The translations under genes were made by a program, and so were the position numbers. A stretch of 64,000 nt of DNA from Granulicella sp. GTDB lineage: Bacteria; Acidobacteriota; Terriglobia; Terriglobales; Acidobacteriaceae. Under the pieces are notes generated by a model. That model worked only from the letters and a program-made list of their open reading frames with translations. It was not told the DNA's origin and made no database searches. Where the stretch lies: contig DAIDGQ010000009.1 of the NCBI GenBank assembly GCA_027452215.1, positions 62,001-126,000 of the forward strand. The letters are read 5' to 3'. Shown here piece after piece: positions 1-64,000 of this stretch (the first letter of the stretch is position 1; each line of letters starts with the position of its first letter).

Positions 1-1455
1 CCCGTCCCACAGATTCTGCAGCCGAAGATTCTCATTCGCCGCATGCTGGTTATCGTCGTGATTCGCAATCGGAATCGATAGCGTCGGCGAACCCGAAGCC
101 CGCTCCATCGCATCCAGCGGAACCGTCCCCCCCGACGTCGGCAGCAGAATCACACTTCCCCTCGCGCTCTCGACCGCCTTCACCACCTCCTGCGCTATCG
201 GCAGACTCATCGCCGTCCGCAGCGGAGCCTCCCCCTCATCCAGCACCATTCTCGCCACCCGAGCATGCGTCGTCCGCTCCTCCACCGTCGGCTCGCCCGA
301 GGTCACAAAGTATCCCTGCGACCGAACATAATCCACCACCCGCTCCTGCTGTATCCGAGCCTGTTCCCCGACCACCAGCCGCAGATCGAGGCTCGCCGTC
401 GCCGTCGCCGGAATCGAGTTCGTAGCCTGCGCCCCCGTCTTCCCCGCCGTCACGCCAGTCACCTCCAGCGACGGCTGATTCAGCAGCGTCAGCAGGTGTT
501 CACCCCCTCCCATCGAGCTGCCCAGCGCAAACTCCCTGCGCAGCCTCTCGTCATTCACCGGAGCCGCCGCCAGTGCGCTCTGCTCCAGCGTCCCCAGCGG
601 AGCAACGCCGTCATAAAAATGCGGAATCAGCACATGCCCCTCTGCGTCTTTCATCCCCGCCAGAAGTTGTGCCAGCATCATCGCCGGGTTCGGAGCCCAG
701 TTCCCATAATGCCCGCTGTGCAGAGGATGCTCCGGTCCATACACCGTCAGCTCAATGTGCGCATCGCCGCGAGCGCCAAACAGAATCACCTGTTTCCGCG
801 TCTGATCGACCGGCCCATCGCACACCAGCCAGACGTCCCCCGTAATAAGCTTGCGATGCTCATCGAGAATTTGTTCCAGGTGCGGAGATCCAGCCTCTTC
901 CTCTCCCTCCCAGATGAATCGCAGGTTCGCCTTCAGAGGAAAATTCGCTGCCTGCAGCGCAGTCAACGCCGTCAACTGCGCAAAGATCGCGGCCTTGTCA
1001 TCGCCCGCGCCGCGAGCATACACCCGAGCCTCGCCGTCCACCTCCTTCACCACCGGAGCAAACGGAGGAGTAGCCCAATCCGACGCCACCACGGGCTGCC
1101 CATCATAGTGCGCATAAAACACAATCGTCCGCGTAGCTCCCTCCACCTTCAGCTCTCCGTACACCACCGGAGGAACATTCTCAGGAAGCTCCGGAGCCGC
1201 AAGCAGCACCGCCGGAATACCATGCGCCCGAAGTTGCTGCAGCAGGTAAGCGGCATTGCGCCGCAGCCCGGCAGGGTCTGCCGCCACGTTCGGAATCCTC
1301 AGAAACTCTTCAAACTGCGCCGTCAACTGGTCATGCCGCGAAGCCGTATAGGCCTGCGCTATCTTCGGCGCAGACAGCGGTGCAGCGGTCTGCGCCGAAG
1401 CCGCGGTGACAACCAACAAAGCTGCGAACAGTGGCGAAAGTCGTGCGCGAAGCAT
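1..1455 (-). CDS. Secreted M20-family metallopeptidase (partial, C-terminus beyond left edge)
   Basis: This frame is absent from the ORF track because it runs off the left edge; I translated it from the complement. It starts ATG at 1455 (MLRARLSPLFAALL) with a signal peptide ending near AASAQ, so the product is exported. M20 metal-site motifs follow in order: an FYAHYDGQPV motif, ARGAGDDKA, and WEGEEEAGSP. Later HSGHYGNW and the small dimerisation domain fit the dipeptidase/carboxypeptidase branch. Within the family these residues bind two zinc ions and hydrolyse peptide or N-acyl bonds; the substrate here is unknown. At least 485 codons are inside the window and no stop is reached. The long plus-strand ORF at 265-1473 is a shadow. 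Confidence 0.9.
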   Translation of the reverse strand, partial: MLRARLSPLFAALLVVTAASAQTAAPLSAPKIAQAYTASRHDQLTAQFEEFLRIPNVAADPAGLRRNAAYLLQQLRAHGIPAVLLAAPELPENVPPVVYGELKVEGATRTIVFYAHYDGQPVVASDWATPPFAPVVKEVDGEARVYARGAGDDKAAIFAQLTALTALQAANFPLKANLRFIWEGEEEAGSPHLEQILDEHRKLITGDVWLVCDGPVDQTRKQVILFGARGDAHIELTVYGPEHPLHSGHYGNWAPNPAMMLAQLLAGMKDAEGHVLIPHFYDGVAPLGTLEQSALAAAPVNDERLRREFALGSSMGGGEHLLTLLNQPSLEVTGVTAGKTGAQATNSIPATATASLDLRLVVGEQARIQQERVVDYVRSQGYFVTSGEPTVEERTTHARVARMVLDEGEAPLRTAMSLPIAQEVVKAVESARGSVILLPTSGGTVPLDAMERASGSPTLSIPIANHDDNQHAANENLRLQNLWDG

Positions 1456-1546
1456 GCGGCCAAACTACCATAATTTGCCCCCGCATGGCCCCAAAGAGCA
1501 ACGGGCACAGCCGAAGCCGTGCCCGTCACGCAGACCCAATCCAACG

Positions 1547-2989
1547 CTAGTAGCGGTAGTGGTCCGGCTTGTACGGCCCTTCAACCGGAACGCTCAGATA
1601 CGCCGCCTGCTTGGCCGTGAGCGTCGTCAGCTTCACGCCGATCTTCTCCAGGTGCAAGCGAGCAACCTCTTCGTCCAGATGCTTCGGCAAAATATAAATC
1701 CCGACCTTGTATACGTCCTTGTTCTTCCACAGGTCGAGCTGCGCCAGCGTCTGATTGCTGAAGCTGGCCGACATCACGAAGCTCGGATGACCCGTCGCGC
1801 AGCCCAGGTTCACCAGCCGTCCCTCTGCCAGCACAAAGATTGCATTGCCGTTCTCGAATGTGTACTTGTCCACCTGCGGCTTGATGTTCTCGCGCACAGC
1901 ACCCTTGTAGGCATTGAGCGGCTCCATCTGGATCTCATTGTCGAAGTGTCCGATGTTGCAGACAATCGCCTGGTCCTTCATCTTCTTCATGTGCTCGAGC
2001 GTAATGATGTCGACATTGCCCGTGCAGGTCACATAGATGTCGCCGCGACCCAGCGTCTCCTCGAGCGTCGTCACCTCGTAGCCCTCGATCGCCGCCTGCA
2101 GAGCATTGATCGGGTCCACCTCGGTCACAATCACGCGAGCGCCAAGTCCGCGCAGGCTCGCCGCCGAACCCTTGCCCACATCGCCATAGCCGCACACCAC
2201 CGCGACCTTGCCTGCAATCATCACATCGGTCGCGCGCTTGATCCCGTCCACCAGCGATTCACGGCAGCCATACAGGTTGTCGAACTTGCTCTTCGTCACC
2301 GAGTCGTTGACGTTGATCGCCGGAACCAGCAGCGTGCCCTTCTCCATCATCTTGTACAGCCGGTGTACGCCCGTCGTCGTCTCTTCCGACACGCCGCGCC
2401 ACTCCTTCGCAACATCGCTCCAGCGAGTCGGATACTCTGCATGAACCTTCTTCAGCAGGTCCTTGATCACGCCCTCTTCCTGCGAACCCGACGGCGAATC
2501 CACCCACTTGTCGCCCTTCTCCATCTCGACGCCCTTGTGAATCAGCAGCGTCACATCGCCGCCATCGTCAATCACCAACTGCGGTCCAAGCAGCCCACCC
2601 TTGCCATCCGGGAAGCTCAGCGCCTCATTCGTGCACCACCAGAACTCCTCCAGCGACTCGCCCTTCCACGCAAACACCGGAACGCCCGCCGCCGCAATCG
2701 CCGCCGCTGCATGATCCTGCGTCGAGAAGATATTGCAGCTCGCCCAGCGCACATCGGCGCCCAGGTCGACCATCGTCTCAATCAGCACTGCCGTCTGGAT
2801 CGTCATGTGCAGCGATCCCGTCACGCGAACGCCAGCCAGTGGCTTGCCCGCGGCATACTTGTGCCGAATCGACATCAGGCCGGGCATCTCCTGCTCCGCG
2901 ATGCTGATCTCTTTGCGCCCCCACTCCGCAAGGCCAATATCGGCTACCTTGTACGTTGCCTTCACCTGTTCCAATGTCGCTGTCGCCAT
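1547..2989 (-). CDS. ahcY: Adenosylhomocysteinase (S-adenosyl-L-homocysteine hydrolase)
   Basis: AhcY splits S-adenosylhomocysteine into homocysteine and adenosine in the cytoplasm, relieving product inhibition of methyltransferases and closing the activated-methyl cycle. The 480-residue product has the NAD-binding segment [20 protein letters not shown], the [16 protein letters not shown] substrate/NAD region and the hallmark C-terminus PDHYRY. I start at MATATLEQ (2989) rather than the ORF-track start: AAGGAGAACTC sits directly upstream, and the extra 28 residues do not look like family sequence. No SAH or SAM riboswitch was recognised upstream. It is transcribed alone, about 150 nt after coaE on the same strand. 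Confidence 0.97.
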
Positions 2990-3135
2990 GAGTTCTCCTT
3001 GAAAATCCAGCTTTAACAGTATCAAACTGTTTGTCGATGCGGTGGCTTTATCTGCTCGCCGCATGCCCCCCAAGGCCCCCGGGATTCATGGGGTAGCACG
3101 TCCGATTCCGCACATTCGATGCACTGAATCTCACC

Positions 3136-3804
3136 TCAGCGCCCCCCGCCTGCCGCCTCCGCCACCTTAAGCTCTTTCCACACCGCGTCCACCTGCTGCT
3201 CCAGCTGCTCAATGTCGCCATCGTTGTGCAGCACCACGCAGTCTCCCGCATACCCGGTCAAATGCTGCACCCGAAGCCGCCGCCGCGCATCCGCCTCAAA
3301 TCCTTCGCGCTCTTCAGCCGTCAGCGTCCGGCCCGCCGCAATGCGATCCACAAACCGAGCGACCTTCTCCTCCTCCGGAGCCTCCACCAGCAGAATGCGA
3401 TCAAAGCGCCCTCGCCACGTCCCTTCAGGAGCGTGCGTGGTCGAAAAAATCAGTGCTGATTCCACCACCACAATCGCGTGCGGATTCGTCGAGCTCAGCT
3501 CCGCCACCTGTTTCGCCTGCTCCTCCAGCACCGCCGGATGAACAATCTCGTTCAGCTCGTCCACCCGCGGATGCGCCGCATCGAACGCCAGCGCCGCCAG
3601 CCTGTGGCGATCCAGAGTTCCGTCCCCCGCAACCACTCCTTCGCCAAACCTCGCCACAATCGCGGCAAACACCGGCTGCCCCGGCTGCATCAGCGCCCGT
3701 CCCATCTCATCCGACGACAGCACCACCGCCCCGCGCTCCGCCAGCATCCGCGCCACCGTCGACTTGCCGCTCCCCAGGTCTCCCGTCAGTCCTACTCTCA
3801 GCAT
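3136..3804 (-). CDS. coaE: Dephospho-CoA kinase
   Basis: CoaE carries out the last step of coenzyme A synthesis, phosphorylating the ribose 3'-OH of dephospho-CoA with ATP. The N-terminus has the P-loop GLTGDLGSGKST and then LSSDEMGRALMQPG, the substrate-binding segment. LLVEAPEEEKVARFVDR is the typical lid and nucleoside-kinase region. At 222 residues it is slightly longer than the usual ~200, with a Gly-rich C-terminal tail. The start lies 6 nt after the folD stop, so the two are almost certainly one operon and probably translationally coupled. Confidence 0.95.
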   Translation of the reverse strand: MLRVGLTGDLGSGKSTVARMLAERGAVVLSSDEMGRALMQPGQPVFAAIVARFGEGVVAGDGTLDRHRLAALAFDAAHPRVDELNEIVHPAVLEEQAKQVAELSSTNPHAIVVVESALIFSTTHAPEGTWRGRFDRILLVEAPEEEKVARFVDRIAAGRTLTAEEREGFEADARRRLRVQHLTGYAGDCVVLHNDGDIEQLEQQVDAVWKELKVAEAAGGGR

Positions 3805-3810
3805 CGTCGT

Positions 3811-4749
3811 CTACCCTCTCCGCAGCCGCGCTGCCTTCACCGTATTCGACATCAGCATCGCAATCGTCAGCGCCCCAACTCCTCCCGGAACAGGGGTATA
3901 CGAGCTCGACAGCGCGAAAGCTGCCGGGTCCACGTCTCCCACCAGCGTCGATCCTCGCTTCGCAAATCCAGCCCGCCGCACCGCATCGCCAGGGAAGAAT
4001 CGCTCCAGCTCCGCCTCGCCCGTCAGCCGGTTGATCCCCACGTCAACGATCGTCGCCCCCGGCCGCACCATCTCCGGAGTCACAAATCCCGGCCGCCCAA
4101 TTGCCGCCACCAGGATATCCGCCTCCCGCGTAATCGCCCCCAGGTCCCGCGTCTGCGAGTGGCAGATCGTCACCGTCGCCGACGCGTTCAACAGCATCGC
4201 CGCCACAGGCTTGCCCACAATATTCGACCGCCCCAGCACCACCGCCCGCCGTCCCGCAACCGAAATCCCGCTCCTCCGCAGCATCTCCATAATCCCCGCC
4301 GGAGTGCACGGCGCAAGAATCTGCTCCATCGGAAATCCATTCAGCAGCCTTCCCACGTTAATCGGATGAAAGCCGTCGACGTCCTTGGCAGGATCGACAG
4401 CTTCCAGCAGTCGGGCCGTATCGACATGCGCGGGGAGAGGCAGTTGAATCAAAATGCCATCAATCTCCTCGCGCGCGTTGAGTGACCCCACCAGTTCCAG
4501 CAGTTCGTCCGTCGTCGCACTCGCCTCGGGCGTGTGCATTTCGGAGTAAATCCCCAGCTCGGCGCACGCTTTTACCTTGCTGCGAACATAAATCTCGGAG
4601 GCAGGAACTTCACCAACCAGAATCACCGCAAGCCCCGGCCGGTACCCATGATCTCGCGCCGCCGCAACTGCTGTGGACACCTCTGACTTGATCGCCGAGG
4701 CAAGAATGTTGCCGTCCAACATCATCGGCGCTGACGCGATAGAAGACAT
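3811..4749 (-). CDS. folD: Bifunctional methylenetetrahydrofolate dehydrogenase/cyclohydrolase
   Basis: FolD interconverts 5,10-methylene- and 10-formyl-tetrahydrofolate using NADP. The substrate-site segment VGEVPASEIYVRSKVKA contains the catalytic lysine, followed by GILIQLPLPAHVD and the dinucleotide-binding VLGRSNIVGKPVAAML. The C-terminal signature reads PGGVGALT, where PGGVGPMT is usual; this is a small deviation in an otherwise intact protein. Length 312 residues, slightly above the usual ~290. The start is the first ATG: TATTCT lies 7 nt upstream and there is no good Shine-Dalgarno, so the mRNA may be leaderless. Operon with coaE. Confidence 0.95.
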   Translation of the reverse strand: MSSIASAPMMLDGNILASAIKSEVSTAVAAARDHGYRPGLAVILVGEVPASEIYVRSKVKACAELGIYSEMHTPEASATTDELLELVGSLNAREEIDGILIQLPLPAHVDTARLLEAVDPAKDVDGFHPINVGRLLNGFPMEQILAPCTPAGIMEMLRRSGISVAGRRAVVLGRSNIVGKPVAAMLLNASATVTICHSQTRDLGAITREADILVAAIGRPGFVTPEMVRPGATIVDVGINRLTGEAELERFFPGDAVRRAGFAKRGSTLVGDVDPAAFALSSSYTPVPGGVGALTIAMLMSNTVKAARLRRG

Positions 4750-4756
4750 GAAATCC

Positions 4757-4762
4757 AGAATA
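4757..4762 (-). promoter_or_regulatory. Putative -10 element of folD (leaderless start)
   Basis: On the minus strand TATTCT is followed by 7 nt and then the folD ATG. No clear -35 hexamer and no Shine-Dalgarno were seen. This is one of a series of TANNNT boxes placed 5-8 nt before start codons in this window. Confidence 0.45.
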
Positions 4763-4923
4763 TCGTCCTCGAACCAGTTTCAGCCGATGAGTGTAATCGT
4801 AATGAGAAGTGAAATTGTTGATTTCAGCATAAAGATACTTCGCATTATTGCAACCAAATCGTTTCTTATGTCTTCTAACTGACATAGCCGCAGCCCAGAG
4901 CCGCGGTCCGAAGGAGGCCGATA

Positions 4924-5175
4924 GTGAGTGTTTCCGATGACCGGACGTATGTTGAACAATTCACCCCCACCGACCTTATGACGTTGCGCAACGAACTATT
5001 GCAGTCCGGAGTCGACTCCTTCCAGGCCGCCGAAATCGTCACCAATTTCCTCAGTGGCCGTGGCTACGGCGTCTCCAAGCATGAGGCTCGCACCGCCGCC
5101 TCCCGCATTGAAGGAGCCGGCTGCACCGCCGCTCACATCCAGGCTGAACTCGAACGAGTCGCCCTCGCGATGTAG
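4924..5175 (+). CDS. Conserved-looking small protein, function unknown
   Basis: An 83-residue soluble protein starting with GTG (VSVSDDRTYVEQF). AAGGAGG ends 6 nt before the GTG, which fixes the start. No signal peptide, membrane segment or metal motif is visible. The sequence is mostly helical with two parts: LMTLRNELLQSGVDSFQAAE, and a C-terminal half with RTAASRIEGAGCTAAHIQAE. I do not recognise the family. It is divergent from folD and stops 8 nt short of the convergent DUF5076 gene, so it looks monocistronic. The strong ribosome-binding site and codon use like its neighbours argue that it is real. Confidence 0.75.
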   Translation: MSVSDDRTYVEQFTPTDLMTLRNELLQSGVDSFQAAEIVTNFLSGRGYGVSKHEARTAASRIEGAGCTAAHIQAELERVALAM

Positions 5176-5183
5176 TTCTACCC

Positions 5184-5483
5184 TTACTGTGTGATCTCGC
5201 CCTCAGGCTCATCGGTGGGCGAATCGATCTCTGCCTGAAATCCCTCCAGCATCCGCTCCAGGAATGCCCCTTCATCCAGGTCTTTGTGGTGCAGCAACTC
5301 TGCATTCACGATGTGCCGCGCCAGGTCAGCCAGAACAATCCCCCACGCAAACGGGTCTTCCCACGCGCCCGACCGCAGACTGACATGCTGCCCCTGCTCC
5401 GCCACCCACACGCGGAGCAGCTCAAACGAGGCCTTATCGCGAGTAGCCGCGGGAGGTGGATCTAAAAACTTATTGGATGCCAT
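5184..5483 (-). CDS. DUF5076-like small protein
   Basis: A 99-residue protein. I start at MASNKFLDPP (5483) because AGGAG lies 8 nt upstream, whereas the ORF-track start 20 codons earlier has no such site. The segment SFELLRVWVAEQGQHVSLRS, followed by WEDPFAWGIVLADLARHI, matches my memory of DUF5076, a short uncharacterised domain of bacteria. No catalytic motif is visible; it is probably cytosolic. It lies 72 nt downstream of plsX on the same strand and may be cotranscribed with the plsX-rpmF group. Function unknown. Confidence 0.75.
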   Translation of the reverse strand: MASNKFLDPPPAATRDKASFELLRVWVAEQGQHVSLRSGAWEDPFAWGIVLADLARHIVNAELLHHKDLDEGAFLERMLEGFQAEIDSPTDEPEGEITQ

Positions 5484-5555
5484 ACGACGCTCCTGTATCT
5501 CTGCCGGGACACAAACACTTCTCTTTGAGCTTATGCCTTCCATCGAGCTTACGCG

Positions 5556-6587
5556 TTATCGCGTCGCAAGCATGGCCTCAATCCCGGGATTCACCTCGGC
5601 TTCGGCAAACTCCGCCGCCACCCGGATCGCGTTCATCACCGCGCGCTCATTCGACGAGCCATGTCCCACAATACAAACGCCACGCACCCCCAGCAGCGGC
5701 GCCCCGCCGTACTCCGAATAATCCAGCCGCTTCTTGAAAGCCTTGAACGCCTTCTGCGACAGCATCGCTCCCACCTGCGACGTCACCGTCGACTTCAAAC
5801 TCTCGCGCAGCGACGAACTCACCAGCTTCGCCAACCCCTCGCTCGTCTTCAGCGCCACGTTTCCCACAAACCCATCGCACACCGCCACGTCCGTAGCGCC
5901 GTTATACAGGTCCCGCCCCTCCACATTGCCCACAAAGTTCAGCTTCAACTCGCGCAGCAGGGGAAACGTGTCTCGAGTCAACGAGTTGCCCTTCGAATCC
6001 TCTTCGCCAATCGACAGCAGCCCCACCCTCGGATGCGCCACCCGCAGCACGTTCTTCGCATACATGTGCCCCATCACAGCGAATTGCACAAGGTTTTCCG
6101 GGTCGCAATCCACATTCGCTCCCACGTCGAGCAGCACGCACGGCTGTCCCGTACTCGTCGGCAGCAGCGCCGCCAGCGCCGGACGATCCACTCCGGCCAG
6201 CGATCCCAGCACCATCTTCGCCGTAGCCATCGCCGCGCCCGTATTGCCCGCCGTAATGAACCCGGCCGCGCGCCCCTCGCGCACCATCTTCAGCCCCACC
6301 CGCATGGACGAATCGCGCTTGGACCGCACGGCCTGCGCCGCCTTGTCCTCCATGCTGATCCACTCGCTCGCCTGCGCAATAAAGATCGGCAGCCGCTCTT
6401 TATTGCGTCCAAATCCCTGGCTTGCGTGGGCCTTCAGAGCCTCCCGCAATTTCGGACGCAGCAAATCCTCCGGCCCCACCAGGTGGACGCGAACGTCCAG
6501 CAGGCGGCAGGCCAGTATCGCCCCACGAATCTCAGGCTCCGGGGACTTGTCGGTCCCCATGGCATCGAGGACGATGTCTATCGGCAT
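5556..6587 (-). CDS. plsX: Phosphate acyltransferase PlsX
   Basis: PlsX converts acyl-ACP and phosphate to acyl-phosphate, the acyl donor for PlsY in phospholipid synthesis; it is a peripheral membrane enzyme. The 343-residue protein starts [20 protein letters not shown], the family N-terminus. It contains [20 protein letters not shown] and [16 protein letters not shown], both typical, and ends [20 protein letters not shown]. The order DUF177-rpmF-plsX is the classic bacterial arrangement linking ribosome and fatty-acid genes. Here fabH does not follow; a DUF5076 gene does. Confidence 0.96.
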
Positions 6588-6683
6588 GGTTCCGGTCGAC
6601 TCAAGAATCTTTCAGGTTGAGTGGAAAGGTTGAGTGGAAAGTTAGCCCCGGCAGCGCCATTCGACGCCGCCGAGCCAAATAAA

Positions 6684-6869
6684 CTAGACCGTTCCCTTGA
6701 CCGCTTCGATCGCGCGGCCCTTGTACTCGCCGCACTTCTTGCACACCCGGTGAGGAAGCTTCTTCTCTCCGCAGTTCGGGCAGTTGGAGACGCCCACGGG
6801 CGTCAGAAAATCGTGGCTACGGCGTTTTGCAGTGCGCTGCTTGGAGTGCCGGCGCTTTGGATTAGGCAT
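6684..6869 (-). CDS. rpmF: 50S ribosomal protein L32 (zinc-binding form)
   Basis: A 61-residue ribosomal protein starting MPNPKRRHSKQRTAKRRSHD, a basic N-terminus typical of L32. CPNCGEKKLPHRVCKKCGEY carries two CxxC knuckles, so this is the zinc-binding C+ paralogue type. AGAGGG lies just before the ATG. It sits between DUF177 and plsX on the same strand, the usual operon. Confidence 0.97.
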   Translation of the reverse strand: MPNPKRRHSKQRTAKRRSHDFLTPVGVSNCPNCGEKKLPHRVCKKCGEYKGRAIEAVKGTV

Positions 6870-6971
6870 GGTAAACCCTCTTCTAAAATTGGCCAGCCAG
6901 CTCGAAGCTCTGCGGCCGAAATCTGTGAAAACTCAAAACTTGCGGTCGTTTACCTTCAAACGTTTGCCGCC

Positions 6972-7523
6972 TCAGGACTTAGGCGCAACCGAGATTCCGG
7001 CCAAAACGGCTAACCGTGGATCGGTCGGCTTCTCTACACACTCACAGCTTGCGAGGTTGCGATTGATGCCGCAATGCGGGCAAAGTCCCTTGCAGTCCTC
7101 CCGGCAGAGCGTCCGTCCGGGCAGGGTAAGGAGCACCTGCTCACGCACGGCGTCCTCCAGCAGCAGGCCGCTCTCTTCATAATACCCGATTTCCGTCTCA
7201 TCTTCCGTAATCGCGCGTTCTCCCGACTCCGCATCCACACCTCCGGGCCGGAAGATCAGGTCAAACGTCCCATTCAGCGGCTGCTGCACCGGCTCCAGGC
7301 ACCTCGCACACAGCTGCTCAAAGTCTCCCGAATAGCTCGCCCGCAGCCGGATATCCTGCACAAACTCCTTCGGCCCGCGGTGTTCCACGATCAACTCCGC
7401 CTGCCCTTTCAGCTTCAGCGGCCCCACCTGCCGAATATCCGGCGCATACTCAATCGCCCCTGCGGCCAACGATTCATCCAGCTTTAACGGCTCATCCACT
7501 AACTGTGCGGGCGTAATCAACAT
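6972..7523 (-). CDS. DUF177 (YceD-like) protein, 23S rRNA accumulation factor family
   Basis: A 183-residue member of the YceD/DUF177 family, normally encoded just before rpmF and linked to 23S rRNA accumulation. The cysteine-rich pattern is clear: CARCLEPVQQPLNG in the middle, then CREDCKGLCPHCGINRN and a final CEC, probably a metal-binding cluster. The acidic linker DAESGERAITEDETEIGYYE is typical. It is first in the run DUF177-rpmF-plsX. Function is from family knowledge; only the motifs and context are visible here. Confidence 0.88.
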   Translation of the reverse strand: MLITPAQLVDEPLKLDESLAAGAIEYAPDIRQVGPLKLKGQAELIVEHRGPKEFVQDIRLRASYSGDFEQLCARCLEPVQQPLNGTFDLIFRPGGVDAESGERAITEDETEIGYYEESGLLLEDAVREQVLLTLPGRTLCREDCKGLCPHCGINRNLASCECVEKPTDPRLAVLAGISVAPKS

Positions 7524-7600
7524 CCCTTAACCGTAGGACGATGCGGACCCCGCGTCAATCAACCACCGCACAGCAGGGAATCAGAGGCAATTCCATCGCC

Positions 7601-8188
7601 TCACCCAAACAGCCGAATCCCCGCCACCCCTGCCGCTCCCGCCTCCATGCACCCCGCCGCATTGCCCTCCGTCACACCCCCCAGCGCCAGCACAGGAGTT
7701 CCTCCCGCCACCTCGCAAGCCTCCCGCAGCGCCTCCATCCCCACTCCGGCCACCACCACCGTCCCCTCCAAGCGCTTCTCAAACACCGGCCCAAACAGCA
7801 CCAGATCCACGCCCTGATCCACCGCCCTCCGCACGTCCAGCACCGAGTGGCACGACGAGCTCACCACCGCCGCCCTCCCCGCCGCCGCAAACACCCTCCG
7901 CACCTGCTTCGCCGTCAGCTCCCCCGGCCGCGACGTCAGATGAACCCCCGCCGCCCCCGCCGCGACCGCCACATCCGCCCGGCTATTCACCAGCAGCCTG
8001 GTCCGGGCATCCTCTTCCCGAAACACCCCGACCATCGCCCGCGCCACCCGAACCAGCTCTCGCACCTCCAGCCGCTTCTCCCGAAGTTGCACATACTCAA
8101 TGCCTTCAAACGCCCACACCCTGGCCCGGGACACGTTCCCCTCGCCCAACCCCGCATCCGTCCCACTCGTAATGGCATACCGCAGCAT
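7601..8188 (-). CDS. Thiamine-phosphate synthase family protein (ThiE/TenI-like)
   Basis: A 195-residue TIM-barrel protein. Visible family motifs are EYVQLREK (pyrophosphate-site QxR), LLVNSRADVA, AGVHLTSRPGE, SCHS, LFGPVFEK and VLALGGV, then GVAGIRLF. ThiE joins HMP-pyrophosphate and thiazole phosphate to give thiamine phosphate; TenI paralogues act as thiazole tautomerases. Short length and NSRAD in place of the usual ND-containing loop leave both options open. No other thi gene and no TPP riboswitch were seen nearby, so I do not assign a symbol. Start: TACACT lies 6 nt upstream with no Shine-Dalgarno, suggesting a leaderless mRNA. Confidence 0.82.
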   Translation of the reverse strand: MLRYAITSGTDAGLGEGNVSRARVWAFEGIEYVQLREKRLEVRELVRVARAMVGVFREEDARTRLLVNSRADVAVAAGAAGVHLTSRPGELTAKQVRRVFAAAGRAAVVSSSCHSVLDVRRAVDQGVDLVLFGPVFEKRLEGTVVVAGVGMEALREACEVAGGTPVLALGGVTEGNAAGCMEAGAAGVAGIRLFG

Positions 8189-8194
8189 GCCGCC

Positions 8195-8200
8195 AGTGTA
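8195..8200 (-). promoter_or_regulatory. Putative -10 element of the thiE-like gene (leaderless start)
   Basis: TACACT on the minus strand ends 6 nt before the ATG. A weak -35 candidate (TTCTGA) lies 17 nt further upstream. No Shine-Dalgarno intervenes. Confidence 0.5.
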
Positions 8201-8350
8201 GTCCCACCCTCATCTCCTCAGAACGCCGTAGTCGACCCGGCAAATTACCGCGTCAAATAGGTCTATGATGAGATTCGGCTGTCTCGACGAGCCCGAACCG
8301 CCCTGCTCCACCTATCACTTACCCTCACGGAGACGTACTCCCATACGCCT

Positions 8351-9742
8351 ATGCCCAGTGTCTACGACCTCATCGTGATCGGCTCCGGCCCCGCCGGTCA
8401 GCGCGCGGCCATCTACGGAGCCAAGTTAGGTAAAAAAGTAGCCCTCGTCGAGATGCGAGAGGTCGTCGGTGGTGCCTGCATCAACACTGGAACCATCCCC
8501 TCCAAGACCATGCGAGAGGCCGTCCTCCACCTCTCCGGCTACAACTACAAGTCCATCTATGGCATGAACTACCGCGTCAAAGAGCGCATCACGATGGCCG
8601 ACCTCGCCTTCCGTGTCCAGCACGTCATCAAGACCGAAATCGACGTCACCGAAGCCCAGCTCTCGCGCAACAACATCGAAATGCTCACCGGAGTCGCCAG
8701 CTTCGTCGACCCCACCCACATCAAGGTCACCAACTCCAAGGGCTCCAGCGTCTACGAAACCGCCAGCGTCCTCATCGCCACCGGAACCAAGCCCGCCAGC
8801 TCCCCCAAAGTCCCCATCAACGGCACCACCATCATCAACTCCGACCTCGTCCTCGAGCTCACCAACCTCCCTAAGACCATGATCATCGTCGGAGGAGGCG
8901 TCATCGGCGTCGAGTACTGCTGCATGTTCGCCGCCCTCGGCGTCCGCGTCACCCTCATCGAGCGCCGCCCCCGCCTCCTCGAGTTCGCCGACCAGGAGAT
9001 CGTCGAGGCCCTCAGCTATCACCTCCGCGACGCCCGCGTCACCATGCGCCTCAACGAAGAGGTTCAGTCCGTCGAAGAGTCCGAAGGAAGCGTCACCGCC
9101 TACCTCGAGTCCAACAAAAAGGTTCAGGGCGACACCCTCCTCTACGCCGTCGGCCGCCAGGGCAACGTCGACGAGCTCGACCTCGCCAACGCCGGAATCG
9201 AAGCCGATCAGCGAGGCCGCATCCCCGTCGACAAAAACTTCCGCACCCGGACCCCCAACGTCTTCGCCGTCGGCGACGTCATCGGCTTCCCCTCGCTCGC
9301 CTCTGTCTCCATGGAGCAGGGCCGCATCGCCGCCGCCCGTGCCTTCGGAGACGAGAGCATCGTCTCCAACCCCAGCTTCTATCCCTATGGCATCTGGACC
9401 ATCTCCGAGATCAGCTTCCTCGGCAAAACCGAAGAGCAGCTCACTGAAGAAGACGTTCCCTACGAGGTCGGAGTCGCCTACTATCGCGAGATCGCTCGAG
9501 GCCAGATTCGAGGCGACACCACCGGCCGCCTCAAGCTCATCTTCCACCGCGAAACCCGCGCGCTGCTCGGCGTCCACATCATCGGCGAAGGAGCCAGCGA
9601 ACTCGTCCACATCGGCCAGGCCGTCATGGCCCTCGGAGGTAAGCTCGACTACTTCGTCGAAACCGTCTTCAACTATCCAACCCTTGCCGAGTGCTACAAG
9701 GTCGCCGCCTTCAATGGCCTCAATCGCGTCCGGGTAGAGTGA
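8351..9742 (+). CDS. sthA: Soluble pyridine nucleotide transhydrogenase
   Basis: SthA transfers hydride between NADPH and NAD+ in the cytoplasm using FAD. The 463-residue flavoprotein has the FAD fold VIGSGPAGQRAAIYGAKLG, the NAD-binding IVGGGVIGVEYCCMFAALG and a final FAD motif VFAVGDVIGFPSLAS. The usual disulfide motif CxxxxC is replaced: GGACINTGTIPSKTMREA keeps the first Cys and has Thr at the second. This is the feature that separates SthA from lipoamide dehydrogenase and glutathione reductase. It is divergent from the thiE-like gene. Codons are extremely C-ended. Confidence 0.93.
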   Translation: MPSVYDLIVIGSGPAGQRAAIYGAKLGKKVALVEMREVVGGACINTGTIPSKTMREAVLHLSGYNYKSIYGMNYRVKERITMADLAFRVQHVIKTEIDVTEAQLSRNNIEMLTGVASFVDPTHIKVTNSKGSSVYETASVLIATGTKPASSPKVPINGTTIINSDLVLELTNLPKTMIIVGGGVIGVEYCCMFAALGVRVTLIERRPRLLEFADQEIVEALSYHLRDARVTMRLNEEVQSVEESEGSVTAYLESNKKVQGDTLLYAVGRQGNVDELDLANAGIEADQRGRIPVDKNFRTRTPNVFAVGDVIGFPSLASVSMEQGRIAAARAFGDESIVSNPSFYPYGIWTISEISFLGKTEEQLTEEDVPYEVGVAYYREIARGQIRGDTTGRLKLIFHRETRALLGVHIIGEGASELVHIGQAVMALGGKLDYFVETVFNYPTLAECYKVAAFNGLNRVRVE

Positions 9743-9877
9743 TCATTCGTCCGCAAACACTCCACCGCCGTGTTTGACGACGATAGGTTAAGCAGGCTAC
9801 TTTTCAGACCGGATCACGGGTTGTACGTCCAAACGATGCAGGGCATGCATCCAGCGTTCACTCCAAGGAGCAGAAGG

Positions 9878-10834
9878 GTGAAAGAGAACACATCCACGGC
9901 AGCGGCAGGCCACCCCAAGACCATCGGAGTCGTGCTGTCCGACCACATCTACGCCGGCCTCCTCATCGGCCACGCCCTGCAGGGAAGCCTCCACAGGTCG
10001 CCCCGCGACAGCGATCCGCTCGACACCGAAGAGAGCAGCTCCATGATCGAGATGCCCACCGAAGCCGTCGTCGACGCCATCTGCGAACTCATCCTCGAAG
10101 TCGCCGCCGACGACAAAGAATCCGTCGCCGCCGTCGGCATCGCCATCCCCGGCCTCGTCCGTCAGGGAGTCGTCGAAGAGGCTCCCAACCTCCAGCAGCT
10201 CAAGGGAGCCCGCATCCAGGAGTTCGTCTCCCGAGGCCTCGCCGCCCACGGCATCCACGCTCCCATCGTCATCGTCAACGACGCCGACGCCATGGCCGCC
10301 GGCCTCGCCTCCCGCCACGGCAAACTCGACAGCATCATCCGCGTCTGGACCCTCGGCACCGGCATCGGCTACGGCGTCTATCCCTCTGAGGACGGAGTCT
10401 GGGAGGGCGGCCACGTCGTCGTCTCACTCGACGACAAAGAGAACTTCTGCGGCTGCGGTGGCCGAGGCCATCTCGAAGGCATCATGGGCCACCGCTCCAT
10501 GCGCCTCCGCTTCCTCGACATGGAGCCCGAAGAGGTCTTCGAAGCCGCCAACCGCCGCCACAATCCCGACCCCCGCTGCCTTGAGTTCAAGCATCTCTGG
10601 CACAAGGCCCTGGCCGCCGCCACCGCCACCTCCATCCACCTCCGAGGCGCCGGAAAGTTCTATCTCACCGGCCACAACATCCACTTCCTCGACCTCAACA
10701 TGCTCAAGGACTATCTCCACCAGATGGTCAAAATGAGCCCCCTCCAGAGCTACATGCTCGAAGTAGTCCCCGACGACGAAACCGACCGCATCATCGGAGC
10801 CGCCGTAGCCGCCGAACATATCATCAAGCGGTAG
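9878..10834 (+). CDS. ROK-family sugar kinase or transcriptional regulator-like protein
   Basis: A 318-residue ROK protein. I start at GTG 9878 (VKENTSTAAAGHPKT) because AAGGAG sits 7 nt upstream and the N-terminal phosphate-binding strand follows at once; the track start at 9770 adds 36 unlikely residues. The catalytic-base region IVNDADAMAAGLASR and the phosphate loop WTLGTGIGYGV are present. The ROK zinc signature is GGHVVV...FCGCGGRGHLEG, with two Cys in CGCG and His in place of the usual third Cys. No N-terminal helix-turn-helix exists, so a cytosolic sugar kinase is more likely than a repressor. The substrate is not predictable from context. Confidence 0.85.
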   Translation: MKENTSTAAAGHPKTIGVVLSDHIYAGLLIGHALQGSLHRSPRDSDPLDTEESSSMIEMPTEAVVDAICELILEVAADDKESVAAVGIAIPGLVRQGVVEEAPNLQQLKGARIQEFVSRGLAAHGIHAPIVIVNDADAMAAGLASRHGKLDSIIRVWTLGTGIGYGVYPSEDGVWEGGHVVVSLDDKENFCGCGGRGHLEGIMGHRSMRLRFLDMEPEEVFEAANRRHNPDPRCLEFKHLWHKALAAATATSIHLRGAGKFYLTGHNIHFLDLNMLKDYLHQMVKMSPLQSYMLEVVPDDETDRIIGAAVAAEHIIKR

Positions 10835-10838
10835 GCAC

Positions 10839-10857
10839 TGTACCGCTCCGTGGTACA
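10839..10857 (+). promoter_or_regulatory. Inverted repeat overlapping the higBA -10 (candidate HigA operator)
   Basis: TGTACC and GGTACA are perfect inverted arms separated by 7 nt, lying between the ROK stop and higB. The right arm overlaps the -10 TACACT (10854-10859), which has an extended TGG before it. Binding of the antitoxin here would block RNA polymerase, the usual autoregulation of HigBA-type modules. Inferred from position and symmetry only. Confidence 0.5.
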
Positions 10858-10859
10858 CT
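10854..10859 (+). promoter_or_regulatory. Extended -10 of higBA (leaderless start)
   Basis: TGGTACACT is an extended -10 match ending 7 nt before the higB ATG. There is no Shine-Dalgarno, so transcription probably starts at or within one base of the start codon. Confidence 0.5.
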
Positions 10860-10866
10860 ACCTTCG

Positions 10867-11157
10867 ATGATTGAAGGCTGGCGCGACGCTTGGCTGAGAG
10901 AATTCTTCGTCAACGATAGCTACGCAAAGAAGATTCCTTCCGAGCTGCGTGATCGCGTCTTTCGCAAACTGCAGATGATCGACGACGCCTCCTGCGACGC
11001 CGATCTTCGCGTTCCCCCCAGCAACCACTTTGAGAGATTGAGTGGAGCTCTGGAAGGCTTTTGTTCGATCCGTGTGAATGAGCGCTGGCGATTAATCTTT
11101 CGTTGGAGCGAAGGCAACGCGCAGGAGATCTATCTCGACGATCATTCCTATCGATGA
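10867..11157 (+). CDS. higB: HigB-type mRNA interferase toxin (RelE superfamily)
   Basis: A 96-residue RelE/HigB-fold toxin. Family members cleave ribosome-bound mRNA. Typical elements are LRDRVFRKLQMIDDA, a basic/aromatic core SNHFERLSGALEGFCSIRVNERWRLIF, and a C-terminal YLDDHSYR near the catalytic region. It precedes its antitoxin, which is the HigBA order. The start ATG has no Shine-Dalgarno but follows a -10 box by 7 nt. Cognate antitoxin ATG lies 15 nt after the toxin stop. All core features are intact, so the module is probably functional. Confidence 0.9.
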   Translation: MIEGWRDAWLREFFVNDSYAKKIPSELRDRVFRKLQMIDDASCDADLRVPPSNHFERLSGALEGFCSIRVNERWRLIFRWSEGNAQEIYLDDHSYR

Positions 11158-11172
11158 GTGCGGAGGAGACAA

Positions 11173-11499
11173 ATGTTGCTGACGAAAAGAAAACCCGTAA
11201 CGGTAGGTACGATCCTGGTCGAGGAGTTCCTCGAACCCATGGGCCTGACTCAGACCGACCTCGCCGAGCGCTCCGGGTTGCCGCGCAAGCACGTCAACGA
11301 ACTCTGCCGCGACCGGCGAGCCGTGACCGCCGACACCGCGCTGATCCTCGCCCGTGTCTTCCGCAACTCCGCCGACTTCTGGCTGAATACGCAGCGGCGC
11401 ACCGACCTGTGGGAGGCCCTGAACACGCCACGGAGGGCTGAACGCATCGCCCGCGCCCTACCTATCGATGCCAGAAGCCGCCGTGCCAGAGCCGCCTAG
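11173..11499 (+). CDS. higA: HigA-type antitoxin (XRE family)
   Basis: A 108-residue DNA-binding antitoxin. The start MLLTKRKPVTVG is preceded by GGAGGAG, so I prefer it to the GTG five codons earlier. VGTILVEEFLEPMGLTQTDLAERSGLPRKHVNELCRDRRAVTADTALILARVF is a complete XRE helix-turn-helix typical of HigA/VapI. The following FWLNTQRRTDLWEA is also a HigA hallmark. It would neutralise HigB and repress the operon through the palindrome upstream of higB. The Arg-rich tail is unremarkable. Confidence 0.92.
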   Translation: MLLTKRKPVTVGTILVEEFLEPMGLTQTDLAERSGLPRKHVNELCRDRRAVTADTALILARVFRNSADFWLNTQRRTDLWEALNTPRRAERIARALPIDARSRRARAA

Positions 11500-11516
11500 C
11501 GCTGGCACCTCGCAAT

Positions 11517-12413
11517 CTACCTCTGGCACGCAGGGCAATAGACCGTCGTCCGCCCACCCACCACAATCTTCTTCAACCCAGCCCCGCAGTCGTGGCAGCT
11601 CTCCCCCGCGCGTCCGTACACCTTGTGCTCCAGCTGAAAGAACCCGCGAATCCCATCCGCGTCCACATAATCCGACACCGACGATCCACCCAGCTTGATC
11701 GCATGCGCCAGCACCGTCTGCAGCGACGAGTGCAGTCTCGCCAGCTCCGCCTTCGTCAGCTTGCCCGCCTGCTTCCGTGGCCGAATCCCCGCCCGAAACA
11801 AGCTCTCGTCCGCATAAATATTTCCCACCCCATGCAGGATCGACTGGTTCAGCAGCGCCGCCTTGATCGCCAGCTTCCGCCCCTTGAACAACCCCGAAAA
11901 ATCCTCCACAGAAATCGTCGTAGGCTCCGCCCCCGGCCCGGCATACCCTCCCGCCTCGGTCACCACCGACAGCCTCCCAAACCGTCGCGGATCGACAAAC
12001 CGAACCTCCCGTCCATCTCCCAGCGACAGCACCGCGTGCGTATGCAGCGGCAGCGCCACCTCCGCCTGCGACACCAGCAGCCTCCCCGTCATCCCCAAAT
12101 GCACCAGGAACTGCGCCCCAACCGCGTCGCGGAGGTGGCGCGTGTCGTCGTCCTTGCTTTTCTGGCTGTCATTCCGCAGCGCAGCGGAGGAATCTGCTTC
12201 TCTACCACTGCCGCGCGCGAGATCCATCACAATCGTCTTACCCACCCTCCGCACGCGCTCAATCCGAGCCCCCGTCAGCGTCGCGGCAATCTCCTCTTCG
12301 CTGGACTTGAACGTCTGCGGCTTCCCGCTGGTCCACACCCGCTCGATCCTCTGCCCGCGCACCCGAGCATCCACCCCATTCGCAACCGTCTCAACCTCTG
12401 GCAACTCCGGCAT
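11517..12413 (-). CDS. mutM: Formamidopyrimidine-DNA glycosylase (Fpg/MutM)
   Basis: MutM removes 8-oxoguanine and formamidopyrimidines from DNA. The mature N-terminus PELPEVETV supplies the catalytic proline and glutamate. HLGMTGRL, the VRFVDPRRFGRL loop and GVGNIYADESLFRAGIRP are intact. The C-terminal zinc finger is CHDCGAG...VYCPACQR. At 298 residues it is about 25-30 longer than usual. The surplus is a charged insert near residues 67-99 (SSAALRNDSQKSKDDD) in a beta-strand connection; its DNA looks like a dispersed repeat rather than gene sequence. Catalytic elements lie outside it. Stop lies 18 nt from the convergent higA stop. Confidence 0.95.
   Translation of the reverse strand: MPELPEVETVANGVDARVRGQRIERVWTSGKPQTFKSSEEEIAATLTGARIERVRRVGKTIVMDLARGSGREADSSAALRNDSQKSKDDDTRHLRDAVGAQFLVHLGMTGRLLVSQAEVALPLHTHAVLSLGDGREVRFVDPRRFGRLSVVTEAGGYAGPGAEPTTISVEDFSGLFKGRKLAIKAALLNQSILHGVGNIYADESLFRAGIRPRKQAGKLTKAELARLHSSLQTVLAHAIKLGGSSVSDYVDADGIRGFFQLEHKVYGRAGESCHDCGAGLKKIVVGGRTTVYCPACQR
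12117..12215 (-). repeat. Repeat-like in-frame insertion inside mutM
   Basis: Roughly 99 bp coding for a hydrophilic stretch with no counterpart in typical MutM. It contains AGCAGATTCCTCCGCTGCGC, which I recall as part of short dispersed repeats of this family, though I cannot check copy number. The insertion keeps the reading frame. Boundaries are approximate. Confidence 0.5.
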
Positions 12414-12422
12414 CGCGTCGTC

Positions 12423-12677
12423 CTAATCCTCATATCCTTCTGCATCTTCGATGCTCACGAGCGACTCGCCTTCCGCATAAACAGTCGAGTCCTTTGCAGA
12501 CGCCATCTCACGCGGATCATTCGCCCATTCCACGTTGTCATAGATCAGATGATGACTGCCATCCATATCCTCGGTCGCACTGAGCAGCCGTGCCATCACT
12601 TCGTGATCGTCATCAAACCTCATGACCACGCGTCGATTCTCGAAGCTGCGCATTCGTTCGAAAGAGACAGGCATCAT
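12423..12677 (-). CDS. Small acidic hypothetical protein
   Basis: An 84-residue acidic protein, MMPVSFERMRSFENRRVVMRF, then FDDDHEVMARLLSATEDMDGSHHLIYDNVEW and an acidic C-terminus SIEDAEGYED. I do not recognise the family. The pattern (short beta strands followed by HLIYDNVEW) suggests a small beta-barrel fold, but that is a guess. The stop lies 10 nt before mutM on the same strand, so the two are probably cotranscribed. It is divergent from the DUF1572 gene across 35 nt, so their promoters must overlap. No strong Shine-Dalgarno was seen. Confidence 0.6.
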   Translation of the reverse strand: MMPVSFERMRSFENRRVVMRFDDDHEVMARLLSATEDMDGSHHLIYDNVEWANDPREMASAKDSTVYAEGESLVSIEDAEGYED

Positions 12678-12700
12678 TCACCAGCATACTCACTCGCACG

Positions 12701-12706
12701 TACACT
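12701..12706 (+). promoter_or_regulatory. Putative -10 element of the DUF1572 gene (leaderless start)
   Basis: TACACT ends 6 nt before the ATG at 12713. TTCACC, 18 nt upstream, is a partial -35. No Shine-Dalgarno is present. Confidence 0.5.
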
Positions 12707-12712
12707 GCTCTC

Positions 12713-13222
12713 ATGTCCTCGAACACTGTCGCCGACAACTTCCTCGCCTACGCCGCCAGCCGCCTGCAACTCCTGCAAAGGGACATCGCCCGCTGCCTCG
12801 ACAAGCTATCCGACACCCAGATCCATCACCGCGGCGGCGACCATGAAAACTCCATCGCCAACCTTCTGATCCATCTCGAAGGCAACCTGCGCCAGTGGAT
12901 CCTCCACGGCATCGACGACCAGCCCGACATCCGCCAGCGCGACGCCGAATTCGACCTCACGCTCTCCCTCCCCGGTGCCGAAGCCCTCGCCCGCTTCAAC
13001 CGCACCCTCGACGAATCCGCCCGCGTCATCGCCGCCCTCGACCCCGCGCGTCTCCTCACCATCATCGACCCGCAACCCACCGGCATCGCGCGTCACGTCA
13101 CCATCCTCGAAGCCATCTTCAAGATCGTCGGCCACGTAGAAATGCACACCGGCCAGATCATCCTCCTCACCAAGCAGCTAACCGCCTCCGACCTCGATCT
13201 AACCCTCCCCCGCAAGCGTTAA
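12713..13222 (+). CDS. DUF1572/DinB-like four-helix protein
   Basis: A 169-residue protein of the DinB/YfiT-like superfamily (DUF1572 branch). The tell-tale segment is IHHRGGDHENSIANLLIHLEGNLRQWI, giving one metal-ligand His; the second region is GHVEMHTGQIILLTKQL. DinB-like proteins are four-helix bundles binding one divalent metal through three His, often thiol-transferases; the specific reaction of DUF1572 is not known to me. Cytosolic, with no signal peptide. A promoter -10 lies 6 nt before the ATG. It precedes purA by 44 nt, but purA seems to have its own promoter. Confidence 0.8.
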   Translation: MSSNTVADNFLAYAASRLQLLQRDIARCLDKLSDTQIHHRGGDHENSIANLLIHLEGNLRQWILHGIDDQPDIRQRDAEFDLTLSLPGAEALARFNRTLDESARVIAALDPARLLTIIDPQPTGIARHVTILEAIFKIVGHVEMHTGQIILLTKQLTASDLDLTLPRKR

Positions 13223-13253
13223 CGCCGCGTCCGAGTGCTCCACATCCCCCCAG

Positions 13254-13261
13254 TATAAAAT
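13254..13261 (+). promoter_or_regulatory. Putative -10 element of purA (leaderless start)
   Basis: TATAAAAT, readable as TATAAA or TAAAAT, ends 5 nt before the ATG at 13267. No Shine-Dalgarno is present. This supports the longer N-terminus of PurA. Confidence 0.5.
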
Positions 13262-13266
13262 GAATC

Positions 13267-14697
<1,431 letters not shown>

Positions 14698-14715
14698 AAG
14701 CAAAACGATCGACGA

Positions 14716-14752
14716 GCTTCCAGCTCTTAGCTTCTAGCTTCTAGCTCCTAGC
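14716..14752 (+). repeat. Degenerate TTCTAGC heptamer array (inverse of the downstream array)
   Basis: About five imperfect copies of TTCTAGC start 20 nt after the purA stop. They are the reverse complement of the AGCTAGA array 80 nt downstream, so the RNA could fold into a long hairpin with an ~80-nt loop. It may act as a 3' end or stabilising structure for purA mRNA. Confidence 0.7.
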
Positions 14753-14830
14753 TCAAGCCCCAAAGCAAACCATTTGAGTCACCACCGAACCCCGACAGCC
14801 CAGGCAACCAGCAACAAGCAAGCAACAATC

Positions 14831-14914
14831 AGCTAGAAGCTAGAAGCTAGAAGCTAGAAGCTAGAAGCTAGAAGCTAGAAGCTAGAAGCTAGAAGCTAGA
14901 AGCTAGAAGCTAAA
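14831..14914 (+). repeat. Tandem heptamer repeat (AGCTAGA)n, 11 perfect copies plus one variant
   Basis: Eleven uninterrupted copies of the 7-mer AGCTAGA run from 14831 to 14907, followed by one AGCTAAA copy. Copy number of such perfect arrays usually varies between strains by slippage. The array lies between purA and a monooxygenase-like gene, 46 nt before the latter's start. It does not code for a plausible protein. Its reverse complement occurs upstream in degenerate form. Confidence 0.95.
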
Positions 14915-14960
14915 AGCGGCAGCGAGCAACCAGCGGCACCCAACCGAATAAAAGGAATTT

Positions 14961-15248
14961 ATGATCAGCTTCACCGTACGCATGACCTTCCGCAGTGATG
15001 ATCGCGAAGAGATTATTCAAATCCTCCGCGAGCTTACCCGCCTCTCGCGCCAGGAAGAAGGCTGTGTCAGCTACATCCCGCACTCCGTCGACGGCAATCC
15101 CGACACCATCGTCATCTACGAGCAGTATCGTGACGAGGCCGCCGCCGAGCACCACCGCGCCACCCCGCACTTCGCCAAATACGCCGTCGGAGGCCTCTAC
15201 CAGAAGATGCTCGACCGCTCGCTCGAAACCCTCGTCGCCATCGCCTAA
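14961..15248 (+). CDS. Antibiotic biosynthesis monooxygenase (ABM)-fold protein, putative quinol monooxygenase
   Basis: A 95-residue single ABM-domain protein (YgiN-like): MISFTVRMTFRSDDREEIIQ, then the conserved EEGCVSYIPH and YEQYRDEAAAEHHRATPHFA. ABM proteins form dimers with ferredoxin-like folds and oxidise quinols or small aromatic compounds without cofactors; some bind haem. The substrate cannot be inferred. AAAGGA lies 6 nt before the ATG. The upstream region carries the heptamer array, which could influence expression if copy number changes. Confidence 0.85.
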   Translation: MISFTVRMTFRSDDREEIIQILRELTRLSRQEEGCVSYIPHSVDGNPDTIVIYEQYRDEAAAEHHRATPHFAKYAVGGLYQKMLDRSLETLVAIA

Positions 15249-15344
15249 CCCTTCCACTCGTTTCGCCCGCTCCCGGAATCGCATCCAATCTTTCATGGGA
15301 GCGCGCGAAAACGATGTCAATTCACGCGATCGTTACACAACACT

Positions 15345-15374
15345 TTGACGTGGCTTCGAATTCCGGTCTAACAT
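15345..15374 (+). promoter_or_regulatory. Putative sigma-70 promoter of the DUF4440 gene
   Basis: TTGACG, an 18-nt spacer and TAACAT form a good -35/-10 pair. Transcription would begin near 15381, which rules out the ORF-track start at 15314 and supports a start at 15386 or 15416. Confidence 0.55.
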
Positions 15375-15385
15375 CCGGTACACCC

Positions 15386-15928
15386 ATGTTCTCTCCAACG
15401 GTCGGCCGTCTCCCAATGCGAGTTGCACCTTTGCTCTTCGCCACTCTCCTCGGGGTGCCGGCCATGCTTGTCCCTGCGCAGGTGCCTCATCCGCACCACC
15501 AGCACAAGCATCTCGAGAGGGAACAGATCGTTGAGCTCGAAAAAGAGTGGCAGACCGCCGCCCTCGCCAACGACGTCGCCACCATGGACAAGCTCCTCTC
15601 CGACGACTATCTCGGCATCACCGCCACCGGCGAAGTCCTCACCAAGGCCCAGCAGCTCGACCACATGCGAGACCGCGAGCTTGTCCTCACCAGTCTCGAT
15701 ACCTCCGAGCTCAAAATCAAGCTCATCGGCAACATCGCCATCGTCACCTCCCTCGCCCATGTTCAGGGCACCTCCGATGGAGAGCGGCTGCAGGGAGCCT
15801 ACCGCTACACCCGCGTCTATCAGCGCCTCGCCAACGGCTCCTGGAAGATCACCAACTTCGAGGTCACACCCACCACCCGCCTCCACCCCGACTCACCCCA
15901 GCCAGCCCACTCCACCCCTCCGCAATAG
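15386..15928 (+). CDS. Exported SnoaL/NTF2-like protein (DUF4440)
   Basis: A 180-residue protein with an N-terminal hydrophobic signal (MRVAPLLFATLLGVPAMLVPA), then a His-rich linker HPHHQHKHLE and an NTF2-like domain. The domain shows the DUF4440 pattern: VELEKEWQTAALANDVATMDKLLSDDYLGITATGEVLTKAQ, VHVQG-type strand, YRYTRVYQRLANGSWKITNFE. Such domains are usually ketosteroid-isomerase-like; catalytic function here is unknown. The ORF-track start is excluded by a promoter lying downstream of it. MRVAPLLF at 15416 is an equally good start. Periplasmic location is inferred from the signal peptide. Confidence 0.8.
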   Translation: MFSPTVGRLPMRVAPLLFATLLGVPAMLVPAQVPHPHHQHKHLEREQIVELEKEWQTAALANDVATMDKLLSDDYLGITATGEVLTKAQQLDHMRDRELVLTSLDTSELKIKLIGNIAIVTSLAHVQGTSDGERLQGAYRYTRVYQRLANGSWKITNFEVTPTTRLHPDSPQPAHSTPPQ

Positions 15929-16052
15929 TTCCCACGCAATAGTCCCCACACCAACAGAAAACCCGAGCTTATTTGCCCGGGTCTCTGCACATCTTCGAAG
16001 TTCGGTTAAACCGTAGCCTCGCCACCGTCAGCCGTCAGTTTCGGCAGCCAAA

Positions 16053-16409
16053 TCACGCAACATCGACGCGGGGAACAGGTTTCGCAGCCGACGCAACGCT
16101 CTTGCTTCGGCCCGTTGAAATCACATTCAGCCCCAGCAAGCGCCGCGTCAGCGACCGAGTCCCACCTGTCAGCCGAGCATCTTCCGGCTCATCCAGCATG
16201 TTCGTCAGCAGGTGCGCATTAATCATTGCAAGGCTCTTTCGTCGCGCGGCCGCCCCATCCTGTGGCTGGCTCAAGCTTCTTTCCGAAAACGGAACAGACC
16301 ATGCTGTCCCACCATGTTTTCCATGCCGCGTCTCCCCAAGCGTGGGCAGCAAAGGAGCCGTCATCTTTCTGTTTCCTATGGTGATAGGCGTAAGCGGAGT
16401 GTTTGTCAT
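16053..16409 (-). CDS. Hypothetical protein, doubtful
   Basis: A 118-residue ORF, MTNTPLTPITIGNRKMTAPLL, ending in a basic region with LAMINAHLLTNMLDEPEDARLTGG. GGAGG lies 5 nt before the ATG, the main argument that it is translated. No family is recognised, and there is no signal peptide or membrane segment. A second minus-strand frame (16219-16545) over the same DNA also reads protein-like, with several Trp residues, and could instead be the real or a decayed gene. It lies in the 630-nt gap between the DUF4440 and HIT genes; otherwise nothing was recognised in that gap. Confidence 0.35.
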   Translation of the reverse strand: MTNTPLTPITIGNRKMTAPLLPTLGETRHGKHGGTAWSVPFSERSLSQPQDGAAARRKSLAMINAHLLTNMLDEPEDARLTGGTRSLTRRLLGLNVISTGRSKSVASAAKPVPRVDVA

Positions 16410-16561
16410 GGCGCCTCCAGAGGACTGTCGCCAGCGTGCGCAAACTGTCGTCTTCTATTACGACGACACCGCCACCCCACAGGTTGCACGTCGCCCCCGT
16501 AGATCTCGAGCTATAACCGCACACCCTCAGGCTCTGCACCCACACGCCGCGCCCACATTCC

Positions 16562-17164
16562 TCAGCCCGCGCTCGTGCCCGTCGCCGGCTCCATCGCGTC
16601 CGCCGCCAGCGCCGCCCGCAGCCTCCGCCAGCTGTCTCCCAGCATCTCTGGCAAAACCCTCGTCTCCGAGATCACGCTCATGAAGTTTCCGTCCCCCAGC
16701 CACCGCGGAACCGCATGCAGATGCAGATGCTCCGTCACGCCCGCCCCCGCCGCCTTTCCCAGGTTCAGCCCAAAGTTCAGCCCATGCGGCCCATAAACCT
16801 CCTTCAGCACCCTCTCCGCCCTCCGCGACATCCGCAGCAGCTCCTCCGCCTCCTCCAGCGGCAGTTCCGCCAGCGAAGCCTCATGCCGGTACGGCACCAC
16901 CATCAGGTGTCCGCTGTTGTAAGGAAAGGCATTTAGCACCAGGTAGCAGCTCTTCCCCCGCTCCAGCACGTAGATCGAAGCCTCCACCGCCTCCCGGTCC
17001 ATCCCGTGCGCAATCCCATAATCCGCCGCTGTAATCAGGTTGCAAAACACGCAGTGCTGGTCTCCCGGCCACGCCGCCAGCTCCTCAGGGACGCCCAGCT
17101 TCGCCCTCGTCCTGTCCTCGCCCGTCACATACGAATACCGCCACGGTGTCCAAAGATGATCCAT
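16562..17164 (-). CDS. HIT-domain nucleotide hydrolase/transferase
   Basis: A 200-residue histidine-triad protein. The triad motif is EHLHLHAVPRWLGD. Upstream, CVFCNL and a following conserved NAFPYNSGHLMVVPYRHEASL are typical of the Fhit/galactose-1-phosphate-type HIT branch, which includes AP4A hydrolases and phosphorylases. The start MDHLWTPWRYSYV (17164) is chosen because this W-P-W-R sequence is the common family N-terminus and TATACT lies 6 nt upstream; the ORF-track start adds 25 residues. Probable substrates are dinucleoside polyphosphates or AMP-lysine-type compounds. Monocistronic, divergent from rpsA. Confidence 0.9.
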   Translation of the reverse strand: MDHLWTPWRYSYVTGEDRTRAKLGVPEELAAWPGDQHCVFCNLITAADYGIAHGMDREAVEASIYVLERGKSCYLVLNAFPYNSGHLMVVPYRHEASLAELPLEEAEELLRMSRRAERVLKEVYGPHGLNFGLNLGKAAGAGVTEHLHLHAVPRWLGDGNFMSVISETRVLPEMLGDSWRRLRAALAADAMEPATGTSAG

Positions 17165-17170
17165 CGCAGC

Positions 17171-17176
17171 AGTATA
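17171..17176 (-). promoter_or_regulatory. Putative -10 element of the HIT gene (leaderless start)
   Basis: TATACT on the minus strand ends 6 nt before the ATG at 17164. No convincing -35 hexamer and no Shine-Dalgarno were seen. Confidence 0.5.
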
Positions 17177-17355
17177 GGCTCTGCCCCAACCCCATCCCTC
17201 GATGTATGCAACCGATCGCCATAATTCCGCGTCAAACACATCGAATCGACCCTCGGGGCAACATCATCAAAAGTCCAGCCGTGAACCGATCGATGAAACG
17301 TCGGTCAAACAACGGTGAAAGATCGCCCCCGAAGTCCGATCATCGGTCATTTGCA

Positions 17356-17384
17356 TTGAAGTTTACTGGTTGCACTGCTACACT
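17356..17384 (+). promoter_or_regulatory. Putative sigma-70 promoter of rpsA
   Basis: TTGAAG, a 17-nt spacer and TACACT preceded by TGC (extended -10). Predicted transcription start is near 17391, about 185 nt before the rpsA ATG. Confidence 0.6.
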
Positions 17385-17575
17385 TTGATTGAAGCTATGC
17401 GCGCGGGATCCAGTCGCAGGCTCTCATTTTCCATGCTTCACCTCACTCCCGCTGACATCATCGCTTAGGACCCACCCTCTCGGGGGGCAGGATTCACTGC
17501 CGTCTGAAGGCTCTCTGGCCTGATTGACTGATCGTCTCGTTCGAGCGAGCACTGGACCCCGGAGTATCACTCTAC

Positions 17576-19603
<2,028 letters not shown>

Positions 19604-19618
19604 TCGCCGTCTCCGCTC

Positions 19619-19656
19619 AACAGCAAAGGCCGCCCACCCGGGCGGCCTTTGCTGTT
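19619..19656 (+). terminator. Intrinsic terminator of rpsA
   Basis: A perfect 17-bp stem (AACAGCAAAGGCCGCCC and its complement) with a 4-nt ACCC loop lies 16 nt after the rpsA stop. The U-tract after it is short and mixed (GTATCC), so termination relies on stem strength, with A and T runs inside the stem. Confidence 0.85.
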
Positions 19657-19707
19657 GTATCCTTCATCTGACTGTCACTCAGCGCACATCGACACAGCCC
19701 CTCCCGG

Positions 19708-19716
19708 TGCTATCCT
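19708..19716 (+). promoter_or_regulatory. Putative extended -10 of the LamG-like gene
   Basis: TGCTATCCT is an extended -10-like match within GGTGCTATCCTTACCCATC, a sequence repeated with one mismatch before the next gene. No clear -35 was seen. Confidence 0.4.
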
Positions 19717-19802
19717 TACCCATCGCATTCTCGATTCGGACCATCACTCTCTCTCCGTACCTTCGTACGACACACAAACAAGTGTTGAAGGAAATCTCGC
19801 CT

Positions 19803-21254
19803 ATGCAAAAGTTTCACCTCTCGCGCCTGCACGTCTTTTCCCTCGCGCTTTGCCTACTCATCCTGTCCGCTCAATCGGCCTTCGCCGGCAGCGTCACCAT
19901 CGCCAGTCCGCGCCTCGGCACCTCTGTCTCGGGACCCGTTCCCCTCGCCGCCTCTGCCACTGAATCCGTCCCCTTCCACATCGAAATCTGGGACAACGGC
20001 CAGAAGCTCGGCAACTTCTTCACCCCCTCCGTCAACGCCACGCCGGTCCTGTCGCCAGGAGCCCACATCACCACCGTCCTCGCCGTCTCCAACAACGGAG
20101 TCGTCCTTGACCGCAGCAGCGTCAGCTACAACGTCGCCGCCCCCGCGCCCTCCGGAGGGGTCAGCATCACCAGCCCCACCCCCGGCTCCACCAGCATCAG
20201 CGCCGTCACCATCGCCGCCTCCGCCAACCTCAACGTCCCCTTCCACATGGAGGTCTGGGACAACGGCTACAAGCTCGGCAACGTCTTCTCCTCCCACGTC
20301 GACGGCGTCTATGTCCTTCCCAGCGGCTCCCACGTCCTCACCGTCCTGGCCATCGACACCGCAGGTTCCGTCCTCAGCAACACCAGCGTCAACTACACCG
20401 TAGCCGAAACCTGTTCCAACTCCCTCAACGCCCAGTGCAATCTCGACCAGATCGGCGTCAACAACGTCCAGAACGACTGCAACCCCCAGCAGCAGCTTCT
20501 CTGGGTCGCCAACCCCTGCGGCCCCGGTGTCCAGGGAGTCAACCCGGTCTTCCCGCAAAGCACTCTCATCGAAGCCAAAACCGACCAGGGCACCATCCCC
20601 GACCAAGGCAACCTAACCCTCAACGGCCACTCCCTTCATCTTCAGGAGGTCCAGGCCAGCAACCCCTCGAACGTCCTCTTCCGAGGCCAAAGCCCCACCA
20701 CCACCGCAGGCTCCATCGACTCCCACTGGACCCTCGACCAATACGTCTATCTCCCCAACCCCGCCGCGCATCAGGCTTTCGAAATGGACGCCCAGTACAC
20801 CGCCGGAGGAATCTGGACCAAGTTCTACACTGAGTGCGCCTTTAATCTGCACAACGGTACCGGCTTCTGGGCGGTCTTCGACAGCTCCACCGGAGGCTGG
20901 ATCTTCCTCAACGGCCAGCCTCAAAACGGCCAGACCCCTCCCTCCGTACCCTGCAACCGCAGCCAGTTCTCCCAGCCCTGGTCCGGATCGACCGACCCCT
21001 CCTTCACCGGCTGGCACCACATCGCCTGGTCCTTCCTCCGCGACCCCGACGGCACCGTCACCTTCCAGTCCCTCACCTTCGACGCCACCACCACTCCCAT
21101 CAACTTCAAGCCCAACAGCCAGAGCGGTGGCCGCGTCAGCGACAGCGGAAACTTCAGCGCCCTCATCCAGCTCGACGGAGTCGTCAACACCGACCGCCAG
21201 TACGACGTCGTCGACGCCTACATCAGCGAAGTCAACCTCTTCCACACCCCATAA
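19803..21254 (+). CDS. Secreted Ig-like repeat protein with LamG/concanavalin-like C-terminal region
   Basis: A 483-residue exported protein. The start at 19803 (MQKFHLSRLHVFSLALCLL) gives a classic signal peptide ending SAQSAFA; GAAGGAAA lies about 10 nt upstream. Two tandem Ig-like units of ~80 residues follow, each with S-P-x-x-G-S/T, PFHxEVWDNGxKLGN and LTVLAxxxxGxVL. After a Cys-containing linker (CSNSLNAQCNLDQIGV) the C-terminal half (VLFRGQSP...HWTLDQYVYLPNP...WHHIAWSF) resembles a LamG/concanavalin lectin fold that binds sugars. No catalytic site is visible. It is likely a surface carbohydrate-binding protein; the substrate is unknown. No anchor was seen. Confidence 0.8.
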   Translation: MQKFHLSRLHVFSLALCLLILSAQSAFAGSVTIASPRLGTSVSGPVPLAASATESVPFHIEIWDNGQKLGNFFTPSVNATPVLSPGAHITTVLAVSNNGVVLDRSSVSYNVAAPAPSGGVSITSPTPGSTSISAVTIAASANLNVPFHMEVWDNGYKLGNVFSSHVDGVYVLPSGSHVLTVLAIDTAGSVLSNTSVNYTVAETCSNSLNAQCNLDQIGVNNVQNDCNPQQQLLWVANPCGPGVQGVNPVFPQSTLIEAKTDQGTIPDQGNLTLNGHSLHLQEVQASNPSNVLFRGQSPTTTAGSIDSHWTLDQYVYLPNPAAHQAFEMDAQYTAGGIWTKFYTECAFNLHNGTGFWAVFDSSTGGWIFLNGQPQNGQTPPSVPCNRSQFSQPWSGSTDPSFTGWHHIAWSFLRDPDGTVTFQSLTFDATTTPINFKPNSQSGGRVSDSGNFSALIQLDGVVNTDRQYDVVDAYISEVNLFHTP

Positions 21255-21315
21255 ACCTGCTCCCTGCGCGCCTCCCGCGATGTTGACCGGAATCACATTA
21301 CTACGGCAGTAAGGG

Positions 21316-21324
21316 TGCTATCCT
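21316..21324 (+). promoter_or_regulatory. Putative extended -10 of the beta-lactamase-like gene (leaderless start)
   Basis: TGCTATCCT ends 8 nt before ATG 21333, inside GGTGCTATCCTTCCCCATC, a near copy of the element upstream of the previous gene. No Shine-Dalgarno is present. Confidence 0.45.
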
Positions 21325-21332
21325 TCCCCATC

Positions 21333-22733
21333 ATGCGCCTCCTCCTCGCCGCCACCCTCCTCGCCGCCGCCGCTTCCGCCCAGCAGCCGGCCCCGGCCGC
21401 CACCCCGGCTCTCGCCCCCGACATCGCCGCCCGGGTCGCCACCATCGCGCAAAAAGTCCTCGCCGACTCCGGAGTCCCCTCCGCCTCCGTCGGCATCGTT
21501 CAGGACGGCCACATCGTCTACACCCAGGCCTTCGGTCTCGCTCGCCTCACCCCGCCTCTCCCCGCCGACGCCTCCATGGCCTACCCCATCGGCTCCATCT
21601 CCAAGCAGTTCACCGCCACCGCCATCCTCATCCTCCAGCAGCAGGGCAAGCTCTCCCTCCAGGACCCCGTCAGCAAATTCTTCCCCGAGCTCACCCGCTC
21701 CTCCGAAGTCAAAATCCTCAACCTCCTCACCCACACCTCCGGCTATCAGGATTACGCCCCCCAGGACTACACCATCCCCGCCTGGACCCAGCCCGGCGAC
21801 CCTCTCGCCGTCGTCCACGAATTCGCCGGCAAGCCCCTCGACTTCGATCCCGGAACCCAGTGGCAGTACTCCAACACCAACTTCGTCCTCGCCGCCCTCA
21901 TCGTCCAGAAGGTCTCCGGCGAGCCCTTCGCCAGGTTCCTCACCGACAACGTCCTCACCCCCGCCCACCTCGACCACGTCCTGAACCTCAACACCGACCA
22001 GTCCCAGCTCCAGGTCACCGGCTACATGCGCAACGCCCTCGCCCCCATCCGTCCCGCCGCCCTCGAGGCCCCCGGCTGGTACTTCGGCGACGGAGACCTC
22101 GCCATGCCCGTCGCCCAGCTCCTCACCTGGGACCTCACCATCCTCAACCAGTCCCTCCTCACCCCCGCCAGCTACAAAGACATGGAGACCCCCTTCATCC
22201 TCAAGGACGACATCAACTCCCACTACGGCCTCGGCGTCGAAGTCCGAACCCGCAACGGCCGCCGCATCATCGAGCACTCCGGTGAAGTCGGCGGCTTCGT
22301 CGCCGAAAACATTCTCTATCCCGACCAGCACGTTGCCATCGCCGTCCTCACCAACCAGGAAGCCTCCGAAGCCGCCAGCCAGATCGCCCAGCAGATCACC
22401 CCTCTCATCCTCGCCCCGGCCGCCGCCCCGGACGCCTTCACCCCCCTGCTCGAAGCCATCCTCACCAGCCTCCAGAAAGGCGAAATCGACCGCGCCCTCC
22501 TCACCCCCGACTGCAACGCCTACTTCAACAAGGACGCCCTCGCCGACTACCAGTCCAGCCTCTCCCCGCTAGGCTCCATCACCTCCGTCACCGCCGAAGG
22601 AAACTCCCTCCGCGGAGGCATGACCTTCAGCATCTACCGCGTCGCCTTCTCCAACGGCACCAACCTCCTCATCACCGTCTACCTCAAGCCCGACGGCAAA
22701 ATCGAGCAGCTATTAGTCCTAGGCAAAGGCTAA
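21333..22733 (+). CDS. Exported serine beta-lactamase-like hydrolase (class C/PBP4* type)
   Basis: A 466-residue exported serine hydrolase. The start MRLLLAATLLAAAASAQ gives a signal peptide and follows a -10 box by 8 nt. The catalytic SxxK is S88-I-S-K91 in AYPIGSISKQFTATAIL; the second motif is YSNTNFVLAALIV, and the third is HSGEVGGF in place of KTG. This set is typical of beta-lactamase family (PF00144) esterases and D-aminopeptidases more than true resistance enzymes. An extra C-terminal domain of ~100 residues follows, ending KPDGKIEQLLVLG. It lies upstream of the BlaI/M56 pair, but with its own promoter. Whether it confers antibiotic resistance is not shown. Confidence 0.9.
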   Translation: MRLLLAATLLAAAASAQQPAPAATPALAPDIAARVATIAQKVLADSGVPSASVGIVQDGHIVYTQAFGLARLTPPLPADASMAYPIGSISKQFTATAILILQQQGKLSLQDPVSKFFPELTRSSEVKILNLLTHTSGYQDYAPQDYTIPAWTQPGDPLAVVHEFAGKPLDFDPGTQWQYSNTNFVLAALIVQKVSGEPFARFLTDNVLTPAHLDHVLNLNTDQSQLQVTGYMRNALAPIRPAALEAPGWYFGDGDLAMPVAQLLTWDLTILNQSLLTPASYKDMETPFILKDDINSHYGLGVEVRTRNGRRIIEHSGEVGGFVAENILYPDQHVAIAVLTNQEASEAASQIAQQITPLILAPAAAPDAFTPLLEAILTSLQKGEIDRALLTPDCNAYFNKDALADYQSSLSPLGSITSVTAEGNSLRGGMTFSIYRVAFSNGTNLLITVYLKPDGKIEQLLVLGKG

Positions 22734-22798
22734 AATCCCCACCCAGCGAACCCTTCCCACGGAGAGCAAGCGGCTCTAAGGTCAGGATTCTTTCCTCA

Positions 22799-22818
22799 TC
22801 TCCTAAAGATTTAGTTGA
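22799..22818 (+). promoter_or_regulatory. Second, imperfect BlaI-type operator
   Basis: TCTCCTAAAG followed by ATTTAGTTGA resembles the perfect palindrome 42 nt downstream (about 15 of 20 positions) and overlaps the -35 TTGACA. Confidence 0.4.
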
Positions 22819-22843
22819 CAAATCAAACTCTCCGGCCTAATCT
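22815..22843 (+). promoter_or_regulatory. Strong sigma-70 promoter of the BlaI/M56 operon
   Basis: TTGACA, a 17-nt spacer and TAATCT. It is among the best promoter matches in the window. Both hexamers are overlapped by operator-like palindromes. Confidence 0.7.
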
Positions 22844-22860
22844 CCTAATCAATTAGGAGA
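22841..22860 (+). promoter_or_regulatory. Perfect inverted repeat, candidate operator of the BlaI-family repressor
   Basis: TCTCCTAAT and ATTAGGAGA are perfect arms with a CA centre. The left arm overlaps the -10 and the right arm contains the AGGAG ribosome-binding site of the repressor gene. Position and symmetry argue for autorepression. BlaI/MecI operators in other phyla differ in sequence (TACA...TGTA type). Confidence 0.65.
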
Positions 22861-22865
22861 CACCC

Positions 22866-23240
22866 TTGGCCAAACGAGAAAAGCCCGTCCTCACCAAGCT
22901 TGAACTGCAGATCATGCAGGTCATCTGGAAGCAAGGTGCCAGCACCGTCACCGCCGTCCAGGAAGGCCTCCCGCAGGACCTCGCCTACACCACCGTCCAG
23001 ACCATGCTCAACATCCTCCACCGCAAGGGCAAGCTCAAGCGAGAGCTCCACGGCCGAGCCTTCGCCTACTCTGCCACCGTCACCGAAGCCAAAGCCTCCA
23101 GCCACGCCGTCCGCGATCTCATCGACCGCATGTTCGGAGGCTCCAGTGAAGACCTCGTCATGAGCCTGCTCAAAAACCGCCAGATCGACCCCAAAAAAAT
23201 CGCCGAGCTAACCAAACGCCTCGAAGAAGAGGAGAGCTAG
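22866..23240 (+). CDS. BlaI/MecI/CopY-family transcriptional repressor
   Basis: A 124-residue winged-helix repressor. TTG start (AKREKPVLTKLELQIMQVIW) with AGGAG 8 nt upstream. The family core is LELQIMQVIWKQGASTVTAVQEGL, LAYTTVQTMLNILHRKGKLKRE, then the dimerisation tail ending KKIAELTKRLEEEES. In BlaI/MecI this tail is cleaved or released when the partner M56 protease is triggered by a signal. The partner gene starts 3 nt after the stop. Two palindromes around the promoter suggest autoregulation. Confidence 0.93.
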   Translation: MAKREKPVLTKLELQIMQVIWKQGASTVTAVQEGLPQDLAYTTVQTMLNILHRKGKLKRELHGRAFAYSATVTEAKASSHAVRDLIDRMFGGSSEDLVMSLLKNRQIDPKKIAELTKRLEEEES

Positions 23241-23243
23241 CCC

Positions 23244-24791
23244 ATGCCATTCCTCGAAGCCCGTCTCCTCACCTACGCCCTCAACTCCCTCTGGCAAGTC
23301 CCCCTCATCTTCGCCGCCGCCTGGCTCGCCGCGCGCCTCCTCCGCCGCAGTGGCCCCACAGCCGAGCACCGCGTCTGGACCACCGCCCTCCTCCTCGAAG
23401 CCCTTCTCCCCGCCTGCACCCTCCAGCCTCTTCCAGCCCTCCAAACCCTGCAGCACTGGCTCTCCCTGCGAGGCCAAACGAGCCTGCATCCCGGCGCGCA
23501 AGTCACCGTCAGCATGGGCCCCGCGCACGCCGCCGCAGGCCTCCAACTCGCCCCCGCGCTCCTCACCGCCGCCGCTCTCCTCTACCTCACCACCGTCCTC
23601 TACTTTGCCGCAAGACTCTGCGTCGGCCTCTACCGCACCGCCGCTCTCCGTCATCGCGCCCAGCCTCTCAGCCTCACCGGCTACGCCAGCCAAAGCTATC
23701 AGCGCTACGCCCGCCTCTTCGCCGTCCACAACGCCTCCGTCGCCACCTCATCCGACATCGCCACCCCCATCACCCTCGGCATCCGCCACCGCCTCCTCCT
23801 GCTCCCCGCACAACTCACCGCACAATTCACCGCACAGCTCCCCGCAGACCTTCCCTCCGAAGATCTCGACGCCATCTTCGCCCACGAATTCGCTCACATG
23901 CACCGCCGCGACTTCGCCCGCAATCTCGCCTACGAAGCCCTCTCCCTGCCCGCCGCCTTTCATCCGCTCCTCTGGCTCACGCGAACCCACCTCGCCCAGA
24001 CCCGCGAGCTCGTCTGCGACGCTCTCGCCGCCGAGTCCGTCGCCGGAGGCCCTCGCTACGCCCGCTCTCTGCTGCGTCTGGCGTCAAAGTTCTCCGAACT
24101 CCCGCACCCCACCCCACCCCACGCCATCGGAATCTTCGATGCCAACCACGCTCAGAACTTCGAGAGGAGAATCATGAACCTGACCCACAAACCCATCCAG
24201 CTAAAAGGACCACGACGCCTGGCCACAACCGCACTAAGCCTCCTCCTCGGAGCCTGCGCCTGCACCTCAGCCCTCGCCCTCCGCATGCAGGTAGCCGCCC
24301 CCGCCCCCGCACCCGCAACTCAAACCCAAACCGTCACCCCAACCCCCGCGCCCCCCGCGCAATTCTTCCTCGCCGTTCCCCACTCGACCACAGACGCCCC
24401 CGCAAAATCCTTCAAGCTCGACATCGCCGACGCCTCAACCCCCTCGCCAACCGTCAAGATCCTCTCTCCCGCTAAGCTGGACGCCCAGTCTCCACCCGAC
24501 GCCTCCACGCACGTCTCCAGCAGCGTCATGGCCGGCAATCGCGAAGCCTTCGTTCCGCCCACCTACCCTCCGGAAGCCAAGGCCGCGGGCATCGAAGGCA
24601 GCGTCCTGCTCCACGCCATCATCGGCAAGGATGGCAAAATCGCAAGCCTCCAACTCATCTCCGGCCCCGCCGAACTCAGCAAGTCCGCGCTCGACGCCGT
24701 CAAGCAGTGGACCTACAAGCCCTACCTCCTCAACGGCAATCCCGTCGCCGTCGATACCACCATCACCGTCACCTACTCACTGCAAAAATAA
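23244..24791 (+). CDS. BlaR1-like M56 membrane metallopeptidase fused to a TonB C-terminal domain
   Basis: A 515-residue membrane protein. The N-terminal half has about four hydrophobic segments (FLEARLLTYALNSLWQVPLIF onwards) and the M56 zinc-protease motif FAHEFAHMHRRDFARN with the downstream ETREL-like glutamate in QTRELVCDALAA. In BlaR1 an extracytoplasmic penicillin-binding sensor follows; here, after a hydrophobic segment and a Pro/Thr-rich linker, there is a TonB C-terminal domain (PPTYPPEAKAAGIEGSVLLH...ALDAVKQWTYKPYLLNG). It probably pairs with the BlaI-type repressor. The TonB domain may contact an outer-membrane receptor, replacing antibiotic sensing with envelope sensing; this is inference. 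Confidence 0.9.
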   Translation: MPFLEARLLTYALNSLWQVPLIFAAAWLAARLLRRSGPTAEHRVWTTALLLEALLPACTLQPLPALQTLQHWLSLRGQTSLHPGAQVTVSMGPAHAAAGLQLAPALLTAAALLYLTTVLYFAARLCVGLYRTAALRHRAQPLSLTGYASQSYQRYARLFAVHNASVATSSDIATPITLGIRHRLLLLPAQLTAQFTAQLPADLPSEDLDAIFAHEFAHMHRRDFARNLAYEALSLPAAFHPLLWLTRTHLAQTRELVCDALAAESVAGGPRYARSLLRLASKFSELPHPTPPHAIGIFDANHAQNFERRIMNLTHKPIQLKGPRRLATTALSLLLGACACTSALALRMQVAAPAPAPATQTQTVTPTPAPPAQFFLAVPHSTTDAPAKSFKLDIADASTPSPTVKILSPAKLDAQSPPDASTHVSSSVMAGNREAFVPPTYPPEAKAAGIEGSVLLHAIIGKDGKIASLQLISGPAELSKSALDAVKQWTYKPYLLNGNPVAVDTTITVTYSLQK

Positions 24792-24800
24792 GCAGCGCGT

Positions 24801-24836
24801 GCGAGGCGGGGGAGTCATCCAACCTCCCCGCCTCGC
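24801..24836. terminator. Bidirectional hairpin between convergent operons
   Basis: GCGAGGCGGGG pairs perfectly with CCCCGCCTCGC across a 14-nt loop. It lies 9 nt after the M56 stop and 13 nt beyond the tiny-ORF stop on the other strand. There is no long U-run on the plus side; on the minus strand it is followed within 10 nt by TTATTTTTG. Confidence 0.7.
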
Positions 24837-24849
24837 TAATCCTCTCGCT

Positions 24850-24942
24850 CTACAAAAACACCGTTAGCCCAATGAGAAGCATCGTGACCCAAAGGCCCCA
24901 ATCCTGACCGAAGCGCGATACCGGCGGGTTATCCAGTTTCAT
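24850..24942 (-). CDS. Tiny single-helix membrane protein (30 aa) at end of ECF sigma operon
   Basis: A 30-residue ORF too short for the track: MKLDNPPVSRFGQDWGLWVT then MLLIGLTVFL. It overlaps the 3' end of the 70-aa gene by 14 nt. GGGGAGG lies 6-7 nt before its ATG, an unusually good ribosome-binding site. The C-terminal ~15 residues form one short hydrophobic helix, so an inner-membrane microprotein is likely. I know no family for it. It is the fourth and last gene of a run beginning with the ECF sigma factor. Conservation of this ORF would confirm it. Confidence 0.55.
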   Translation of the reverse strand: MKLDNPPVSRFGQDWGLWVTMLLIGLTVFL

Positions 24943-25141
24943 CGACAAGCCTCCCCTCACCAAACAACACGTAATACAGCAGCGACTCCAGCGACATCGC
25001 AGCAAGTCTCTCGTGATCCACGAAGTCGGTCACCGGCTCAACGTACTGCGTGCCGACCTCTGTCTCCGAAAGCATGCGGCGCTCGATGCCTCCATTCAGT
25101 ACATCGGCAGAAGTGAGGTTCCACATGAGGCGAGTCGTCAT
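24929..25141 (-). CDS. Small hypothetical protein in the ECF sigma operon
   Basis: A 70-residue soluble protein MTTRLMWNLTSADVLNGGIE, ending LESLLYYVLFGEGRLVDETG. The ORF track starts it 91 codons upstream at 25414, but that region is a shadow of the preceding gene. The ATG at 25141 lies 2 nt after the stop of the preceding gene with GGGAGAG just upstream, so translation is coupled. No recognised family, signal peptide or membrane helix. Its place after a membrane protein in a sigma-factor operon suggests a role in the same response, possibly control of the sigma factor. Confidence 0.65.
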   Translation of the reverse strand: MTTRLMWNLTSADVLNGGIERRMLSETEVGTQYVEPVTDFVDHERLAAMSLESLLYYVLFGEGRLVDETG

Positions 25142-25143
25142 GG

Positions 25144-25515
25144 TCACTCTCCCTTCCCCGCATACGCCGACTCCGGCTTGCTCTCCGCCGGCCCACGGCA
25201 CCAGCTCCGCCCCCGCATCCCAGCACGAAACCGCTCCTGCTCCTCCGGACTCATCTGCGCCCAGCGCTGCTCCATATGCCGCTTCCATCCACGCCCTCCT
25301 CCACCATGCCGATGGATTCCGCCAAACAAGATCTTGCCCAGCAACACCAGTCCCAGCGCCTGCAAAAACGTAATCGTCCTCAACCCAAAGATCGCCGGCA
25401 TCAGCCAGTTCCACAGATGCATCGTCGCAAACCCAAACACCAGCAGCGCAACGATCACCACCAGCAAAACCTTAATCACCTTCGCAACTCGATACTTCAC
25501 CATATTCGTCCTCAT
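25144..25515 (-). CDS. Small membrane protein following the ECF sigma factor
   Basis: A 123-residue protein with two hydrophobic segments near the N-terminus (VIKVLLVVIVALLVFGFATM and FLQALGLVLLGKILFG), then a basic Gly/His-rich linker HRHGGGGRGWKRHMEQRW and a soluble tail with MSPEEQERFRAGMRGRSW. Its ATG overlaps the sigma stop (ATGA), so the two are translationally coupled. Position after an ECF sigma gene is where anti-sigma factors sit, but no zinc anti-sigma motif (HxxxCxxC) is visible. The tail pattern resembles short periplasmic/cytoplasmic RAM-type segments; function unknown. Confidence 0.75.
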   Translation of the reverse strand: MRTNMVKYRVAKVIKVLLVVIVALLVFGFATMHLWNWLMPAIFGLRTITFLQALGLVLLGKILFGGIHRHGGGGRGWKRHMEQRWAQMSPEEQERFRAGMRGRSWCRGPAESKPESAYAGKGE

Positions 25516-26078
25516 TTCCCTAACTCTTCGTGAATTTCCTGCAATCTCTCCCGCAGCGCCAGCACCGCATACCGCTTCCTCGATAACAACGTATTCACAC
25601 TCGTCCCCGTCTCTTCCGACAACTCCTTGAAACTACGTCCCAGAATCTCGTGCGCCACAAACACCTCTCGCTGATTCGCCGGAAGCTCATCCAGAGCCTC
25701 TTCCAGCTCCTCCAGCAGCACATTCCTCGCATACACCGCATCCGGCCCGGCCTCCGGAGACGGCAGCAGGTCCTCAAACACCAGTGCCTCTCCGTCCTCG
25801 CCCACCGCATCGTTCAGCGACACCGCCTTCTGTCTCCGAAACAAATCCGTAATCCGATTCCGGGCCACCCGAAACAGCCATGCCGTCATCTGCTCCGCCG
25901 GCTTCATCATCCGGTACGCCTGGATCAGCTCATAAAACACATCCTGCAGCACATCCTCCGCGTCGGACGTATCCAGCACCCGCTTGCGAATGAACCCGCG
26001 CAGCCGCGACTCATCGCGCTCAAACGCCTCGGCGATGAACCGGTCCTGCTCGCTAACGGTCAAATCCGGACTCGGCAT
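25512..26078 (-). CDS. ECF-family RNA polymerase sigma factor
   Basis: A 188-residue sigma factor with regions 2 and 4 only. Region 2: LRGFIRKRVLDTSDAEDVLQDVFYELIQAYRMMKPAEQMTAWLFRVARNRITDLFRR. Region 4: LDELPANQREVFVAHEILGRSFKELSEETGTSVNTLLSRKRYAVLALRERL. Start MPSPDLTVSEQDRF is set by AAGGAGGAGA directly upstream; the track start adds 22 spurious residues. It opens a run of four overlapping genes (membrane protein, 70-aa protein, 30-aa membrane peptide). The target regulon is unknown; no matching bipartite promoter was identified in the 500 nt upstream. Confidence 0.94.
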   Translation of the reverse strand: MPSPDLTVSEQDRFIAEAFERDESRLRGFIRKRVLDTSDAEDVLQDVFYELIQAYRMMKPAEQMTAWLFRVARNRITDLFRRQKAVSLNDAVGEDGEALVFEDLLPSPEAGPDAVYARNVLLEELEEALDELPANQREVFVAHEILGRSFKELSEETGTSVNTLLSRKRYAVLALRERLQEIHEELGK

Positions 26079-26578
26079 TCTCCTCCTTCGCGCTCCCTCC
26101 GCTGCCCATCGAAGCTCTACAAGCGTTAACGGTAGAACGAGCAAAATATTGTGCCCGTTCCATCGCCTCCTTCATTTTTTCTTCCAGCACAATCTCTCGC
26201 AGCATCTCGACGCTCCGCTCACCACCGTTGCTGACTCTATCTTCGGCCAGCTCAGCTCGCGGGCTAAGGCTATGGCGGCTTCTGCCGATAGAGGGAGCAG
26301 GTCTCACACCAGCAAGGTTTTTCCCGCGTCTGATCCGAGCGGATCGTATCCGTTGATCGCCTGTCTATCCCTTAAGTGTGAGGTTCGTATCTCTCGATGT
26401 TGACGAGCTCTTCAAAGTTTCTTCCCGCAGGCCCACCTGCCTGCGTCTTCCATTTGCATCCACGCTAACCACGCACACCCTCGCACCTCGACGCCGAACA
26501 AGAAGGCAATCTCTGTCCGCAGCCGCTTCATCCTGTGTTCCCGTACCCAGCCCGCTCTCAAGGAAACCACACCTCGCC
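26079..26578. other. Divergent intergenic region between the ECF sigma gene and the NHL protein gene
   Basis: About 500 nt without a supported gene. It includes the in-frame extension of the NHL ORF (26378-26578), Arg/Ser/Thr-rich and probably untranslated. It also contains a segment resembling the 3' half of a c-di-GMP (GEMM) aptamer near 26255-26300, which I rejected as incomplete. No clear promoter pair was found. Confidence 0.5.
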
Positions 26579-29500
26579 ATGTCTCTTCATCATCCGTCCT
26601 CTCCCCGTTCCGGTTGGCTTTCTCTCTCGTGGATCAACGCACCTCGCGGCGCGAAACCCACCCGCACCAGCCGCACCTCGGTCGAGGCGCAACCGTCCTC
26701 CTGCGTTCGTTCCCGCAGCAGCCTGCGACGCATGATCTCGCTCCTCCCTGGAGTCTCTCTTCTCCTCTGCCTCGTCGTTCCCACCCTCGCGCAAACCGCC
26801 TTCTTCAACGGCATCACCAGCACGGTGGGAACCGGCTTCCTCAATCCCTACGGCGTAGGTGCGGATGCCAACGGCAACGTCTTCGTCGCCGACAGCGCTA
26901 ATAATGAGATCAAGGAGATCATGGCCGGCACCGGGGGCGCCCCCGCGGGCACCGTCAACGCCAACTCGACCGTCAACATCGTGGGCAGCGGCTTCAACTT
27001 CCCCGACGGAGTCGTCGTGGATACCAGCGGCAACGTCTTCGTCGCCGACTACGGCAATAGCATGGTCAAGGAGATCGTCGCGGTCGGCGGCCTTGTCTCC
27101 AGCTCCTCCACCGTCCTCACCCTGCGCAGCGACTTCCGGCCCTGCAGCACCGCCCTGGACTCCAGCGCGAACCTCTACCTAGCCGATTGCCAGAACAATC
27201 TCGTGAAAGAGATTCCCGCCGCGGGAGGCTACACCACCGTCAACACCCTGGGCAGCGGCTTTGTCGGTCCCACCGGAGTCGCGGTGGACTCCAGCGGCAA
27301 CGTCTATGTCGCCGATCAGGGAGGCTACGCGGTCAAGGAGATCATGGCCGGCACCGGAGGAGCGGCCGCAGGCACGGTCAACTCCGCCTCGACCGTCACT
27401 GCGCTCGGCAACTTCCTCATCCCTGCGGATGTGACCGTCGACAAGATGGGCAACCTCTTCGTCGGCAGCCTCGGCGACAACGTGATCTTCGAGATGATTG
27501 CCGTCAACGGATCGGTCTCCGTCAGTTCCACGATCATTACCGTCGGCACCGGCATCGTCCATCCCTACGGCGTCTTTGCCAGCGCCAGCGGAGCCGTCTA
27601 TGTCGCCGATACCTCCAACAGCGCGGTGAAAGAGATCCAGCTCGGAGGAGTCAATCTCGGCAGCACCTCGGTCGGCACCGCCATGACGGCGGCCGTTCCG
27701 TTCCTCTTCACCTTCAATGGCTCCGCCACGTTGAGCAGCATCTCCGTGCTCACCATGGGGGCACCCAATCTTGACTTCACCGATGCAGGCAGCGGCGACA
27801 CCTGCCTCCCCAACACCGCCTACACCGCCGGCCAGTCCTGCACCCTCTTTCTCCAGTTCAACCCCACCCGTCCAGGCTTTCGTCAGGGAATGGTCACCCT
27901 CAACACCACCTCGGGACCGATCGCGACCGCCTCTCTCTACGGCGTCGGAACCGGCCCGCAGATCACCTTCAGCCCGGCCGCGCAGCTCAGCCTCGGCAGT
28001 GGCTTCTTCGATCTCGGCGGCCTCGCAGTCGACGGCAGCGGAAACCTCTTCGGAGCCGACTCCGGCAATCAGGCGGTCAAAGAAATTCCCGCCGGAAATG
28101 GTGCCCCGGTCATCCTCGCTCCGGGCCGGATCAACTACCCCACAGGAGTAGCACTCGACGCCGAAGGAAACGTCTTTGTAGTCGATTTCCTCGCGAATGC
28201 CGTGAAGGAGATCCTCGCCGCCGGAGGCTACACCACCGTTCTCACCCTCGGCAGCGGCTTCCTTCAGCCCTATGGCATCGCGGTCGATGGCAGCGGGAAC
28301 GTCTTCGTCGGCGACGCCGGCCACAACGCCGTCAAGGAGATCCTCGCCGCCAGCCAGTACACCTCCGTCGTGACCCTCGCCACCGGCCTCGGCTCAAGCA
28401 GCATGTACGGCATGGGAAGCACCGTCGCCCTCGATTCCAGCGGCAACCTCTATATCGCCAGCTTCGGCGACGGCACCCTCAAAGAGATCCTCGCCGCGGG
28501 CGGCTACACCACAATCAATACCCTCGCAACAGGTCTCGGCGAACCCACCGGAGTCGCCGTCGACGCCGCAGGCAACGTCTACGTCGCCAACTACGCCGGA
28601 GCCCCCGAAGAGATTCTTGCAGTAAATGGCAGCGTCCCCTCCAGCGGCGCCGTCGTCACAACCGTAGGAACCCTCAACCAGGATGCCAGCCTCTCCAACT
28701 CCACCGGCGTCACGCTCGACAGCAGCGGGAACGTGTACCTCGCGACGCCCCACTTTGCCACCGTCCAGGAGCTGGCCTTCGCCAGCGCCCCGACCCTGAC
28801 CTTCACAACGCCGACCACAGCCGGCACCACCGACGCGACGGATGCACCGCTCTCGGCGACCCTCATCAACGACGGGAACGCACCTCTCACGGCCATGGCC
28901 ACCGGCCTCAGTATCTCCGCCAACTTCTCGCAGGTGAGCGGCAGCGGAACCCCCATCGACTGCTCCAGCACCTTCACCCTCAACCCCGGCGGCAGCTGCA
29001 ACCTCAGCCTGGACTTCGCTCCGGACCTCTCCTCCGCCGGCACCGTCAACGGCTCCGTTCTCCTCACCGACAACAACCTGAACGCCGCCGGTCCCGGCTA
29101 CACCACGCAGAGCATCGCTCTCATCGGGACCGCGGTTCCAGCCCCAACCCTCACCTTCGCAGTCCCCACCCACACCTTCGGCGATGCCCCCTTCACCATC
29201 ACCGCCACCTCCAACTCCACCGGAGCCCTCACTTACTCCGTCCTCTCTGGCCCCGCCACAATCTCCGGCTCAACCGTCACCCTCACCGGAGCAGGCACCG
29301 TAGTCCTGCAAGCCTCTCAGGCAGCCGCCAACAGCTACACCGCCGGCACCATCACCGCCACCTTCGTCGTCACCTCCGCCACCCCAACCCTCACCTTCAC
29401 CGTCCCCACCCACACCTTCGGCGACGCCCCCTTCACCATCCTCGCTACCTCCAACTCCACCGGAGCCCTCACCTACTCCGTCCTCTCCGGTCCCGCCACA

Positions 29501-30403
29501 ATCTCCGGCTCAACCGTAACGATCACGGGCACTGGCATCATCACCCTCCAAGCTTCCCAGGCAGCCGACGCCAACTACGTCGCCACCACCCACACCGCCA
29601 CCTTCACCGTCACCTCCGCCACCCCAACCCTCACCTTCACCGTCCCCAACCACACCTTCGGCGACATGCCCTTCACCATCGCCGCCACCTCCAACTCCAC
29701 CGGAGCGATCACCTACTCGGTCCTCTCCGGCCCAGCCACCATCTCCGGCTCAACCGTAACGATCACCGGCGCAGGCACCATCACGCTCCAGGCCGCACAG
29801 GCAGCGGACGCCAACTACGTCGCCTCCACCCACACCGCCACCTTCACGGTCGCCGCGAGCATCGGCGTCAGCTCCGGCGCGGGCTCCAGTTCGGGCGCCG
29901 GAACCAGTGTCGGCACGGCGACCGTGGCTCCCGGGGGAGCCGCAGTCTTCTCCCTCACCTTCACCCCGGGCGGCGCGGCAACCTTCCCCGACGAGCTCAG
30001 CTTCAGCACCACCGGGCTACCCCCGGGAGCCACCGCCATCTTCTCTCCCGCAATCATTCCCGCGGGCAGTCCGGCGACCCCCGTCGCGCTCACCCTCCAG
30101 ACCAGCGCCACCCAGGTCTCCTCCAACGCCACATCCTCGTCGAGCGGCTCCATTCCCGCCATCGCCCTCGGCTTCCTGCTGCTGCCCCTCGCCGGCCTCA
30201 AGCGCCTGCGCCGTCGGCCGCGCCTCTTCACCCTTATGTTGTTGACGACGCTCTCCATGGGTGCGGTCCTCGGCCTGAGCGGTTGCGGAAGTCAAAGCGC
30301 TCTACTCAACTCGACCGCTCACAGCTACACCGTGCAGGTCATAGCAACCGACATGAAGACCGGAGTCTCCGCCTCCTCCACCGTAACCCTCAACGTGCAG
30401 TAG
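26579..30403 (+). CDS. Large secreted NHL-repeat / Ig-like repeat protein with C-terminal membrane segment
   Basis: A 1274-residue exported protein. ATG 26579 follows AAGGAAA; an alternative ATG at 26732 (MISLLPGVSLLLCLVVPTLA) gives a cleaner signal peptide. About ten NHL-type beta-propeller units follow (GVAVDSSGNVYVADQGGYAV, with the repeated D-xxG-N-V/L-xVAD core), in two blocks split by a Cys-containing Ig-like domain (FTDAGSGDTCLPN). Then another such domain, and three near-identical 80-residue MBG-like repeats (HTFGDAPFTI...LTYSVLSGPATISGSTVT). The C-terminus has IALGFLLLPLAGLKRLRRRP and a second hydrophobic segment ending VLGLSGCGS, followed by a final short Ig-like strand set. Probably a surface adhesin or sugar-binding propeller; no enzyme motif. 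Confidence 0.88.
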   Translation: MSLHHPSSPRSGWLSLSWINAPRGAKPTRTSRTSVEAQPSSCVRSRSSLRRMISLLPGVSLLLCLVVPTLAQTAFFNGITSTVGTGFLNPYGVGADANGNVFVADSANNEIKEIMAGTGGAPAGTVNANSTVNIVGSGFNFPDGVVVDTSGNVFVADYGNSMVKEIVAVGGLVSSSSTVLTLRSDFRPCSTALDSSANLYLADCQNNLVKEIPAAGGYTTVNTLGSGFVGPTGVAVDSSGNVYVADQGGYAVKEIMAGTGGAAAGTVNSASTVTALGNFLIPADVTVDKMGNLFVGSLGDNVIFEMIAVNGSVSVSSTIITVGTGIVHPYGVFASASGAVYVADTSNSAVKEIQLGGVNLGSTSVGTAMTAAVPFLFTFNGSATLSSISVLTMGAPNLDFTDAGSGDTCLPNTAYTAGQSCTLFLQFNPTRPGFRQGMVTLNTTSGPIATASLYGVGTGPQITFSPAAQLSLGSGFFDLGGLAVDGSGNLFGADSGNQAVKEIPAGNGAPVILAPGRINYPTGVALDAEGNVFVVDFLANAVKEILAAGGYTTVLTLGSGFLQPYGIAVDGSGNVFVGDAGHNAVKEILAASQYTSVVTLATGLGSSSMYGMGSTVALDSSGNLYIASFGDGTLKEILAAGGYTTINTLATGLGEPTGVAVDAAGNVYVANYAGAPEEILAVNGSVPSSGAVVTTVGTLNQDASLSNSTGVTLDSSGNVYLATPHFATVQELAFASAPTLTFTTPTTAGTTDATDAPLSATLINDGNAPLTAMATGLSISANFSQVSGSGTPIDCSSTFTLNPGGSCNLSLDFAPDLSSAGTVNGSVLLTDNNLNAAGPGYTTQSIALIGTAVPAPTLTFAVPTHTFGDAPFTITATSNSTGALTYSVLSGPATISGSTVTLTGAGTVVLQASQAAANSYTAGTITATFVVTSATPTLTFTVPTHTFGDAPFTILATSNSTGALTYSVLSGPATISGSTVTITGTGIITLQASQAADANYVATTHTATFTVTSATPTLTFTVPNHTFGDMPFTIAATSNSTGAITYSVLSGPATISGSTVTITGAGTITLQAAQAADANYVASTHTATFTVAASIGVSSGAGSSSGAGTSVGTATVAPGGAAVFSLTFTPGGAATFPDELSFSTTGLPPGATAIFSPAIIPAGSPATPVALTLQTSATQVSSNATSSSSGSIPAIALGFLLLPLAGLKRLRRRPRLFTLMLLTTLSMGAVLGLSGCGSQSALLNSTAHSYTVQVIATDMKTGVSASSTVTLNVQ
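29142..29861 (+). repeat. Three tandem 240-bp repeats coding MBG-like domains
   Basis: CACACCTTCGGCGA recurs at exact 240-bp spacing (29171, 29411, 29651 region). Units are highly similar at DNA level, e.g. TACTCCGTCCTCTC in units one and two, with mostly silent changes. Recent tandem duplication within the gene is the simplest reading. Boundaries are approximate. Confidence 0.9.
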
Positions 30404-30420
30404 CCGGACGCGACCAAAGC

Positions 30421-30447
30421 GGGTTGGATGCAGCGGACATCCAACCC
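30421..30447. terminator. Hairpin between convergent NHL and rnr genes
   Basis: GGGTTGGATG pairs perfectly with CATCCAACCC across a 7-nt loop, 18 nt after the NHL stop. No U-tract follows. It could serve both the plus-strand NHL gene and the minus-strand rnr gene, whose stop is 88 nt away. Confidence 0.55.
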
Positions 30448-30534
30448 CCATCGCTCCCCAGAAACTCCCTCAGCATACCGCGAGCATCCCCGGAAACCTC
30501 CCCAAAGCTCTCACACCCACCCGCCGCAACAATC

Positions 30535-33414
30535 TCAGCGCTTCTTCCGCTGCCGGGCTTTCGCCTTCCCACTCACCTTCTTCTCCTTCGACTTCGCCCT
30601 CTTCGCCTCACTCTTCCCGCCTCGCAAAGACCCGCCCTTCGCGATCCCCGTATTGGCCACCGGCTCCGTCCCCGGCATCAGCGCAAACTGCAGCCGCCGC
30701 TGCTGCCGGTCGATCCGGTCCAGCAGCACATGCACTCTCTGCCCCAGCGAAAACACATGTCCCGTCCGCGATCCCACAATCGCCCGGTCCGTATCGCGGA
30801 AGCTATAGAAGTCGCCCACCAGAGACCCCAGCGGCACCAGCCCCTCGATGAACATGTCATCCAGCTCCACAAAAAATCCATACTTCGTACACGACAGGAT
30901 CACAGCAGGGAAGTCATCGCCCACCTTGTCCGCCATGAACTTCATCTTCTTCCACTCAATCAGCTCCCGCTCCGCATCGGCCGCCCTCCTCTCCGCCTGC
31001 GAGCTCTCCACCGCAATATCGTTCAACTCCTCCGCACTCATGGGCCCTTCTACTGATCCGGGTGCTACATTCGTGCGCATGGTTGTGCCCGGTTGGGATG
31101 CTCCGTGCTGCCGGGAATCCAACTCTCGCCGTCCGCGCAGGACCCACGGCTGCGCGTCATCGCTCCTTATCGCCCCTCCTCTCGGATCCGCACCCTCCCG
31201 CAGCATCGCCCTCACCAGCCGATGCACAATCAAATCCGGATACCTCCGAATCGGCGACGTAAAGTGCGTATACGAAGGAGACGCCAGCGCAAAGTGTCCT
31301 TCATTCTTCTCCGCATACCTCGCCAGCTTCAGCGACCGCAGCATCAGGTACGACAGGATCCTCTCCTCCGGAGTCCCGCTAATCCTCTTCACCAGCTTCT
31401 GGTACATCTGCGGAGTCACCACAATGCTCTCCGGAACCTCATGCTGCTGCGCCGCCCGCGAGTCCTTCCCCCGCGCCGACCTCTGCCGCCCCTCCCTCCG
31501 GTCCGCCTTCATCGTGAACTTCCGCACCGGCAGGTTCCCCAGCCCCAGCGAGTGCCCAAACCCCGCCGCCGTCTCCTCAAAGTCCACAATCCTCTTCGGG
31601 TCCGGCATCTCGTGGATCCGGTAGATCGACGAAATCCCCTGCCGCTCCAGCCACGTCGCCACGCACTCGTTGGCCGACAGCATGAACTCCTCAATCAGCC
31701 GGTGAGCCCACCCCCTCTCCGACCTCACAATCGCCTTCATGTTCCCGTCCGGATCAAACTCGACAATCGGCTCCGGAAGGTCAAAGTCAATCGACCCACG
31801 ACGTACCCTCTTCGCATTCAGCCTCAGCGCCAGCTCCAGCATCGAGTCGAACGCCGCCGGAAGCCCGGCAAACTCCATTTCGATCCGTTCTCGCTCGACA
31901 ATGTCCCCCAACCTTCCTTCAGTCACGCCGCTTGCAACCCCAGACTGGCTTGAATACGCGCCATTCTCACCCCCTTTGCCCGCATTGATGCACTGCTGCA
32001 CGCTCGTGTACGTCATCCGGCGCACACTGCGAATAATCCCCTCCGTCACCCGGTAGCCAACGATTTCGCCCTCCGGATCGATCTCCATGATGCAGCTAAG
32101 TACAAGCCTGTCTTTATTTGGAAGCAGGCTGCACATCCCGCTTGAGAGCGCATGAGGAAGCATCGGAACCGCCCGGTCAGGGAAATACACGCTCGTTCCC
32201 CGCATCCGAGCCTCCGTATCCAGCGCCGACCCCGGCCGAACATACCAGCTGACATCCGCAATATGCACCTGTAACTCACTGTTTCCATTGGGCAAACTGC
32301 GTACCAGCACCGCATCGTCGAAGTCCCGAGCCGTCTCTCCATCGATCGTCACAATCGGCAGACCCCGGAAATCCTCCCTGTTTTCAAGCACTTCCGGCCC
32401 GGCAGCCTCCACCGTCTCGAGCGCCCGGTCCGCCGCCTCAGCCAGCACCGCCGCAGGGAAAGTATGTGGAATGTGATGTTTACGGATGATGATCTCCACA
32501 TCCACGCCGAACGCGTCCGGTGGCCCCAGCACCTCAATCACCCTCCCCCTCGCCGGCCTCCCAGCAGAAGGAAAACTGGTGATCTCCACGTCCACCGCCA
32601 GCCCCTCCAGGGGGTACCGTGGATCTTTCGAATCAGTAGCTTGCAGCGTTCTCCGAGCCTCCTCACCCAGCATCCGGTGGGGCGAATCCACCACCTCCGC
32701 GACCACCTCATCCCCCTCCGCAATGCTGATCGCCCCCCCGATCCGCTCGTCGAGCGGGGACACGTAATTGCCCGTAAGCGTAATCGAATCAGCGCGTTGG
32801 TGGGGTCGAGCATAGTGGAAGATCCCCACCACAGTCGGATTGCGACGAGTCAGAACCCGCGCAATCCGCCCCGAACGTCGCCCATCCCTCCCCGGAAGTG
32901 CCTCATCCACAAGGACTAAGTCCCCCTGCATCGCCCCATTGATCTCGTTGGGAGGAATAAAGATATCCTCCTGCCGCTGCCCCTCGGCAGCCCCCGTTCC
33001 CCTTGCGGAGGCTCCTTTACCCCTTTGCTGTGAGGTACTTGCCTCAGGCCGAACAAACCCGAACCCATCCCGGTGCAGGTCCAGACGCCCACTGACCAGC
33101 CGCTCTCGCCCCGAACGAACGGCCGCCTCCATCCCATCCCATCGACCTCCCTGTCTTCCAGGCCGACCCGACCCTCCAACTGCCTGATTCACAACGGGTT
33201 CTGCCCTGGGGATCGACCACATATCCTCGCCAGCGCGCACCAGGTCGCCGCGCGCCACCATCCGAGTCAGTTGCTCCACCAGCAACCGCCGTTCGCGCCC
33301 CCCACCCAGCCCCAGTTCACGGATAAGTTGTTTGTAACCAGCACGTCCGCCCGCCGAGCGACTGATTCTGGCGATCAAATCGTGATCACTGCGTGGATAA
33401 GGAGTCCGTGCCAT
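30535..33414 (-). CDS. rnr: Ribonuclease R (RNB family), with lineage-specific insertions
   Basis: RNase R is a processive 3'-5' exoribonuclease that degrades structured RNA. An N-terminal helix-turn-helix (DLIARISRSAGGRAGYKQLI) and cold-shock domains (LHRDGFGFVRPE) precede the RNB core with TIDGETARDFDDAV carrying the catalytic aspartates, then HIADVSWYVRPGSALD and the C-terminal S1 domain (TKYGFFVELDDMFIEGLVPL). A Lys-rich tail ends it. At 959 residues it is ~150 longer than E. coli RNase R. The surplus includes a Gly/Arg-rich block after the first CSD, GKGGENGAYSSQSGVASGVT inside the RNB domain, and DSRQHGASQPGTTMRTNVAP near its end, all hydrophilic and repeat-like. Confidence 0.95.
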   Translation of the reverse strand: MARTPYPRSDHDLIARISRSAGGRAGYKQLIRELGLGGGRERRLLVEQLTRMVARGDLVRAGEDMWSIPRAEPVVNQAVGGSGRPGRQGGRWDGMEAAVRSGRERLVSGRLDLHRDGFGFVRPEASTSQQRGKGASARGTGAAEGQRQEDIFIPPNEINGAMQGDLVLVDEALPGRDGRRSGRIARVLTRRNPTVVGIFHYARPHQRADSITLTGNYVSPLDERIGGAISIAEGDEVVAEVVDSPHRMLGEEARRTLQATDSKDPRYPLEGLAVDVEITSFPSAGRPARGRVIEVLGPPDAFGVDVEIIIRKHHIPHTFPAAVLAEAADRALETVEAAGPEVLENREDFRGLPIVTIDGETARDFDDAVLVRSLPNGNSELQVHIADVSWYVRPGSALDTEARMRGTSVYFPDRAVPMLPHALSSGMCSLLPNKDRLVLSCIMEIDPEGEIVGYRVTEGIIRSVRRMTYTSVQQCINAGKGGENGAYSSQSGVASGVTEGRLGDIVERERIEMEFAGLPAAFDSMLELALRLNAKRVRRGSIDFDLPEPIVEFDPDGNMKAIVRSERGWAHRLIEEFMLSANECVATWLERQGISSIYRIHEMPDPKRIVDFEETAAGFGHSLGLGNLPVRKFTMKADRREGRQRSARGKDSRAAQQHEVPESIVVTPQMYQKLVKRISGTPEERILSYLMLRSLKLARYAEKNEGHFALASPSYTHFTSPIRRYPDLIVHRLVRAMLREGADPRGGAIRSDDAQPWVLRGRRELDSRQHGASQPGTTMRTNVAPGSVEGPMSAEELNDIAVESSQAERRAADAERELIEWKKMKFMADKVGDDFPAVILSCTKYGFFVELDDMFIEGLVPLGSLVGDFYSFRDTDRAIVGSRTGHVFSLGQRVHVLLDRIDRQQRRLQFALMPGTEPVANTGIAKGGSLRGGKSEAKRAKSKEKKVSGKAKARQRKKR
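31042..31160 (-). repeat. Repeat-like in-frame insertion inside rnr
   Basis: A segment of roughly 120 bp coding RRELDSRQHGASQPGTTMRT lies between the RNB core and the S1 domain where other RNase R proteins have a short linker. The sequence GCAGCACGGAGCATCCCAAC looks like intergenic repeat DNA. Boundaries are approximate; copy number could not be checked. Confidence 0.45.
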
Positions 33415-33519
33415 GGCCTACGACGAGCATACTCGGGATCCCATCCGAAGCGCACCAACAACCCAATACCAGCAAGATCTCCTCCCACCAAACGACCTTG
33501 ATCCCCAACCTGAGCGTCC

Positions 33520-33798
33520 TCAAATTAGGGTCCAAATGGCGTAAATCAAGCATTAAACCAAAGTAGATTGGTCTGAAAGACAGGCCCATAAGCTAGATAA
33601 ATCTTAGAGATAGCTCAGTATTGAATAAGTAATGACTAACGTTACTTCAGTAATGTTAACTGAAGAGTATATAGTTATGTTGTTGATAAGAATAGACTTA
33701 CAACTTTTATCACTTTATGTTGTGACTATCTGGTTTGTCCAGAGAAAAATTTGAAATCTTTCACCAACTACTTAACCACTGCCAAGGAGAAATACACC
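33520..33798. other. AT-rich intergenic island at GC-skew switch (candidate oriC or junction)
   Basis: The 33541-33780 stretch has 77 G/C of 240 (32%) by hand count, against ~60% on both sides. It contains a DnaA-box-like TTATCAACA (minus, 33681-33689, one mismatch to TTATNCACA), weaker TTAT variants, the inverted repeat CTTCAGT/ACTGAAG (33645-33665), palindromes TAACGTTA and GTTAAC, and a direct repeat AGTAATG...TAAC. A closer DnaA-like TTATCCACG lies at ~33391 within rnr. The plus strand is C-rich to the left and G-rich to the right. It also must hold the promoter of the peptide gene. Confidence 0.55.
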
Positions 33799-33981
33799 AT
33801 GAAAAACATCGCAATGCGCAGCTTCGTTCTCGTCCTCGCCCTCGTCGGATTCGCCGCCACCTCCATGACCTCCTCGGCAAAGACCACCAGCACATCCGCA
33901 ACCAGCATCCAGCTACAGACCGGCGTTGTGTCTTCCCCCACTCCGCTCTGCGCACCAGGCAGCACCTGCGGCATGGACTAG
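33799..33981 (+). CDS. Small secreted peptide precursor (60 aa)
   Basis: A 60-residue ORF starting MKNIAMRSFVLVLALVGFAA (AAGGAG 9 nt upstream fixes the start; the track start is 16 codons earlier). The first ~29 residues form a signal peptide ending near SSAKT, and the mature part is a ~30-residue Ser/Thr-rich peptide ending PTPLCAPGSTCGMD, with two cysteines that could form a disulfide loop (CAPGSTC). I recall similar short proteins with C-terminal C-x-x-x-x-x-C-G-[ML]-D in other Acidobacteriaceae but cannot verify this. It lies 91 nt upstream of a seven-helix membrane protein on the same strand, an arrangement compatible with a secreted ligand and its receptor. Confidence 0.8.
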   Translation: MKNIAMRSFVLVLALVGFAATSMTSSAKTTSTSATSIQLQTGVVSSPTPLCAPGSTCGMD

Positions 33982-34026
33982 CTTTACGCAAAATATATTG
34001 GCTGATCCACCATATTGCAGTTGCTT

Positions 34027-34066
34027 CACCTCCCTAGTGCGGATACCATTATCGCGCAGGGAGGTG
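34027..34066 (+). promoter_or_regulatory. Hairpin sequestering the ribosome-binding site of the 7-TM gene
   Basis: CACCTCCCT (34027-34035) pairs perfectly with AGGGAGGTG (34058-34066). Inside, GTGCG pairs with CGCGC (one G-U), extending the stem with a single bulged A. The right arm contains the GGGAGG Shine-Dalgarno of the membrane protein, whose ATG is 6 nt further on. No U-run follows, so it is not a terminator. Translation of the 7-TM gene should be low unless the stem opens, by heat, a trans-acting RNA or protein, or ribosome movement. Confidence 0.75.
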
Positions 34067-34072
34067 TTTGCC

Positions 34073-35041
34073 ATGGATACGAAGCTGCTTCTGGAATATG
34101 CCATGTTTGCTGAGGTCTTCGTTGGGATCGGCATTCTAATGCTGATGATGCGTAAGCGTTTGCTTCGCGACTTCGGCTTCCTCGCGGCGTTTCTCGCTGT
34201 TGATAGCTTTGAAAACAGCATTTCCATCCCTCTGCTCTTTTTCCGGCAGCATCTCGGTATCTCGAAGATTCTTTGTTACGAAATTTACTTTTACTCACAC
34301 TGGTTTCTCTTCTTCGTTGAGTACAGCCTATTGCTGATGGTTATCTATGGAGTGTTTCATCGTGCGATGAAGCCGCTAGAAGGATTACATCGGGCAGGCA
34401 AGATCATATTTCGTTGGGTTGGTGGGGTTTCATTGGCCCTTTCTCTGGTTATGGCCTTGGGTCCGCATATTGCAGGACAGTTCTACATCGCAACGCTGGC
34501 AGGCCAGATGCAGCAAGGCATAAGCATTCTCATCCTTTGCCTTCTACTGTTCGTATGTTTTTCCACGAGGTATTTGGGCCTTACTTACAGAAGCCACATC
34601 TTCGGCGTCAGCCTTGGGCTTGGCATTTTCGCGACTGTAAGCCTTGTTGAATCAGCATGGTATGCGACGGGAGTTGGTCAAACCGTTTATTCGCCGGTTT
34701 ATGTCGTAAGCGCGCTGGGCACTTGTGCTGCTTTGCTCACGTGGGGCACCTATTTTGCGATGCCGGAGCCGGAGCGGAAGATGATTCTGCTCCCAACCAC
34801 TTCGCCCTTCTTCCTATGGAACCGCATATCCGAGGCCTTGGGTGATGAGCCAGGTTTTGTTGCGATCGCGGGGTTTAAGCCAGAGATGCTGGCACCTGCT
34901 GAGTTGACGGTGTTCACGGCTGCTTCAAAGCACGCGCACAAGCGCAAGATGGAAGAAGAGGCTGCGCAACGCGAGGCTGAGGCTGCGAACGCAGCTGCGC
35001 AGCAGGCCTTAGCCATGCAGCCCATTGCGATGCAGCGGTAG
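34073..35041 (+). CDS. Seven-helix integral membrane protein, function unknown
   Basis: A 322-residue protein. ATG 34073 follows GGGAGG by ~8 nt; the track start 49 codons earlier overlaps the hairpin and is unlikely. Seven hydrophobic segments are visible, beginning LLEYAMFAEVFVGIGILMLM and ending VYVVSALGTCAALLTWGTYF. A cytoplasmic tail of ~85 residues ends in an Ala/Glu-rich coiled-coil stretch (KRKMEEEAAQREAEAANAAA). No catalytic motif or known receptor signature was recognised. GC is lower (38-50%) than the neighbours. The upstream secreted peptide and the hairpin over its ribosome-binding site suggest a regulated peptide-membrane-protein pair; role unproven. Confidence 0.8.
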   Translation: MDTKLLLEYAMFAEVFVGIGILMLMMRKRLLRDFGFLAAFLAVDSFENSISIPLLFFRQHLGISKILCYEIYFYSHWFLFFVEYSLLLMVIYGVFHRAMKPLEGLHRAGKIIFRWVGGVSLALSLVMALGPHIAGQFYIATLAGQMQQGISILILCLLLFVCFSTRYLGLTYRSHIFGVSLGLGIFATVSLVESAWYATGVGQTVYSPVYVVSALGTCAALLTWGTYFAMPEPERKMILLPTTSPFFLWNRISEALGDEPGFVAIAGFKPEMLAPAELTVFTAASKHAHKRKMEEEAAQREAEAANAAAQQALAMQPIAMQR

Positions 35042-35050
35042 TCGGCTCCG

Positions 35051-36241
35051 ATGGAGCCTGTAACCCATATGCTGACGGGCGCATGCCTGTCCCGCACTGG
35101 CCTTAATCGGAAGGCTGCCTATGCCACGCTAACGATGGTCGTGGCAGCTGAGTTCCCCGATGTCGACATGTTATGGGGCCTGCGGGGGCCAGTCGATCAA
35201 TTTCAGCACCATCGCGGTATTACGCATGCATTTTTAGGGCTGCCCTTTGAGGCAGCCCTTCTCGTTGCAGCAGTCTACTGCTGGCACCGGTGGCGGGTCG
35301 CCAGAGAGAAGCGCAGTGCCGGGGGCACTGGGGAAAGCAGACTGGGCCCTCGAGGAGGGGTGAAGTCGCTGACGGCTGCGCCAGTGCGTTGGGGCGTGCT
35401 GTACGTGTTGGCACTGCTGGCGCTCACAAGCCACCTGCTGCTGGACTACACCAATAGTTATGGAATTCGGCCATTTTTCCCGTTCAATGGCCGATGGTAT
35501 GCCGCATCGATCGCATTCATCTTCGATCCGGTGATGTTTGTGTTGTTACTGGGCGCTCTCACGGCGCCGTGGTTGTTTGGGCTCATCGGGTCGGAGGTGG
35601 GCGCTAAGAAGCAGCCATTCAACGCGCGGGGATGGTCAATTGCGGCGCTGCTGGGCGTTGTGGGGTGGTGGGGGTTGCGCGAGGTCGAGCATGGGCGCGC
35701 GATGCAGTTGGCAATGGCGCAGAGTATCGCAGGGCCGTCTGAGTCTATCGCTGCACCGGAGTCATCGGTAAACGATCAAAGTGCGCCCGCTCCTGACGAA
35801 CCGCCGCCGGTCTATTTGTCGGCCCAGAGGGCGCTGGCGAACCCGGATTTGCTGAGTCCATTTCGTTGGTCGACGGTAATGGATTTTGGACCGGTGTACC
35901 AGTTGGGTGTGGCCGATACTCGGACCGGGGAGTTGGCAATGGGCGAGACGACGTATCCGAAGCCGGGGAGGAGTTCGGTGGTGTTGGCCGCAGAAGGTAG
36001 CAAGCTGGGGCGAGCCTATATGGACTGGTCGCCGATGCCGTTTGTAGAGGTGAACCGCGAGTTGCCGACGGAGAACCCTGAGGGAAATCGGGATGCGAGC
36101 ACAGTGGTGACGTTTCGCGATCCGCGGTTTATGGGTGGGTGGATGGGAAGCCCGGCTCGGTCGGCGCTGTCGGGGACCGTCACCCTGAACGCTGCGGGGA
36201 AGGTTGTGCAGCAGACGATGGGTGGGAGGGTCGAGAAGTAA
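35051..36241 (+). CDS. YdjM/DUF457-type membrane-bound metal-dependent hydrolase
   Basis: A 396-residue inner-membrane protein. The N-terminus has the YdjM/LexA-regulated hydrolase motifs: THMLTGACLSRTGLNRK, AAEFPDVDMLWG and HHRGITHAFLGLP, likely metal ligands (His, Asp). Several transmembrane helices follow. A C-terminal domain of ~150 residues is extra (ESSVNDQSAPAPDEPPPVYL, then beta-rich GELAMGETTYPKPGRSS). The reaction is not established; the family is described as putative phospholipid or metal-dependent hydrolase. It starts 9 nt after the 7-TM stop, so it may be cotranscribed with it. Confidence 0.88.
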   Translation: MEPVTHMLTGACLSRTGLNRKAAYATLTMVVAAEFPDVDMLWGLRGPVDQFQHHRGITHAFLGLPFEAALLVAAVYCWHRWRVAREKRSAGGTGESRLGPRGGVKSLTAAPVRWGVLYVLALLALTSHLLLDYTNSYGIRPFFPFNGRWYAASIAFIFDPVMFVLLLGALTAPWLFGLIGSEVGAKKQPFNARGWSIAALLGVVGWWGLREVEHGRAMQLAMAQSIAGPSESIAAPESSVNDQSAPAPDEPPPVYLSAQRALANPDLLSPFRWSTVMDFGPVYQLGVADTRTGELAMGETTYPKPGRSSVVLAAEGSKLGRAYMDWSPMPFVEVNRELPTENPEGNRDASTVVTFRDPRFMGGWMGSPARSALSGTVTLNAAGKVVQQTMGGRVEK

Positions 36242-36396
36242 ATTTTCGGCTTTGGTTCCCGCAGTCGGCGGTGACTGAATGTTCTTTGAGGGATTAGCCA
36301 ATTCCCTTTGCGCTTGACGGGAAGTAAAGCACGTACAATGGGAGACAGTCGATTGCCTCGCGCACGGCGAACCCTTACCTCGAAGGCCTACTGATC

Positions 36397-36954
36397 ATGC
36401 TTGCCATTCTCGTTCTCGTGCTTGCCGCTTTAAGCCGCCTTCTGCCCCATGTATTTCACGGTGTGGCTTACAACTTTACCGCTGTCGGTGCAGGGCTCCT
36501 GTTCTTTGGGTCGCGGAGACCTCGCTGGCAGGCGGTGCTGGCCGTTGCCGTGATGGCGCTGATGGATGTCTTCCTGACGGTCAAGGTGTACGGGTATGCG
36601 TTCCATCTGAGCGGCTATCTGGCAACGTGGGCGTGGTATGCGGCGGTTTGTCTGCTGGGCAGCGCGCTCTTGCGGAGGGTGACGGTGCTGCGAGTTTGTG
36701 GAGGAGTCCTGGCTTCCGCGACGAGTTTCTTTTTGCTGAGCAACTTTATGGTGTGGGCGAGTGCAGCGTCTCTAGGTAGCGTGATGTATCCGCACACCCT
36801 GGCGGGTCTGGCGAGTTGCTACGCGGCGGGTCTGCCTTTTTATGGCAATGACCTGATGTCTACGGGCGTGTTTGCGGCAGTATTCTTCGGGCTTCCAGTC
36901 TTGGCAGAGCGGTTAGCGGAGTTGAGGGATTCGACGACTCAGCCAATGGCTTAG
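36397..36954 (+). CDS. DUF6580-like small membrane protein
   Basis: A 185-residue, strongly hydrophobic protein with about five or six helices. The conserved pattern NFTAVGAGLLFFG near the N-terminus, FVWA-type middle helices and Y-ND-L (LPFYGNDLMSTGVFAAVFFGL) near the end match my memory of DUF6580, which resembles the substrate-binding S-components of ECF transporters. No ATPase genes are adjacent, so transport is only a possibility. A possible -10 TACAAT lies 57 nt upstream. A terminator hairpin follows. Confidence 0.75.
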   Translation: MLAILVLVLAALSRLLPHVFHGVAYNFTAVGAGLLFFGSRRPRWQAVLAVAVMALMDVFLTVKVYGYAFHLSGYLATWAWYAAVCLLGSALLRRVTVLRVCGGVLASATSFFLLSNFMVWASAASLGSVMYPHTLAGLASCYAAGLPFYGNDLMSTGVFAAVFFGLPVLAERLAELRDSTTQPMA

Positions 36955-36978
36955 CAGCCAGGATCTACGATGGACGAC

Positions 36979-37005
36979 AAAGGCCGCGCAGTCATCGCGG
37001 CCTTT
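36979..37005. terminator. Bidirectional intrinsic terminator
   Basis: AAAGGCCGCG pairs perfectly with CGCGGCCTTT across a 7-nt loop, 24 nt after the DUF6580 stop and 30 nt from the stop of the convergent VTT-domain gene. A-run on one side and T-run on the other suit both directions. Confidence 0.85.
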
Positions 37006-37034
37006 ATCGTTGAAGCGTTATCGTTGGATGAGGC

Positions 37035-37691
37035 CTAAACGTCGTCTTCGACGGGGAGGGGAACGCCCTTGCGGCGATCAAAAACTTTGCGGACCATATA
37101 GAAGGCCAGCCAGAGCAGCGCAGCCGCTGTGATCCCGATGACTAGATCTACGTGCTCGTGAAAGAGGTGGCGAAGTGAGTGAAGAAGGGTTGGGCCGAAC
37201 CAGATGAGCAGCAGCGACCATATCAAAAACTGTACGAACTTCCCTACAAAGGTTGCCATAACAAAGGGGAGGGGCTTCATCTCAAAGACCCCCGCGGCAA
37301 ACTGAAAGACCTTGAGTGGCGTGGGCGGTGGGCCCATCGACGGAATCATGATGGCGAGAAACTCTTGCCGCTCGAACCGATCGCGCAGCCGCTCGTAGCG
37401 TTCGCGATTAATCTGCTTCATCAGGAAAAGCTCCCCGCCGGCGCGTCCGATGTAGAAGGGAACGAGTGAGCCAATCGCGGCGGCGGCAGCACCCACCAGG
37501 CAGTACACCAGAAAAAGGCTGTGGTTTGCCTTGACATAGAAAGCGAGCACACCGTCCAGGCCGCCTGGGATGGGAAGCAGTGCGGAGTCAATGATGGCGA
37601 GGCCAGCAACGCCCCAGATGCCGAGCGGCTTAAGCACCGTCAGCAGGACTAAAGAGAACTTATGCAAAAGTGCAATGGGTGCAAGTTTCAC
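37035..37691 (-). CDS. DedA/VTT-domain membrane protein
   Basis: A 218-residue membrane protein starting GTG. The VTT (SNARE-associated Golgi) domain is seen in GLAIIDSALLPIPGGLDGVLA, GSLVPFYIGRAGGEL and PSMGPPPTPLKVFQFAAGVF. The family moves or scrambles lipid carriers such as undecaprenyl phosphate across the inner membrane, or supports envelope homeostasis. This branch (YqaA-like) is less well studied. The start lies 5 nt after the mog stop, so both genes are an operon. Confidence 0.88.
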   Translation of the reverse strand: MKLAPIALLHKFSLVLLTVLKPLGIWGVAGLAIIDSALLPIPGGLDGVLAFYVKANHSLFLVYCLVGAAAAAIGSLVPFYIGRAGGELFLMKQINRERYERLRDRFERQEFLAIMIPSMGPPPTPLKVFQFAAGVFEMKPLPFVMATFVGKFVQFLIWSLLLIWFGPTLLHSLRHLFHEHVDLVIGITAAALLWLAFYMVRKVFDRRKGVPLPVEDDV

Positions 37692-37696
37692 GGAAC

Positions 37697-38233
37697 TTAT
37701 ATTCTACCGTTCGGGGCGCTAATGGCACTGGAGGTCGCATGCTCGGTGTGGCCTGACAGGAGATCGAGCGCATGGGGAAGTAGGGGCAGGACGGCGCGGA
37801 GGGAACTTTCGGCTCCGCGGGGGCTTCCGGGAAGGTTCAGGATAAGAGCGCTGCCTACAACCCCGCAGACGCCGCGGCTTAGGGCTGCGTAGGGGGTGTG
37901 GCGAGCACCGTCCTGACGGATAAGCTCGGCCAGGCCGGGGACGAGGCGCTCGCAGACAGCGAGCGTGGCTTCGGGGGTGATGTCGCGGGGTGCCAAGCCT
38001 GTGCCGCCAGTGGTGAGCACGAGGGCAACGCGGGCGGCTGCAGATCGGAGGGCCGGGATGAGTTGCGCGGGTTCGTCGGGCAGGATGGCCGTGTCGAGAA
38101 GCTCGGCGCCAGCCTCGGTAAGTAGTTTGGCCAGGGCAGGGCCGGAGAGGTCGGCCTGGGTTCCCGCGGCGCAGCGGTCGCTGATTGTAAGGACGATAGC
38201 GGTTCGTCCGGCGAGGGTCGTGGGGGGTGGCAT
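37697..38233 (-). CDS. Molybdenum cofactor biosynthesis protein (MogA/MoaB family)
   Basis: A 178-residue MoCF domain protein: [19 protein letters not shown], then the molybdopterin-binding [18 protein letters not shown] and the C-terminal [19 protein letters not shown]. MogA adenylylates molybdopterin before molybdate insertion; MoaB is a close relative. No other moa/moe gene is nearby, so the exact paralogue is open. TATCCT lies 6 nt before the ATG with no Shine-Dalgarno. The codons end mainly in C though the gene is on the minus strand, following local strand composition. Confidence 0.92.
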
Positions 38234-38239
38234 ACTTCA

Positions 38240-38245
38240 AGGATA
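38240..38245 (-). promoter_or_regulatory. Putative -10 element of mog (leaderless start)
   Basis: TATCCT on the minus strand ends 6 nt before the mog ATG. No Shine-Dalgarno is present. Confidence 0.45.
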
Positions 38246-38370
38246 GATGCGGCTGGGCATAATAGGGTTGAAGATGAGAAAATGAACAGGCCAGCGTCCT
38301 TTTGGTCTGGTGATTCGCTGCGGCGCACGCAACCTTAGCCGCGGTTGATTCGTCACAGACTAACGACCCG

Positions 38371-39477
38371 ATGCCAATAACACCTCAACAGATCGATCCA
38401 GAGTTGCCACGTCCCGAAGCTGAAACCCCACGGGGTGGAACCACCGAGAACGCTGTTGAGGCGCCGTCCAATGCGACGACGTCGGTGGTGCCGCACGACG
38501 CGGCGGGTCATGTGGTGACCGCGCCGGTGCGGATTCGCACCAATCGCTATGGAGAGCTGGAAGAGCATGAGCTCATACGGCTGCTGGATACCATTGAAGA
38601 TGAGCGAGCACGCGGACGGTTTCGCGAGTCGATTTACATTTCGATGTTTATCTGGCTGGCGATTGCTTGGGTGGCGTTTTACGGACCGAAGTATCTATGG
38701 CATTCGCCGCAGATTATCAGCCCGACGGAGGCGTTGCAGCAGCAAGCGATGGTGCAGTTGAACGCGCCGAGGCTTCCACACCATGTGCCATCGGCACCAC
38801 CGAAAATTGATCGAGGAACGCTGGACAAGCTGCGGACGATGGAGTCGAAGCGCTTACCCGCGCCTGTAGCTCCGACTCAGCCTCCACCCATGGCAATGCA
38901 GCCAACTCCCGAAGTGCCGGCTCCTGCAATGCCGTTACCCGTAGCGCCACGGCCAATGCCGCGCCCCTCCGCTTCCGTTCCTGATGCGCCGTTGCCTCAG
39001 GCACCGAGCCGCCCGAGCTTCAGCACGCCGGGCACGGCAAGCCAGGACATGCAGCAGGCGATGCAGGGTTCTGAACACGCGGGCGGAGGTGGAGGTGTGG
39101 GGATACGTGGTGGTACCGGCAAGGGAGCCGCGCTGGGGCAGGGCGTGGATATTCTTACCGATACACAGGGTGTTAACTTTCAGCCATATCTGCAGCGAAT
39201 TCTGCGCGAAATTTATGAGCAATGGATACCGCTCATTCCGGAAGAGGCGCAGCCGCCGCTAAACAAGCAGGGAGTGACGCTGATTCGCTTCACGATCAAT
39301 GCGGATGGGACAATTGCTGCGATGAACCTGGATGGATCGACACATGATGATGCTCTGAATCGTGCGGCGTGGGGTTCGATTACAGGGGTAGGACAATTTC
39401 CCCCGTTGCCGAAGGAGTTCCACGGACCGAACCTCGAACTGCGCATTCATTACCTGGTCAATAAGCAGACGGAGTAG
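38371..39477 (+). CDS. TonB-like energy transducer protein
   Basis: A 368-residue protein. A ~85-residue cytoplasmic N-terminus (LDTIEDERARGRFRES) precedes one transmembrane helix (IYISMFIWLAIAWVAFYG). A long Pro-rich periplasmic spacer follows (LPAPVAPTQPPPMAMQPTPE). A C-terminal TonB-type domain ends it: YLQRILREIYEQWIPLIPEE...VTLIRFTINADGTI...RAAWGSITGVGQFPPLPKEF. The domain order matches TonB/TolA-like proteins that pass proton-motive energy to outer-membrane receptors; no exbBD is adjacent. The cytoplasmic extension is longer than in E. coli TonB. A 76-residue membrane protein gene follows 5 nt on. Confidence 0.85.
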   Translation: MPITPQQIDPELPRPEAETPRGGTTENAVEAPSNATTSVVPHDAAGHVVTAPVRIRTNRYGELEEHELIRLLDTIEDERARGRFRESIYISMFIWLAIAWVAFYGPKYLWHSPQIISPTEALQQQAMVQLNAPRLPHHVPSAPPKIDRGTLDKLRTMESKRLPAPVAPTQPPPMAMQPTPEVPAPAMPLPVAPRPMPRPSASVPDAPLPQAPSRPSFSTPGTASQDMQQAMQGSEHAGGGGGVGIRGGTGKGAALGQGVDILTDTQGVNFQPYLQRILREIYEQWIPLIPEEAQPPLNKQGVTLIRFTINADGTIAAMNLDGSTHDDALNRAAWGSITGVGQFPPLPKEFHGPNLELRIHYLVNKQTE

Positions 39478-39482
39478 CTAGG

Positions 39483-39713
39483 ATGCAGAGCTTTGACAGC
39501 GAGCATCGTGGAGTCGCACCACAGATCCCTGAGCCGACGCCGGGGCTTACGCGTAAGCGTGCAGAGCTCGAGATTTATCGAGCCGAGCGCGAAACAATCG
39601 GGCGCAGGAGTATGGTGCGAGGATTGATTTTGCTGGCGGTTGTAGCTCTCGGCTGGAGTATCGCACGCGGAGGAATAGAGCGGGTGTTTGTCCCTGGCTG
39701 GTGGCGATTCTAA
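39483..39713 (+). CDS. Small single-pass membrane protein between tonB-like gene and miaA
   Basis: A 76-residue protein: a soluble N-terminus rich in Pro and Glu (PQIPEPTPGLTRKRAELEIY), then one hydrophobic helix VRGLILLAVVALGWSIARGG and a short tail VFVPGWWRF. No known family. It starts 5 nt after the TonB-like stop, and its TAA overlaps the miaA ATG (TAATG), so the three are cotranscribed. It may be a helper of the TonB-like protein or simply a small envelope protein. Confidence 0.7.
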   Translation: MQSFDSEHRGVAPQIPEPTPGLTRKRAELEIYRAERETIGRRSMVRGLILLAVVALGWSIARGGIERVFVPGWWRF

Positions 39714-40672
39714 TGTCTGCCCCCGGAGAGAACGACTATCCGTTGCTGGTGGTGGCTGGGCCTACGGCGAGTGGAAAGACCGCACTGGCGCTGCGTTTGG
39801 CGGAAGAATTGGGTGGCGAAATCGTCAGCTGCGACTCGGTTGCGGTATACCGGCTGATGGAGATCGGCACGGCGAAACCAACGCTGGAGGAACGGGCGCG
39901 GGTCACGCATCACTGCCTTGATTTGTATTGGCCAGATGAGGAGTGCACGGCAGGGGATTACGCTCGCCATGCGCGCGAGGCGATTGCGGGGATTCGCGAC
40001 CGCGGGCGGATTCCGATTGTTGCCGGCGGGACGGGTTTGTATCTACGAGCGCTGCTCGAAGGGCTCGCTCCGGCACCGCAGCGGGACGATTCGTTGCGCG
40101 AGCGGTTGAGAGAACGAGTCAAGCGCAAGGGGTCTGCATGGCTGCATCAACTGCTTCAGAGGCTTGATCCGCGGGCGGCGGAGCTGATCCATGCGAACGA
40201 TGTGCCGAAGTTGATTCGGAGTATTGAGGTGACGCTGGCAGCGCGCCAGCCGCAGACCGAGCAGTGGCAGGTGGGGCGTGATCCGCTGCAAGGATATCGC
40301 GCGCTGCAGATGGGGCTGGCACCGGACCGGGAGCGGTTATACGCGAGGATCAATGGGCGCGCTGCGGCAATGTTCGAGCGTGGTTTGGTGGTCGAGACGG
40401 AGATGCTGCGGGAGAGGTTTGGGGACGGTTGCCGTGCTCTGGGTGCATTGGGATACTCGCAAGCGATGGCGGTTTTGCGTGGCGAGATAACGCTGGATGA
40501 GGCGGTTGCCGCGGCACAGCAGGGGCATCGCAATTATGCAAAGCGGCAGGGTACGTGGTTTCGTCGGGAGGCTGGTATAGGTTGGCTCCCGGGCTTCGGA
40601 GATGAGAAAACAGTGCAGGATCAGGCGCTGGCTTTGGCGACGGCCCATGTGACCGGAGGTGTGACTTCGTGA
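39713..40672 (+). CDS. miaA: tRNA dimethylallyltransferase
   Basis: MiaA adds a dimethylallyl group to A37 of tRNAs reading UNN codons. The 319-residue protein has the P-loop VVAGPTASGKTALALRLAEE, SCDSVAVYRLMEIGTAKP, HCLDLYWPDEECTAGDY and the tRNA-contact IVAGGTGLYLRALLEG. The later ALGYSQAMAVLRGEITLDEA and NYAKRQGTWFRRE are also family marks. I start at ATG 39713, which overlaps the previous stop (TAATG), rather than the GTG 12 nt earlier. The next gene overlaps its stop by 4 nt. Confidence 0.96.
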   Translation: MSAPGENDYPLLVVAGPTASGKTALALRLAEELGGEIVSCDSVAVYRLMEIGTAKPTLEERARVTHHCLDLYWPDEECTAGDYARHAREAIAGIRDRGRIPIVAGGTGLYLRALLEGLAPAPQRDDSLRERLRERVKRKGSAWLHQLLQRLDPRAAELIHANDVPKLIRSIEVTLAARQPQTEQWQVGRDPLQGYRALQMGLAPDRERLYARINGRAAAMFERGLVVETEMLRERFGDGCRALGALGYSQAMAVLRGEITLDEAVAAAQQGHRNYAKRQGTWFRREAGIGWLPGFGDEKTVQDQALALATAHVTGGVTS

Positions 40673-41046
40673 GCGGCGTTCGGATCGATAAGTGGTTGTG
40701 GGCGGCGAGGTTCTTCAAGACACGTGCGCTCGCTTCGAAGGCCTGTGAGTTGGGGCGCGTGCAGTCAAGGGGACTGCCGGCGAAAGCAGCGCGGGAGGTG
40801 CGCGTCGGGGATCTGCTGCAGGTGCGAAATGAGGGTGGAGATTTCGTGATCGAGGTCATGGCACTGAGCGAGGTGCGCGGACCGGCAGCCGTGGCGCAGG
40901 GACTTTATCGCGAGACGGAAGAGAGCAAGGCCGCGCGGGCGAAGGTCGCAGAGGAGCGCAAGGCGATGTTCGCGGTGGACCCAGTGCCAGTGGGAAGGCC
41001 GTCGAAACGCGATCGGCGAGAGATCAATCGGTTTCGAGGGCGATGA
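40669..41046 (+). CDS. S4-domain RNA-binding protein (Hsp15/HslR-like)
   Basis: A 125-residue protein. GTG start overlapping the miaA stop (GTGA). The S4 domain is at the N-terminus: VRIDKWLWAARFFKTRALASKACELGRVQ, as in Hsp15, which binds 50S subunits carrying a stalled nascent chain and helps recycle them. The C-terminal part is highly charged (TEESKAARAKVAEERKA), ending RRRDRREINRFRGR-like basic sequence. Cotranscribed with miaA, so both act on translation. Confidence 0.9.
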   Translation: MSGVRIDKWLWAARFFKTRALASKACELGRVQSRGLPAKAAREVRVGDLLQVRNEGGDFVIEVMALSEVRGPAAVAQGLYRETEESKAARAKVAEERKAMFAVDPVPVGRPSKRDRREINRFRGR

Positions 41047-41058
41047 TACCCGGCAGCG

Positions 41059-42216
41059 TCAGGGCTGGGAGGCGGAGACGCCACCGTCCTGATTGACCCA
41101 ATATCCATTCCGGGCTTCGATGGACAGCTGTGGATAGTCTCGCAGCTTGAGCTGGATGTAGTGGAATCCAGGAGCGGGCGACTGCGGTTGGAAGCTGAGG
41201 ACGTAGCGGTTGGGGATATGGTTGGAGATGGTGAAGAGGTCGCGGTCGAGGGTCTTGACGTCCTTGAATTTGAAGTACTCGCCCCCGGTGAGATGAGCGA
41301 CGGACTCGGAGATGTTGCGGCGCAGGGCATTGCGTGCGGCGATTTCCGCGAGCACGGCAAGGCGTAACGGGGGGAGGAGTTCTTCGACACAGTTCAAGTT
41401 TTGAGCGGAGCGACTCTGACCGGGCTTGACGGGATTGCCGTCGGCGTCTTTACCGACGTCGCGACTGAAGCAGCCATGTTGAGGGCCAGGCTCGACGTCG
41501 TTGAACTTTGCGGCCTCGTGGGCCATCGAGGCCTTGGTGCTGTTGAAGCCGATGCTGTAGATGGCGGTGTTGGTGTCGCTGATGGCGTGGAGGGCGTCGG
41601 TGAGAGAGGTGTGGCTGCCCTGGTCGAGGGTTTCGGAGAGCAGCAGGATGGCGCGACGGTAGGTGGTGGGCTGCTTGCTGAGCATCTCGACCGCAAACTT
41701 GATGGCGTCGAGAACGGCGGCCTGTGGGTCGCCGGGATCCAGGTTGTTCAGGGATCGGGTGATGAATTCCAGGTTGGGAGTGAAGCCATGGAGGAGCACG
41801 GGCGTGCTGTCGAAGCCGACGACCGCGACCTTATGTTCGATATTGCCGACGAGGTTGTTCAGCATGGGGCCCAGGTTCCGATACTGTTCGAGGTGACCTG
41901 CCCCAGAGCCGCCGGTTTCGACGACAATCACCATGGCCAGCGGCTGGTCGCCGGTGTCCTGCTCAAGGTGGAGGGTTTGCTCAATCCCGTCGTCGGTTAG
42001 GATGAAGTCTTTGGCCTTGAGGGTGTAAACGAGTTGGCCGGATTTGGTGCGGACAAGCGCTGGGACAACGACAAGGCTGGAGCGAACAGTGATGGATGCT
42101 GCGGGAGGGTTGGACTGAGCGTCAGATTGGGCGTCTGGACCGGGCGACGTGGGAGCAGGCGACTGGGCTAGCGAGACGGATGCTGCGAGCAGCGCAATGA
42201 GGACGATGGGCTTCAT
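41059..42216 (-). CDS. Exported VWFA-related Acidobacterial domain protein
   Basis: A 385-residue protein of the VWFA-related family largely restricted to Acidobacteriota (TIGR03436). I start at MKPIVLIALLAASVSLAQS (42216), a signal peptide; the track start is 173 codons earlier in a non-coding extension. Typical sequence is VRSSLVVVPALVRTKSGQLVYTLKAKDFILTDDGIEQTL, then the VWA core (MVIVVETGGSG, VVGFDSTPVLLH, AILLLSETLDQGS) and the end NRYVLSFQPQSPAPGFHYIQLKL. The MIDAS DxSxS is degenerate (VETGGSG), so metal binding may be lost. Function unknown; probably protein binding in the periplasm. Confidence 0.9.
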   Translation of the reverse strand: MKPIVLIALLAASVSLAQSPAPTSPGPDAQSDAQSNPPAASITVRSSLVVVPALVRTKSGQLVYTLKAKDFILTDDGIEQTLHLEQDTGDQPLAMVIVVETGGSGAGHLEQYRNLGPMLNNLVGNIEHKVAVVGFDSTPVLLHGFTPNLEFITRSLNNLDPGDPQAAVLDAIKFAVEMLSKQPTTYRRAILLLSETLDQGSHTSLTDALHAISDTNTAIYSIGFNSTKASMAHEAAKFNDVEPGPQHGCFSRDVGKDADGNPVKPGQSRSAQNLNCVEELLPPLRLAVLAEIAARNALRRNISESVAHLTGGEYFKFKDVKTLDRDLFTISNHIPNRYVLSFQPQSPAPGFHYIQLKLRDYPQLSIEARNGYWVNQDGGVSASQP

Positions 42217-42387
42217 GGGGTAGGCTGGACCGGGTGTTGCGAGTTCAGTGTAGCGTTCAGGATTAGACGAAGGCGAGGCGCTGTCGTTGGCTATTGAGGT
42301 GCAAAGTGCAAGGGGAAACGATACCATGAGATGTTTGCCTCGCCCGGACGAAGACAGCGGGGCGGTGCAGAAAAGAGACCTAGTCGA

Positions 42388-43446
42388 ATGATTGTGCAGA
42401 TACCAAAGACGATGCGTGCACTGGTGAAGGCTGCGGCCGCTCCAGGGATGGAGATGCGCGAGGTTCCGGTGCCGAAGATCGGAGCGACGGATGTTCTCGT
42501 CGCCGTCGAAACGGCGTCGGTGTGCGGCACCGACTTGCACATCTATCACTGGGACGAGTGGGCTCAGGCACGGATTAAGCCTCCGTATATTCCAGGGCAT
42601 GAATTTTGCGGGACGATCGCGGCAGTGGGCGAGCTGGTCCATGGTGTTGCGGTCGGGGATTTCGTCTCGGCTGAGATGCATGTGGCGTGCGGGCATTGCC
42701 TGCAGTGCCGCAGCGGACAGGCGCACGTCTGCCAATTTGTAAAGATCCTTGGCGTCGATGCGGATGGTGCGTTCGCGGATTATGCAAGGATTCCGGCGAG
42801 CAATGTATGGAAGCTCGATCCCTCAATTCCGCGGGACTTCGGGTCGCTGTTCGATCCTTTTGGCAACGCGGTGCATACGGTGCTGTCAGGTGCGATTGCA
42901 GGGCAGACTGTTGCCGTAACGGGCTGCGGGCCGATTGGATTATTTTCGATTGCGGTCGCGAAGGCTTGTGGGGCCGCCCGGATCTTCGCGATTGAGCCGA
43001 ATGCGCAGCGGCGCGAGCTTGCGAAGAAGTTGGGCGCAGACGATCTGCTGGACCCAGCCAAGGACGATGTCGAACAACAGGTCAAGGCCGCGACCGGCGG
43101 CAATGGCGTGGACGTGTTGCTGGAGATGTCGGGCCACCCGTCAGCCATTCAGCAGGGTTTTCGACTGCTGAGAATGGGAGGCCGCGCGTCCTTGCTCGGG
43201 ATTCCCTCGCGTCCCGTGGAGATGGACCTGGCGAACGCACTGATCTTCAAAGGCGCCACGGTGCACGGGATCAATGGGCGGAAGATGTACGAGACGTGGT
43301 TTCAGGCAGAGGCTCTGATCCGCGACCGTGGAATTGATCTGTCGCCGGTGATTACGCATCGGTTGCCGCTGGCGCAGTTCGATGAGGCGATGCATCTGTT
43401 GGAGTCGGGTGAGGCCAGCAAGATTCTGCTGACCGTGAAGCAGTAG
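42388..43446 (+). CDS. tdh: L-threonine 3-dehydrogenase (zinc-dependent)
   Basis: Tdh oxidises threonine to 2-amino-3-ketobutyrate with NAD+. The 352-residue MDR enzyme has the catalytic zinc ligands in CGTDLHIYHWDEWAQ and GHEFCG, the structural zinc cluster CGHCLQCRSGQAHVC, and NAD-binding VTGCGPIGLFSIAVAKACGA. The motif HIYHWDEWAQ is diagnostic for threonine dehydrogenase among zinc dehydrogenases. Starts at ATG 42388 (MIVQIPKTMRALV); the ATG eight codons on is an option. kbl, the next enzyme, lies 1.1 kb downstream, separated by an opposite-strand lipoprotein gene and a terminator. Confidence 0.93.
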   Translation: MIVQIPKTMRALVKAAAAPGMEMREVPVPKIGATDVLVAVETASVCGTDLHIYHWDEWAQARIKPPYIPGHEFCGTIAAVGELVHGVAVGDFVSAEMHVACGHCLQCRSGQAHVCQFVKILGVDADGAFADYARIPASNVWKLDPSIPRDFGSLFDPFGNAVHTVLSGAIAGQTVAVTGCGPIGLFSIAVAKACGAARIFAIEPNAQRRELAKKLGADDLLDPAKDDVEQQVKAATGGNGVDVLLEMSGHPSAIQQGFRLLRMGGRASLLGIPSRPVEMDLANALIFKGATVHGINGRKMYETWFQAEALIRDRGIDLSPVITHRLPLAQFDEAMHLLESGEASKILLTVKQ

Positions 43447-43462
43447 GATTCACACGCAATAC

Positions 43463-43495
43463 GAAAGAGGCCCGTCATCACGACGGGCCTCTTTC
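43463..43495 (+). terminator. Intrinsic terminator of tdh
   Basis: GAAAGAGGCCCGTC pairs perfectly with GACGGGCCTCTTTC (14 bp) over a 5-nt loop, 17 nt after the tdh stop. The convergent lipoprotein gene ends 20 nt further on, so it may act for both. Confidence 0.9.
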
Positions 43496-43514
43496 CTGTT
43501 GGATGAGTTATGGC

Positions 43515-44474
43515 TTAGGGGTTCTGCACGACGAGGGGATCGGCGAGGCGGAAGTGGACGATCGACTCTGCGGGTATGTCGATGTCCTTATTCCCGGTGG
43601 CGCCCGCGAGCAAGGTGCCTGCGCCTGCGCCCGCAGCTCCGCCAATGGCGAGACCGACACCGCCGGTAGCGAGGCCGCCGATGAGCATGCCGGCACCCGT
43701 CATGCCGCCGATAAAGCCTGCGGTACGACGTCCCTTACCGCGCTTGGTGCTGACATTATCACGCGTGTCGAGGGGGTATTGATAGCCGTTGAGAGTCATC
43801 GAGGTGAGCCGCAGTTCGAGGATGGATGCTCCCTTGAAGTGGCCGCGGCGATGAGCTGCGTCGATGCGTCCGCTTACGGGTGTCCCTCGCGGAATGACGA
43901 TGTTGCCGTTGCTCTCCACCGGCTCGACCACTTCACCATCGAAGCGATCGCCCGCGCGGGTCGTCTTCACGCTGATGCGTTGATTGATGCGGATGGCGAG
44001 TTCTGTTCCCGCAGGCACACTGAGGGAGACTGGAGCAGGAGCCTGATTCGGCTGGTTAGGCTGCCCCATTGGCTGGCCGGAGCCGTTGGGAGCTGGCTGG
44101 CCATTCCCATAGCCTTGGGCGTTTCCTGATCCGGGCTGGTTGCTGCCGTACGGTTGAGGAGGGCCCTGAGCGGCGGAGGTCAGCGGCGTGATGACTGGGT
44201 CGGTGCTATGCGGCGGGTTGCCGGGCGGCGGCGGTGTGATGAGGGTCGAAACGGCCGGCTTCTGGCCGGGGGCGAAAGGCGGCTCAACGGTCTTGGTCAC
44301 AGTGTCGCCGTTGTTGTCGATGTATTGCACCTGTTGCGGAATATTTGTCGCGACGGCTTGCTTCTTGGCCTGATCGAGCGCCTTATCCTGCTTACTTGCG
44401 CAACCGGCAAGCAGGGCGAGAGCCATTAGGCCTGCTCCGGTAAGAATACTGAAACGTGCGTTCTGAGTTGCCAT
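43515..44474 (-). CDS. Putative lipoprotein with Gly-rich C-terminal domain
   Basis: A 319-residue exported lipoprotein: signal peptide MATQNARFSILTGAGLMALA with lipobox LLAGC. AAGGAGA lies directly before the ATG. The middle is a low-complexity Pro/Gly/Gln/Asn linker (SNQPGSGNAQGYGNGQP). The C-terminal domain begins VPAGTELAIRINQRISVKTTRAGDRFDGEV, a fold seen in VirB10/TrbI-like and BON-adjacent barrels, and continues into a Gly-zipper stretch (GGMTGAGMLIGGLATGGVGLAIGG) like that of OmpA/17-kDa-antigen type lipoproteins. It probably sits in the outer membrane. Function unknown. Confidence 0.8.
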   Translation of the reverse strand: MATQNARFSILTGAGLMALALLAGCASKQDKALDQAKKQAVATNIPQQVQYIDNNGDTVTKTVEPPFAPGQKPAVSTLITPPPPGNPPHSTDPVITPLTSAAQGPPQPYGSNQPGSGNAQGYGNGQPAPNGSGQPMGQPNQPNQAPAPVSLSVPAGTELAIRINQRISVKTTRAGDRFDGEVVEPVESNGNIVIPRGTPVSGRIDAAHRRGHFKGASILELRLTSMTLNGYQYPLDTRDNVSTKRGKGRRTAGFIGGMTGAGMLIGGLATGGVGLAIGGAAGAGAGTLLAGATGNKDIDIPAESIVHFRLADPLVVQNP

Positions 44475-44603
44475 GGTTCTCCTTCCACGATGGTACGTGG
44501 CTTATGTAAGACCTCAACTGCCGAAATCTTGGCTTAAGATTCGATGCGAGTTGTGAGCCGTTTCGCTGCCTAAAAGGAAAGAAAGGTTTAAGATCAAACT
44601 ACT

Positions 44604-45842
44604 ATGAGCAGCGCAACAACCCTTCTTGAAGATACATCGTCGAAACGCCCGCAGTTAGCCCACCTTAGTGCACAACTGGATGACCTGAGATCGCGGGGAA
44701 CGCATTTCAAGCTGCGTGTCCTCGATGATGAGCAGGCGCAGGTCTGTCATTACGATGGTCGCGAAGTGATCAACCTCGCTTCGAATAATTATCTGGGCCT
44801 TTGCAATCACCCGAAACTGCGTGAGGCCGCGATTGCGGCAGTCGAAAAGTACGGCGTCGGGTCAGGCGCTGTCAGGACGATTGCCGGTACGATGCGGATT
44901 CACATGGAGCTCGAAGAGAAGATCGCGCGGTTCAAAGGAGTTGAAGCGTGCGTCGTGTTTCAATCGGGATTTACGGCCAACGCCGGCACAGTATCGAGCA
45001 TTTTAGGGAAGGAAGACTTCATTCTTTCCGATGAGTTGAATCATGCGAGCATCATTGACGGTGCGAGGCTTTCGCGGGCGAAGATCAAGGTGTTTCGACA
45101 TAAGGATGTGGCGCACGCGGAGGAGTTGCTGAAAGAGATTGAGAACGAGCCGGGGAGGAAGTTGGTGATCACCGACGGAGTGTTCTCAATGGATGGCGAT
45201 ATTGGGCCGGTGGCTGCATTGGCTGATCTGTGCGACAAGTATGGCGCGATCATGATGGTGGACGATGCCCATGCGAGCGGCGTGCTGGGACGCAATGGCC
45301 GCGGCAGCGTGGACCACTTCGATTGCACGCAGCGCGTCGATGTGCAGGTGGGCACGCTCTCGAAGGCCATTGGCGCGTTGGGCGGATACGTCTGCGGCTC
45401 GCGCGATTTGATTGACTATCTTTACCATCGCGCCAGGCCGTTCCTATTTTCGACGTCGCATCCGCCGAGCGTTGCTGCGAGTTGTATTGCTGGGTTCGAC
45501 ATTCTCGAGAACGAGCCGGAGCGAATTGAACGGCTGTGGGCGAACACGAAGTATTTTCAAGAGCAGTTGACGGGTGCTGGCTTTGATATCGGTGGAAGGA
45601 CGACGCCGAAGAGTGAGACGCCGATTACGCCGATCATCATCGGTGATGGGCGCAAGACGATGGAGTACAGCCGCGCGCTGTTTGAGCAGGGACTGATGGC
45701 GACAGGGATTGCGTTTCCCACCGTGCCTGAAGGCAAGGCCCGCGTTCGCTGCATCATGACCAGCGAGCACACACGCGCGCAGATCGATAAGGCGCTGGAG
45801 ATTCTAGCGAGTACGGCGAAGCGGATGGATCTGCTGGCTTAG
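44604..45842 (+). CDS. kbl: Glycine C-acetyltransferase (2-amino-3-ketobutyrate CoA ligase)
   Basis: Kbl cleaves 2-amino-3-ketobutyrate with CoA to glycine and acetyl-CoA, completing threonine degradation begun by Tdh. The 412-residue PLP enzyme has INLASNNYLGLCNHPKL, GSGAVRTIAGTMRIHMELE, VDDAHASGVLGRNGRGS and the PLP lysine in GTLSKAIGALGGYVCGS. AAAGGAAAG precedes the ATG. 8-Amino-7-oxononanoate synthase is a close relative; the nearby tdh and the motif set favour Kbl. It ends 8 nt from the convergent relA stop. Confidence 0.92.
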   Translation: MSSATTLLEDTSSKRPQLAHLSAQLDDLRSRGTHFKLRVLDDEQAQVCHYDGREVINLASNNYLGLCNHPKLREAAIAAVEKYGVGSGAVRTIAGTMRIHMELEEKIARFKGVEACVVFQSGFTANAGTVSSILGKEDFILSDELNHASIIDGARLSRAKIKVFRHKDVAHAEELLKEIENEPGRKLVITDGVFSMDGDIGPVAALADLCDKYGAIMMVDDAHASGVLGRNGRGSVDHFDCTQRVDVQVGTLSKAIGALGGYVCGSRDLIDYLYHRARPFLFSTSHPPSVAASCIAGFDILENEPERIERLWANTKYFQEQLTGAGFDIGGRTTPKSETPITPIIIGDGRKTMEYSRALFEQGLMATGIAFPTVPEGKARVRCIMTSEHTRAQIDKALEILASTAKRMDLLA

Positions 45843-45849
45843 ACGGAGC

Positions 45850-48261
45850 TTAGATCTTTTGTACGCGGTGAATGGCGCGGACGCCCGGTACCTTGCGCAG
45901 ATTCTGGGTAAGACGCGTCAAGTGGCGGAGGTCCAGGGTCTCGATGACGAAGTCGACGTTCACGGCATCGTCATCCGCGGGGCGCGTCTCAACCGACTTG
46001 ATGTTCGTTCCATCCTCGGAGATGATGGCCGCGAATTCCTTGAGGAGCCCAGCGCGGTCGTCAACGATGATGACCAGCTTGACGGGATAGGTGGTGGGTT
46101 TGGGTGAGTTGGGTGAACTGGGGCCCGTTGTCTCAGACCACTCGACTTCGATGCGGCGGTCGGCCTCGTACAAAAGATTCTGCACGTTAGGACAGCTCCG
46201 GGCGTGGACCGCCACTCCCTTTCCACGGGTCACATAGCCAATAATTTCTTCGCCGCGAATCGGGTTACAGCAACGTGCTCGGTAGACGAGGAGATCATCC
46301 TGCCCCTCCACCTGCAGCGACTCTGAACCTTTGCCAAAGAAGACGCGCTTGACTGACTCCGACATGTGCGACAGCGTGTTGCCGATGGAACCGGGTTCGC
46401 TTGGCGCGGATTCGGCGGGCATAGTGCTCCCGGGCTCGAGCTTGTTTAATATCTGTCGAGCGGAATATTTTCCAAAGCCAATGCCGGCAAGCAGGTCTTG
46501 CTCGGCCCCAAGCCCATATTCATTTGCGATACGGTCGTAATCGGGAGTCTTGAATTTATCCAGCGATAGCTTGTAACGGCGCGCCTCACGCTGCAGGAGC
46601 TTGGTGCCGATTTCGATGGCGCGTGCACGTTGATTTTCATTGAGCCAATGCTTAATCTTGTTTCGAGCGCGAGAGCTTTTGGTGAAACTCAGCCAGTCCC
46701 GCGAGGGTGCGTGGCCTGCCTGAGTCGTGATCTCGACGATATCTCCATTGCGTAGGCGAGAGCGAAGCGGGACGATGCGGCCGTTGACTTTCGCGCCCGT
46801 TGTCGCGTGCCCCACGTCCGTGTGGATGGCATAGGCAAAGTCGACTGGGCTGGCGTCCTTGGGCAGAACGATGACCTTGCCCTTGGGTGTAAAGGTGTAG
46901 ACCTCTTCTGGATACAGATCGATGCGCAGCGTCGACATGAACTCGTTCGGGTCGGTCATCTCGCGCTGCCATTCCATCAGCTGGCGAACCCATGCGAGGC
47001 GCTGCTCATCCTTCGCGGTGACAGTATCCGTGGCCTTATATTTCCAGTGCGCCGCGATGCCTTCTTCAGCAACGCGGTGCATATCTTCGGTGCGGATCTG
47101 TACCTCGAACTGATGACCACCCTCTGCGATCAGGGTCGTGTGGAGAGATTGATAGAGGTTGGGGCGAGGCATCGCGATGAAGTCTTTGAATCGGCCAGGG
47201 ACAGGACGCCAAATGCTGTGCAGCAGCCCGAGCACGGCGTAGCAATCGGGTTCAGTCTCAGTGATCACGCGAACCGCGAAAAGATCGAAGACTTGCTCTA
47301 CAGGAATATTGTGCGCAACGAGCTTTTGCTGGATTGAGTAGAGGCGCTTGATGCGCGATTCGACGCGAGCCTTGACCCCGGCCTCTTGCAGTTTGCTTTC
47401 TAGCGTAGCGACCGTCCGCTGTAAAAACGCCTCTCCCTCGTTGCGGAGAGAGTCGACCTCGGTGGAGAGCTGCGTGTAGGTGAAGGGATCGATGTAGCGG
47501 AACGCTAGATCTTCGAGTTCGCCTCGCAATTTACCCATGCCAAGACGGTGGGCGAGTGGGGCATAGACATCGAGGGTCTCCCGGGCGATGCGCTTCTGCT
47601 TTTCCGGCTTGAGATGCTCAAGCGTGCGCATGTTGTGCAGACGATCGGCAAGCTTGATGATGACGACCCGGAGGTCGGTGACCATGGCAAGAAGCATCTT
47701 GCGGATGTTCTCGGCCTGATGGTCCTCGCGATTGGCGAACTTGATCTTGTCGAGCTTGGTGACCCCTTCCACAATGTGGGCGACTTGCTCGCCAAAGCGG
47801 CGGGCAATGTCGTTGGCTGTAACGTCGGTATCTTCGACGGCGTCGTGGAGCAGCCCGGCAGCAATCGCTGTGGCGTCCATTTTGAGTTCAGCTAGCACTT
47901 GAGCGACCTCAAGCGGATGGCCAATGTAGGGCTCACCTGAGGCGCGCAGTTGACCTTCATGTTTCTGGATACAGAACGCCCATGCTGAACGAATGAGATT
48001 GAGGTCATCCGCGGGACGATTTGCCTTGACTGTCTCAAGCAGATGCTCGAAGCGAGCATCGAGAATGGGACGGCCACTTATGGGATTTTCGGCTTGGTCG
48101 ACGACGACGGCACCTGTGGACGCAGTACCAGCGAGCGAAGTAGCGAGGGGAGCTGCTTGGAGCTCCTTGCCGACTTCGCTGGATGGGGTCGCACCGGTGG
48201 AGGTTGGCGCGATGGGATCAGGTGCGCTGGAGATAGGCGCTTCGGGCCGCACTATTGCCAT
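45850..48261 (-). CDS. Bifunctional (p)ppGpp synthetase/hydrolase (RelA/SpoT)
   Basis: An 803-residue Rel protein. The HD hydrolase domain is intact: GHPLEVAQVLAELKMDATAIAAGLLHDAVEDTDVT. The synthetase domain follows with AMPRPNLYQSLHTTLIAEGG, then TGS (VYTFTPKGKVIVLPKDASPV), a zinc-finger-like YRARCCNPIRGEEIIGYVTRG and a C-terminal ACT domain (LVIIVDDRAGLLKEFAAIISED). It makes and destroys (p)ppGpp in response to amino-acid starvation. The N-terminus has ~60 extra Ala/Pro-rich residues. TATAAT lies 5 nt before the ATG, so the mRNA is probably leaderless, fitting direct control of this regulator by transcription. Confidence 0.95.
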   Translation of the reverse strand: MAIVRPEAPISSAPDPIAPTSTGATPSSEVGKELQAAPLATSLAGTASTGAVVVDQAENPISGRPILDARFEHLLETVKANRPADDLNLIRSAWAFCIQKHEGQLRASGEPYIGHPLEVAQVLAELKMDATAIAAGLLHDAVEDTDVTANDIARRFGEQVAHIVEGVTKLDKIKFANREDHQAENIRKMLLAMVTDLRVVIIKLADRLHNMRTLEHLKPEKQKRIARETLDVYAPLAHRLGMGKLRGELEDLAFRYIDPFTYTQLSTEVDSLRNEGEAFLQRTVATLESKLQEAGVKARVESRIKRLYSIQQKLVAHNIPVEQVFDLFAVRVITETEPDCYAVLGLLHSIWRPVPGRFKDFIAMPRPNLYQSLHTTLIAEGGHQFEVQIRTEDMHRVAEEGIAAHWKYKATDTVTAKDEQRLAWVRQLMEWQREMTDPNEFMSTLRIDLYPEEVYTFTPKGKVIVLPKDASPVDFAYAIHTDVGHATTGAKVNGRIVPLRSRLRNGDIVEITTQAGHAPSRDWLSFTKSSRARNKIKHWLNENQRARAIEIGTKLLQREARRYKLSLDKFKTPDYDRIANEYGLGAEQDLLAGIGFGKYSARQILNKLEPGSTMPAESAPSEPGSIGNTLSHMSESVKRVFFGKGSESLQVEGQDDLLVYRARCCNPIRGEEIIGYVTRGKGVAVHARSCPNVQNLLYEADRRIEVEWSETTGPSSPNSPKPTTYPVKLVIIVDDRAGLLKEFAAIISEDGTNIKSVETRPADDDAVNVDFVIETLDLRHLTRLTQNLRKVPGVRAIHRVQKI

Positions 48262-48266
48262 GCGTT

Positions 48267-48295
48267 ATTATACGGGCGGCATAAGCGACTGTCGT
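48267..48295 (-). promoter_or_regulatory. Promoter of relA/spoT (leaderless start)
   Basis: On the minus strand ACGACA, 17 nt and a perfect TATAAT. The -10 ends 5 nt before the ATG, so transcription must begin at or just inside the start codon. No Shine-Dalgarno is present. Confidence 0.6.
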
Positions 48296-48349
48296 CAATC
48301 GCTGGGTTGACGGGTTGATTTAGAGGGTTCGGGCGATGCAGTTCCGTGC

Positions 48350-49540
48350 TCATTGTTTCAGTGCGCCGGGATTAGGACGCTTGCCTCCATGTGCCCAGTG
48401 CACCATTTCATCGAATGCATCGCCGATCTGGTTCTGGGTAAAGTTGCAGTGACCCTCGCGATCAACGATCTGCTGGACGAAGTTTTCTTCAGCGCCGGCG
48501 GCCTGGACTACGCGGTCATAGCTCGCGAGTTGAGGAATCTGCACGATGGGATCATAAACGGTATGGAGCGCCAGCATAGGACGGCCGAGGTGGCCGTTCG
48601 GGGTGTAATGGCGCATCAAGTACGCACGCGCCTGAGGTACTGCGGCATAGCGCTTCACTTTGTCATTTAGTTCGAAGTCGCTGGAGCTGCTGGTGGGGCT
48701 TGTGCCGCTGTAGACATAGTTTCGATTGTCGAAAGGATTGCCGCCTCCACGACGCTGCATGTCCGCGATCACAAATGTCCAGTAGGCAATGTCGTGGGCA
48801 AGATCGAGATCGGAATGGAGACCGGTGAGGTTGCGCATGAGTGTGGCGGACGCAGGATTGCTGCGTAACGCTGCAAGCACTTTGTCTCGATCGGCAAGTG
48901 TGTCTTCATAGTCCGGGGGCACCGGATCCAGCGACCGCATGACGTCAGGGAAGTAGTAATCGAAGGCGGCACGCATCGCGAACCGACGCCCAAAGGATTG
49001 AGATGTGGGACCGACAGAACCGCAGAGGTCAAGACCTCCCGCGTAGGGTTTGGGGCTGAGTTCAAGGGTAATGGCGACGAGTTCGCCACCCATAGAACTG
49101 CCCGCAACAAAGGTGTCGTGGGGCTGCCCGTACTTTTTGATGAAGTACCGTCGGAGTGACTCCGTCTCCGGATACGCCTGCTGGAGAGCCCACCCAGTTT
49201 GAGAGTAGGCACTCTGGACGACGGCGTAATGGCGATCGAAAAAGGGCTCCTGTTGACCGGCGAGGCGTTCAGCGATGTGGAAGCTGACAGGCTTGAGCGA
49301 GTACCCATGGTAGAAAACGACGAGCGAATGATTCCAGATTGTGGGGATGTCGATGCGGTAGGCTGCGCCGTCGACAAAGCCGACTTCAGTCAGGCCCGAT
49401 GGCGACTGGAGTACCTTTATCTGGGCGGCCTTCTGAACGGGGGAAGCCGCATGCAGAGCTGCCGAGGACAGGGCAACGGCCGCTGCAATGGGCAGTGTCG
49501 CGATAAGAGCGAAGATGGGTCGTCGTGCATGCTGAGGCAT
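48350..49540 (-). CDS. Exported alpha/beta-hydrolase
   Basis: A 396-residue exported protein with signal peptide MPQHARRPIFALIATLPIAA ending AALHAAS. The nucleophile elbow is AGSSMGG in HDTFVAGSSMGGELVAITL; an acid and His are expected later (LALHTVYDPIV, then DREGHCNFTQ). The fold resembles peptidase S15/esterase-type hydrolases. The oxyanion stretch is VVFYHGYS. Substrate unknown; one candidate is short esters or peptides outside the cytoplasm. A TAGAAT-like -10 lies 14 nt before the ATG. It ends 89 nt after the relA start. Confidence 0.82.
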   Translation of the reverse strand: MPQHARRPIFALIATLPIAAAVALSSAALHAASPVQKAAQIKVLQSPSGLTEVGFVDGAAYRIDIPTIWNHSLVVFYHGYSLKPVSFHIAERLAGQQEPFFDRHYAVVQSAYSQTGWALQQAYPETESLRRYFIKKYGQPHDTFVAGSSMGGELVAITLELSPKPYAGGLDLCGSVGPTSQSFGRRFAMRAAFDYYFPDVMRSLDPVPPDYEDTLADRDKVLAALRSNPASATLMRNLTGLHSDLDLAHDIAYWTFVIADMQRRGGGNPFDNRNYVYSGTSPTSSSSDFELNDKVKRYAAVPQARAYLMRHYTPNGHLGRPMLALHTVYDPIVQIPQLASYDRVVQAAGAEENFVQQIVDREGHCNFTQNQIGDAFDEMVHWAHGGKRPNPGALKQ

Positions 49541-49759
49541 GGGCAGGTTGGATCATTCTATCGCGGGATTGATTCGCGAGTGAGTCGGAGCTTTACGAAA
49601 CCAATGATTGGCCCCATGCTTCGCATATCTCGGCCGCCGAGGCCACTCAGAGTGCCATTAAATATTTCGCGACTTTGCAATCAGCCTTGACGTCGCAGGA
49701 GCGTTCTTGTGATCGCCTCTCCAACGCATCTCGTTCCTTCATTCTGCTTCAGCCGATTC

Positions 49760-52700
49760 CTAGACGGACCCTCCATCAGAAATTACCTGCTGCTGATCAG
49801 TTTTACCCTCGTCGTCCCGACGACCGTATACCAGAAGGTAGACCGCTGGTACGAGAAACACCGTTACAACAACCGAAACCGAGAGGCCACCGATAATTGC
49901 TCGTGCAAGCGGAGCATATTGCTCGCTTCCTGCTTCCAGCCCAAGTGCCAATGGGATCATCCCAAGCAGCGTTGCGAGAGAGGTCATCAGAATCGGACGC
50001 AGGCGGATTTTGCAGGACTGAACCACCGACTCTCTGTAGCTCATTCCTCGACTATGCAGAATGCCTGCGAACTCCACAATCAGGATGCTGTTTGAGACCA
50101 CGATTCCAACCATCATGATCACACCCATCAGCGACATCACATTCAGCGTAGATCCAGTAATCACCAGCAGCACGATTACGCCCGCAAGTCCCGGCGGTAT
50201 CGCCATCAATATGATGAATGGGTCAATGAACGATGTGAACTGTGCCATAAGCAGCAGGTACACCAGAACCACAGCCAGAAGGATTCCAAGGCCGAATCGC
50301 AAAAACGAAGCGTCCATGCTCTGCACAGCCCCATGCATCAGCACACGCATGCCATTCGCCGTCGGAACGTCCTTGATCGCCCGGTTCACCTGCTTGCTCA
50401 CAGCATTCAGAGCCTCTGTTTTTGGCAGGACATACACATCGATTACGCGCCGCAGTTGATAGTGGTCGACCTCCGTCGGCGTGTCGATTCGCTGGGTAAA
50501 TACGACAGACCGGAGCGGCGTGTAGCTTTGACTGCCTTTGCCGCGAAGAGGGATGTTTCCTAGCTCCTCCATGTTCATGCGACCTATCTGCGGATTCGAG
50601 TATTGCACGGTAAGCATGTAGTTATTTCCAGACTTCGGATCGATCCAATAGCTCGGTGCAATCACACCATTCGAAGTGAGCGCCGTTATAACGTTGTCGA
50701 CAACATCCTTAGGTGTCAGCCCAATCAAACTGGCGCGTTCACGATCAATGTTCATTGCCAGCCCCGGGTACTTCAGGTCTTGCGGAATGAAAACAGCGGA
50801 GACGCTCTTCGATGTGCGAAGCTTCGTTGCAAGGTCCTCTGCGGCTGCAAACGCAGCCTTCTCATCACTGGAGGCAATTTGGATATCAATTGGCGCTGGA
50901 AGCCCTTGATTCACGACCGAGTCCACCAGGCCGCCAACCTGAAAGTAGGTAGTCAACTGCGGCAGTTGCGATGCAAGCGCATCTCTCACCTTTGTAATGT
51001 AGGCATAGCTCCCAATCTTATGCCCTTCATTCAGGCTCACCTGGACGAACGCAGTATCCATCGCGGAGTTTGGAGTGTAGATCGCGGAGAGATCCGGCGT
51101 AATCCCAATATTGGAGACAATCATGCCAAGATCAGCAGGTGCCACGACCTGCCGTATTATGGCCTCTACCTTACCGACGTCTTCGTTACTCACCTCGATA
51201 CGTGTGCCGCTCGGCATCTTCACGTTCACGATGAACTGTCCCGGATCAGTGCGAGGGAAATATGCGCGGCCCAGGAACGGCACAAATATTAAAATCACAA
51301 GTGCCGTCCCACCCAGCATCGCTGCGGTGGATAGTCCCGGAGACTGGAGCGTCCAGTCAGCCAGGCGTACATAGCGCTCCAGCATTCCCGCGAAGCCCAG
51401 GTTGAACAGGTCGACGCCGCGTTGGAATATCGAAGCCTTCCTCTTGGGATTGCCCTTTGACTTCGCATCAGCATTGGCTGTCGGATTAATTTTGCTGTTC
51501 TCTTCGTGTTCGATGCCAGCGTCATCCTTTGGTTTTGGATGAATAAATTTTGCGCAAAAGAGCGGGACCAGCGTCATCGAGAATAGATAAGACGCGAAGA
51601 TCGTGAACACAACCCCATACGCCAGATCAGTAAAGATGTATTTGCTAACTCCGTTGAGAATGAATACTGGAAAGAACACGACCGCCGTTGTTACCGTTGC
51701 TGCAAACACCGGAAGCGCGACCTCTGTGGCCCCATCTCCCGCGGCAACTTCCGCGGACGCACCTTCTTCCATGAAGCGAAAAATGTTCTCCAGCACAATA
51801 ACGGAGTTATCGATCAGGCGAGACAACACCAGAGCCAACCCGCCTAAGAGCATCGTATTGATTGCACCACCCATGGCGCTCACGATGAGGAGACAGGTCA
51901 GCACCGCGAGAGGAATGGCAATCAATGCAGCGATCGTCGCCCTCGGACTGCCAAGGAATACCAGGATCATCAGGCCGGTTAGTAGAAGCCCGATGCCCGC
52001 TTCTTTCAGCAGGTTCCTGATGGCTCCTTTTACAAATACAGACTGATCGAAGACCACTGCGGTCTTGAGACTGGAGGGGATATCGACCAATCTCTTCACG
52101 GCGGCACGCATGCCATTCACGATCGATATCGTGTTGCTCTTGCCTGCTTGCTTCAACACTGGAATATAGACGGAGCGCTGCCCATTGATACGAACAATAT
52201 TCGTCTGAATGGCTCCCGAATCCTCAGCGTGTCCTATATCTCCGACCAGCACAGAAGCGTTGCCGACAGAACGAAGAGGAATCGAGTTAATCTGATCAGG
52301 CGTCGGAATTTGACTGTTCGCATAGATATTGAAGTCCAGTGTCCCGATCCGCACGTCACCTGCCGGAAGAATCAGATTGGAGTCGTTCACGCTCCCGACA
52401 ACATCCATCACGCTCATGTTGTGAGCTTCGAGCTTCAGTGGATCTACAAAGACTTGAATCTGTCGATAAGTGCCGCCGAATGGTTGGGGGACCGACGCTC
52501 CCTGCACATTCGCAATCTGATCGCGAACGCTGAACTGCGCAAGATCCTTGAGTTGGGTCTCGTCCAATCCTTTGCCTTCCAGTGTCACCAGACAGATGGG
52601 TTGACTAGATGCCGTCATCCCCAGCACGACTGGAGGCAGCGTCCCCGGAGGCAGGCGTCTCAGATCCGCGAGCGCCAGATTGGCAATGTTACTCAGCGCC

Positions 52701-53002
52701 GAATCGCCATTCGTTCCCGGACGAAAATACACCTTGATAAGGCTCACTCCCGTGAGGGACCGTGACTCTATATGTTCTATATTCGCGCCTAGCGTAAAGA
52801 ATCGTTCGAACGTATCCGTGATATCGGCTTCAATCTGCTCCGGTGGCATCCCAGAATAGAAAGTCGCGACTACGACCACCGGAATATCGATCTCTGGAAA
52901 TAGATCCACAGGCATCGTAGTCATATTGACGATGCCAACCACAAAGATCGCCAGACACACCATGAGAATCGTGTACGGATAGCGCAACGCGAACTTTGGC
53001 AC
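49760..53002 (-). CDS. RND efflux transporter permease (AcrB/HAE1-like)
   Basis: A 1080-residue inner-membrane RND pump driven by protons. GTG start overlapping the adaptor stop (TAGTG). N-terminal helix FALRYPYTILMVCLAIFVVG, porter signature MPPEQIEADITDTFER, 12 helices in two halves and a Lys/Asn-rich cytoplasmic loop between (HPKPKDDAGIEHEENSK). TM4 reads LSRLIDNSVIVLENIF: the second of the two acidic residues of AcrB is Asn here, a common variant in this subfamily. Drug or metal substrate not predictable. No outer-membrane TolC-like gene is adjacent. Confidence 0.92.
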   Translation of the reverse strand: MPKFALRYPYTILMVCLAIFVVGIVNMTTMPVDLFPEIDIPVVVVATFYSGMPPEQIEADITDTFERFFTLGANIEHIESRSLTGVSLIKVYFRPGTNGDSALSNIANLALADLRRLPPGTLPPVVLGMTASSQPICLVTLEGKGLDETQLKDLAQFSVRDQIANVQGASVPQPFGGTYRQIQVFVDPLKLEAHNMSVMDVVGSVNDSNLILPAGDVRIGTLDFNIYANSQIPTPDQINSIPLRSVGNASVLVGDIGHAEDSGAIQTNIVRINGQRSVYIPVLKQAGKSNTISIVNGMRAAVKRLVDIPSSLKTAVVFDQSVFVKGAIRNLLKEAGIGLLLTGLMILVFLGSPRATIAALIAIPLAVLTCLLIVSAMGGAINTMLLGGLALVLSRLIDNSVIVLENIFRFMEEGASAEVAAGDGATEVALPVFAATVTTAVVFFPVFILNGVSKYIFTDLAYGVVFTIFASYLFSMTLVPLFCAKFIHPKPKDDAGIEHEENSKINPTANADAKSKGNPKRKASIFQRGVDLFNLGFAGMLERYVRLADWTLQSPGLSTAAMLGGTALVILIFVPFLGRAYFPRTDPGQFIVNVKMPSGTRIEVSNEDVGKVEAIIRQVVAPADLGMIVSNIGITPDLSAIYTPNSAMDTAFVQVSLNEGHKIGSYAYITKVRDALASQLPQLTTYFQVGGLVDSVVNQGLPAPIDIQIASSDEKAAFAAAEDLATKLRTSKSVSAVFIPQDLKYPGLAMNIDRERASLIGLTPKDVVDNVITALTSNGVIAPSYWIDPKSGNNYMLTVQYSNPQIGRMNMEELGNIPLRGKGSQSYTPLRSVVFTQRIDTPTEVDHYQLRRVIDVYVLPKTEALNAVSKQVNRAIKDVPTANGMRVLMHGAVQSMDASFLRFGLGILLAVVLVYLLLMAQFTSFIDPFIILMAIPPGLAGVIVLLVITGSTLNVMSLMGVIMMVGIVVSNSILIVEFAGILHSRGMSYRESVVQSCKIRLRPILMTSLATLLGMIPLALGLEAGSEQYAPLARAIIGGLSVSVVVTVFLVPAVYLLVYGRRDDEGKTDQQQVISDGGSV

Positions 53003-54264
53003 TATTGGCCACCTCTCGCATTCCCCTGAGTATCTGTGACTCCACCTTCCTCACGCATCATGTCGCTAGCCGGTTCCTCTTGTATACGCGGAATCACCTG
53101 CTCTTTCTCGTGAAAGCGTGCTGCGTCTCCGAGTAATACTCGATCGCCAGCCTGAAGACCGCTGATGACTTCCACCAGGGTAGAGCCCCGCAAACCTAAT
53201 TTGACCGTCCGTTGCTCTACTTGATTATTCGGAGTCAGTGCCCACACGACCCCAGTTGCTCCCGCACCTTGCACTGCGACCACAGGGATCGTCAATATGT
53301 TTTCCCGATGCTCCAACTGCAGATACGTGTTTGCATACATGCCTGGGGTGATGGCCAGTGTTGGGTTTGGCACATCCACCTCGGTCTGCATCGTCCGAGT
53401 GCTTAGATCCAGATTTCGAGTAAAGCGCACGATCTTCCCATCCAGGTTCTGGTCGAGAGCATCGATGCGAATCTGCACGATGTCACCTATATGGACGTAA
53501 CGCACGGCATCCTCCGGTACCGGCACTCGCAGGCGGAGCAGACCACTTTGGGCCAGCTTGATCAGCGGCATGGTCTGGGTCTCCGAGTTCGTTCCTTGTT
53601 GCAGCAAGACTCCTGTATCCGCATACCGCCACGCCACGATGCCATCCAGTGGGGCTATGACATTGGTATACGCTTTGAGCGCTCCTACGCGCTCCTGATC
53701 CGCTGCCGCGGCATTTGCGCCCTGCTTCGCTCCGGACAGGTTGGCGAGCGCGGCGTCTAACTGCTCCTGTGATGCCTCTGCCTGTGAACGTGCGTTGTCC
53801 AGTTCCTGTTCTGCAATCAAGCCCGGACGTTGCTCCGCCGCTTTCGCCAGGCGATCATAGTTCGCCTGAACCGCCACATGCAGCGATCTCGCCCGGCTTA
53901 CCTCGTGCTCTGCGGCGTTGATCGCGGTCTGGGACCGAAGCGCTTCGGATTGAGTGCTGCGATACTGCGCACTCAACTCCGGAACTTCCAAAGTCGCTAA
54001 TACCTCTCCCGTGTGAACTCGATCCCCTATATCGACATTAATGCTCCGCACATAGCCGGACACCTTCGCATGAACGTCCACCACCTGGTAAGCCTGAAAC
54101 TGCCCAGCCAGACTAAGCAAGTGCGATATGTTTCCACGTTGCACAATCGCAACCGCAGCATATGTCGGAGGAGGTTGGTTCGATTCTCCTCCCCTACACC
54201 CTGAGAGAGAGAGTGCCCCCACGTACATCACTGTCAGGCACCCTGGAATACGCCACGTTCGCAT
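53002..54264 (-). CDS. RND efflux membrane-fusion adaptor (HlyD/AcrA family)
   Basis: A 420-residue periplasmic adaptor. Start MRTWRIPGCLTVMYVGALSL (54264) gives a lipoprotein signal with lipobox SLSGC; the GTG 12 codons earlier is an alternative. Lipoyl-type half motif QAYQVVDVHAKVSGYVRSINVDIGDRVHTGEVLATLEVPEL, helical hairpin with Ala/Glu-rich repeats, second half APLDGIVAWRYADTGVLLQQG, then the beta-barrel (IVRFTRNLDLSTRTMQTEVDV). It bridges the permease to an outer-membrane channel encoded elsewhere. Stop overlaps the permease start. Confidence 0.92.
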   Translation of the reverse strand: MRTWRIPGCLTVMYVGALSLSGCRGGESNQPPPTYAAVAIVQRGNISHLLSLAGQFQAYQVVDVHAKVSGYVRSINVDIGDRVHTGEVLATLEVPELSAQYRSTQSEALRSQTAINAAEHEVSRARSLHVAVQANYDRLAKAAEQRPGLIAEQELDNARSQAEASQEQLDAALANLSGAKQGANAAAADQERVGALKAYTNVIAPLDGIVAWRYADTGVLLQQGTNSETQTMPLIKLAQSGLLRLRVPVPEDAVRYVHIGDIVQIRIDALDQNLDGKIVRFTRNLDLSTRTMQTEVDVPNPTLAITPGMYANTYLQLEHRENILTIPVVAVQGAGATGVVWALTPNNQVEQRTVKLGLRGSTLVEVISGLQAGDRVLLGDAARFHEKEQVIPRIQEEPASDMMREEGGVTDTQGNARGGQ

Positions 54265-54574
54265 ACTAGAAGTCACTCCACTTGCAGGGTTGACAAGCAC
54301 CTGTTCCGCTCCACCTCCTTAGGTTGCGACTGGAGGTGAGTAACGCTGCCGGCTCGACTTACGCCAGGAATGCAATACAACTCTGATGCGCAAGACCTAT
54401 TTTCGAGTTGTGCTATCGCAATTCCTGGATCCCTAAGATTCGCAGTCGAGATTCCTCGGATGCTCAATGTTCCATGGCGCTTCGTCTGCCTCCTGTTCTG
54501 TCTTCAGCAGCACATGCAGCGGAGCCTGCGTTCGATCCATAGAGTGGCCAGGAAACCGCGCCGGATCTGCCGCC
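54265..54574. other. Intergenic region between the adaptor gene and the universal stress protein gene
   Basis: Both flanking genes are on the minus strand. No convincing gene was found: the 54433-54717 ORF overlaps the stress-protein 3' end in another frame. It presumably holds the promoter of the efflux operon; no clear -35/-10 pair was identified. Confidence 0.5.
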
Positions 54575-55450
54575 TCAATTATTGCTACGTCCTGCTCGGA
54601 TAGACAAGACGGGGCAGGCCGCTCTGGTGAGCAACTGGTAAGCAAAACTCGTATGAAGATGCCGGCCCAGCTGCGAATCCGCGTGAACCCCAAGAACGAT
54701 AAGTCTTTCGGGATCAACCTCCGTTCGCCTCAGTATCTGGTTTAAGTCGACCATTTGGTTGCGATGAAACTCCGATGTACACCAGGGGTCGGTTACCTCC
54801 GGCATCGCGTCCCCTAGAGCATTGCAATACTCTTCCGCCGACCTCACATCTTGCTCAGAGGGAGGCGATGAAATATGGCATACTTCAACCGGAACGTGAA
54901 ACTCTCTTCCCAGCATCCTCGCGTATGGCGCTGCAGTCGCCGCTTCTGGTGTCAGGTCGGAGCAGTAAAGTATGTCTTTCAGTTTGAGACTCAAATCCAA
55001 CCCTGCGGGAACGTGCGAGCCGATGGAAAGTGTCGGGCAGGATACCGCCAATAAAATCTTTTCAGTATTTGATCCAATCAGAAGATGTTCCACCCCCCGA
55101 TGGACGCCGTGGACCCCGAGGACCAAAAGGTCCGGAGGATGAGCTCTCGCCTGACTCAGTATCACCTGGCACGGCGTGCCGGCTTCGATCACTTCCTCGA
55201 CATCAAGACCAGTGCGACGAAGCCCCGCAGCCAACGCATCCAGACGCTCCCTCGCCGCCATTCGAGACAGGCTCGGTCGGCTTGTCATTAGCTCTGCCTC
55301 TTCCGCAGGAGATGACAACTCCAGTGCATGCAGGAGTACAACGGTGGCTTTGAAATGATGCGCAAATGCCACCGCATAGTCCAGAGCCAACCGGGAGTTC
55401 TCCAGAAAGTCAGTTGCGAAAAGAATCCGCTTCATCTTCAGTTCATGCAT
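54575..55450 (-). CDS. Universal stress protein with two UspA domains
   Basis: A 291-residue tandem UspA protein. Start MHELKMKRILFATDF with GGAGGG 6 nt upstream. Domain one: KRILFATDFLENSRLALDYA, then the nucleotide-binding motif VLGVHGVHRGVEHLLIGSNTEKIL. Domain two: LKDILYCSDLTPEAATAAPYA and VLGVHADSQLGRHLHTSFAYQLL, in which the G-2x-G-9x-G(S/T) loop is degenerate, so only the first half may bind ATP. Such proteins respond to starvation and oxidative or respiratory stress. It is the last gene before the tRNA. Confidence 0.88.
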   Translation of the reverse strand: MHELKMKRILFATDFLENSRLALDYAVAFAHHFKATVVLLHALELSSPAEEAELMTSRPSLSRMAARERLDALAAGLRRTGLDVEEVIEAGTPCQVILSQARAHPPDLLVLGVHGVHRGVEHLLIGSNTEKILLAVSCPTLSIGSHVPAGLDLSLKLKDILYCSDLTPEAATAAPYARMLGREFHVPVEVCHISSPPSEQDVRSAEEYCNALGDAMPEVTDPWCTSEFHRNQMVDLNQILRRTEVDPERLIVLGVHADSQLGRHLHTSFAYQLLTRAACPVLSIRAGRSNN

Positions 55451-55828
55451 AATGGCCCTCCCGCAAGACGATTGGTCACCACAAACAACCTCGGGCTGCT
55501 AAGGGCGAACGGAGCGGAGTCGTCATTTCAGGCAGCCGCACTACAGCCATTTAGCACTGCGACATAAGATACTACTCACTCGGATTTCGCGTTGCCTTCG
55601 GAGTCGCACTCGACCTGCGAACGAGGCGCGGGAGACTTCCACATGCGCAGTGCTCACGCGTGAAGTTCAGACGAACCTGCTGCTTCGAGCCCAGATTCTT
55701 ACCTGCGTCATCAGGCCAGCCTGCTCGGTCAGACGGCTGTGTTCAGGCTTTCCAGGGATGCGCCAATAGCAGCGCCTTAAAAGACAAGGCCCCTCGAAAT
55801 GATCTTCGAAAGGGCTCGTGCAGAAAAA
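55451..55828. other. Intergenic region between the stress protein and tRNA-Pro
   Basis: About 380 nt without a supported gene; plus-strand ORFs here are short and cross the tRNA. It holds the presumed minus-strand promoter of the stress gene. A weak hairpin (GCCCTTTCGAA/TTTCGAGGGGC, 9 of 11 pairs) lies about 10 nt after the tRNA 3' end and may be its terminator. Confidence 0.5.
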
Positions 55829-55905
55829 TGGTCGGGACGACTAGATTCGAACTAGCGACCTCACCCACCCCAAGGGTGCGCTCTACCAGGCTGAGCCACG
55901 TCCCG
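55829..55905 (-). tRNA. tRNA-Pro (anticodon GGG)
   Basis: A complete 77-nt cloverleaf on the minus strand. Acceptor stem CGGGACG pairs with CGTCCCG, followed by discriminator A and an encoded CCA. D-arm GCTCAGCCTGGTAGAGC, anticodon stem CACCC/GGGTG with loop TTGGGGT (anticodon GGG), and T-loop TTCGAAT. The sequence CGGGACGTGGCTCAGCCTGG is typical of bacterial tRNA-Pro. A T-run follows the CCA. It decodes CCC and CCU. The gene marks the left border of the exopolysaccharide cluster. Confidence 0.97.
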
Positions 55906-56120
55906 ACTTGCTACGATTGCCTCTCACCACGATGAGCAAGAAGCAGGGGTTCCTCTAGTCTACATCAAGCAAGCCGCCCCGTTCAGCATGGGCCCCTCCC
56001 TTCAGAAAATCTGCCTGAATCGACCAAGACCTCCACCCAAAGCGCGCCCTAGCAAGCGGCCCACGCCCTTCAAAAGACCCTCTCGATCCCCGCTAACGTA
56101 ACCGCCTGCCCGGTCACCCG

Positions 56121-57032
56121 CTAAGGAATGATATAAATCGAAGCCGACGCAGTCGCGGCGAGGATCCCTGCAACATTCGCCCCAATATTCCGGAGGTAGC
56201 TGAAGGGAATATAGATCACGTCATCCGGCTGGAGAGGCACGTCCGGCCTCTTGCCCTTCTGTATCAGGCTGAAATTCATCGGGATCTCCTGATACCCGCC
56301 GTCAGCCAATCGCCGAATCAATCGGGCGTGCGAGGGAACCGCTGAAGGCTGGGTTCCACCCGCTAAGGACACCGCCTGCATCGCCGTCAGTTGTGAGTGA
56401 TTGTTCTGCATCACAATTCCGCTCGGCCGATTCACGTCGCCTAGAACGTACGCGATCGCAGCATGGGGAACCAGCACAATGTCGCCAGGATAGACCTCCA
56501 CCTGGTCCTTCATCGCCTGGTTCGCATCGTTGGACAGATCGTACGTAATGGGCTTGATCGAACGATCTCTCCGCTGGATCGTCACGTGGCGGTCGGCGAC
56601 ATCGGTCAGGCCACCTGCGAGAGCGACAGCATCCAGTACCGAGCGCGGCGCAGTAATGGGGAAGACTCCGGGCAGCTTCACCTGTCCTAAAACCGAGATC
56701 GATTGCGTCGCGTATTGGTCAACCGTAACCGTCACCGCAGGATGGTTCATGAAGTGGGAGCTGATTAGAAAGTCCTGAATCTTTTGCGCCGCTGCGGCCG
56801 GCGTAAGCCCCGCAACCTTCAGCGTCCCGACACCGACCAGCGGTATCTCTCCTGAGTCCGTGACGCGGGGATGCTGTTCCATCTCTGGTGTGTCGAGCAC
56901 CTGCACGTGGAGCAGATCTCCCGGCCCAATCAGCAGGGATTCCTGCGCGAATATACCGGGGCACACGGCCATCACTACCAACAATGAGAAGAAGGCGATC
57001 CAGCGGGACATGAGCATCTCAGACTCCATCAT
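56121..57032 (-). CDS. Polysaccharide export protein (Wza-like, SLBB domains)
   Basis: A 303-residue exported protein with signal peptide (MSRWIAFFSLLVVMAVCPGIFA) and the polysaccharide export domain: ESLLIGPGDLLHVQVLDTPE, then VTVTVDQYATQSISVLGQVKLPGVF, followed by a second SLBB (YVLGDVNRPSGIVMQNNHSQ). Wza-like proteins form the outer-membrane channel for exopolysaccharide. There is no lipobox Cys, unlike E. coli Wza, so the outer-membrane anchoring differs. The ATG overlaps the stop of the kinase gene (ATGATG), so they are coupled. It ends at an Ala-rich hydrophobic C-terminus (AGILAATASASIYIIP), perhaps the membrane barrel helix. Confidence 0.92.
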   Translation of the reverse strand: MMESEMLMSRWIAFFSLLVVMAVCPGIFAQESLLIGPGDLLHVQVLDTPEMEQHPRVTDSGEIPLVGVGTLKVAGLTPAAAAQKIQDFLISSHFMNHPAVTVTVDQYATQSISVLGQVKLPGVFPITAPRSVLDAVALAGGLTDVADRHVTIQRRDRSIKPITYDLSNDANQAMKDQVEVYPGDIVLVPHAAIAYVLGDVNRPSGIVMQNNHSQLTAMQAVSLAGGTQPSAVPSHARLIRRLADGGYQEIPMNFSLIQKGKRPDVPLQPDDVIYIPFSYLRNIGANVAGILAATASASIYIIP

Positions 57033-59323
57033 GTGGTTTTGTAATACGTCGAACCCGCATAGCCGAAGTAATCGGCATAGCTGACGGAACCTCGATCGAC
57101 ACCATTCAGAACAACATGGACGTCGCCGTCGGAACCCGAAGCGAGTAAGTGGTAAGCGCGATCAAGCGACTTCTTCGTCGTAAACTCGTATCGCGCTACG
57201 AGCAGTGTCATATCGGCCCACTGCGCAAGGATGAGCGGATCCGTTACATCAAGAATCGAGGGACTGTCGACGACAACGTAGTCGAAGCTATCCTTCCATT
57301 GGCTCAGAAGTTCGCGGCACCGGTCGCTGCTCAGCAGTTCCGTGGGAAATTGTGTCGCTGCGCCAGCCGGAATCATCTGCATCTTCCCGCAGCCCGGAAC
57401 CTCGTTGGTCTGCAGCGTCTGATTTGGATTCGAGAGTAGCTGGCTGAGCCCTGGAACGGAGCCCCCCGAGGGATCAGTAAATCGAGTCTGCTCATTTTGC
57501 CGCAGATCGCCATCGACGAAGAGAACTCGTTTGCCGGCCTGAGCCAGCAGTGCAGCGAGGTTGCCAGCGACGGTTGTCTTTCCCTCTCCGGGCACAGAAC
57601 TTGTCACCAGAATCAACTTGGGAGCAGGCATTGCACGTGAGGAGAGGATGGACATCCGCAGCCTTCGCAAAGCCTCGGCGAACGCGCTCATCGGCTGCTC
57701 GAGGACGACGAGCGGGCTGGTCGTCCTCGTCGATCTTCCTGCAAAGCCAGCCAGCGCGGGAAGGCCAAAGAACGACCGGCGATCGGATGAATCCAGCGAG
57801 GGCAACACCGCGGAAAGTCGGTGCCCGATAGACTCTTCAACCCCGCCGAAGGATTGAATCGTGTCGTCGGTCAAATCGGAATAGAGAGCCCCGCAGGCCC
57901 CCAGGAAGAGTCCCAGGAAGATCGCGGCCGCAAGGTACAGGGGAGGATTGGGCGACGACGGCTTGGCCGAAACCCGAGCAGGACTTACAACTGAGATGTT
58001 GGAGGATCGTAGCCCTTCAATGACGCCCGCCTCTCTCAATCGTTTTGAGAGATCTTCATAGAGCGCGCGGCTGTTATCGGCTTCCTGCTTGGCTATGCCA
58101 TATTCAATCGCGCGGTCGTTAGACTTCTCAGCCTGCTCCTTGCGCTCGTTGTAGACCGCCAGCTGCTTATCTTCGGCGCCTCGCGCAGCCTCGTAGTCAT
58201 TCTTCGCGCGCTCACCGATGCGGCGAATCTCTGCGTCCACAGATTTGTCGAGGCTGGCAAGATTGGATCGTTCGTCGGCAAGCTTTGGATAGTCCGCGCC
58301 GAACTTCGAGGTGTCCTGCGCTAACTGTGCCGCTGCCGTCGCTTGCTGCGTACGCAGATTCTGGAGAAGAGCAAAGGCGCTCTGCGCCGAAGTGGAGTTC
58401 GCCGGGCCGGCACCCGCTAATCCGGAAATCATGTCCGGATCTCCATTGCGAATCGTCTCGTACAGCGCTCCCTTCATGATGCGATTCGATGTTGCGGTGG
58501 TCAGCGCGTTGGTCGCCTGCTGCAACTGATCCAGCGTCGAGCTATAGAGTTGGTCGCGCCCCTGAGCATCTTCTCCCATGCTGTACACGCCGGCATACCG
58601 CTGTAGTGCGACGACGCGTGCCTGCAGGTCATGGGCCTGTCTCTTCAGGTCAGCCATCTGGCCGCCGAGCCATTCTGAAGTCTGATTGGTCGCTGCGTTG
58701 CGAGTATTAAATCCGTAGTCCACCAGAGCATGAATCAAGTCATTCACCACTGCTGCCGCGATCTTCGGATCAGAGTCAATGTAATCAATCTGGATCAGCC
58801 GAGTGCCTGCAACAGTCTTCACCTTCAGGTGGCTGCTGAAGACCTTCGTGACATAACTCCTCCTCCGCGGCGAGTCTTCAAGTGAAGACCCCGATGGATC
58901 AGCAATCCCCTTCGGTGAAAAGATCCCAAGCACTGCGCCGACAGGACTCCAGTGAGGTTTAAAGTCCTTCGTCTTCTCAAGATCCAGGTCGTTGATGACC
59001 TTCAGCGCCAGTGTGTCGGACTGCAGAATCTCTACCTCCGTCTGGAGATCGAGACTGGCATTCAGAGCGTCTCCCATTTCGCCGGGCGACGACGTCATGA
59101 GGCTGTCAAGACCGAGCAGATCTTCGCTGCTCCTCTGCACCTCAATCACCGCAGTTGATTTGTAGTGAGGAGTCGCGAGGACACAATAGAGCGCTACAAC
59201 CACGAAAAGCGAGGCTGTTGTGGCGACAAGAATACGTCTGCGCTGGCGGAAGACCGCAAGAATTGCACCAATGGTCAGATCAGAACTGGACTGCGCACTT
59301 TTCACGGTATTGCTTGCTCGCAT
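57029..59323 (-). CDS. Chain-length determinant/BY-kinase (Wzc-like)
   Basis: A 764-residue inner-membrane Wzc-type co-polymerase. N-terminal Wzz domain with a first helix (ILVATTASLFVVVALYCVLA), a long periplasmic coiled-coil region (~200-480) and a second helix (LYLAAAIFLGLFLGACGALY). The C-terminal cytoplasmic tyrosine kinase has Walker A VTSSVPGEGKTTVAGNLAAL, Walker A' RVLFVDGDLR and Walker B DYVVVDSPSIL. The C-terminus SYADYFGYAGSTYYKTT carries five tyrosines, the autophosphorylation cluster that controls polymer length. AAGGAAC precedes the ATG. It sits in front of the Wza-like gene. Confidence 0.94.
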   Translation of the reverse strand: MRASNTVKSAQSSSDLTIGAILAVFRQRRRILVATTASLFVVVALYCVLATPHYKSTAVIEVQRSSEDLLGLDSLMTSSPGEMGDALNASLDLQTEVEILQSDTLALKVINDLDLEKTKDFKPHWSPVGAVLGIFSPKGIADPSGSSLEDSPRRRSYVTKVFSSHLKVKTVAGTRLIQIDYIDSDPKIAAAVVNDLIHALVDYGFNTRNAATNQTSEWLGGQMADLKRQAHDLQARVVALQRYAGVYSMGEDAQGRDQLYSSTLDQLQQATNALTTATSNRIMKGALYETIRNGDPDMISGLAGAGPANSTSAQSAFALLQNLRTQQATAAAQLAQDTSKFGADYPKLADERSNLASLDKSVDAEIRRIGERAKNDYEAARGAEDKQLAVYNERKEQAEKSNDRAIEYGIAKQEADNSRALYEDLSKRLREAGVIEGLRSSNISVVSPARVSAKPSSPNPPLYLAAAIFLGLFLGACGALYSDLTDDTIQSFGGVEESIGHRLSAVLPSLDSSDRRSFFGLPALAGFAGRSTRTTSPLVVLEQPMSAFAEALRRLRMSILSSRAMPAPKLILVTSSVPGEGKTTVAGNLAALLAQAGKRVLFVDGDLRQNEQTRFTDPSGGSVPGLSQLLSNPNQTLQTNEVPGCGKMQMIPAGAATQFPTELLSSDRCRELLSQWKDSFDYVVVDSPSILDVTDPLILAQWADMTLLVARYEFTTKKSLDRAYHLLASGSDGDVHVVLNGVDRGSVSYADYFGYAGSTYYKTT

Positions 59324-59634
59324 GTTCCTTCTTCAGGGCAAAAATGACAGACGCGGGATGATTGCGTGGTGAGGAAAGCGTCACGGTCGCAGACGCATTC
59401 GTTGACGGGCGACTGTCTAGAATCCTCGCTCTTCCTTCAGTGAGACTTTTCACATAGTGTATGGCGTATCATCTACGCTGTACAGCGTTTGTTGCGTCGC
59501 CGGAGTATCCGCTGAGAGCCTCCAGGTTTTGCCTTTGTGTACAAATGCTTTGCGCTGAACCCTTTCAAATGAATGCCGATCCTCGCGGCTTCGCAGAGAT
59601 GATCGTGAAGTCCCGAATCTGAGGGGAGGATGTA
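59324..59634. other. Divergent intergenic region of the exopolysaccharide cluster
   Basis: About 310 nt between the kinase gene (minus) and a glycosyltransferase gene (plus). No gene supported: short antisense ORFs only. It must carry both promoters. The clearest element is a 14-bp palindrome at 59475-59488, listed separately. Confidence 0.6.
59475..59488. promoter_or_regulatory. 14-bp perfect palindrome ACGCTGTACAGCGT, candidate operator
   Basis: The palindrome lies midway between the two divergent exopolysaccharide transcription units. Perfect dyads of this length near divergent promoters are often repressor or activator sites. No regulator gene is adjacent in the window. Confidence 0.4.
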
Positions 59635-60606
59635 TTGGATCAACAGGCGCCAATTGTTACGGTCGTCATCCCAACCTTCAATCGTCCTCAGTTTCTTCTG
59701 CGCGCTATCGACAGCGTCCTGCGTCAGACCTTCACCCATCTTGAAATCGTAGTCGTCATTGATGGGCCAGATACTGCCTCCCGGCATGCGATCGAACAAC
59801 TCCATGAGCCAAGGCTGAGATACGTTGAATTACCTGAGAGGGTAGGGGGAGCCGAGGCTCGCAATATAGGAGCAAGCTCCGCGAACGGCAACTGGATTGC
59901 ACTTCTGGATGATGATGACGAATGGCTCCCCAATAAACTGGAGCGGCAGCTAGTCCCCGTTCAGTCCAGCCAGAACAATGGAATACTTGTGACCTCGCGC
60001 TACATCTGTCATGCACCAGGAGCAGCGGATGTCGTACGTCCGCGTCGACTGCCCAAACAAGGCGAACCCATCTCAGAGTTCATGTTCGACTATCTGTGCT
60101 ACTTCCAGACATCAACTTTCCTATGCTCAAAATCGCTGTATCTCCGAGTGCCCTTCGACGGCACCCTACCCTTCTTTCAGGACATAGACTGGTTCCTTCG
60201 GGTAAGTCAGGATAGAGCCTTTGACTTAGTCGTCATCGATGAGCCGCTATCGATCTACCATGTGCCGGCGGGGCGCACGAGCATCACCAGCGATTTGAAC
60301 TGGCAGGCACGGCTGGAGTGGGGAAGGAGTCGCCGGCATTTATTGAGCAGGCGAGCGTATTCCCGATTCATCATCGGAACGTGTGTAGGCCGAGCCGTGC
60401 AGGATGGCGCTGGCTGGAAGGGATTCGTAACTCTATTAAAGGAAGCAGTAATCCAAGGATCGGCGACGCCCTATCTCGTCGTGCTCCTGTGCGGAGCCTA
60501 CATCCTTCCTCCCAAATATCGAAAGCAACTCCGTGACAGGCTCTTTTTCGCGAAAGCCAAAACGTTACCGGATCCATTGGCGGATCGAGCCTCGAACTAT
60601 GAATGA
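59635..60606 (+). CDS. Family 2 glycosyltransferase
   Basis: A 323-residue cytosolic glycosyltransferase. TTG start with GAGGGGAGGA 5-7 nt upstream; the ATG at 59630 is in another frame. GT-A fold motifs: VTVVIPTFNRPQFLLRAIDS, VVVIDGPD, then the DxD-like ALLDDDDEWLP and the acceptor region FFQDIDWFLRVSQD. It adds a sugar from an NDP donor to the exopolysaccharide repeat unit. The stop overlaps the next gene start (ATGAATGA), so both are coupled. Codon use is less GC-biased than in the first half of the window. Confidence 0.92.
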   Translation: MDQQAPIVTVVIPTFNRPQFLLRAIDSVLRQTFTHLEIVVVIDGPDTASRHAIEQLHEPRLRYVELPERVGGAEARNIGASSANGNWIALLDDDDEWLPNKLERQLVPVQSSQNNGILVTSRYICHAPGAADVVRPRRLPKQGEPISEFMFDYLCYFQTSTFLCSKSLYLRVPFDGTLPFFQDIDWFLRVSQDRAFDLVVIDEPLSIYHVPAGRTSITSDLNWQARLEWGRSRRHLLSRRAYSRFIIGTCVGRAVQDGAGWKGFVTLLKEAVIQGSATPYLVVLLCGAYILPPKYRKQLRDRLFFAKAKTLPDPLADRASNYE

Positions 60607-61765
60607 TTCCGTTCTCTCCGGCAGCCTCCCCCGCGTCGTCATCTTCCGATCCGAGCTCCTTCCCGGAAGCGAAACATTTATTCGAGAACAGGCAGAAGCG
60701 CTTCGCCGTTTTGAGCCCATCTACGCCGGCCTCAAGCAGGCACGATCGGGCTTACCCCATTCAGCGAAGAGTGTCTTACTCGAGGGATCGGGCACCAGCT
60801 TCTCCTCCCTTCGCAGATCCATCTACCAGATCACCGGCTATGCTCCGGCGTTCAAATCGCACATTGAAGAGATGCGTCCATCGCTCATCCATGCCCACTT
60901 TGCACTGGACGGAGTAGCTGCGTTGCCGCTGGCCAACCACCTGAACATGCCTCTTGTCGTCTCGCTTCATGGCTACGATGTGACAAGCAGCGACCGAAGT
61001 TTGCGAACCAGCACCACCGGCACGTTATACCTGCTTAGACGTCGCCAGCTCTGGGAGCGAGTACACACGTTTCTGTGCGTTTCGAACTTCATTCGCGACA
61101 AGGCAATCGAGGCAGGCTTTCCTGAGAGCAAACTCCTCGTGCACTACACCGGAGTGAACTGCGATCACTTTGCAAAGTCGGACGCCCCTCGTGATAGAAG
61201 CGTTCTCTTTGTCGGTCGTCTCGTTGAGAAAAAAGGATGCCAGCTTCTTCTGGATGCGATCGCCGAAGTGAGTGAAGTTCTCCCCGGCACATCTCTCACC
61301 GTCATAGGCGATGGTCCCCTTCGAAGCCGATTGCAAGAGCAGGCGAGCCAACTCCATATCCCTGTGCGTTTCCTCGGAGCGCTCCCAGCGTCCGAGGTGA
61401 GGGACGCAATGTCGCGCGCTTCCATCTTCTGTGTCCCAAGCGTGCGAGCCGACAACGGAGACAGCGAGGGCTTTGGCATGGTCTTCGCCGAAGCACAGGC
61501 CATGGGAACTCCAGTAGTCAGCTTCCATCACGGGGGAATTCCGGAGGCCGTAGACGATGGAAACACTGGGCTGCTCGTGCCGGAGCGAGATGCGAAAGCC
61601 CTTGCTGCCGCTATCATTCGGCTACTTAGCGACGCAGCGCTGTGGACCAGTTTCAGCGCAAATGGCCCTGTACGGATCCGCCAGAAATTCTCTCTCGAAA
61701 GCCAAACGCGAAGCCTCGAAGACATATATTCAGCGGCGTGCGTCTCCGCACCTCTCCGCCAATAG
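60599..61765 (+). CDS. Family 4 glycosyltransferase
   Basis: A 388-residue GT-B enzyme. I start at ATG 60599 (MNDSVLSGSLPRVVIFRSEL), which overlaps the preceding stop; the track start adds 22 codons inside the upstream gene. Family marks are HAHFALDGVAALPLANHLNMPLVVSLHGYD, VLFVGRLVEKKGCQLLLDAI, and the donor-binding EGFGMVFAEAQAMGTPVVSFHHGGIPE with the E-x7-E pattern. It is likely a retaining transferase for the exopolysaccharide backbone. Sugar specificity is not predictable. It ends 48 nt before the convergent third glycosyltransferase. Confidence 0.94.
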   Translation: MNDSVLSGSLPRVVIFRSELLPGSETFIREQAEALRRFEPIYAGLKQARSGLPHSAKSVLLEGSGTSFSSLRRSIYQITGYAPAFKSHIEEMRPSLIHAHFALDGVAALPLANHLNMPLVVSLHGYDVTSSDRSLRTSTTGTLYLLRRRQLWERVHTFLCVSNFIRDKAIEAGFPESKLLVHYTGVNCDHFAKSDAPRDRSVLFVGRLVEKKGCQLLLDAIAEVSEVLPGTSLTVIGDGPLRSRLQEQASQLHIPVRFLGALPASEVRDAMSRASIFCVPSVRADNGDSEGFGMVFAEAQAMGTPVVSFHHGGIPEAVDDGNTGLLVPERDAKALAAAIIRLLSDAALWTSFSANGPVRIRQKFSLESQTRSLEDIYSAACVSAPLRQ

Positions 61766-61813
61766 TGCGACCTTTCGCCGCACCCTCAAGGATGCCAGTA
61801 TCGGATAGAGTCG

Positions 61814-62656
61814 CTACTTGGTGCGTCGTCGGATCACGGTGGCGACCTTCTCCACAAGCCTGCGTCCCCGAGCCGAAAAAGCTGCAGTCGAATATCTAAG
61901 CTGAGTGAGTAGAGTATCGTCCCCTTGCTCCGGTAAAGCGACGCTGAACGCCGATGGTGCAAGCCGAGTAATTCGTGGCCACCCACGGAGACTGTTCAGG
62001 AGATTAGATCCGTGAATTACCTGCAACCACTGCGGCGCGGAGAAAATGCTCCTTACCTTGCCAGCCGTTCGAACGCGATTATGTTCAACACACATCACGG
62101 TGGTGAAAGACCCATCTTCCCGAATCTTTTCAATGAGTGAGAGAAATGGGTTTGATCTCCAATAGCTGTTATAGAGTCGGCCGCGATAGAGTTGCAGCCC
62201 AAATGGAAATACCAGAAACTCGCGCGCTTGTTGCTTGAATTCCTGTTGAACAAGTCTCAGGTGGTCGCTGCCGATCGCATCATCATTATCCAGCCTGGTA
62301 GTGATCAGGTAAGGTCGCGACACTAGCCCTGTCCTTCCAACCGACCTCGCGATCACCTCATCTGTTGCAGGACCCTCAACATAGAACGTCGAAACGAATT
62401 CTCCGTAAGAAGACATCTTCTCCTTGAACCATTCAGGGCTCGCGGCATCACAGAAGATCAGCCAATGAAACGTAGCTCCCCTTTGAGCTGCAACCGAAGG
62501 AAGGCAGTAGTGTTCAAATAGTTCCAGTCTTTCTTTGAGCCATGCCTCATCAAGCCCCTTCGCTGAAGGAGCAAAGTCAACAGCTGTATTGAAGCGAGTT
62601 AGGATGAGGTGCGTAAAATCGCTGGGCGGCAACAAGCTACTCCTTCGACAATCCAA
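61814..62656 (-). CDS. Putative rhamnosyltransferase-like glycosyltransferase (PF11316 type)
   Basis: A 280-residue protein. THLILTRFNTAVDF near the N-terminus and TTRLDNDDAIGSDHLRLVQ with a DxD-like metal site match my memory of the putative rhamnosyl transferase family. RGATFHWLIFCDAASPEWF is also typical. No membrane helices or signal peptide, so cytosolic. It follows the flippase gene by 41 nt on the same strand, likely one operon that continues past the right edge. Donor and acceptor unknown. Confidence 0.8.
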   Translation of the reverse strand: MDCRRSSLLPPSDFTHLILTRFNTAVDFAPSAKGLDEAWLKERLELFEHYCLPSVAAQRGATFHWLIFCDAASPEWFKEKMSSYGEFVSTFYVEGPATDEVIARSVGRTGLVSRPYLITTRLDNDDAIGSDHLRLVQQEFKQQAREFLVFPFGLQLYRGRLYNSYWRSNPFLSLIEKIREDGSFTTVMCVEHNRVRTAGKVRSIFSAPQWLQVIHGSNLLNSLRGWPRITRLAPSAFSVALPEQGDDTLLTQLRYSTAAFSARGRRLVEKVATVIRRRTK

Positions 62657-62697
62657 TGCACTAAATTGGAACTACTCAGAATCATTGAGAGAACACA

Positions 62698-63993
62698 TCA
62701 GGTTTGCATCGCATCGTTTATCCCGCGTGCCTGTCTTCGGAATAAATAATCGGAGGTCGCCCAGAACACTACCACCAATAACCCGTCGCATGCCAGGCTG
62801 GTCCACGCCGCACCACGCCAGGAAAAACGAGGAAGTATATAAAGGTTCGCTACAACATTCAGCACTCCCACGCCCACCTGAATGCCTGTTCGTACGCGTT
62901 GAAATCCCGCGCCAGAAAGTGAGTCGGCCAGAAAGACATGAAAGCACCGTAGCAGTGGAATTGGAGCGAGTAGCCGCAGCGCCGGCACGGCAAGAATGTA
63001 TTGCTTCCCTAAAATCAAAGGCAATATCGGCGCAAATATCCATAAGCTTGCGGAAATCCCCACCCCATACATTGAAGCCTTGACAATGAGGGACTTCGCA
63101 TAAGGATGGGTCGCCGTGATTCCATCAACACCCTTCTTGAAAAATACAGGGTAGGCAGCGGAAACAAGGGAGCGCACAGGCGTCATGCTTACATCGATAA
63201 GACGGTAGGCCGCACTATATATTCCTGTCGAAACAAAGTCAGATAATCTTCCGAGCATGATCTTATCGACATCGTTGTAGATACTAGTCGCTGAGGTGCT
63301 GATACTAAAAAAAAGCCCCTCAGACAAATCTTCTCGCAGAGAATTTAACTGAAGTTTCGGACGCCCCCACAAGTTCGTCCCTCGATAAACTGCATAAGCA
63401 GTTCCGACGATCCCGCTCACCAGATACGCCCAGACCCACTCAGAGAGCGAGACGGAATGAAGAGTCAGCACTAATATTCCGATCGCAGCCAGCCGGAGTA
63501 GACTCACAACCACGCTCTGAATCGATGTATCTTTCATCCGGTTGCTCGCCGCAAACCCGAACGCAGCTAGCTCTGTAATCTTCATGAAGATCAGGTCAGA
63601 GATACAGACGACCAGCACAATGAAAGCGCCCGTCTTCAAATGAAATAGGTAGTTCACCACAAGCACTACGGCGGTCAGCAGCGATCCGGATACGACCGTA
63701 ATCAGCAGTCCATTTCCCCAGCAGATCACGGCATCACGCTTCCCTGAACGAACATCCCTGATAAATAAATTCGTGGTTCCCATGCCTGAGAACGGTCCTA
63801 ATACTGACACTAATGCGACCACCGCCGCGAAGGCTCCGTAGGCCGTGGGGCCAAGGGACCTTGCAATTAAAACAAAATAGGCCGCCTGGATGACCAGTCG
63901 CAGTCCCTGGCCTATGGATAGATGCATAGTGTCCCTGGCCAAACCGCTTTTCTTCAGTCGAGCGATGAATTGCAAGCTATCGATCTCCTTCAT
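62698..63993 (-). CDS. Oligosaccharide flippase (Wzx/MATE-like)
   Basis: A 431-residue protein with about 12-14 hydrophobic helices, of the polysaccharide transporter (Wzx) superfamily. Typical patterns are LVIQAAYFVLIARSLGPTAYGAFAAVVALV, FSISTSATSIYNDVDKIMLGRLSD and GIYSAAYRLIDVSMTPVRSL. It flips lipid-linked repeat units to the periplasm. The start MKEIDSLQFIARLKKSGL is 7 nt inside the right edge of the window, so it is complete. GC is low (about 43% in parts) relative to the rest. No Wzy polymerase was seen; it is probably in the unseen part. Confidence 0.93.
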   Translation of the reverse strand: MKEIDSLQFIARLKKSGLARDTMHLSIGQGLRLVIQAAYFVLIARSLGPTAYGAFAAVVALVSVLGPFSGMGTTNLFIRDVRSGKRDAVICWGNGLLITVVSGSLLTAVVLVVNYLFHLKTGAFIVLVVCISDLIFMKITELAAFGFAASNRMKDTSIQSVVVSLLRLAAIGILVLTLHSVSLSEWVWAYLVSGIVGTAYAVYRGTNLWGRPKLQLNSLREDLSEGLFFSISTSATSIYNDVDKIMLGRLSDFVSTGIYSAAYRLIDVSMTPVRSLVSAAYPVFFKKGVDGITATHPYAKSLIVKASMYGVGISASLWIFAPILPLILGKQYILAVPALRLLAPIPLLRCFHVFLADSLSGAGFQRVRTGIQVGVGVLNVVANLYILPRFSWRGAAWTSLACDGLLVVVFWATSDYLFRRQARGINDAMQT

Positions 63994-64000
63994 GCGGCAT

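What the first reader, a model, noticed from the sequence alone, without database searches (positions are those of the whole stretch)
33415..33998. Abrupt GC-skew switch at an AT-rich island: candidate chromosomal origin
Seen: left of 33.4 kb the plus strand is C-rich in genes on both strands (sample 60-nt lines: 8641, G14/C23; 2041 in minus-strand ahcY, G15/C28). Right of 34 kb it is G-rich in genes on both strands (40321, G24/C15; 41221 in a minus-strand gene, G22/C9). The 240 bp between are 32% GC and contain TTATCAACA, a nearby TTATCCACG, inverted and direct repeats. Known: a negative-to-positive switch of plus-strand skew marks replication origins, and origins are AT-rich with DnaA boxes (TTATNCACA). 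No dnaA, dnaN, gyrB or parAB is nearby, so an inversion endpoint is the main alternative.
Basis: partly seen in the sequence, partly recalled or inferred. Interest (0 to 1): 0.75.

Follow-up and report, generated by a model that had tools for sequence, protein, structure and literature searches.

The report
Recurrent GC-skew switch in Granulicella
The abrupt switch in strand composition is real, but it is one of many in this soil bacterium's chromosome, and it is kept at the same spot in related species, so it looks less like the usual single replication origin and more like one of several places from which replication could start; if true that would be very unusual for a bacterium.

Summary
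The skew switch is confirmed: skew goes from about -0.25 to +0.15 near 34.03 kb, in genes on both strands. The AT-rich island (33.53-33.77 kb, 32% GC) lies about 300 bp to its left. It is the conserved leader of a small secreted-peptide gene and also occurs in relatives without a switch. It has no DnaA-box cluster, and dnaA is on another contig.

The window comes from a Granulicella MAG. In 2.07 Mb of it there are 11 large upward switches (this one included), against one comparable downward switch. Skew at fourfold-degenerate sites reaches 0.8-0.9, whichever strand the gene is on. The isolate Granulicella sp. L46 shows the same kind of pattern.

Gene order across the window's switch is conserved in species with and without it, so it is not an inversion endpoint. 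Synonymous sites are near saturation between species that share it, so it is not a fading relic.

Best reading: a locally maintained, origin-like fork-polarity switch, one of several in the chromosome (confidence 0.45). Some other switches are rearrangement junctions. One complete relative looks like a mostly ordinary single-origin genome. All evidence is compositional; sequencing-depth profiling of strain L46 would decide.

The parts
33889..34393 (.). skew switch point (negative to positive); best estimate 34033-34040
   Evidence: change-point fits
33534..33773 (.). AT-rich island (32% GC): conserved upstream/leader region of the small peptide gene; conserved blocks GGACTTA, TATGTTG, CTGGTTTGTCCAGAGAAA, AAGGAGAAATAC
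   Evidence: GC; conserved in 9 sequences, with and without the skew switch
33800..33982 (+). small secreted-peptide gene (60 aa: signal peptide, then a Cys-containing tail ...CAPGSTCGMD); no Pfam family
   Evidence: sequence, homologues, (no Pfam match)
30535..33414 (-). RNase R gene (rnr), left flank of the switch, transcribed away from it
   Evidence: TIGR02063 626 bits above cut-off; RNB domain
34073..35041 (+). gene of unknown family (hydrophobic, membrane-like sequence), right flank, transcribed away from the switch
   Evidence: no family match
35051..36241 (+). YdjM-family membrane protein; with RNase R part of a gene order conserved across the switch
   Evidence: PF04307; order in relatives
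39701..40672 (+). miaA, part of the conserved gene order right of the switch
   Evidence: TIGR00174
33681..33689 (-). TTATCAACA (1 mismatch to the E. coli DnaA box); not conserved in relatives that share the switch
33392..33400 (-). TTATCCACG inside the RNase R coding sequence; not conserved in all relatives that share the switch

Best explanation
The point at about 34.03 kb is a locally maintained switch of replication-fork polarity. Forks tend to leave it in both directions, so the G-rich leading strand is the minus strand to the left and the plus strand to the right. It is one of several such origin-like points in this Granulicella chromosome, which is cut into skew domains with mostly abrupt upward borders and mostly gradual downward slopes, as expected if replication starts at defined places and ends at scattered places in between. 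Shown: the switch, its independence of gene strand, its recurrence along the genome, its persistence at the same spot in four close relatives with unchanged gene order, and near-saturation of synonymous sites, which rules out a simple relic. Inferred: that the polarity is replication polarity (supported by the main skew switch of the complete relative G007 lying at dnaA) and that initiation happens here. Unknown: the initiator. No DnaA-box cluster and no shared repeat was found, and an RNase H-like gene is present.
For: Strand-independent skew up to 0.9 at fourfold sites. In 2.07 Mb, 11 upward versus 1 downward step of at least 0.8 (p = 0.003); at 10-kb scale 619 versus 0 grid points above 0.3. 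Same switch at the RNase R 5' end in L118, L119 (isolate L46), L124 and L153, which with the window fall in one clade supported 100/99. Same gene order across it in relatives with and without the switch. Excess fourfold-site identity to the switch-sharing relatives is only 0.12-0.38, yet each keeps opposite skews on the two sides. A second strong switch, C12:116.0 kb, also sits in gene order conserved in four genomes. A gradual slope (C37:0-36 kb) is likewise kept in L46 with conserved order near saturation. In complete genome G007 the main skew switch brackets dnaA, so up-switch = origin in this genus.
Against: No direct replication data. No origin-like motif, repeat or DnaA-box cluster shared by the switches. 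G007 has a 1-Mb arm without any switch. At least two of the sharpest switches (C45:29.7 kb, C27:21.0 kb) are rearrangement junctions. C22:136 kb is a sharp downward step, and C22:0-70 kb rises gradually. Intergenic skew is only a third of fourfold-site skew, which a pure mutation model does not predict simply. A natural bacterial chromosome with many origins would be unprecedented (PMC4403523 states none was known).
Confidence: 0.45

Rival explanations
1. Single-origin chromosome with extreme strand asymmetry that has been scrambled by inversions; the switches are inversion junctions whose old composition has not yet relaxed.
For: C45:29.7 kb joins segments that lie 450 kb apart in inverted orientation in L46; C27:21.0 kb joins aroB and a xanthine-dehydrogenase-type gene that are far apart elsewhere; G007 looks mostly two-armed around dnaA.
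Against: Gene order is unbroken across the window switch and across C12:116.0 kb. Relic skew should have decayed at the observed saturation. Inversions give equally sharp up and down steps, not 11 to 1. Gradients persist inside conserved blocks.
Confidence: 0.25
2. The strand bias spreads from fixed hot spots by a process other than replication start, for example directional break repair or recombination-dependent synthesis with biased errors, decaying over tens of kilobases.
For: GC at fourfold sites falls from 0.88 to 0.69 as skew falls, so the bias may weaken with distance rather than merely mix; some of the sharpest switches coincide with rearrangement junctions; no origin motif.
Against: The sign matches ordinary leading-strand bias and the dnaA switch in G007; an AT-richer middle can also arise from mixing leading- and lagging-strand mutation (inference).
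Confidence: 0.15
3. The window switch is the true single oriC of this clade, moved away from dnaA; the other switches are rearrangement junctions.
For: Maintained switch with AT-rich DNA in five related genomes.
Against: A second non-junction switch of greater size exists (C12:116.0 kb); a switch lies 17 kb from dnaA; no DnaA-box cluster; the AT-rich island is present in relatives without the switch.
Confidence: 0.1
4. Boundary of gene-level or horizontally acquired composition with no link to replication.
For: GC is lower right of 50 kb and skew weak there.
Against: Orthologous, syntenic genes flank the point in many species; skew is independent of gene strand and flips in orthologues where the domain differs.
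Confidence: 0.05

Closest known systems
Canonical DnaA-dependent bacterial oriC
   Same: abrupt negative-to-positive plus-strand skew switch next to AT-rich DNA
   Different: not at dnaA, no DnaA-box cluster, many such switches per genome, AT island conserved without a switch
Multi-origin archaeal chromosomes (e.g. Sulfolobus, Haloferax)
   Same: several upward skew switches in one chromosome
   Different: more and closer switches here (roughly one per 100-200 kb), a bacterium with dnaA, no initiator gene or origin-box repeat seen beside the switch
Human replication N-domains (PMC3320577)
   Same: abrupt upward borders and gradual decline between them
   Different: about ten times smaller, bacterial, skew at fourfold sites near 0.9
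Bacteria proposed from skew to have several origins (Xia 2012 PMC3269012; Gao 2015 PMC4403523)
   Same: multiple polarity changes in one bacterial chromosome
   Different: rearrangement and transfer remained open confounders there; here gene order and synonymous-site saturation were tested at the switch
R-loop-driven initiation (constitutive stable DNA replication, oriK) in E. coli lacking RNase HI (PMC7045392, PMC4631800)
   Same: DnaA-independent start sites would give extra polarity switches
   Different: an RNase H-like gene is present in this genome; switches are stable over long evolutionary times

Membership tests
Canonical bacterial oriC | next to dnaA/dnaN/gyrB or similar | tested here: not met
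   dnaA on contig C45; flanks are rnr and a gene without family match
Canonical bacterial oriC | cluster of DnaA boxes | tested here: not met
   one box with one mismatch in C9:95400-96200; boxes not conserved among relatives sharing the switch
Canonical bacterial oriC | AT-rich unwinding region tied to the switch | tested here: inconclusive
   island present but also in relatives without the switch
Canonical bacterial oriC | the one upward skew switch of the chromosome | tested here: not met
   11 upward switches of at least 0.8 at fourfold sites in 2.07 Mb
Inversion endpoint | gene order broken at the point relative to relatives | tested here: not met
   order rnr-34073-YdjM-...-miaA-VWA-tdh kept in L119, L124, L153, L131, L122 and largely L121
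Inversion endpoint | skew on one side decays as a relic | tested here: not met
   fourfold sites near saturation, both sides strongly skewed in five species
Multi-origin chromosome / N-domain | repeated abrupt up, gradual down | tested here: met
   11 versus 1 steps of at least 0.8, with exceptions on C22
Multi-origin chromosome / N-domain | bidirectional initiation at borders | not testable with these tools
   needs replication mapping or read depth
Multi-origin chromosome / N-domain | shared origin motif or initiator at borders | tested here: not met
   no shared repeat between 15 switch sites, no evident common motif by eye, no over-represented polar octamer that explains the skew

The most novel reading that the evidence does not exclude
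A clade of Granulicella naturally replicates its chromosome from many fixed, DnaA-box-poor sites spaced roughly 100-200 kb apart, with scattered termination between them; the window holds one such site at the RNase R 5' end.
Probability: 0.3. Interest if true: 0.95.

Novelty: new variant of a known kind. Interest (0 to 1): 0.7.

Why it matters
Natural bacterial chromosomes are held to use one origin. A cultured isolate (Granulicella sp. L46) carries the same kind of multi-domain skew, including this switch, so the question 'can a wild bacterium replicate from many places' becomes a routine sequencing experiment. Even if the answer is no, a bacterium whose synonymous sites are 85% G on one strand, with polarity flipping every 50-150 kb and in part inside conserved gene order, breaks the usual use of GC skew to find origins and check assemblies.

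Tried and rejected
Canonical oriC: rejected. Inversion endpoint at this locus: rejected. Gene-orientation or transcription bias: rejected (genes on G-rich and C-rich strands are about equally common). Shared repeat or recombination site at the switches: none found. A KOPS-like polar motif driving the skew: octamers with over 100:1 polarity exist but are explained by composition. Known RNA element in the AT-rich island: no Rfam match. An AT-rich island at every switch: no, most other switches have none. Decaying relic: rejected for the window. Ribosomal protein L2 was not found in the MAG, so ribosomal-operon polarity could not be used.

Full report
WHAT IS THERE. Every 2-kb bin from 1 to 34 kb is negative (-0.11 to -0.38) and bins from 34 to 50 kb are positive (+0.07 to +0.26). 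A change-point fit on third-codon and intergenic sites places it at window 34033 (33496-34064); an all-site fit gives 34.04 kb (33.89-34.39). The 32%-GC island (33534-33773) is about 300 bp to the left of the best estimate, so island and switch are neighbours, not the same thing.

THE ISLAND. It precedes a 60-aa secreted-peptide gene (33800-33982). Nine sequences (the window and eight relatives) keep the same leader blocks (GGACTTA, TATGTTG, CTGG...TTGTCCAGAGAAA, AAGGAGAAATAC) and the peptide. Relatives without the switch (L131, and in diverged form L121 and L122) have it too. There is no Rfam match and the peptide has no Pfam family. The two DnaA-box-like words are not a cluster and are not conserved in all relatives that share the switch. 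The island is therefore best read as a gene leader.

WHERE THE WINDOW COMES FROM. It is contig C9:62001-126000 of a 59%-complete, 45-contig genome whose nearest named relatives are Granulicella. dnaA is on contig C45 at 233.3 kb, where the nearest up-switch is at 250.4 kb.

GENOME-WIDE PATTERN. I tiled 2.07 Mb of the genome and profiled it. It is cut into domains of tens of kilobases to about 150 kb. Most begin with an abrupt negative-to-positive step and decline gradually to negative. With blocks of five genes at fourfold-degenerate sites, steps of at least 0.8 number 11 up and 1 down (p = 0.003); at 10-kb scale 619 grid points exceed +0.3 and none exceed -0.3. Exceptions are reported: C22:136 kb is a sharp downward step and C22:0-70 kb rises gradually. 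At lower thresholds the asymmetry weakens (18 up versus 11 down at 0.5). Fourfold-site skew reaches 0.8-0.9 near steps: 85% G on one strand, A and T about equal. It does not depend on gene strand (r = 0.92), and genes are not enriched on either strand. Intergenic skew follows the same sign at about one third of the size.

RELATIVES. Granulicella sp. L46, an isolate, shows the same kind of pattern in 400 kb and many polarity flips elsewhere by a strand-marker 11-mer. The complete genome G007 looks far more ordinary: markers flip between 2.115 and 2.170 Mb, bracketing dnaA at 2.140 Mb, with long uniform arms and a flip roughly opposite, although 1.5-2.4 Mb is fragmented. This fixes the sign: in this genus an upward switch is origin-like. 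Some other genomes of the genus (e.g. the complete 6.2-Mb genome G002) hold far fewer such markers, so their skew is weaker. Loci from more distant Acidobacteriota are near zero.

IS THE WINDOW SWITCH AN INVERSION ENDPOINT? No. The order rnr - 34073 - YdjM - ... - miaA - VWA - tdh is kept in L119, L124 and L153 (switch) and in L131, L122 and largely L121 (no switch). The window and the four relatives with the switch fall in one clade (100/99), with one member, L131, lacking it. The change point stays within about 1.5 kb of the RNase R 5' end in all five.

IS IT A FADING RELIC? No. Between the window and these relatives fourfold sites are near saturation (excess identity over composition 0.12-0.38), yet the two sides keep opposite skews in every one: window -0.7 to -0.8 | +0.3 to +0.5, L46 -0.66 | +0.24, UBA5172 -0.40 | +0.61, BP9 -0.33 | +0.50, G5_15 -0.37 | +0.51. 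A relic on either side should have passed through zero by then (inference from the saturation). A gradual slope in C37:0-36 kb is likewise kept in L46 with the same gene order near saturation. So the polarity is maintained now.

OTHER SWITCHES. They are mixed. C45:29.7 kb is a rearrangement (inversion-type) junction relative to L46 and G007, and C27:21.0 kb joins genes that lie apart in relatives. C12:116.0 kb, nearly as sharp as those, lies in gene order conserved in L46, G014, G021 and G007, with G007 apparently uniform there. So at least two strong switches in this genome are not junctions. No shared repeat, evident motif or DnaA-box cluster marks the switches.

MECHANISM. The best-supported reading is that fork polarity is set locally at several places: replication departs in both directions from points such as this one and ends at scattered positions between. 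The steps shown are the maintained switch, its recurrence, and independence from gene order and gene strand. The steps inferred are that the bias is replicative and that initiation occurs here. Mutational mixing of leading and lagging strands can account for the AT-richer, zero-skew middles (inference), but a process whose strength decays from hot spots, such as directional break repair, is not excluded. An RNase H-like protein is encoded beside the C12 switch, so loss of RNase H is not an obvious cause.

COMPARISON. Several-origin bacteria have been proposed from skew alone (PMC3269012, PMC4403523), with rearrangement or horizontal transfer named as confounders. Here rearrangement was tested at the locus and excluded, but not for the whole genome. 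Human N-domains (PMC3320577) share the shape. No paper found in the held library describes this for Acidobacteriota; that search is not exhaustive.

LIMITS. The genome is an incomplete MAG, the complete relative could be examined only by a strand marker, gene calls are my own, and no replication data exist here.

Noticed in passing
window 33800-33982: Small secreted peptide gene with a strongly conserved leader in Granulicella and a homologue in Bryocella (Cys-containing C-terminal tail); no Pfam family.
   Followed up: partly
window 14818-14917 and many other places of the MAG: Arrays of a short (about 7-base period) tandem repeat of one sequence type are dispersed through the genome.
   Followed up: no
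L085:169-222 (C27:20169-20222): A dispersed repeat of about 54 bp, with many copies at 80-93% identity in several Granulicella genomes, lies inside the aroB reading frame here.
   Followed up: no
L058:5472-5760 (C45 about 25.5-25.8 kb): Another dispersed repeat family with dozens of copies in the L46 genome and in G014.
   Followed up: no
whole MAG: Codon usage is bimodal: third positions up to about 85% G or 85% C depending on the domain, not on gene strand, which could mislead codon-usage and horizontal-transfer predictors.
   Followed up: partly
RNase R loci L138, L139, L141, L152 (Edaphobacter lichenicola): Four Edaphobacter strains also have an upward skew switch about 2.5 kb upstream of RNase R with different neighbouring genes, on a separate branch of the tree.
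   Followed up: partly
window 50-64 kb: Lower GC (0.50-0.58) and weak negative skew, perhaps accessory DNA at a domain centre.
   Followed up: no

Follow-up and report, generated by a model that had tools for sequence, protein, structure and literature searches.

A secreted-type peptide gene and a seven-helix membrane protein gene form a conserved unit with a hairpin at a putative internal promoter in Granulicella-type Acidobacteria

In a 64,000-nucleotide stretch of Granulicella DNA (the window), a gene for a short, secreted-type peptide is followed by a gene for a seven-helix (7TM) membrane protein, and together they constitute a conserved stand-alone two-gene unit of Granulicella-type Acidobacteria without a recognised family. 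At the level of sequence, the pair is conserved, the peptide reading frame is under coding selection, the arms of a hairpin between the two genes keep their complementarity, and this hairpin is placed at a promoter-like motif. In the model that we propose, a promoter upstream of the peptide gene, P1, presumably strong, would drive production of a secreted two-cysteine peptide of ~30 mature residues, encoded in 2–6 tandem copies in some genomes, and a second promoter in the gap, P2, would furnish the mRNA for a 7TM protein of N-out/C-in topology. In read-through RNA from P1, a hairpin that uses the P2 spacer as its 5′ arm would hide the 7TM ribosome site; RNA started at P2 would be devoid of this arm and would be translated. 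The peptide would be abundant while the membrane protein keeps its own level, and may act as a signal at the periplasmic face of this protein, whose conserved cytoplasmic tail would give the output. Taken whole, we regard this two-promoter, hairpin-insulated ligand and receptor explanation as, on balance, probable.

The unit consists of a 60-codon open reading frame, a 91-nt gap (33982–34072) and a 322-codon open reading frame, delimited just as in the preliminary description of this DNA, and the lower GC content noted there is borne out, with values of 0.45–0.49 across most of the unit versus ~0.6 on both flanks. An RNase R-like exonuclease gene (RNB, S1) at 30535–33414 on the minus strand is divergent from the unit and is also a neighbour in other members of the genus (L091, L092). 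On the 3′ side, positions 35051–36954 encode a YdjM-like membrane protein (PF04307) and a DUF6580 protein; among the relatives, at least L091 apparently also has a YdjM-like gene after its 7TM gene, with other neighbours in other genera.

Table 1 Features of the two-gene unit, with positions in the window, and loci of a related upstream motif.
Feature	Position	Strand	Basis or remark
Operator-like dyad, 14 bp, GTTACTTCAGTAAT (consensus RTTACYTYRGTAAY; site also given as GTTACYTYRGTAAY)	33641..33654	+	upstream of the peptide promoter
Proposed peptide promoter P1, TAGACT - 17 - TATGTT	33693..33721	+	sequence, recurrence
Short stem-loop TCTGG-TTTGT-CCAGA	33729..33743	+	predicted 5′ end of the peptide mRNA
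Shine-Dalgarno AAGGAG of the peptide gene	33784..33789	+	sequence
Secreted-type peptide, 60 aa	33799..33981	+	ends PLCAPGSTCGMD; signal-like N-terminus, C-terminal motif P-x-P-x-C-x-P-x(n)-C-G
Proposed internal promoter P2 of the 7TM gene, TTGCTT - 17 - TACCAT	34021..34049	+	motif; predicted transcription start ~34056
Hairpin	34027..34066	+	5′ arm 34027-34041 in P2 spacer; loop with -10; 3′ arm 34053-34066 covers the Shine-Dalgarno
Shine-Dalgarno region AGGGAGGTG of the 7TM gene	34058..34066	+	sequence; inside the hairpin 3′ arm
Seven-helix (7TM) membrane protein, 322 aa	34073..35041	+	AlphaFold2, charge pattern, tail conservation
GTTACYTTGGTWCATTGACC motif at L028, L053, L055, L056, L064-L067, L071, L072, L074, L080			putative -35 of the 7TM gene

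In profile searches, 281 of 300 genomes from the bacterial family that comprises Granulicella and its relatives (76/79 genera) yielded the 7TM protein, and no genome sampled from other families of the phylum did. The peptide was matched in 125 of the 300 family genomes, spanning 26 of the 79 genera. The preliminary description had staked its proposal on the two genes being adjacent in relatives, and adjacent they are: the 7TM gene lies on the same strand and at most 2 kb downstream for 109 of the 111 peptide matches in genomes with listed 7TM coordinates, and downstream for 19 of 20 further peptide sites that were checked separately, the remaining one ending at a contig edge. Two matches left unplaced among the 111 were later found with a downstream 7TM gene and are included in the 19. 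The peptide nearest to the 7TM gene is typically 70–170 nt away. Granulicella genomes without a close 7TM homologue have no strong peptide match, except for fragments at contig ends. The flanking genes are housekeeping genes that vary by genus (RNase R; the infC/alaS side; gyrB/rpmA), and this difference between genera indicates that the peptide and 7TM genes are not linked simply because they belong to a larger operon. A single peptide copy is present at 52 of 71 loci and two to six copies at the other 19; near-identical copies, as many as six in tandem, precede a single 7TM gene at G177:C1:6389107-6390350 and in G251, G253, G283, G308 and L015. Literature searches did not find the pair described.

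The peptide reading frame is a true gene under purifying, that is, coding selection, with dN/dS ratios of 0.08–0.66 that stay below 1 in 13/13 close pairs. These ratios answer, in favour of the peptide, the coding part of an earlier caveat that it might never be exported or translated. The N-terminus carries a conserved M-K-x-x-V-R followed by a hydrophobic core and, judged by eye and by conservation, resembles the signal peptide that had been assigned to it. At the C-terminus, the P-x-P-x-C-x-P-x(n)-C motif is conserved across aligned orthologues, while the mature region varies between genera. The orthologue at L025 (and at L054, the same place) has lost both cysteines (..EGTDPTPTTLPPPTPTKPSNPKTT), so some peptides can evidently do without the cysteine pair. 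Searches of the Pfam, NCBIfam, PADLOC and PDB families gave no match to the peptide.

For the 322-residue protein, an AlphaFold2 model built on a 75-row alignment possesses seven membrane helices at a mean pLDDT of 89, in agreement with the helix count made earlier from the sequence. The number of Lys and Arg residues per loop, 3.4/1.9/2.4 inside versus 1.2/0.4/0.4 outside, follows the positive-inside pattern and predicts an N-out/C-in topology. The cytoplasmic tail at 231–275 (LPTTSP..WNRISEALG) is the most conserved region of the protein in the genus, with a conservation of 0.84. What had been called a coiled-coil tail is retained as a predicted helix at 275–320, but this helix is poorly conserved, is shortened in relatives and is not the defining part of the protein. 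The 7TM protein is without a kinase domain, and the unit has no linked downstream signalling partner. Pfam, NCBIfam, PADLOC and PDB sequences held no family for it, so that the absence of a recognised family stands for both proteins. A Foldseek search with the 7TM model gave no match at E <= 0.001; the best, the class D GPCR Ste2 (E 0.04, TM 0.36), reflects a weak generic 7TM resemblance. PDB sequence matches to JNK kinases and NADH subunits (E >= 0.06) and the below-cut-off Pfam matches DUF6163, LMP1 and Bor were taken as chance, and an NCBIfam selenoprotein domain match (E 0.007, 16.6 bits versus a cut-off of 35) was discarded.

Peptide-free homologues of the 7TM protein add an evolutionary dimension. 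Twenty sampled homologues without the peptide form one clade (support 100/99), and only four changes of peptide presence or absence are needed on the 7TM tree, a count that, with the root of the tree not fixed, suits an old peptide–7TM pair with later loss. Because the whole clade keeps the 7TM protein without the peptide, the protein should have some peptide-independent role. Rows scored with the peptide have the tail motif LPTTSP..WNRISEALG in 38 of 51 cases, those scored without it in 2 of 23.

The reading that we favour, with confidence that is about evenly balanced, is that the peptide is the ligand of an N-out/C-in 7TM receptor. The exported peptide might instead be an obligate small subunit or a maturation factor of a 7TM transporter or enzyme rather than a diffusible signal, as would befit the strict linkage, the purifying selection and the conserved C-terminal P-x-P-x-C; nevertheless, the putative separate promoters and insulation from co-expression, together with the excess of peptide copies over the single 7TM gene at some loci, speak against a fixed stoichiometry, and we consider this alternative unlikely. 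Rather improbable, in our estimate, is a Sec-exported bacteriocin for which the 7TM protein would be the immunity protein that shields the producer, with tandem copies raising the dose or widening the range. The 7TM protein is near universal (76/79 genera) and is kept without the peptide in a whole clade, unlike typical immunity genes; its conserved cytoplasmic tail is not expected of a shield, and there is no PADLOC match and no Pfam or NCBIfam bacteriocin or immunity family above cut-off. These observations weigh against the small cysteine-pair peptide, its near-identical tandem copies, the separate expression of its membrane partner and the differences in the mature region between genera, all of which a bacteriocin would explain.

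Candidate elements for separate expression of the two genes flank the peptide gene on both sides. The proposed P1 conforms to a TRGACTT...TAnGTT pattern that precedes the peptide gene at 15 of 54 peptide loci, most of them in Granulicella. The TCTGG..CCAGA stem-loop recurs in relatives, with a paired change in L012 (TCCGG..CCGGA), and is perhaps a stabiliser of the peptide mRNA. Further upstream, the operator-like dyad GTTACTTCAGTAAT has no other match in the window at one mismatch or fewer (0.03 expected), and its consensus is perfectly matched exactly once in five of the seven genomes searched, in all five upstream of the peptide gene (L105-L109). When a dyad regulon was sought at one mismatch, matches were no commoner overall than those of the reversed control pattern. 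At many peptide-free 7TM homologues, the related motif GTTACYTTGGTWCATTGACC sits right at the gene's putative -35, which suggests that the same regulator controls whichever gene is first. In the gap, nearly all peptide-associated loci share the TTGnnn-17-TAnnnT pattern of P2 at a fixed position, and the mean promoter score at this position, picked by scanning for the best score, is 9.6 versus 7.7–7.9 in peptide-free homologues.

The hairpin of the preliminary description, with CACCTCCCT paired to AGGGAGGTG and extended by GTGCG/CGCGC so as to bury the Shine-Dalgarno, folds as described; the extension pairs across one bulged A, and the hairpin folded alone reaches -24.4 kcal/mol. Folded over 119 nt that include the gap and the first part of the 7TM gene, the sequence scores z = -2.6 versus shuffles. 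In nearly all peptide-associated loci the -10 lies in or beside the loop and the promoter spacer forms or contains the 5′ arm; some loci of the genus sampled as g51 have the 5′ arm just after the -10, ending near the predicted start. The hairpin is weak or off the Shine-Dalgarno in L004, L014, L016, L017, L019, L086 and L090. We infer that transcription from P2 starts at the predicted base, leaving the P2 RNA without the 5′ arm, so that the hairpin would be possible only in read-through RNA from P1. Computed over 54 loci, the probability of an unpaired ribosome-binding site is 0.29 in read-through RNA, 0.39 when the upstream sequence is shuffled and 0.47 in P2 RNA (p = 1.4e-8 for read-through versus shuffled). 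The corresponding values at 27 loci scored peptide-free, among them L025 with its cysteine-less peptide, are 0.44, 0.45 and 0.50 for read-through, shuffled and promoter-initiated RNA (p = 0.23 for read-through versus shuffled).

Column covariation on the seven closest loci was too shallow and, with stems that shift register, partly misaligned, and an arm-swap test was used instead. The loci's own arms pair at -17.5 kcal/mol versus -11.7 kcal/mol with the 3′ arms of other loci (z -13.5; 0/5000 permutations). In the loci scored peptide-free, again with L025 among them, the values are -13.15 versus -13.07 (p = 0.44; p = 0.61 once the two doubtful loci L025 and L029 are removed). The test is not tree-based and loci in one genus are not independent; draws in which each of 16 genera was represented by a single locus, which remove most of the relatedness problem, returned p <= 0.001 in 100/100 cases. 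Stem sequences diverge and self-complementarity is kept by compensation, the very kind of change whose absence would have spoken against the preliminary description.

These data bear on what the inverted repeat does. Were it a protein-binding operator over P2 and not an RNA device, its overlap with promoter elements would be in order, dyads being frequent in promoters; yet the stem diverges freely between genera with its self-complementarity intact, whereas a site bound by one protein family would be expected to stay the same in sequence, like the dyad at 33641–33654, rendering this reading very improbable. Most likely, the hairpin silences translation from read-through peptide mRNA, and a short mRNA of its own supplies the 7TM protein. 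An intrinsic terminator was not found in the gap, and no T run follows the stem. The peptide stop codon is 45 nt before the stem, at which distance a terminating ribosome should not open the hairpin. Usual RNA thermometers are far less stable than -24.4 kcal/mol. The preliminary description had cast the hairpin as a conditional translation switch (RNA thermometer, riboswitch or leader-coupled control) setting the receptor relative to the peptide, but beyond the buried Shine-Dalgarno little recommends this most improbable reading, which we discarded: the hairpin straddles a putative separate 7TM promoter, has no Rfam match at E <= 1, is too stable and too far from the peptide stop, and has the -10 box as its sole recurrent loop element. 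We infer the reverse of such coupling, namely that the hairpin uncouples 7TM expression from that of the peptide.

Acidobacteria rank among the most common bacteria in soil, and literature searches found no peptide signalling described for them; the peptide/7TM pair, without known relatives, is a concrete candidate. That peptide signalling here proceeds via a stand-alone 7TM receptor of GPCR topology that has neither a kinase domain nor an enzymatic one, in a system that goes back to the ancestor of one Acidobacteria family and has its adjacent ligand and receptor genes insulated from co-expression by a promoter-embedded hairpin, is a tentative proposal that we hold to be possible rather than probable.

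Several known systems resemble parts of the unit. In Agr (AgrD/AgrB/AgrC), a small peptide gene is likewise linked to that of a polytopic membrane protein; unlike Agr, the unit contains no histidine kinase, response regulator or AgrB-type protease, its neighbours are housekeeping genes, the leader is of Sec type rather than amphipathic, and the partner is a plain 7TM protein. Sec-dependent bacteriocins also pair a short secreted peptide bearing two cysteines with a linked immunity membrane protein, but the 7TM protein differs from the latter in being near-universal, conserved and without a family match. Ste2, which binds a secreted peptide, and the microbial rhodopsins share the seven helices and the predicted N-out/C-in topology; compared with the 7TM protein they give E >= 0.04 and TM 0.3–0.41, short of fold or sequence homology. 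Similar in regulatory logic are the IS10/IS50 transposases, where read-through RNA hides the ribosome site and native RNA does not, as predicted here, although in a mobile-element context and with no peptide/membrane pair. For phage T4 I-TevI (also I-TevII/III and segB, and mobE of Aeh1), a late promoter lies inside the ribosome-site hairpin; long upstream transcripts of I-TevI hide the Shine-Dalgarno in the hairpin, and the short RNA from the downstream promoter is translated (PMC2988022). The unit described here, unrelated to I-TevI in sequence, has in common with it a stable predicted hairpin over the Shine-Dalgarno in upstream-initiated RNA (-24.4 kcal/mol; accessibility of 0.29 versus 0.39 when shuffled) and a promoter, recognised here by motif with its -10 in the loop, so placed that its RNA would be without the 5′ arm. 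While I-TevI is a homing endonuclease timed during infection, the present hairpin lies on the chromosome between genes for a peptide and a membrane protein, in 16 genera tested. If the model is true, the promoter-in-hairpin trick of T4 extends to a chromosomal gene pair across many genera with fully different stem sequences.
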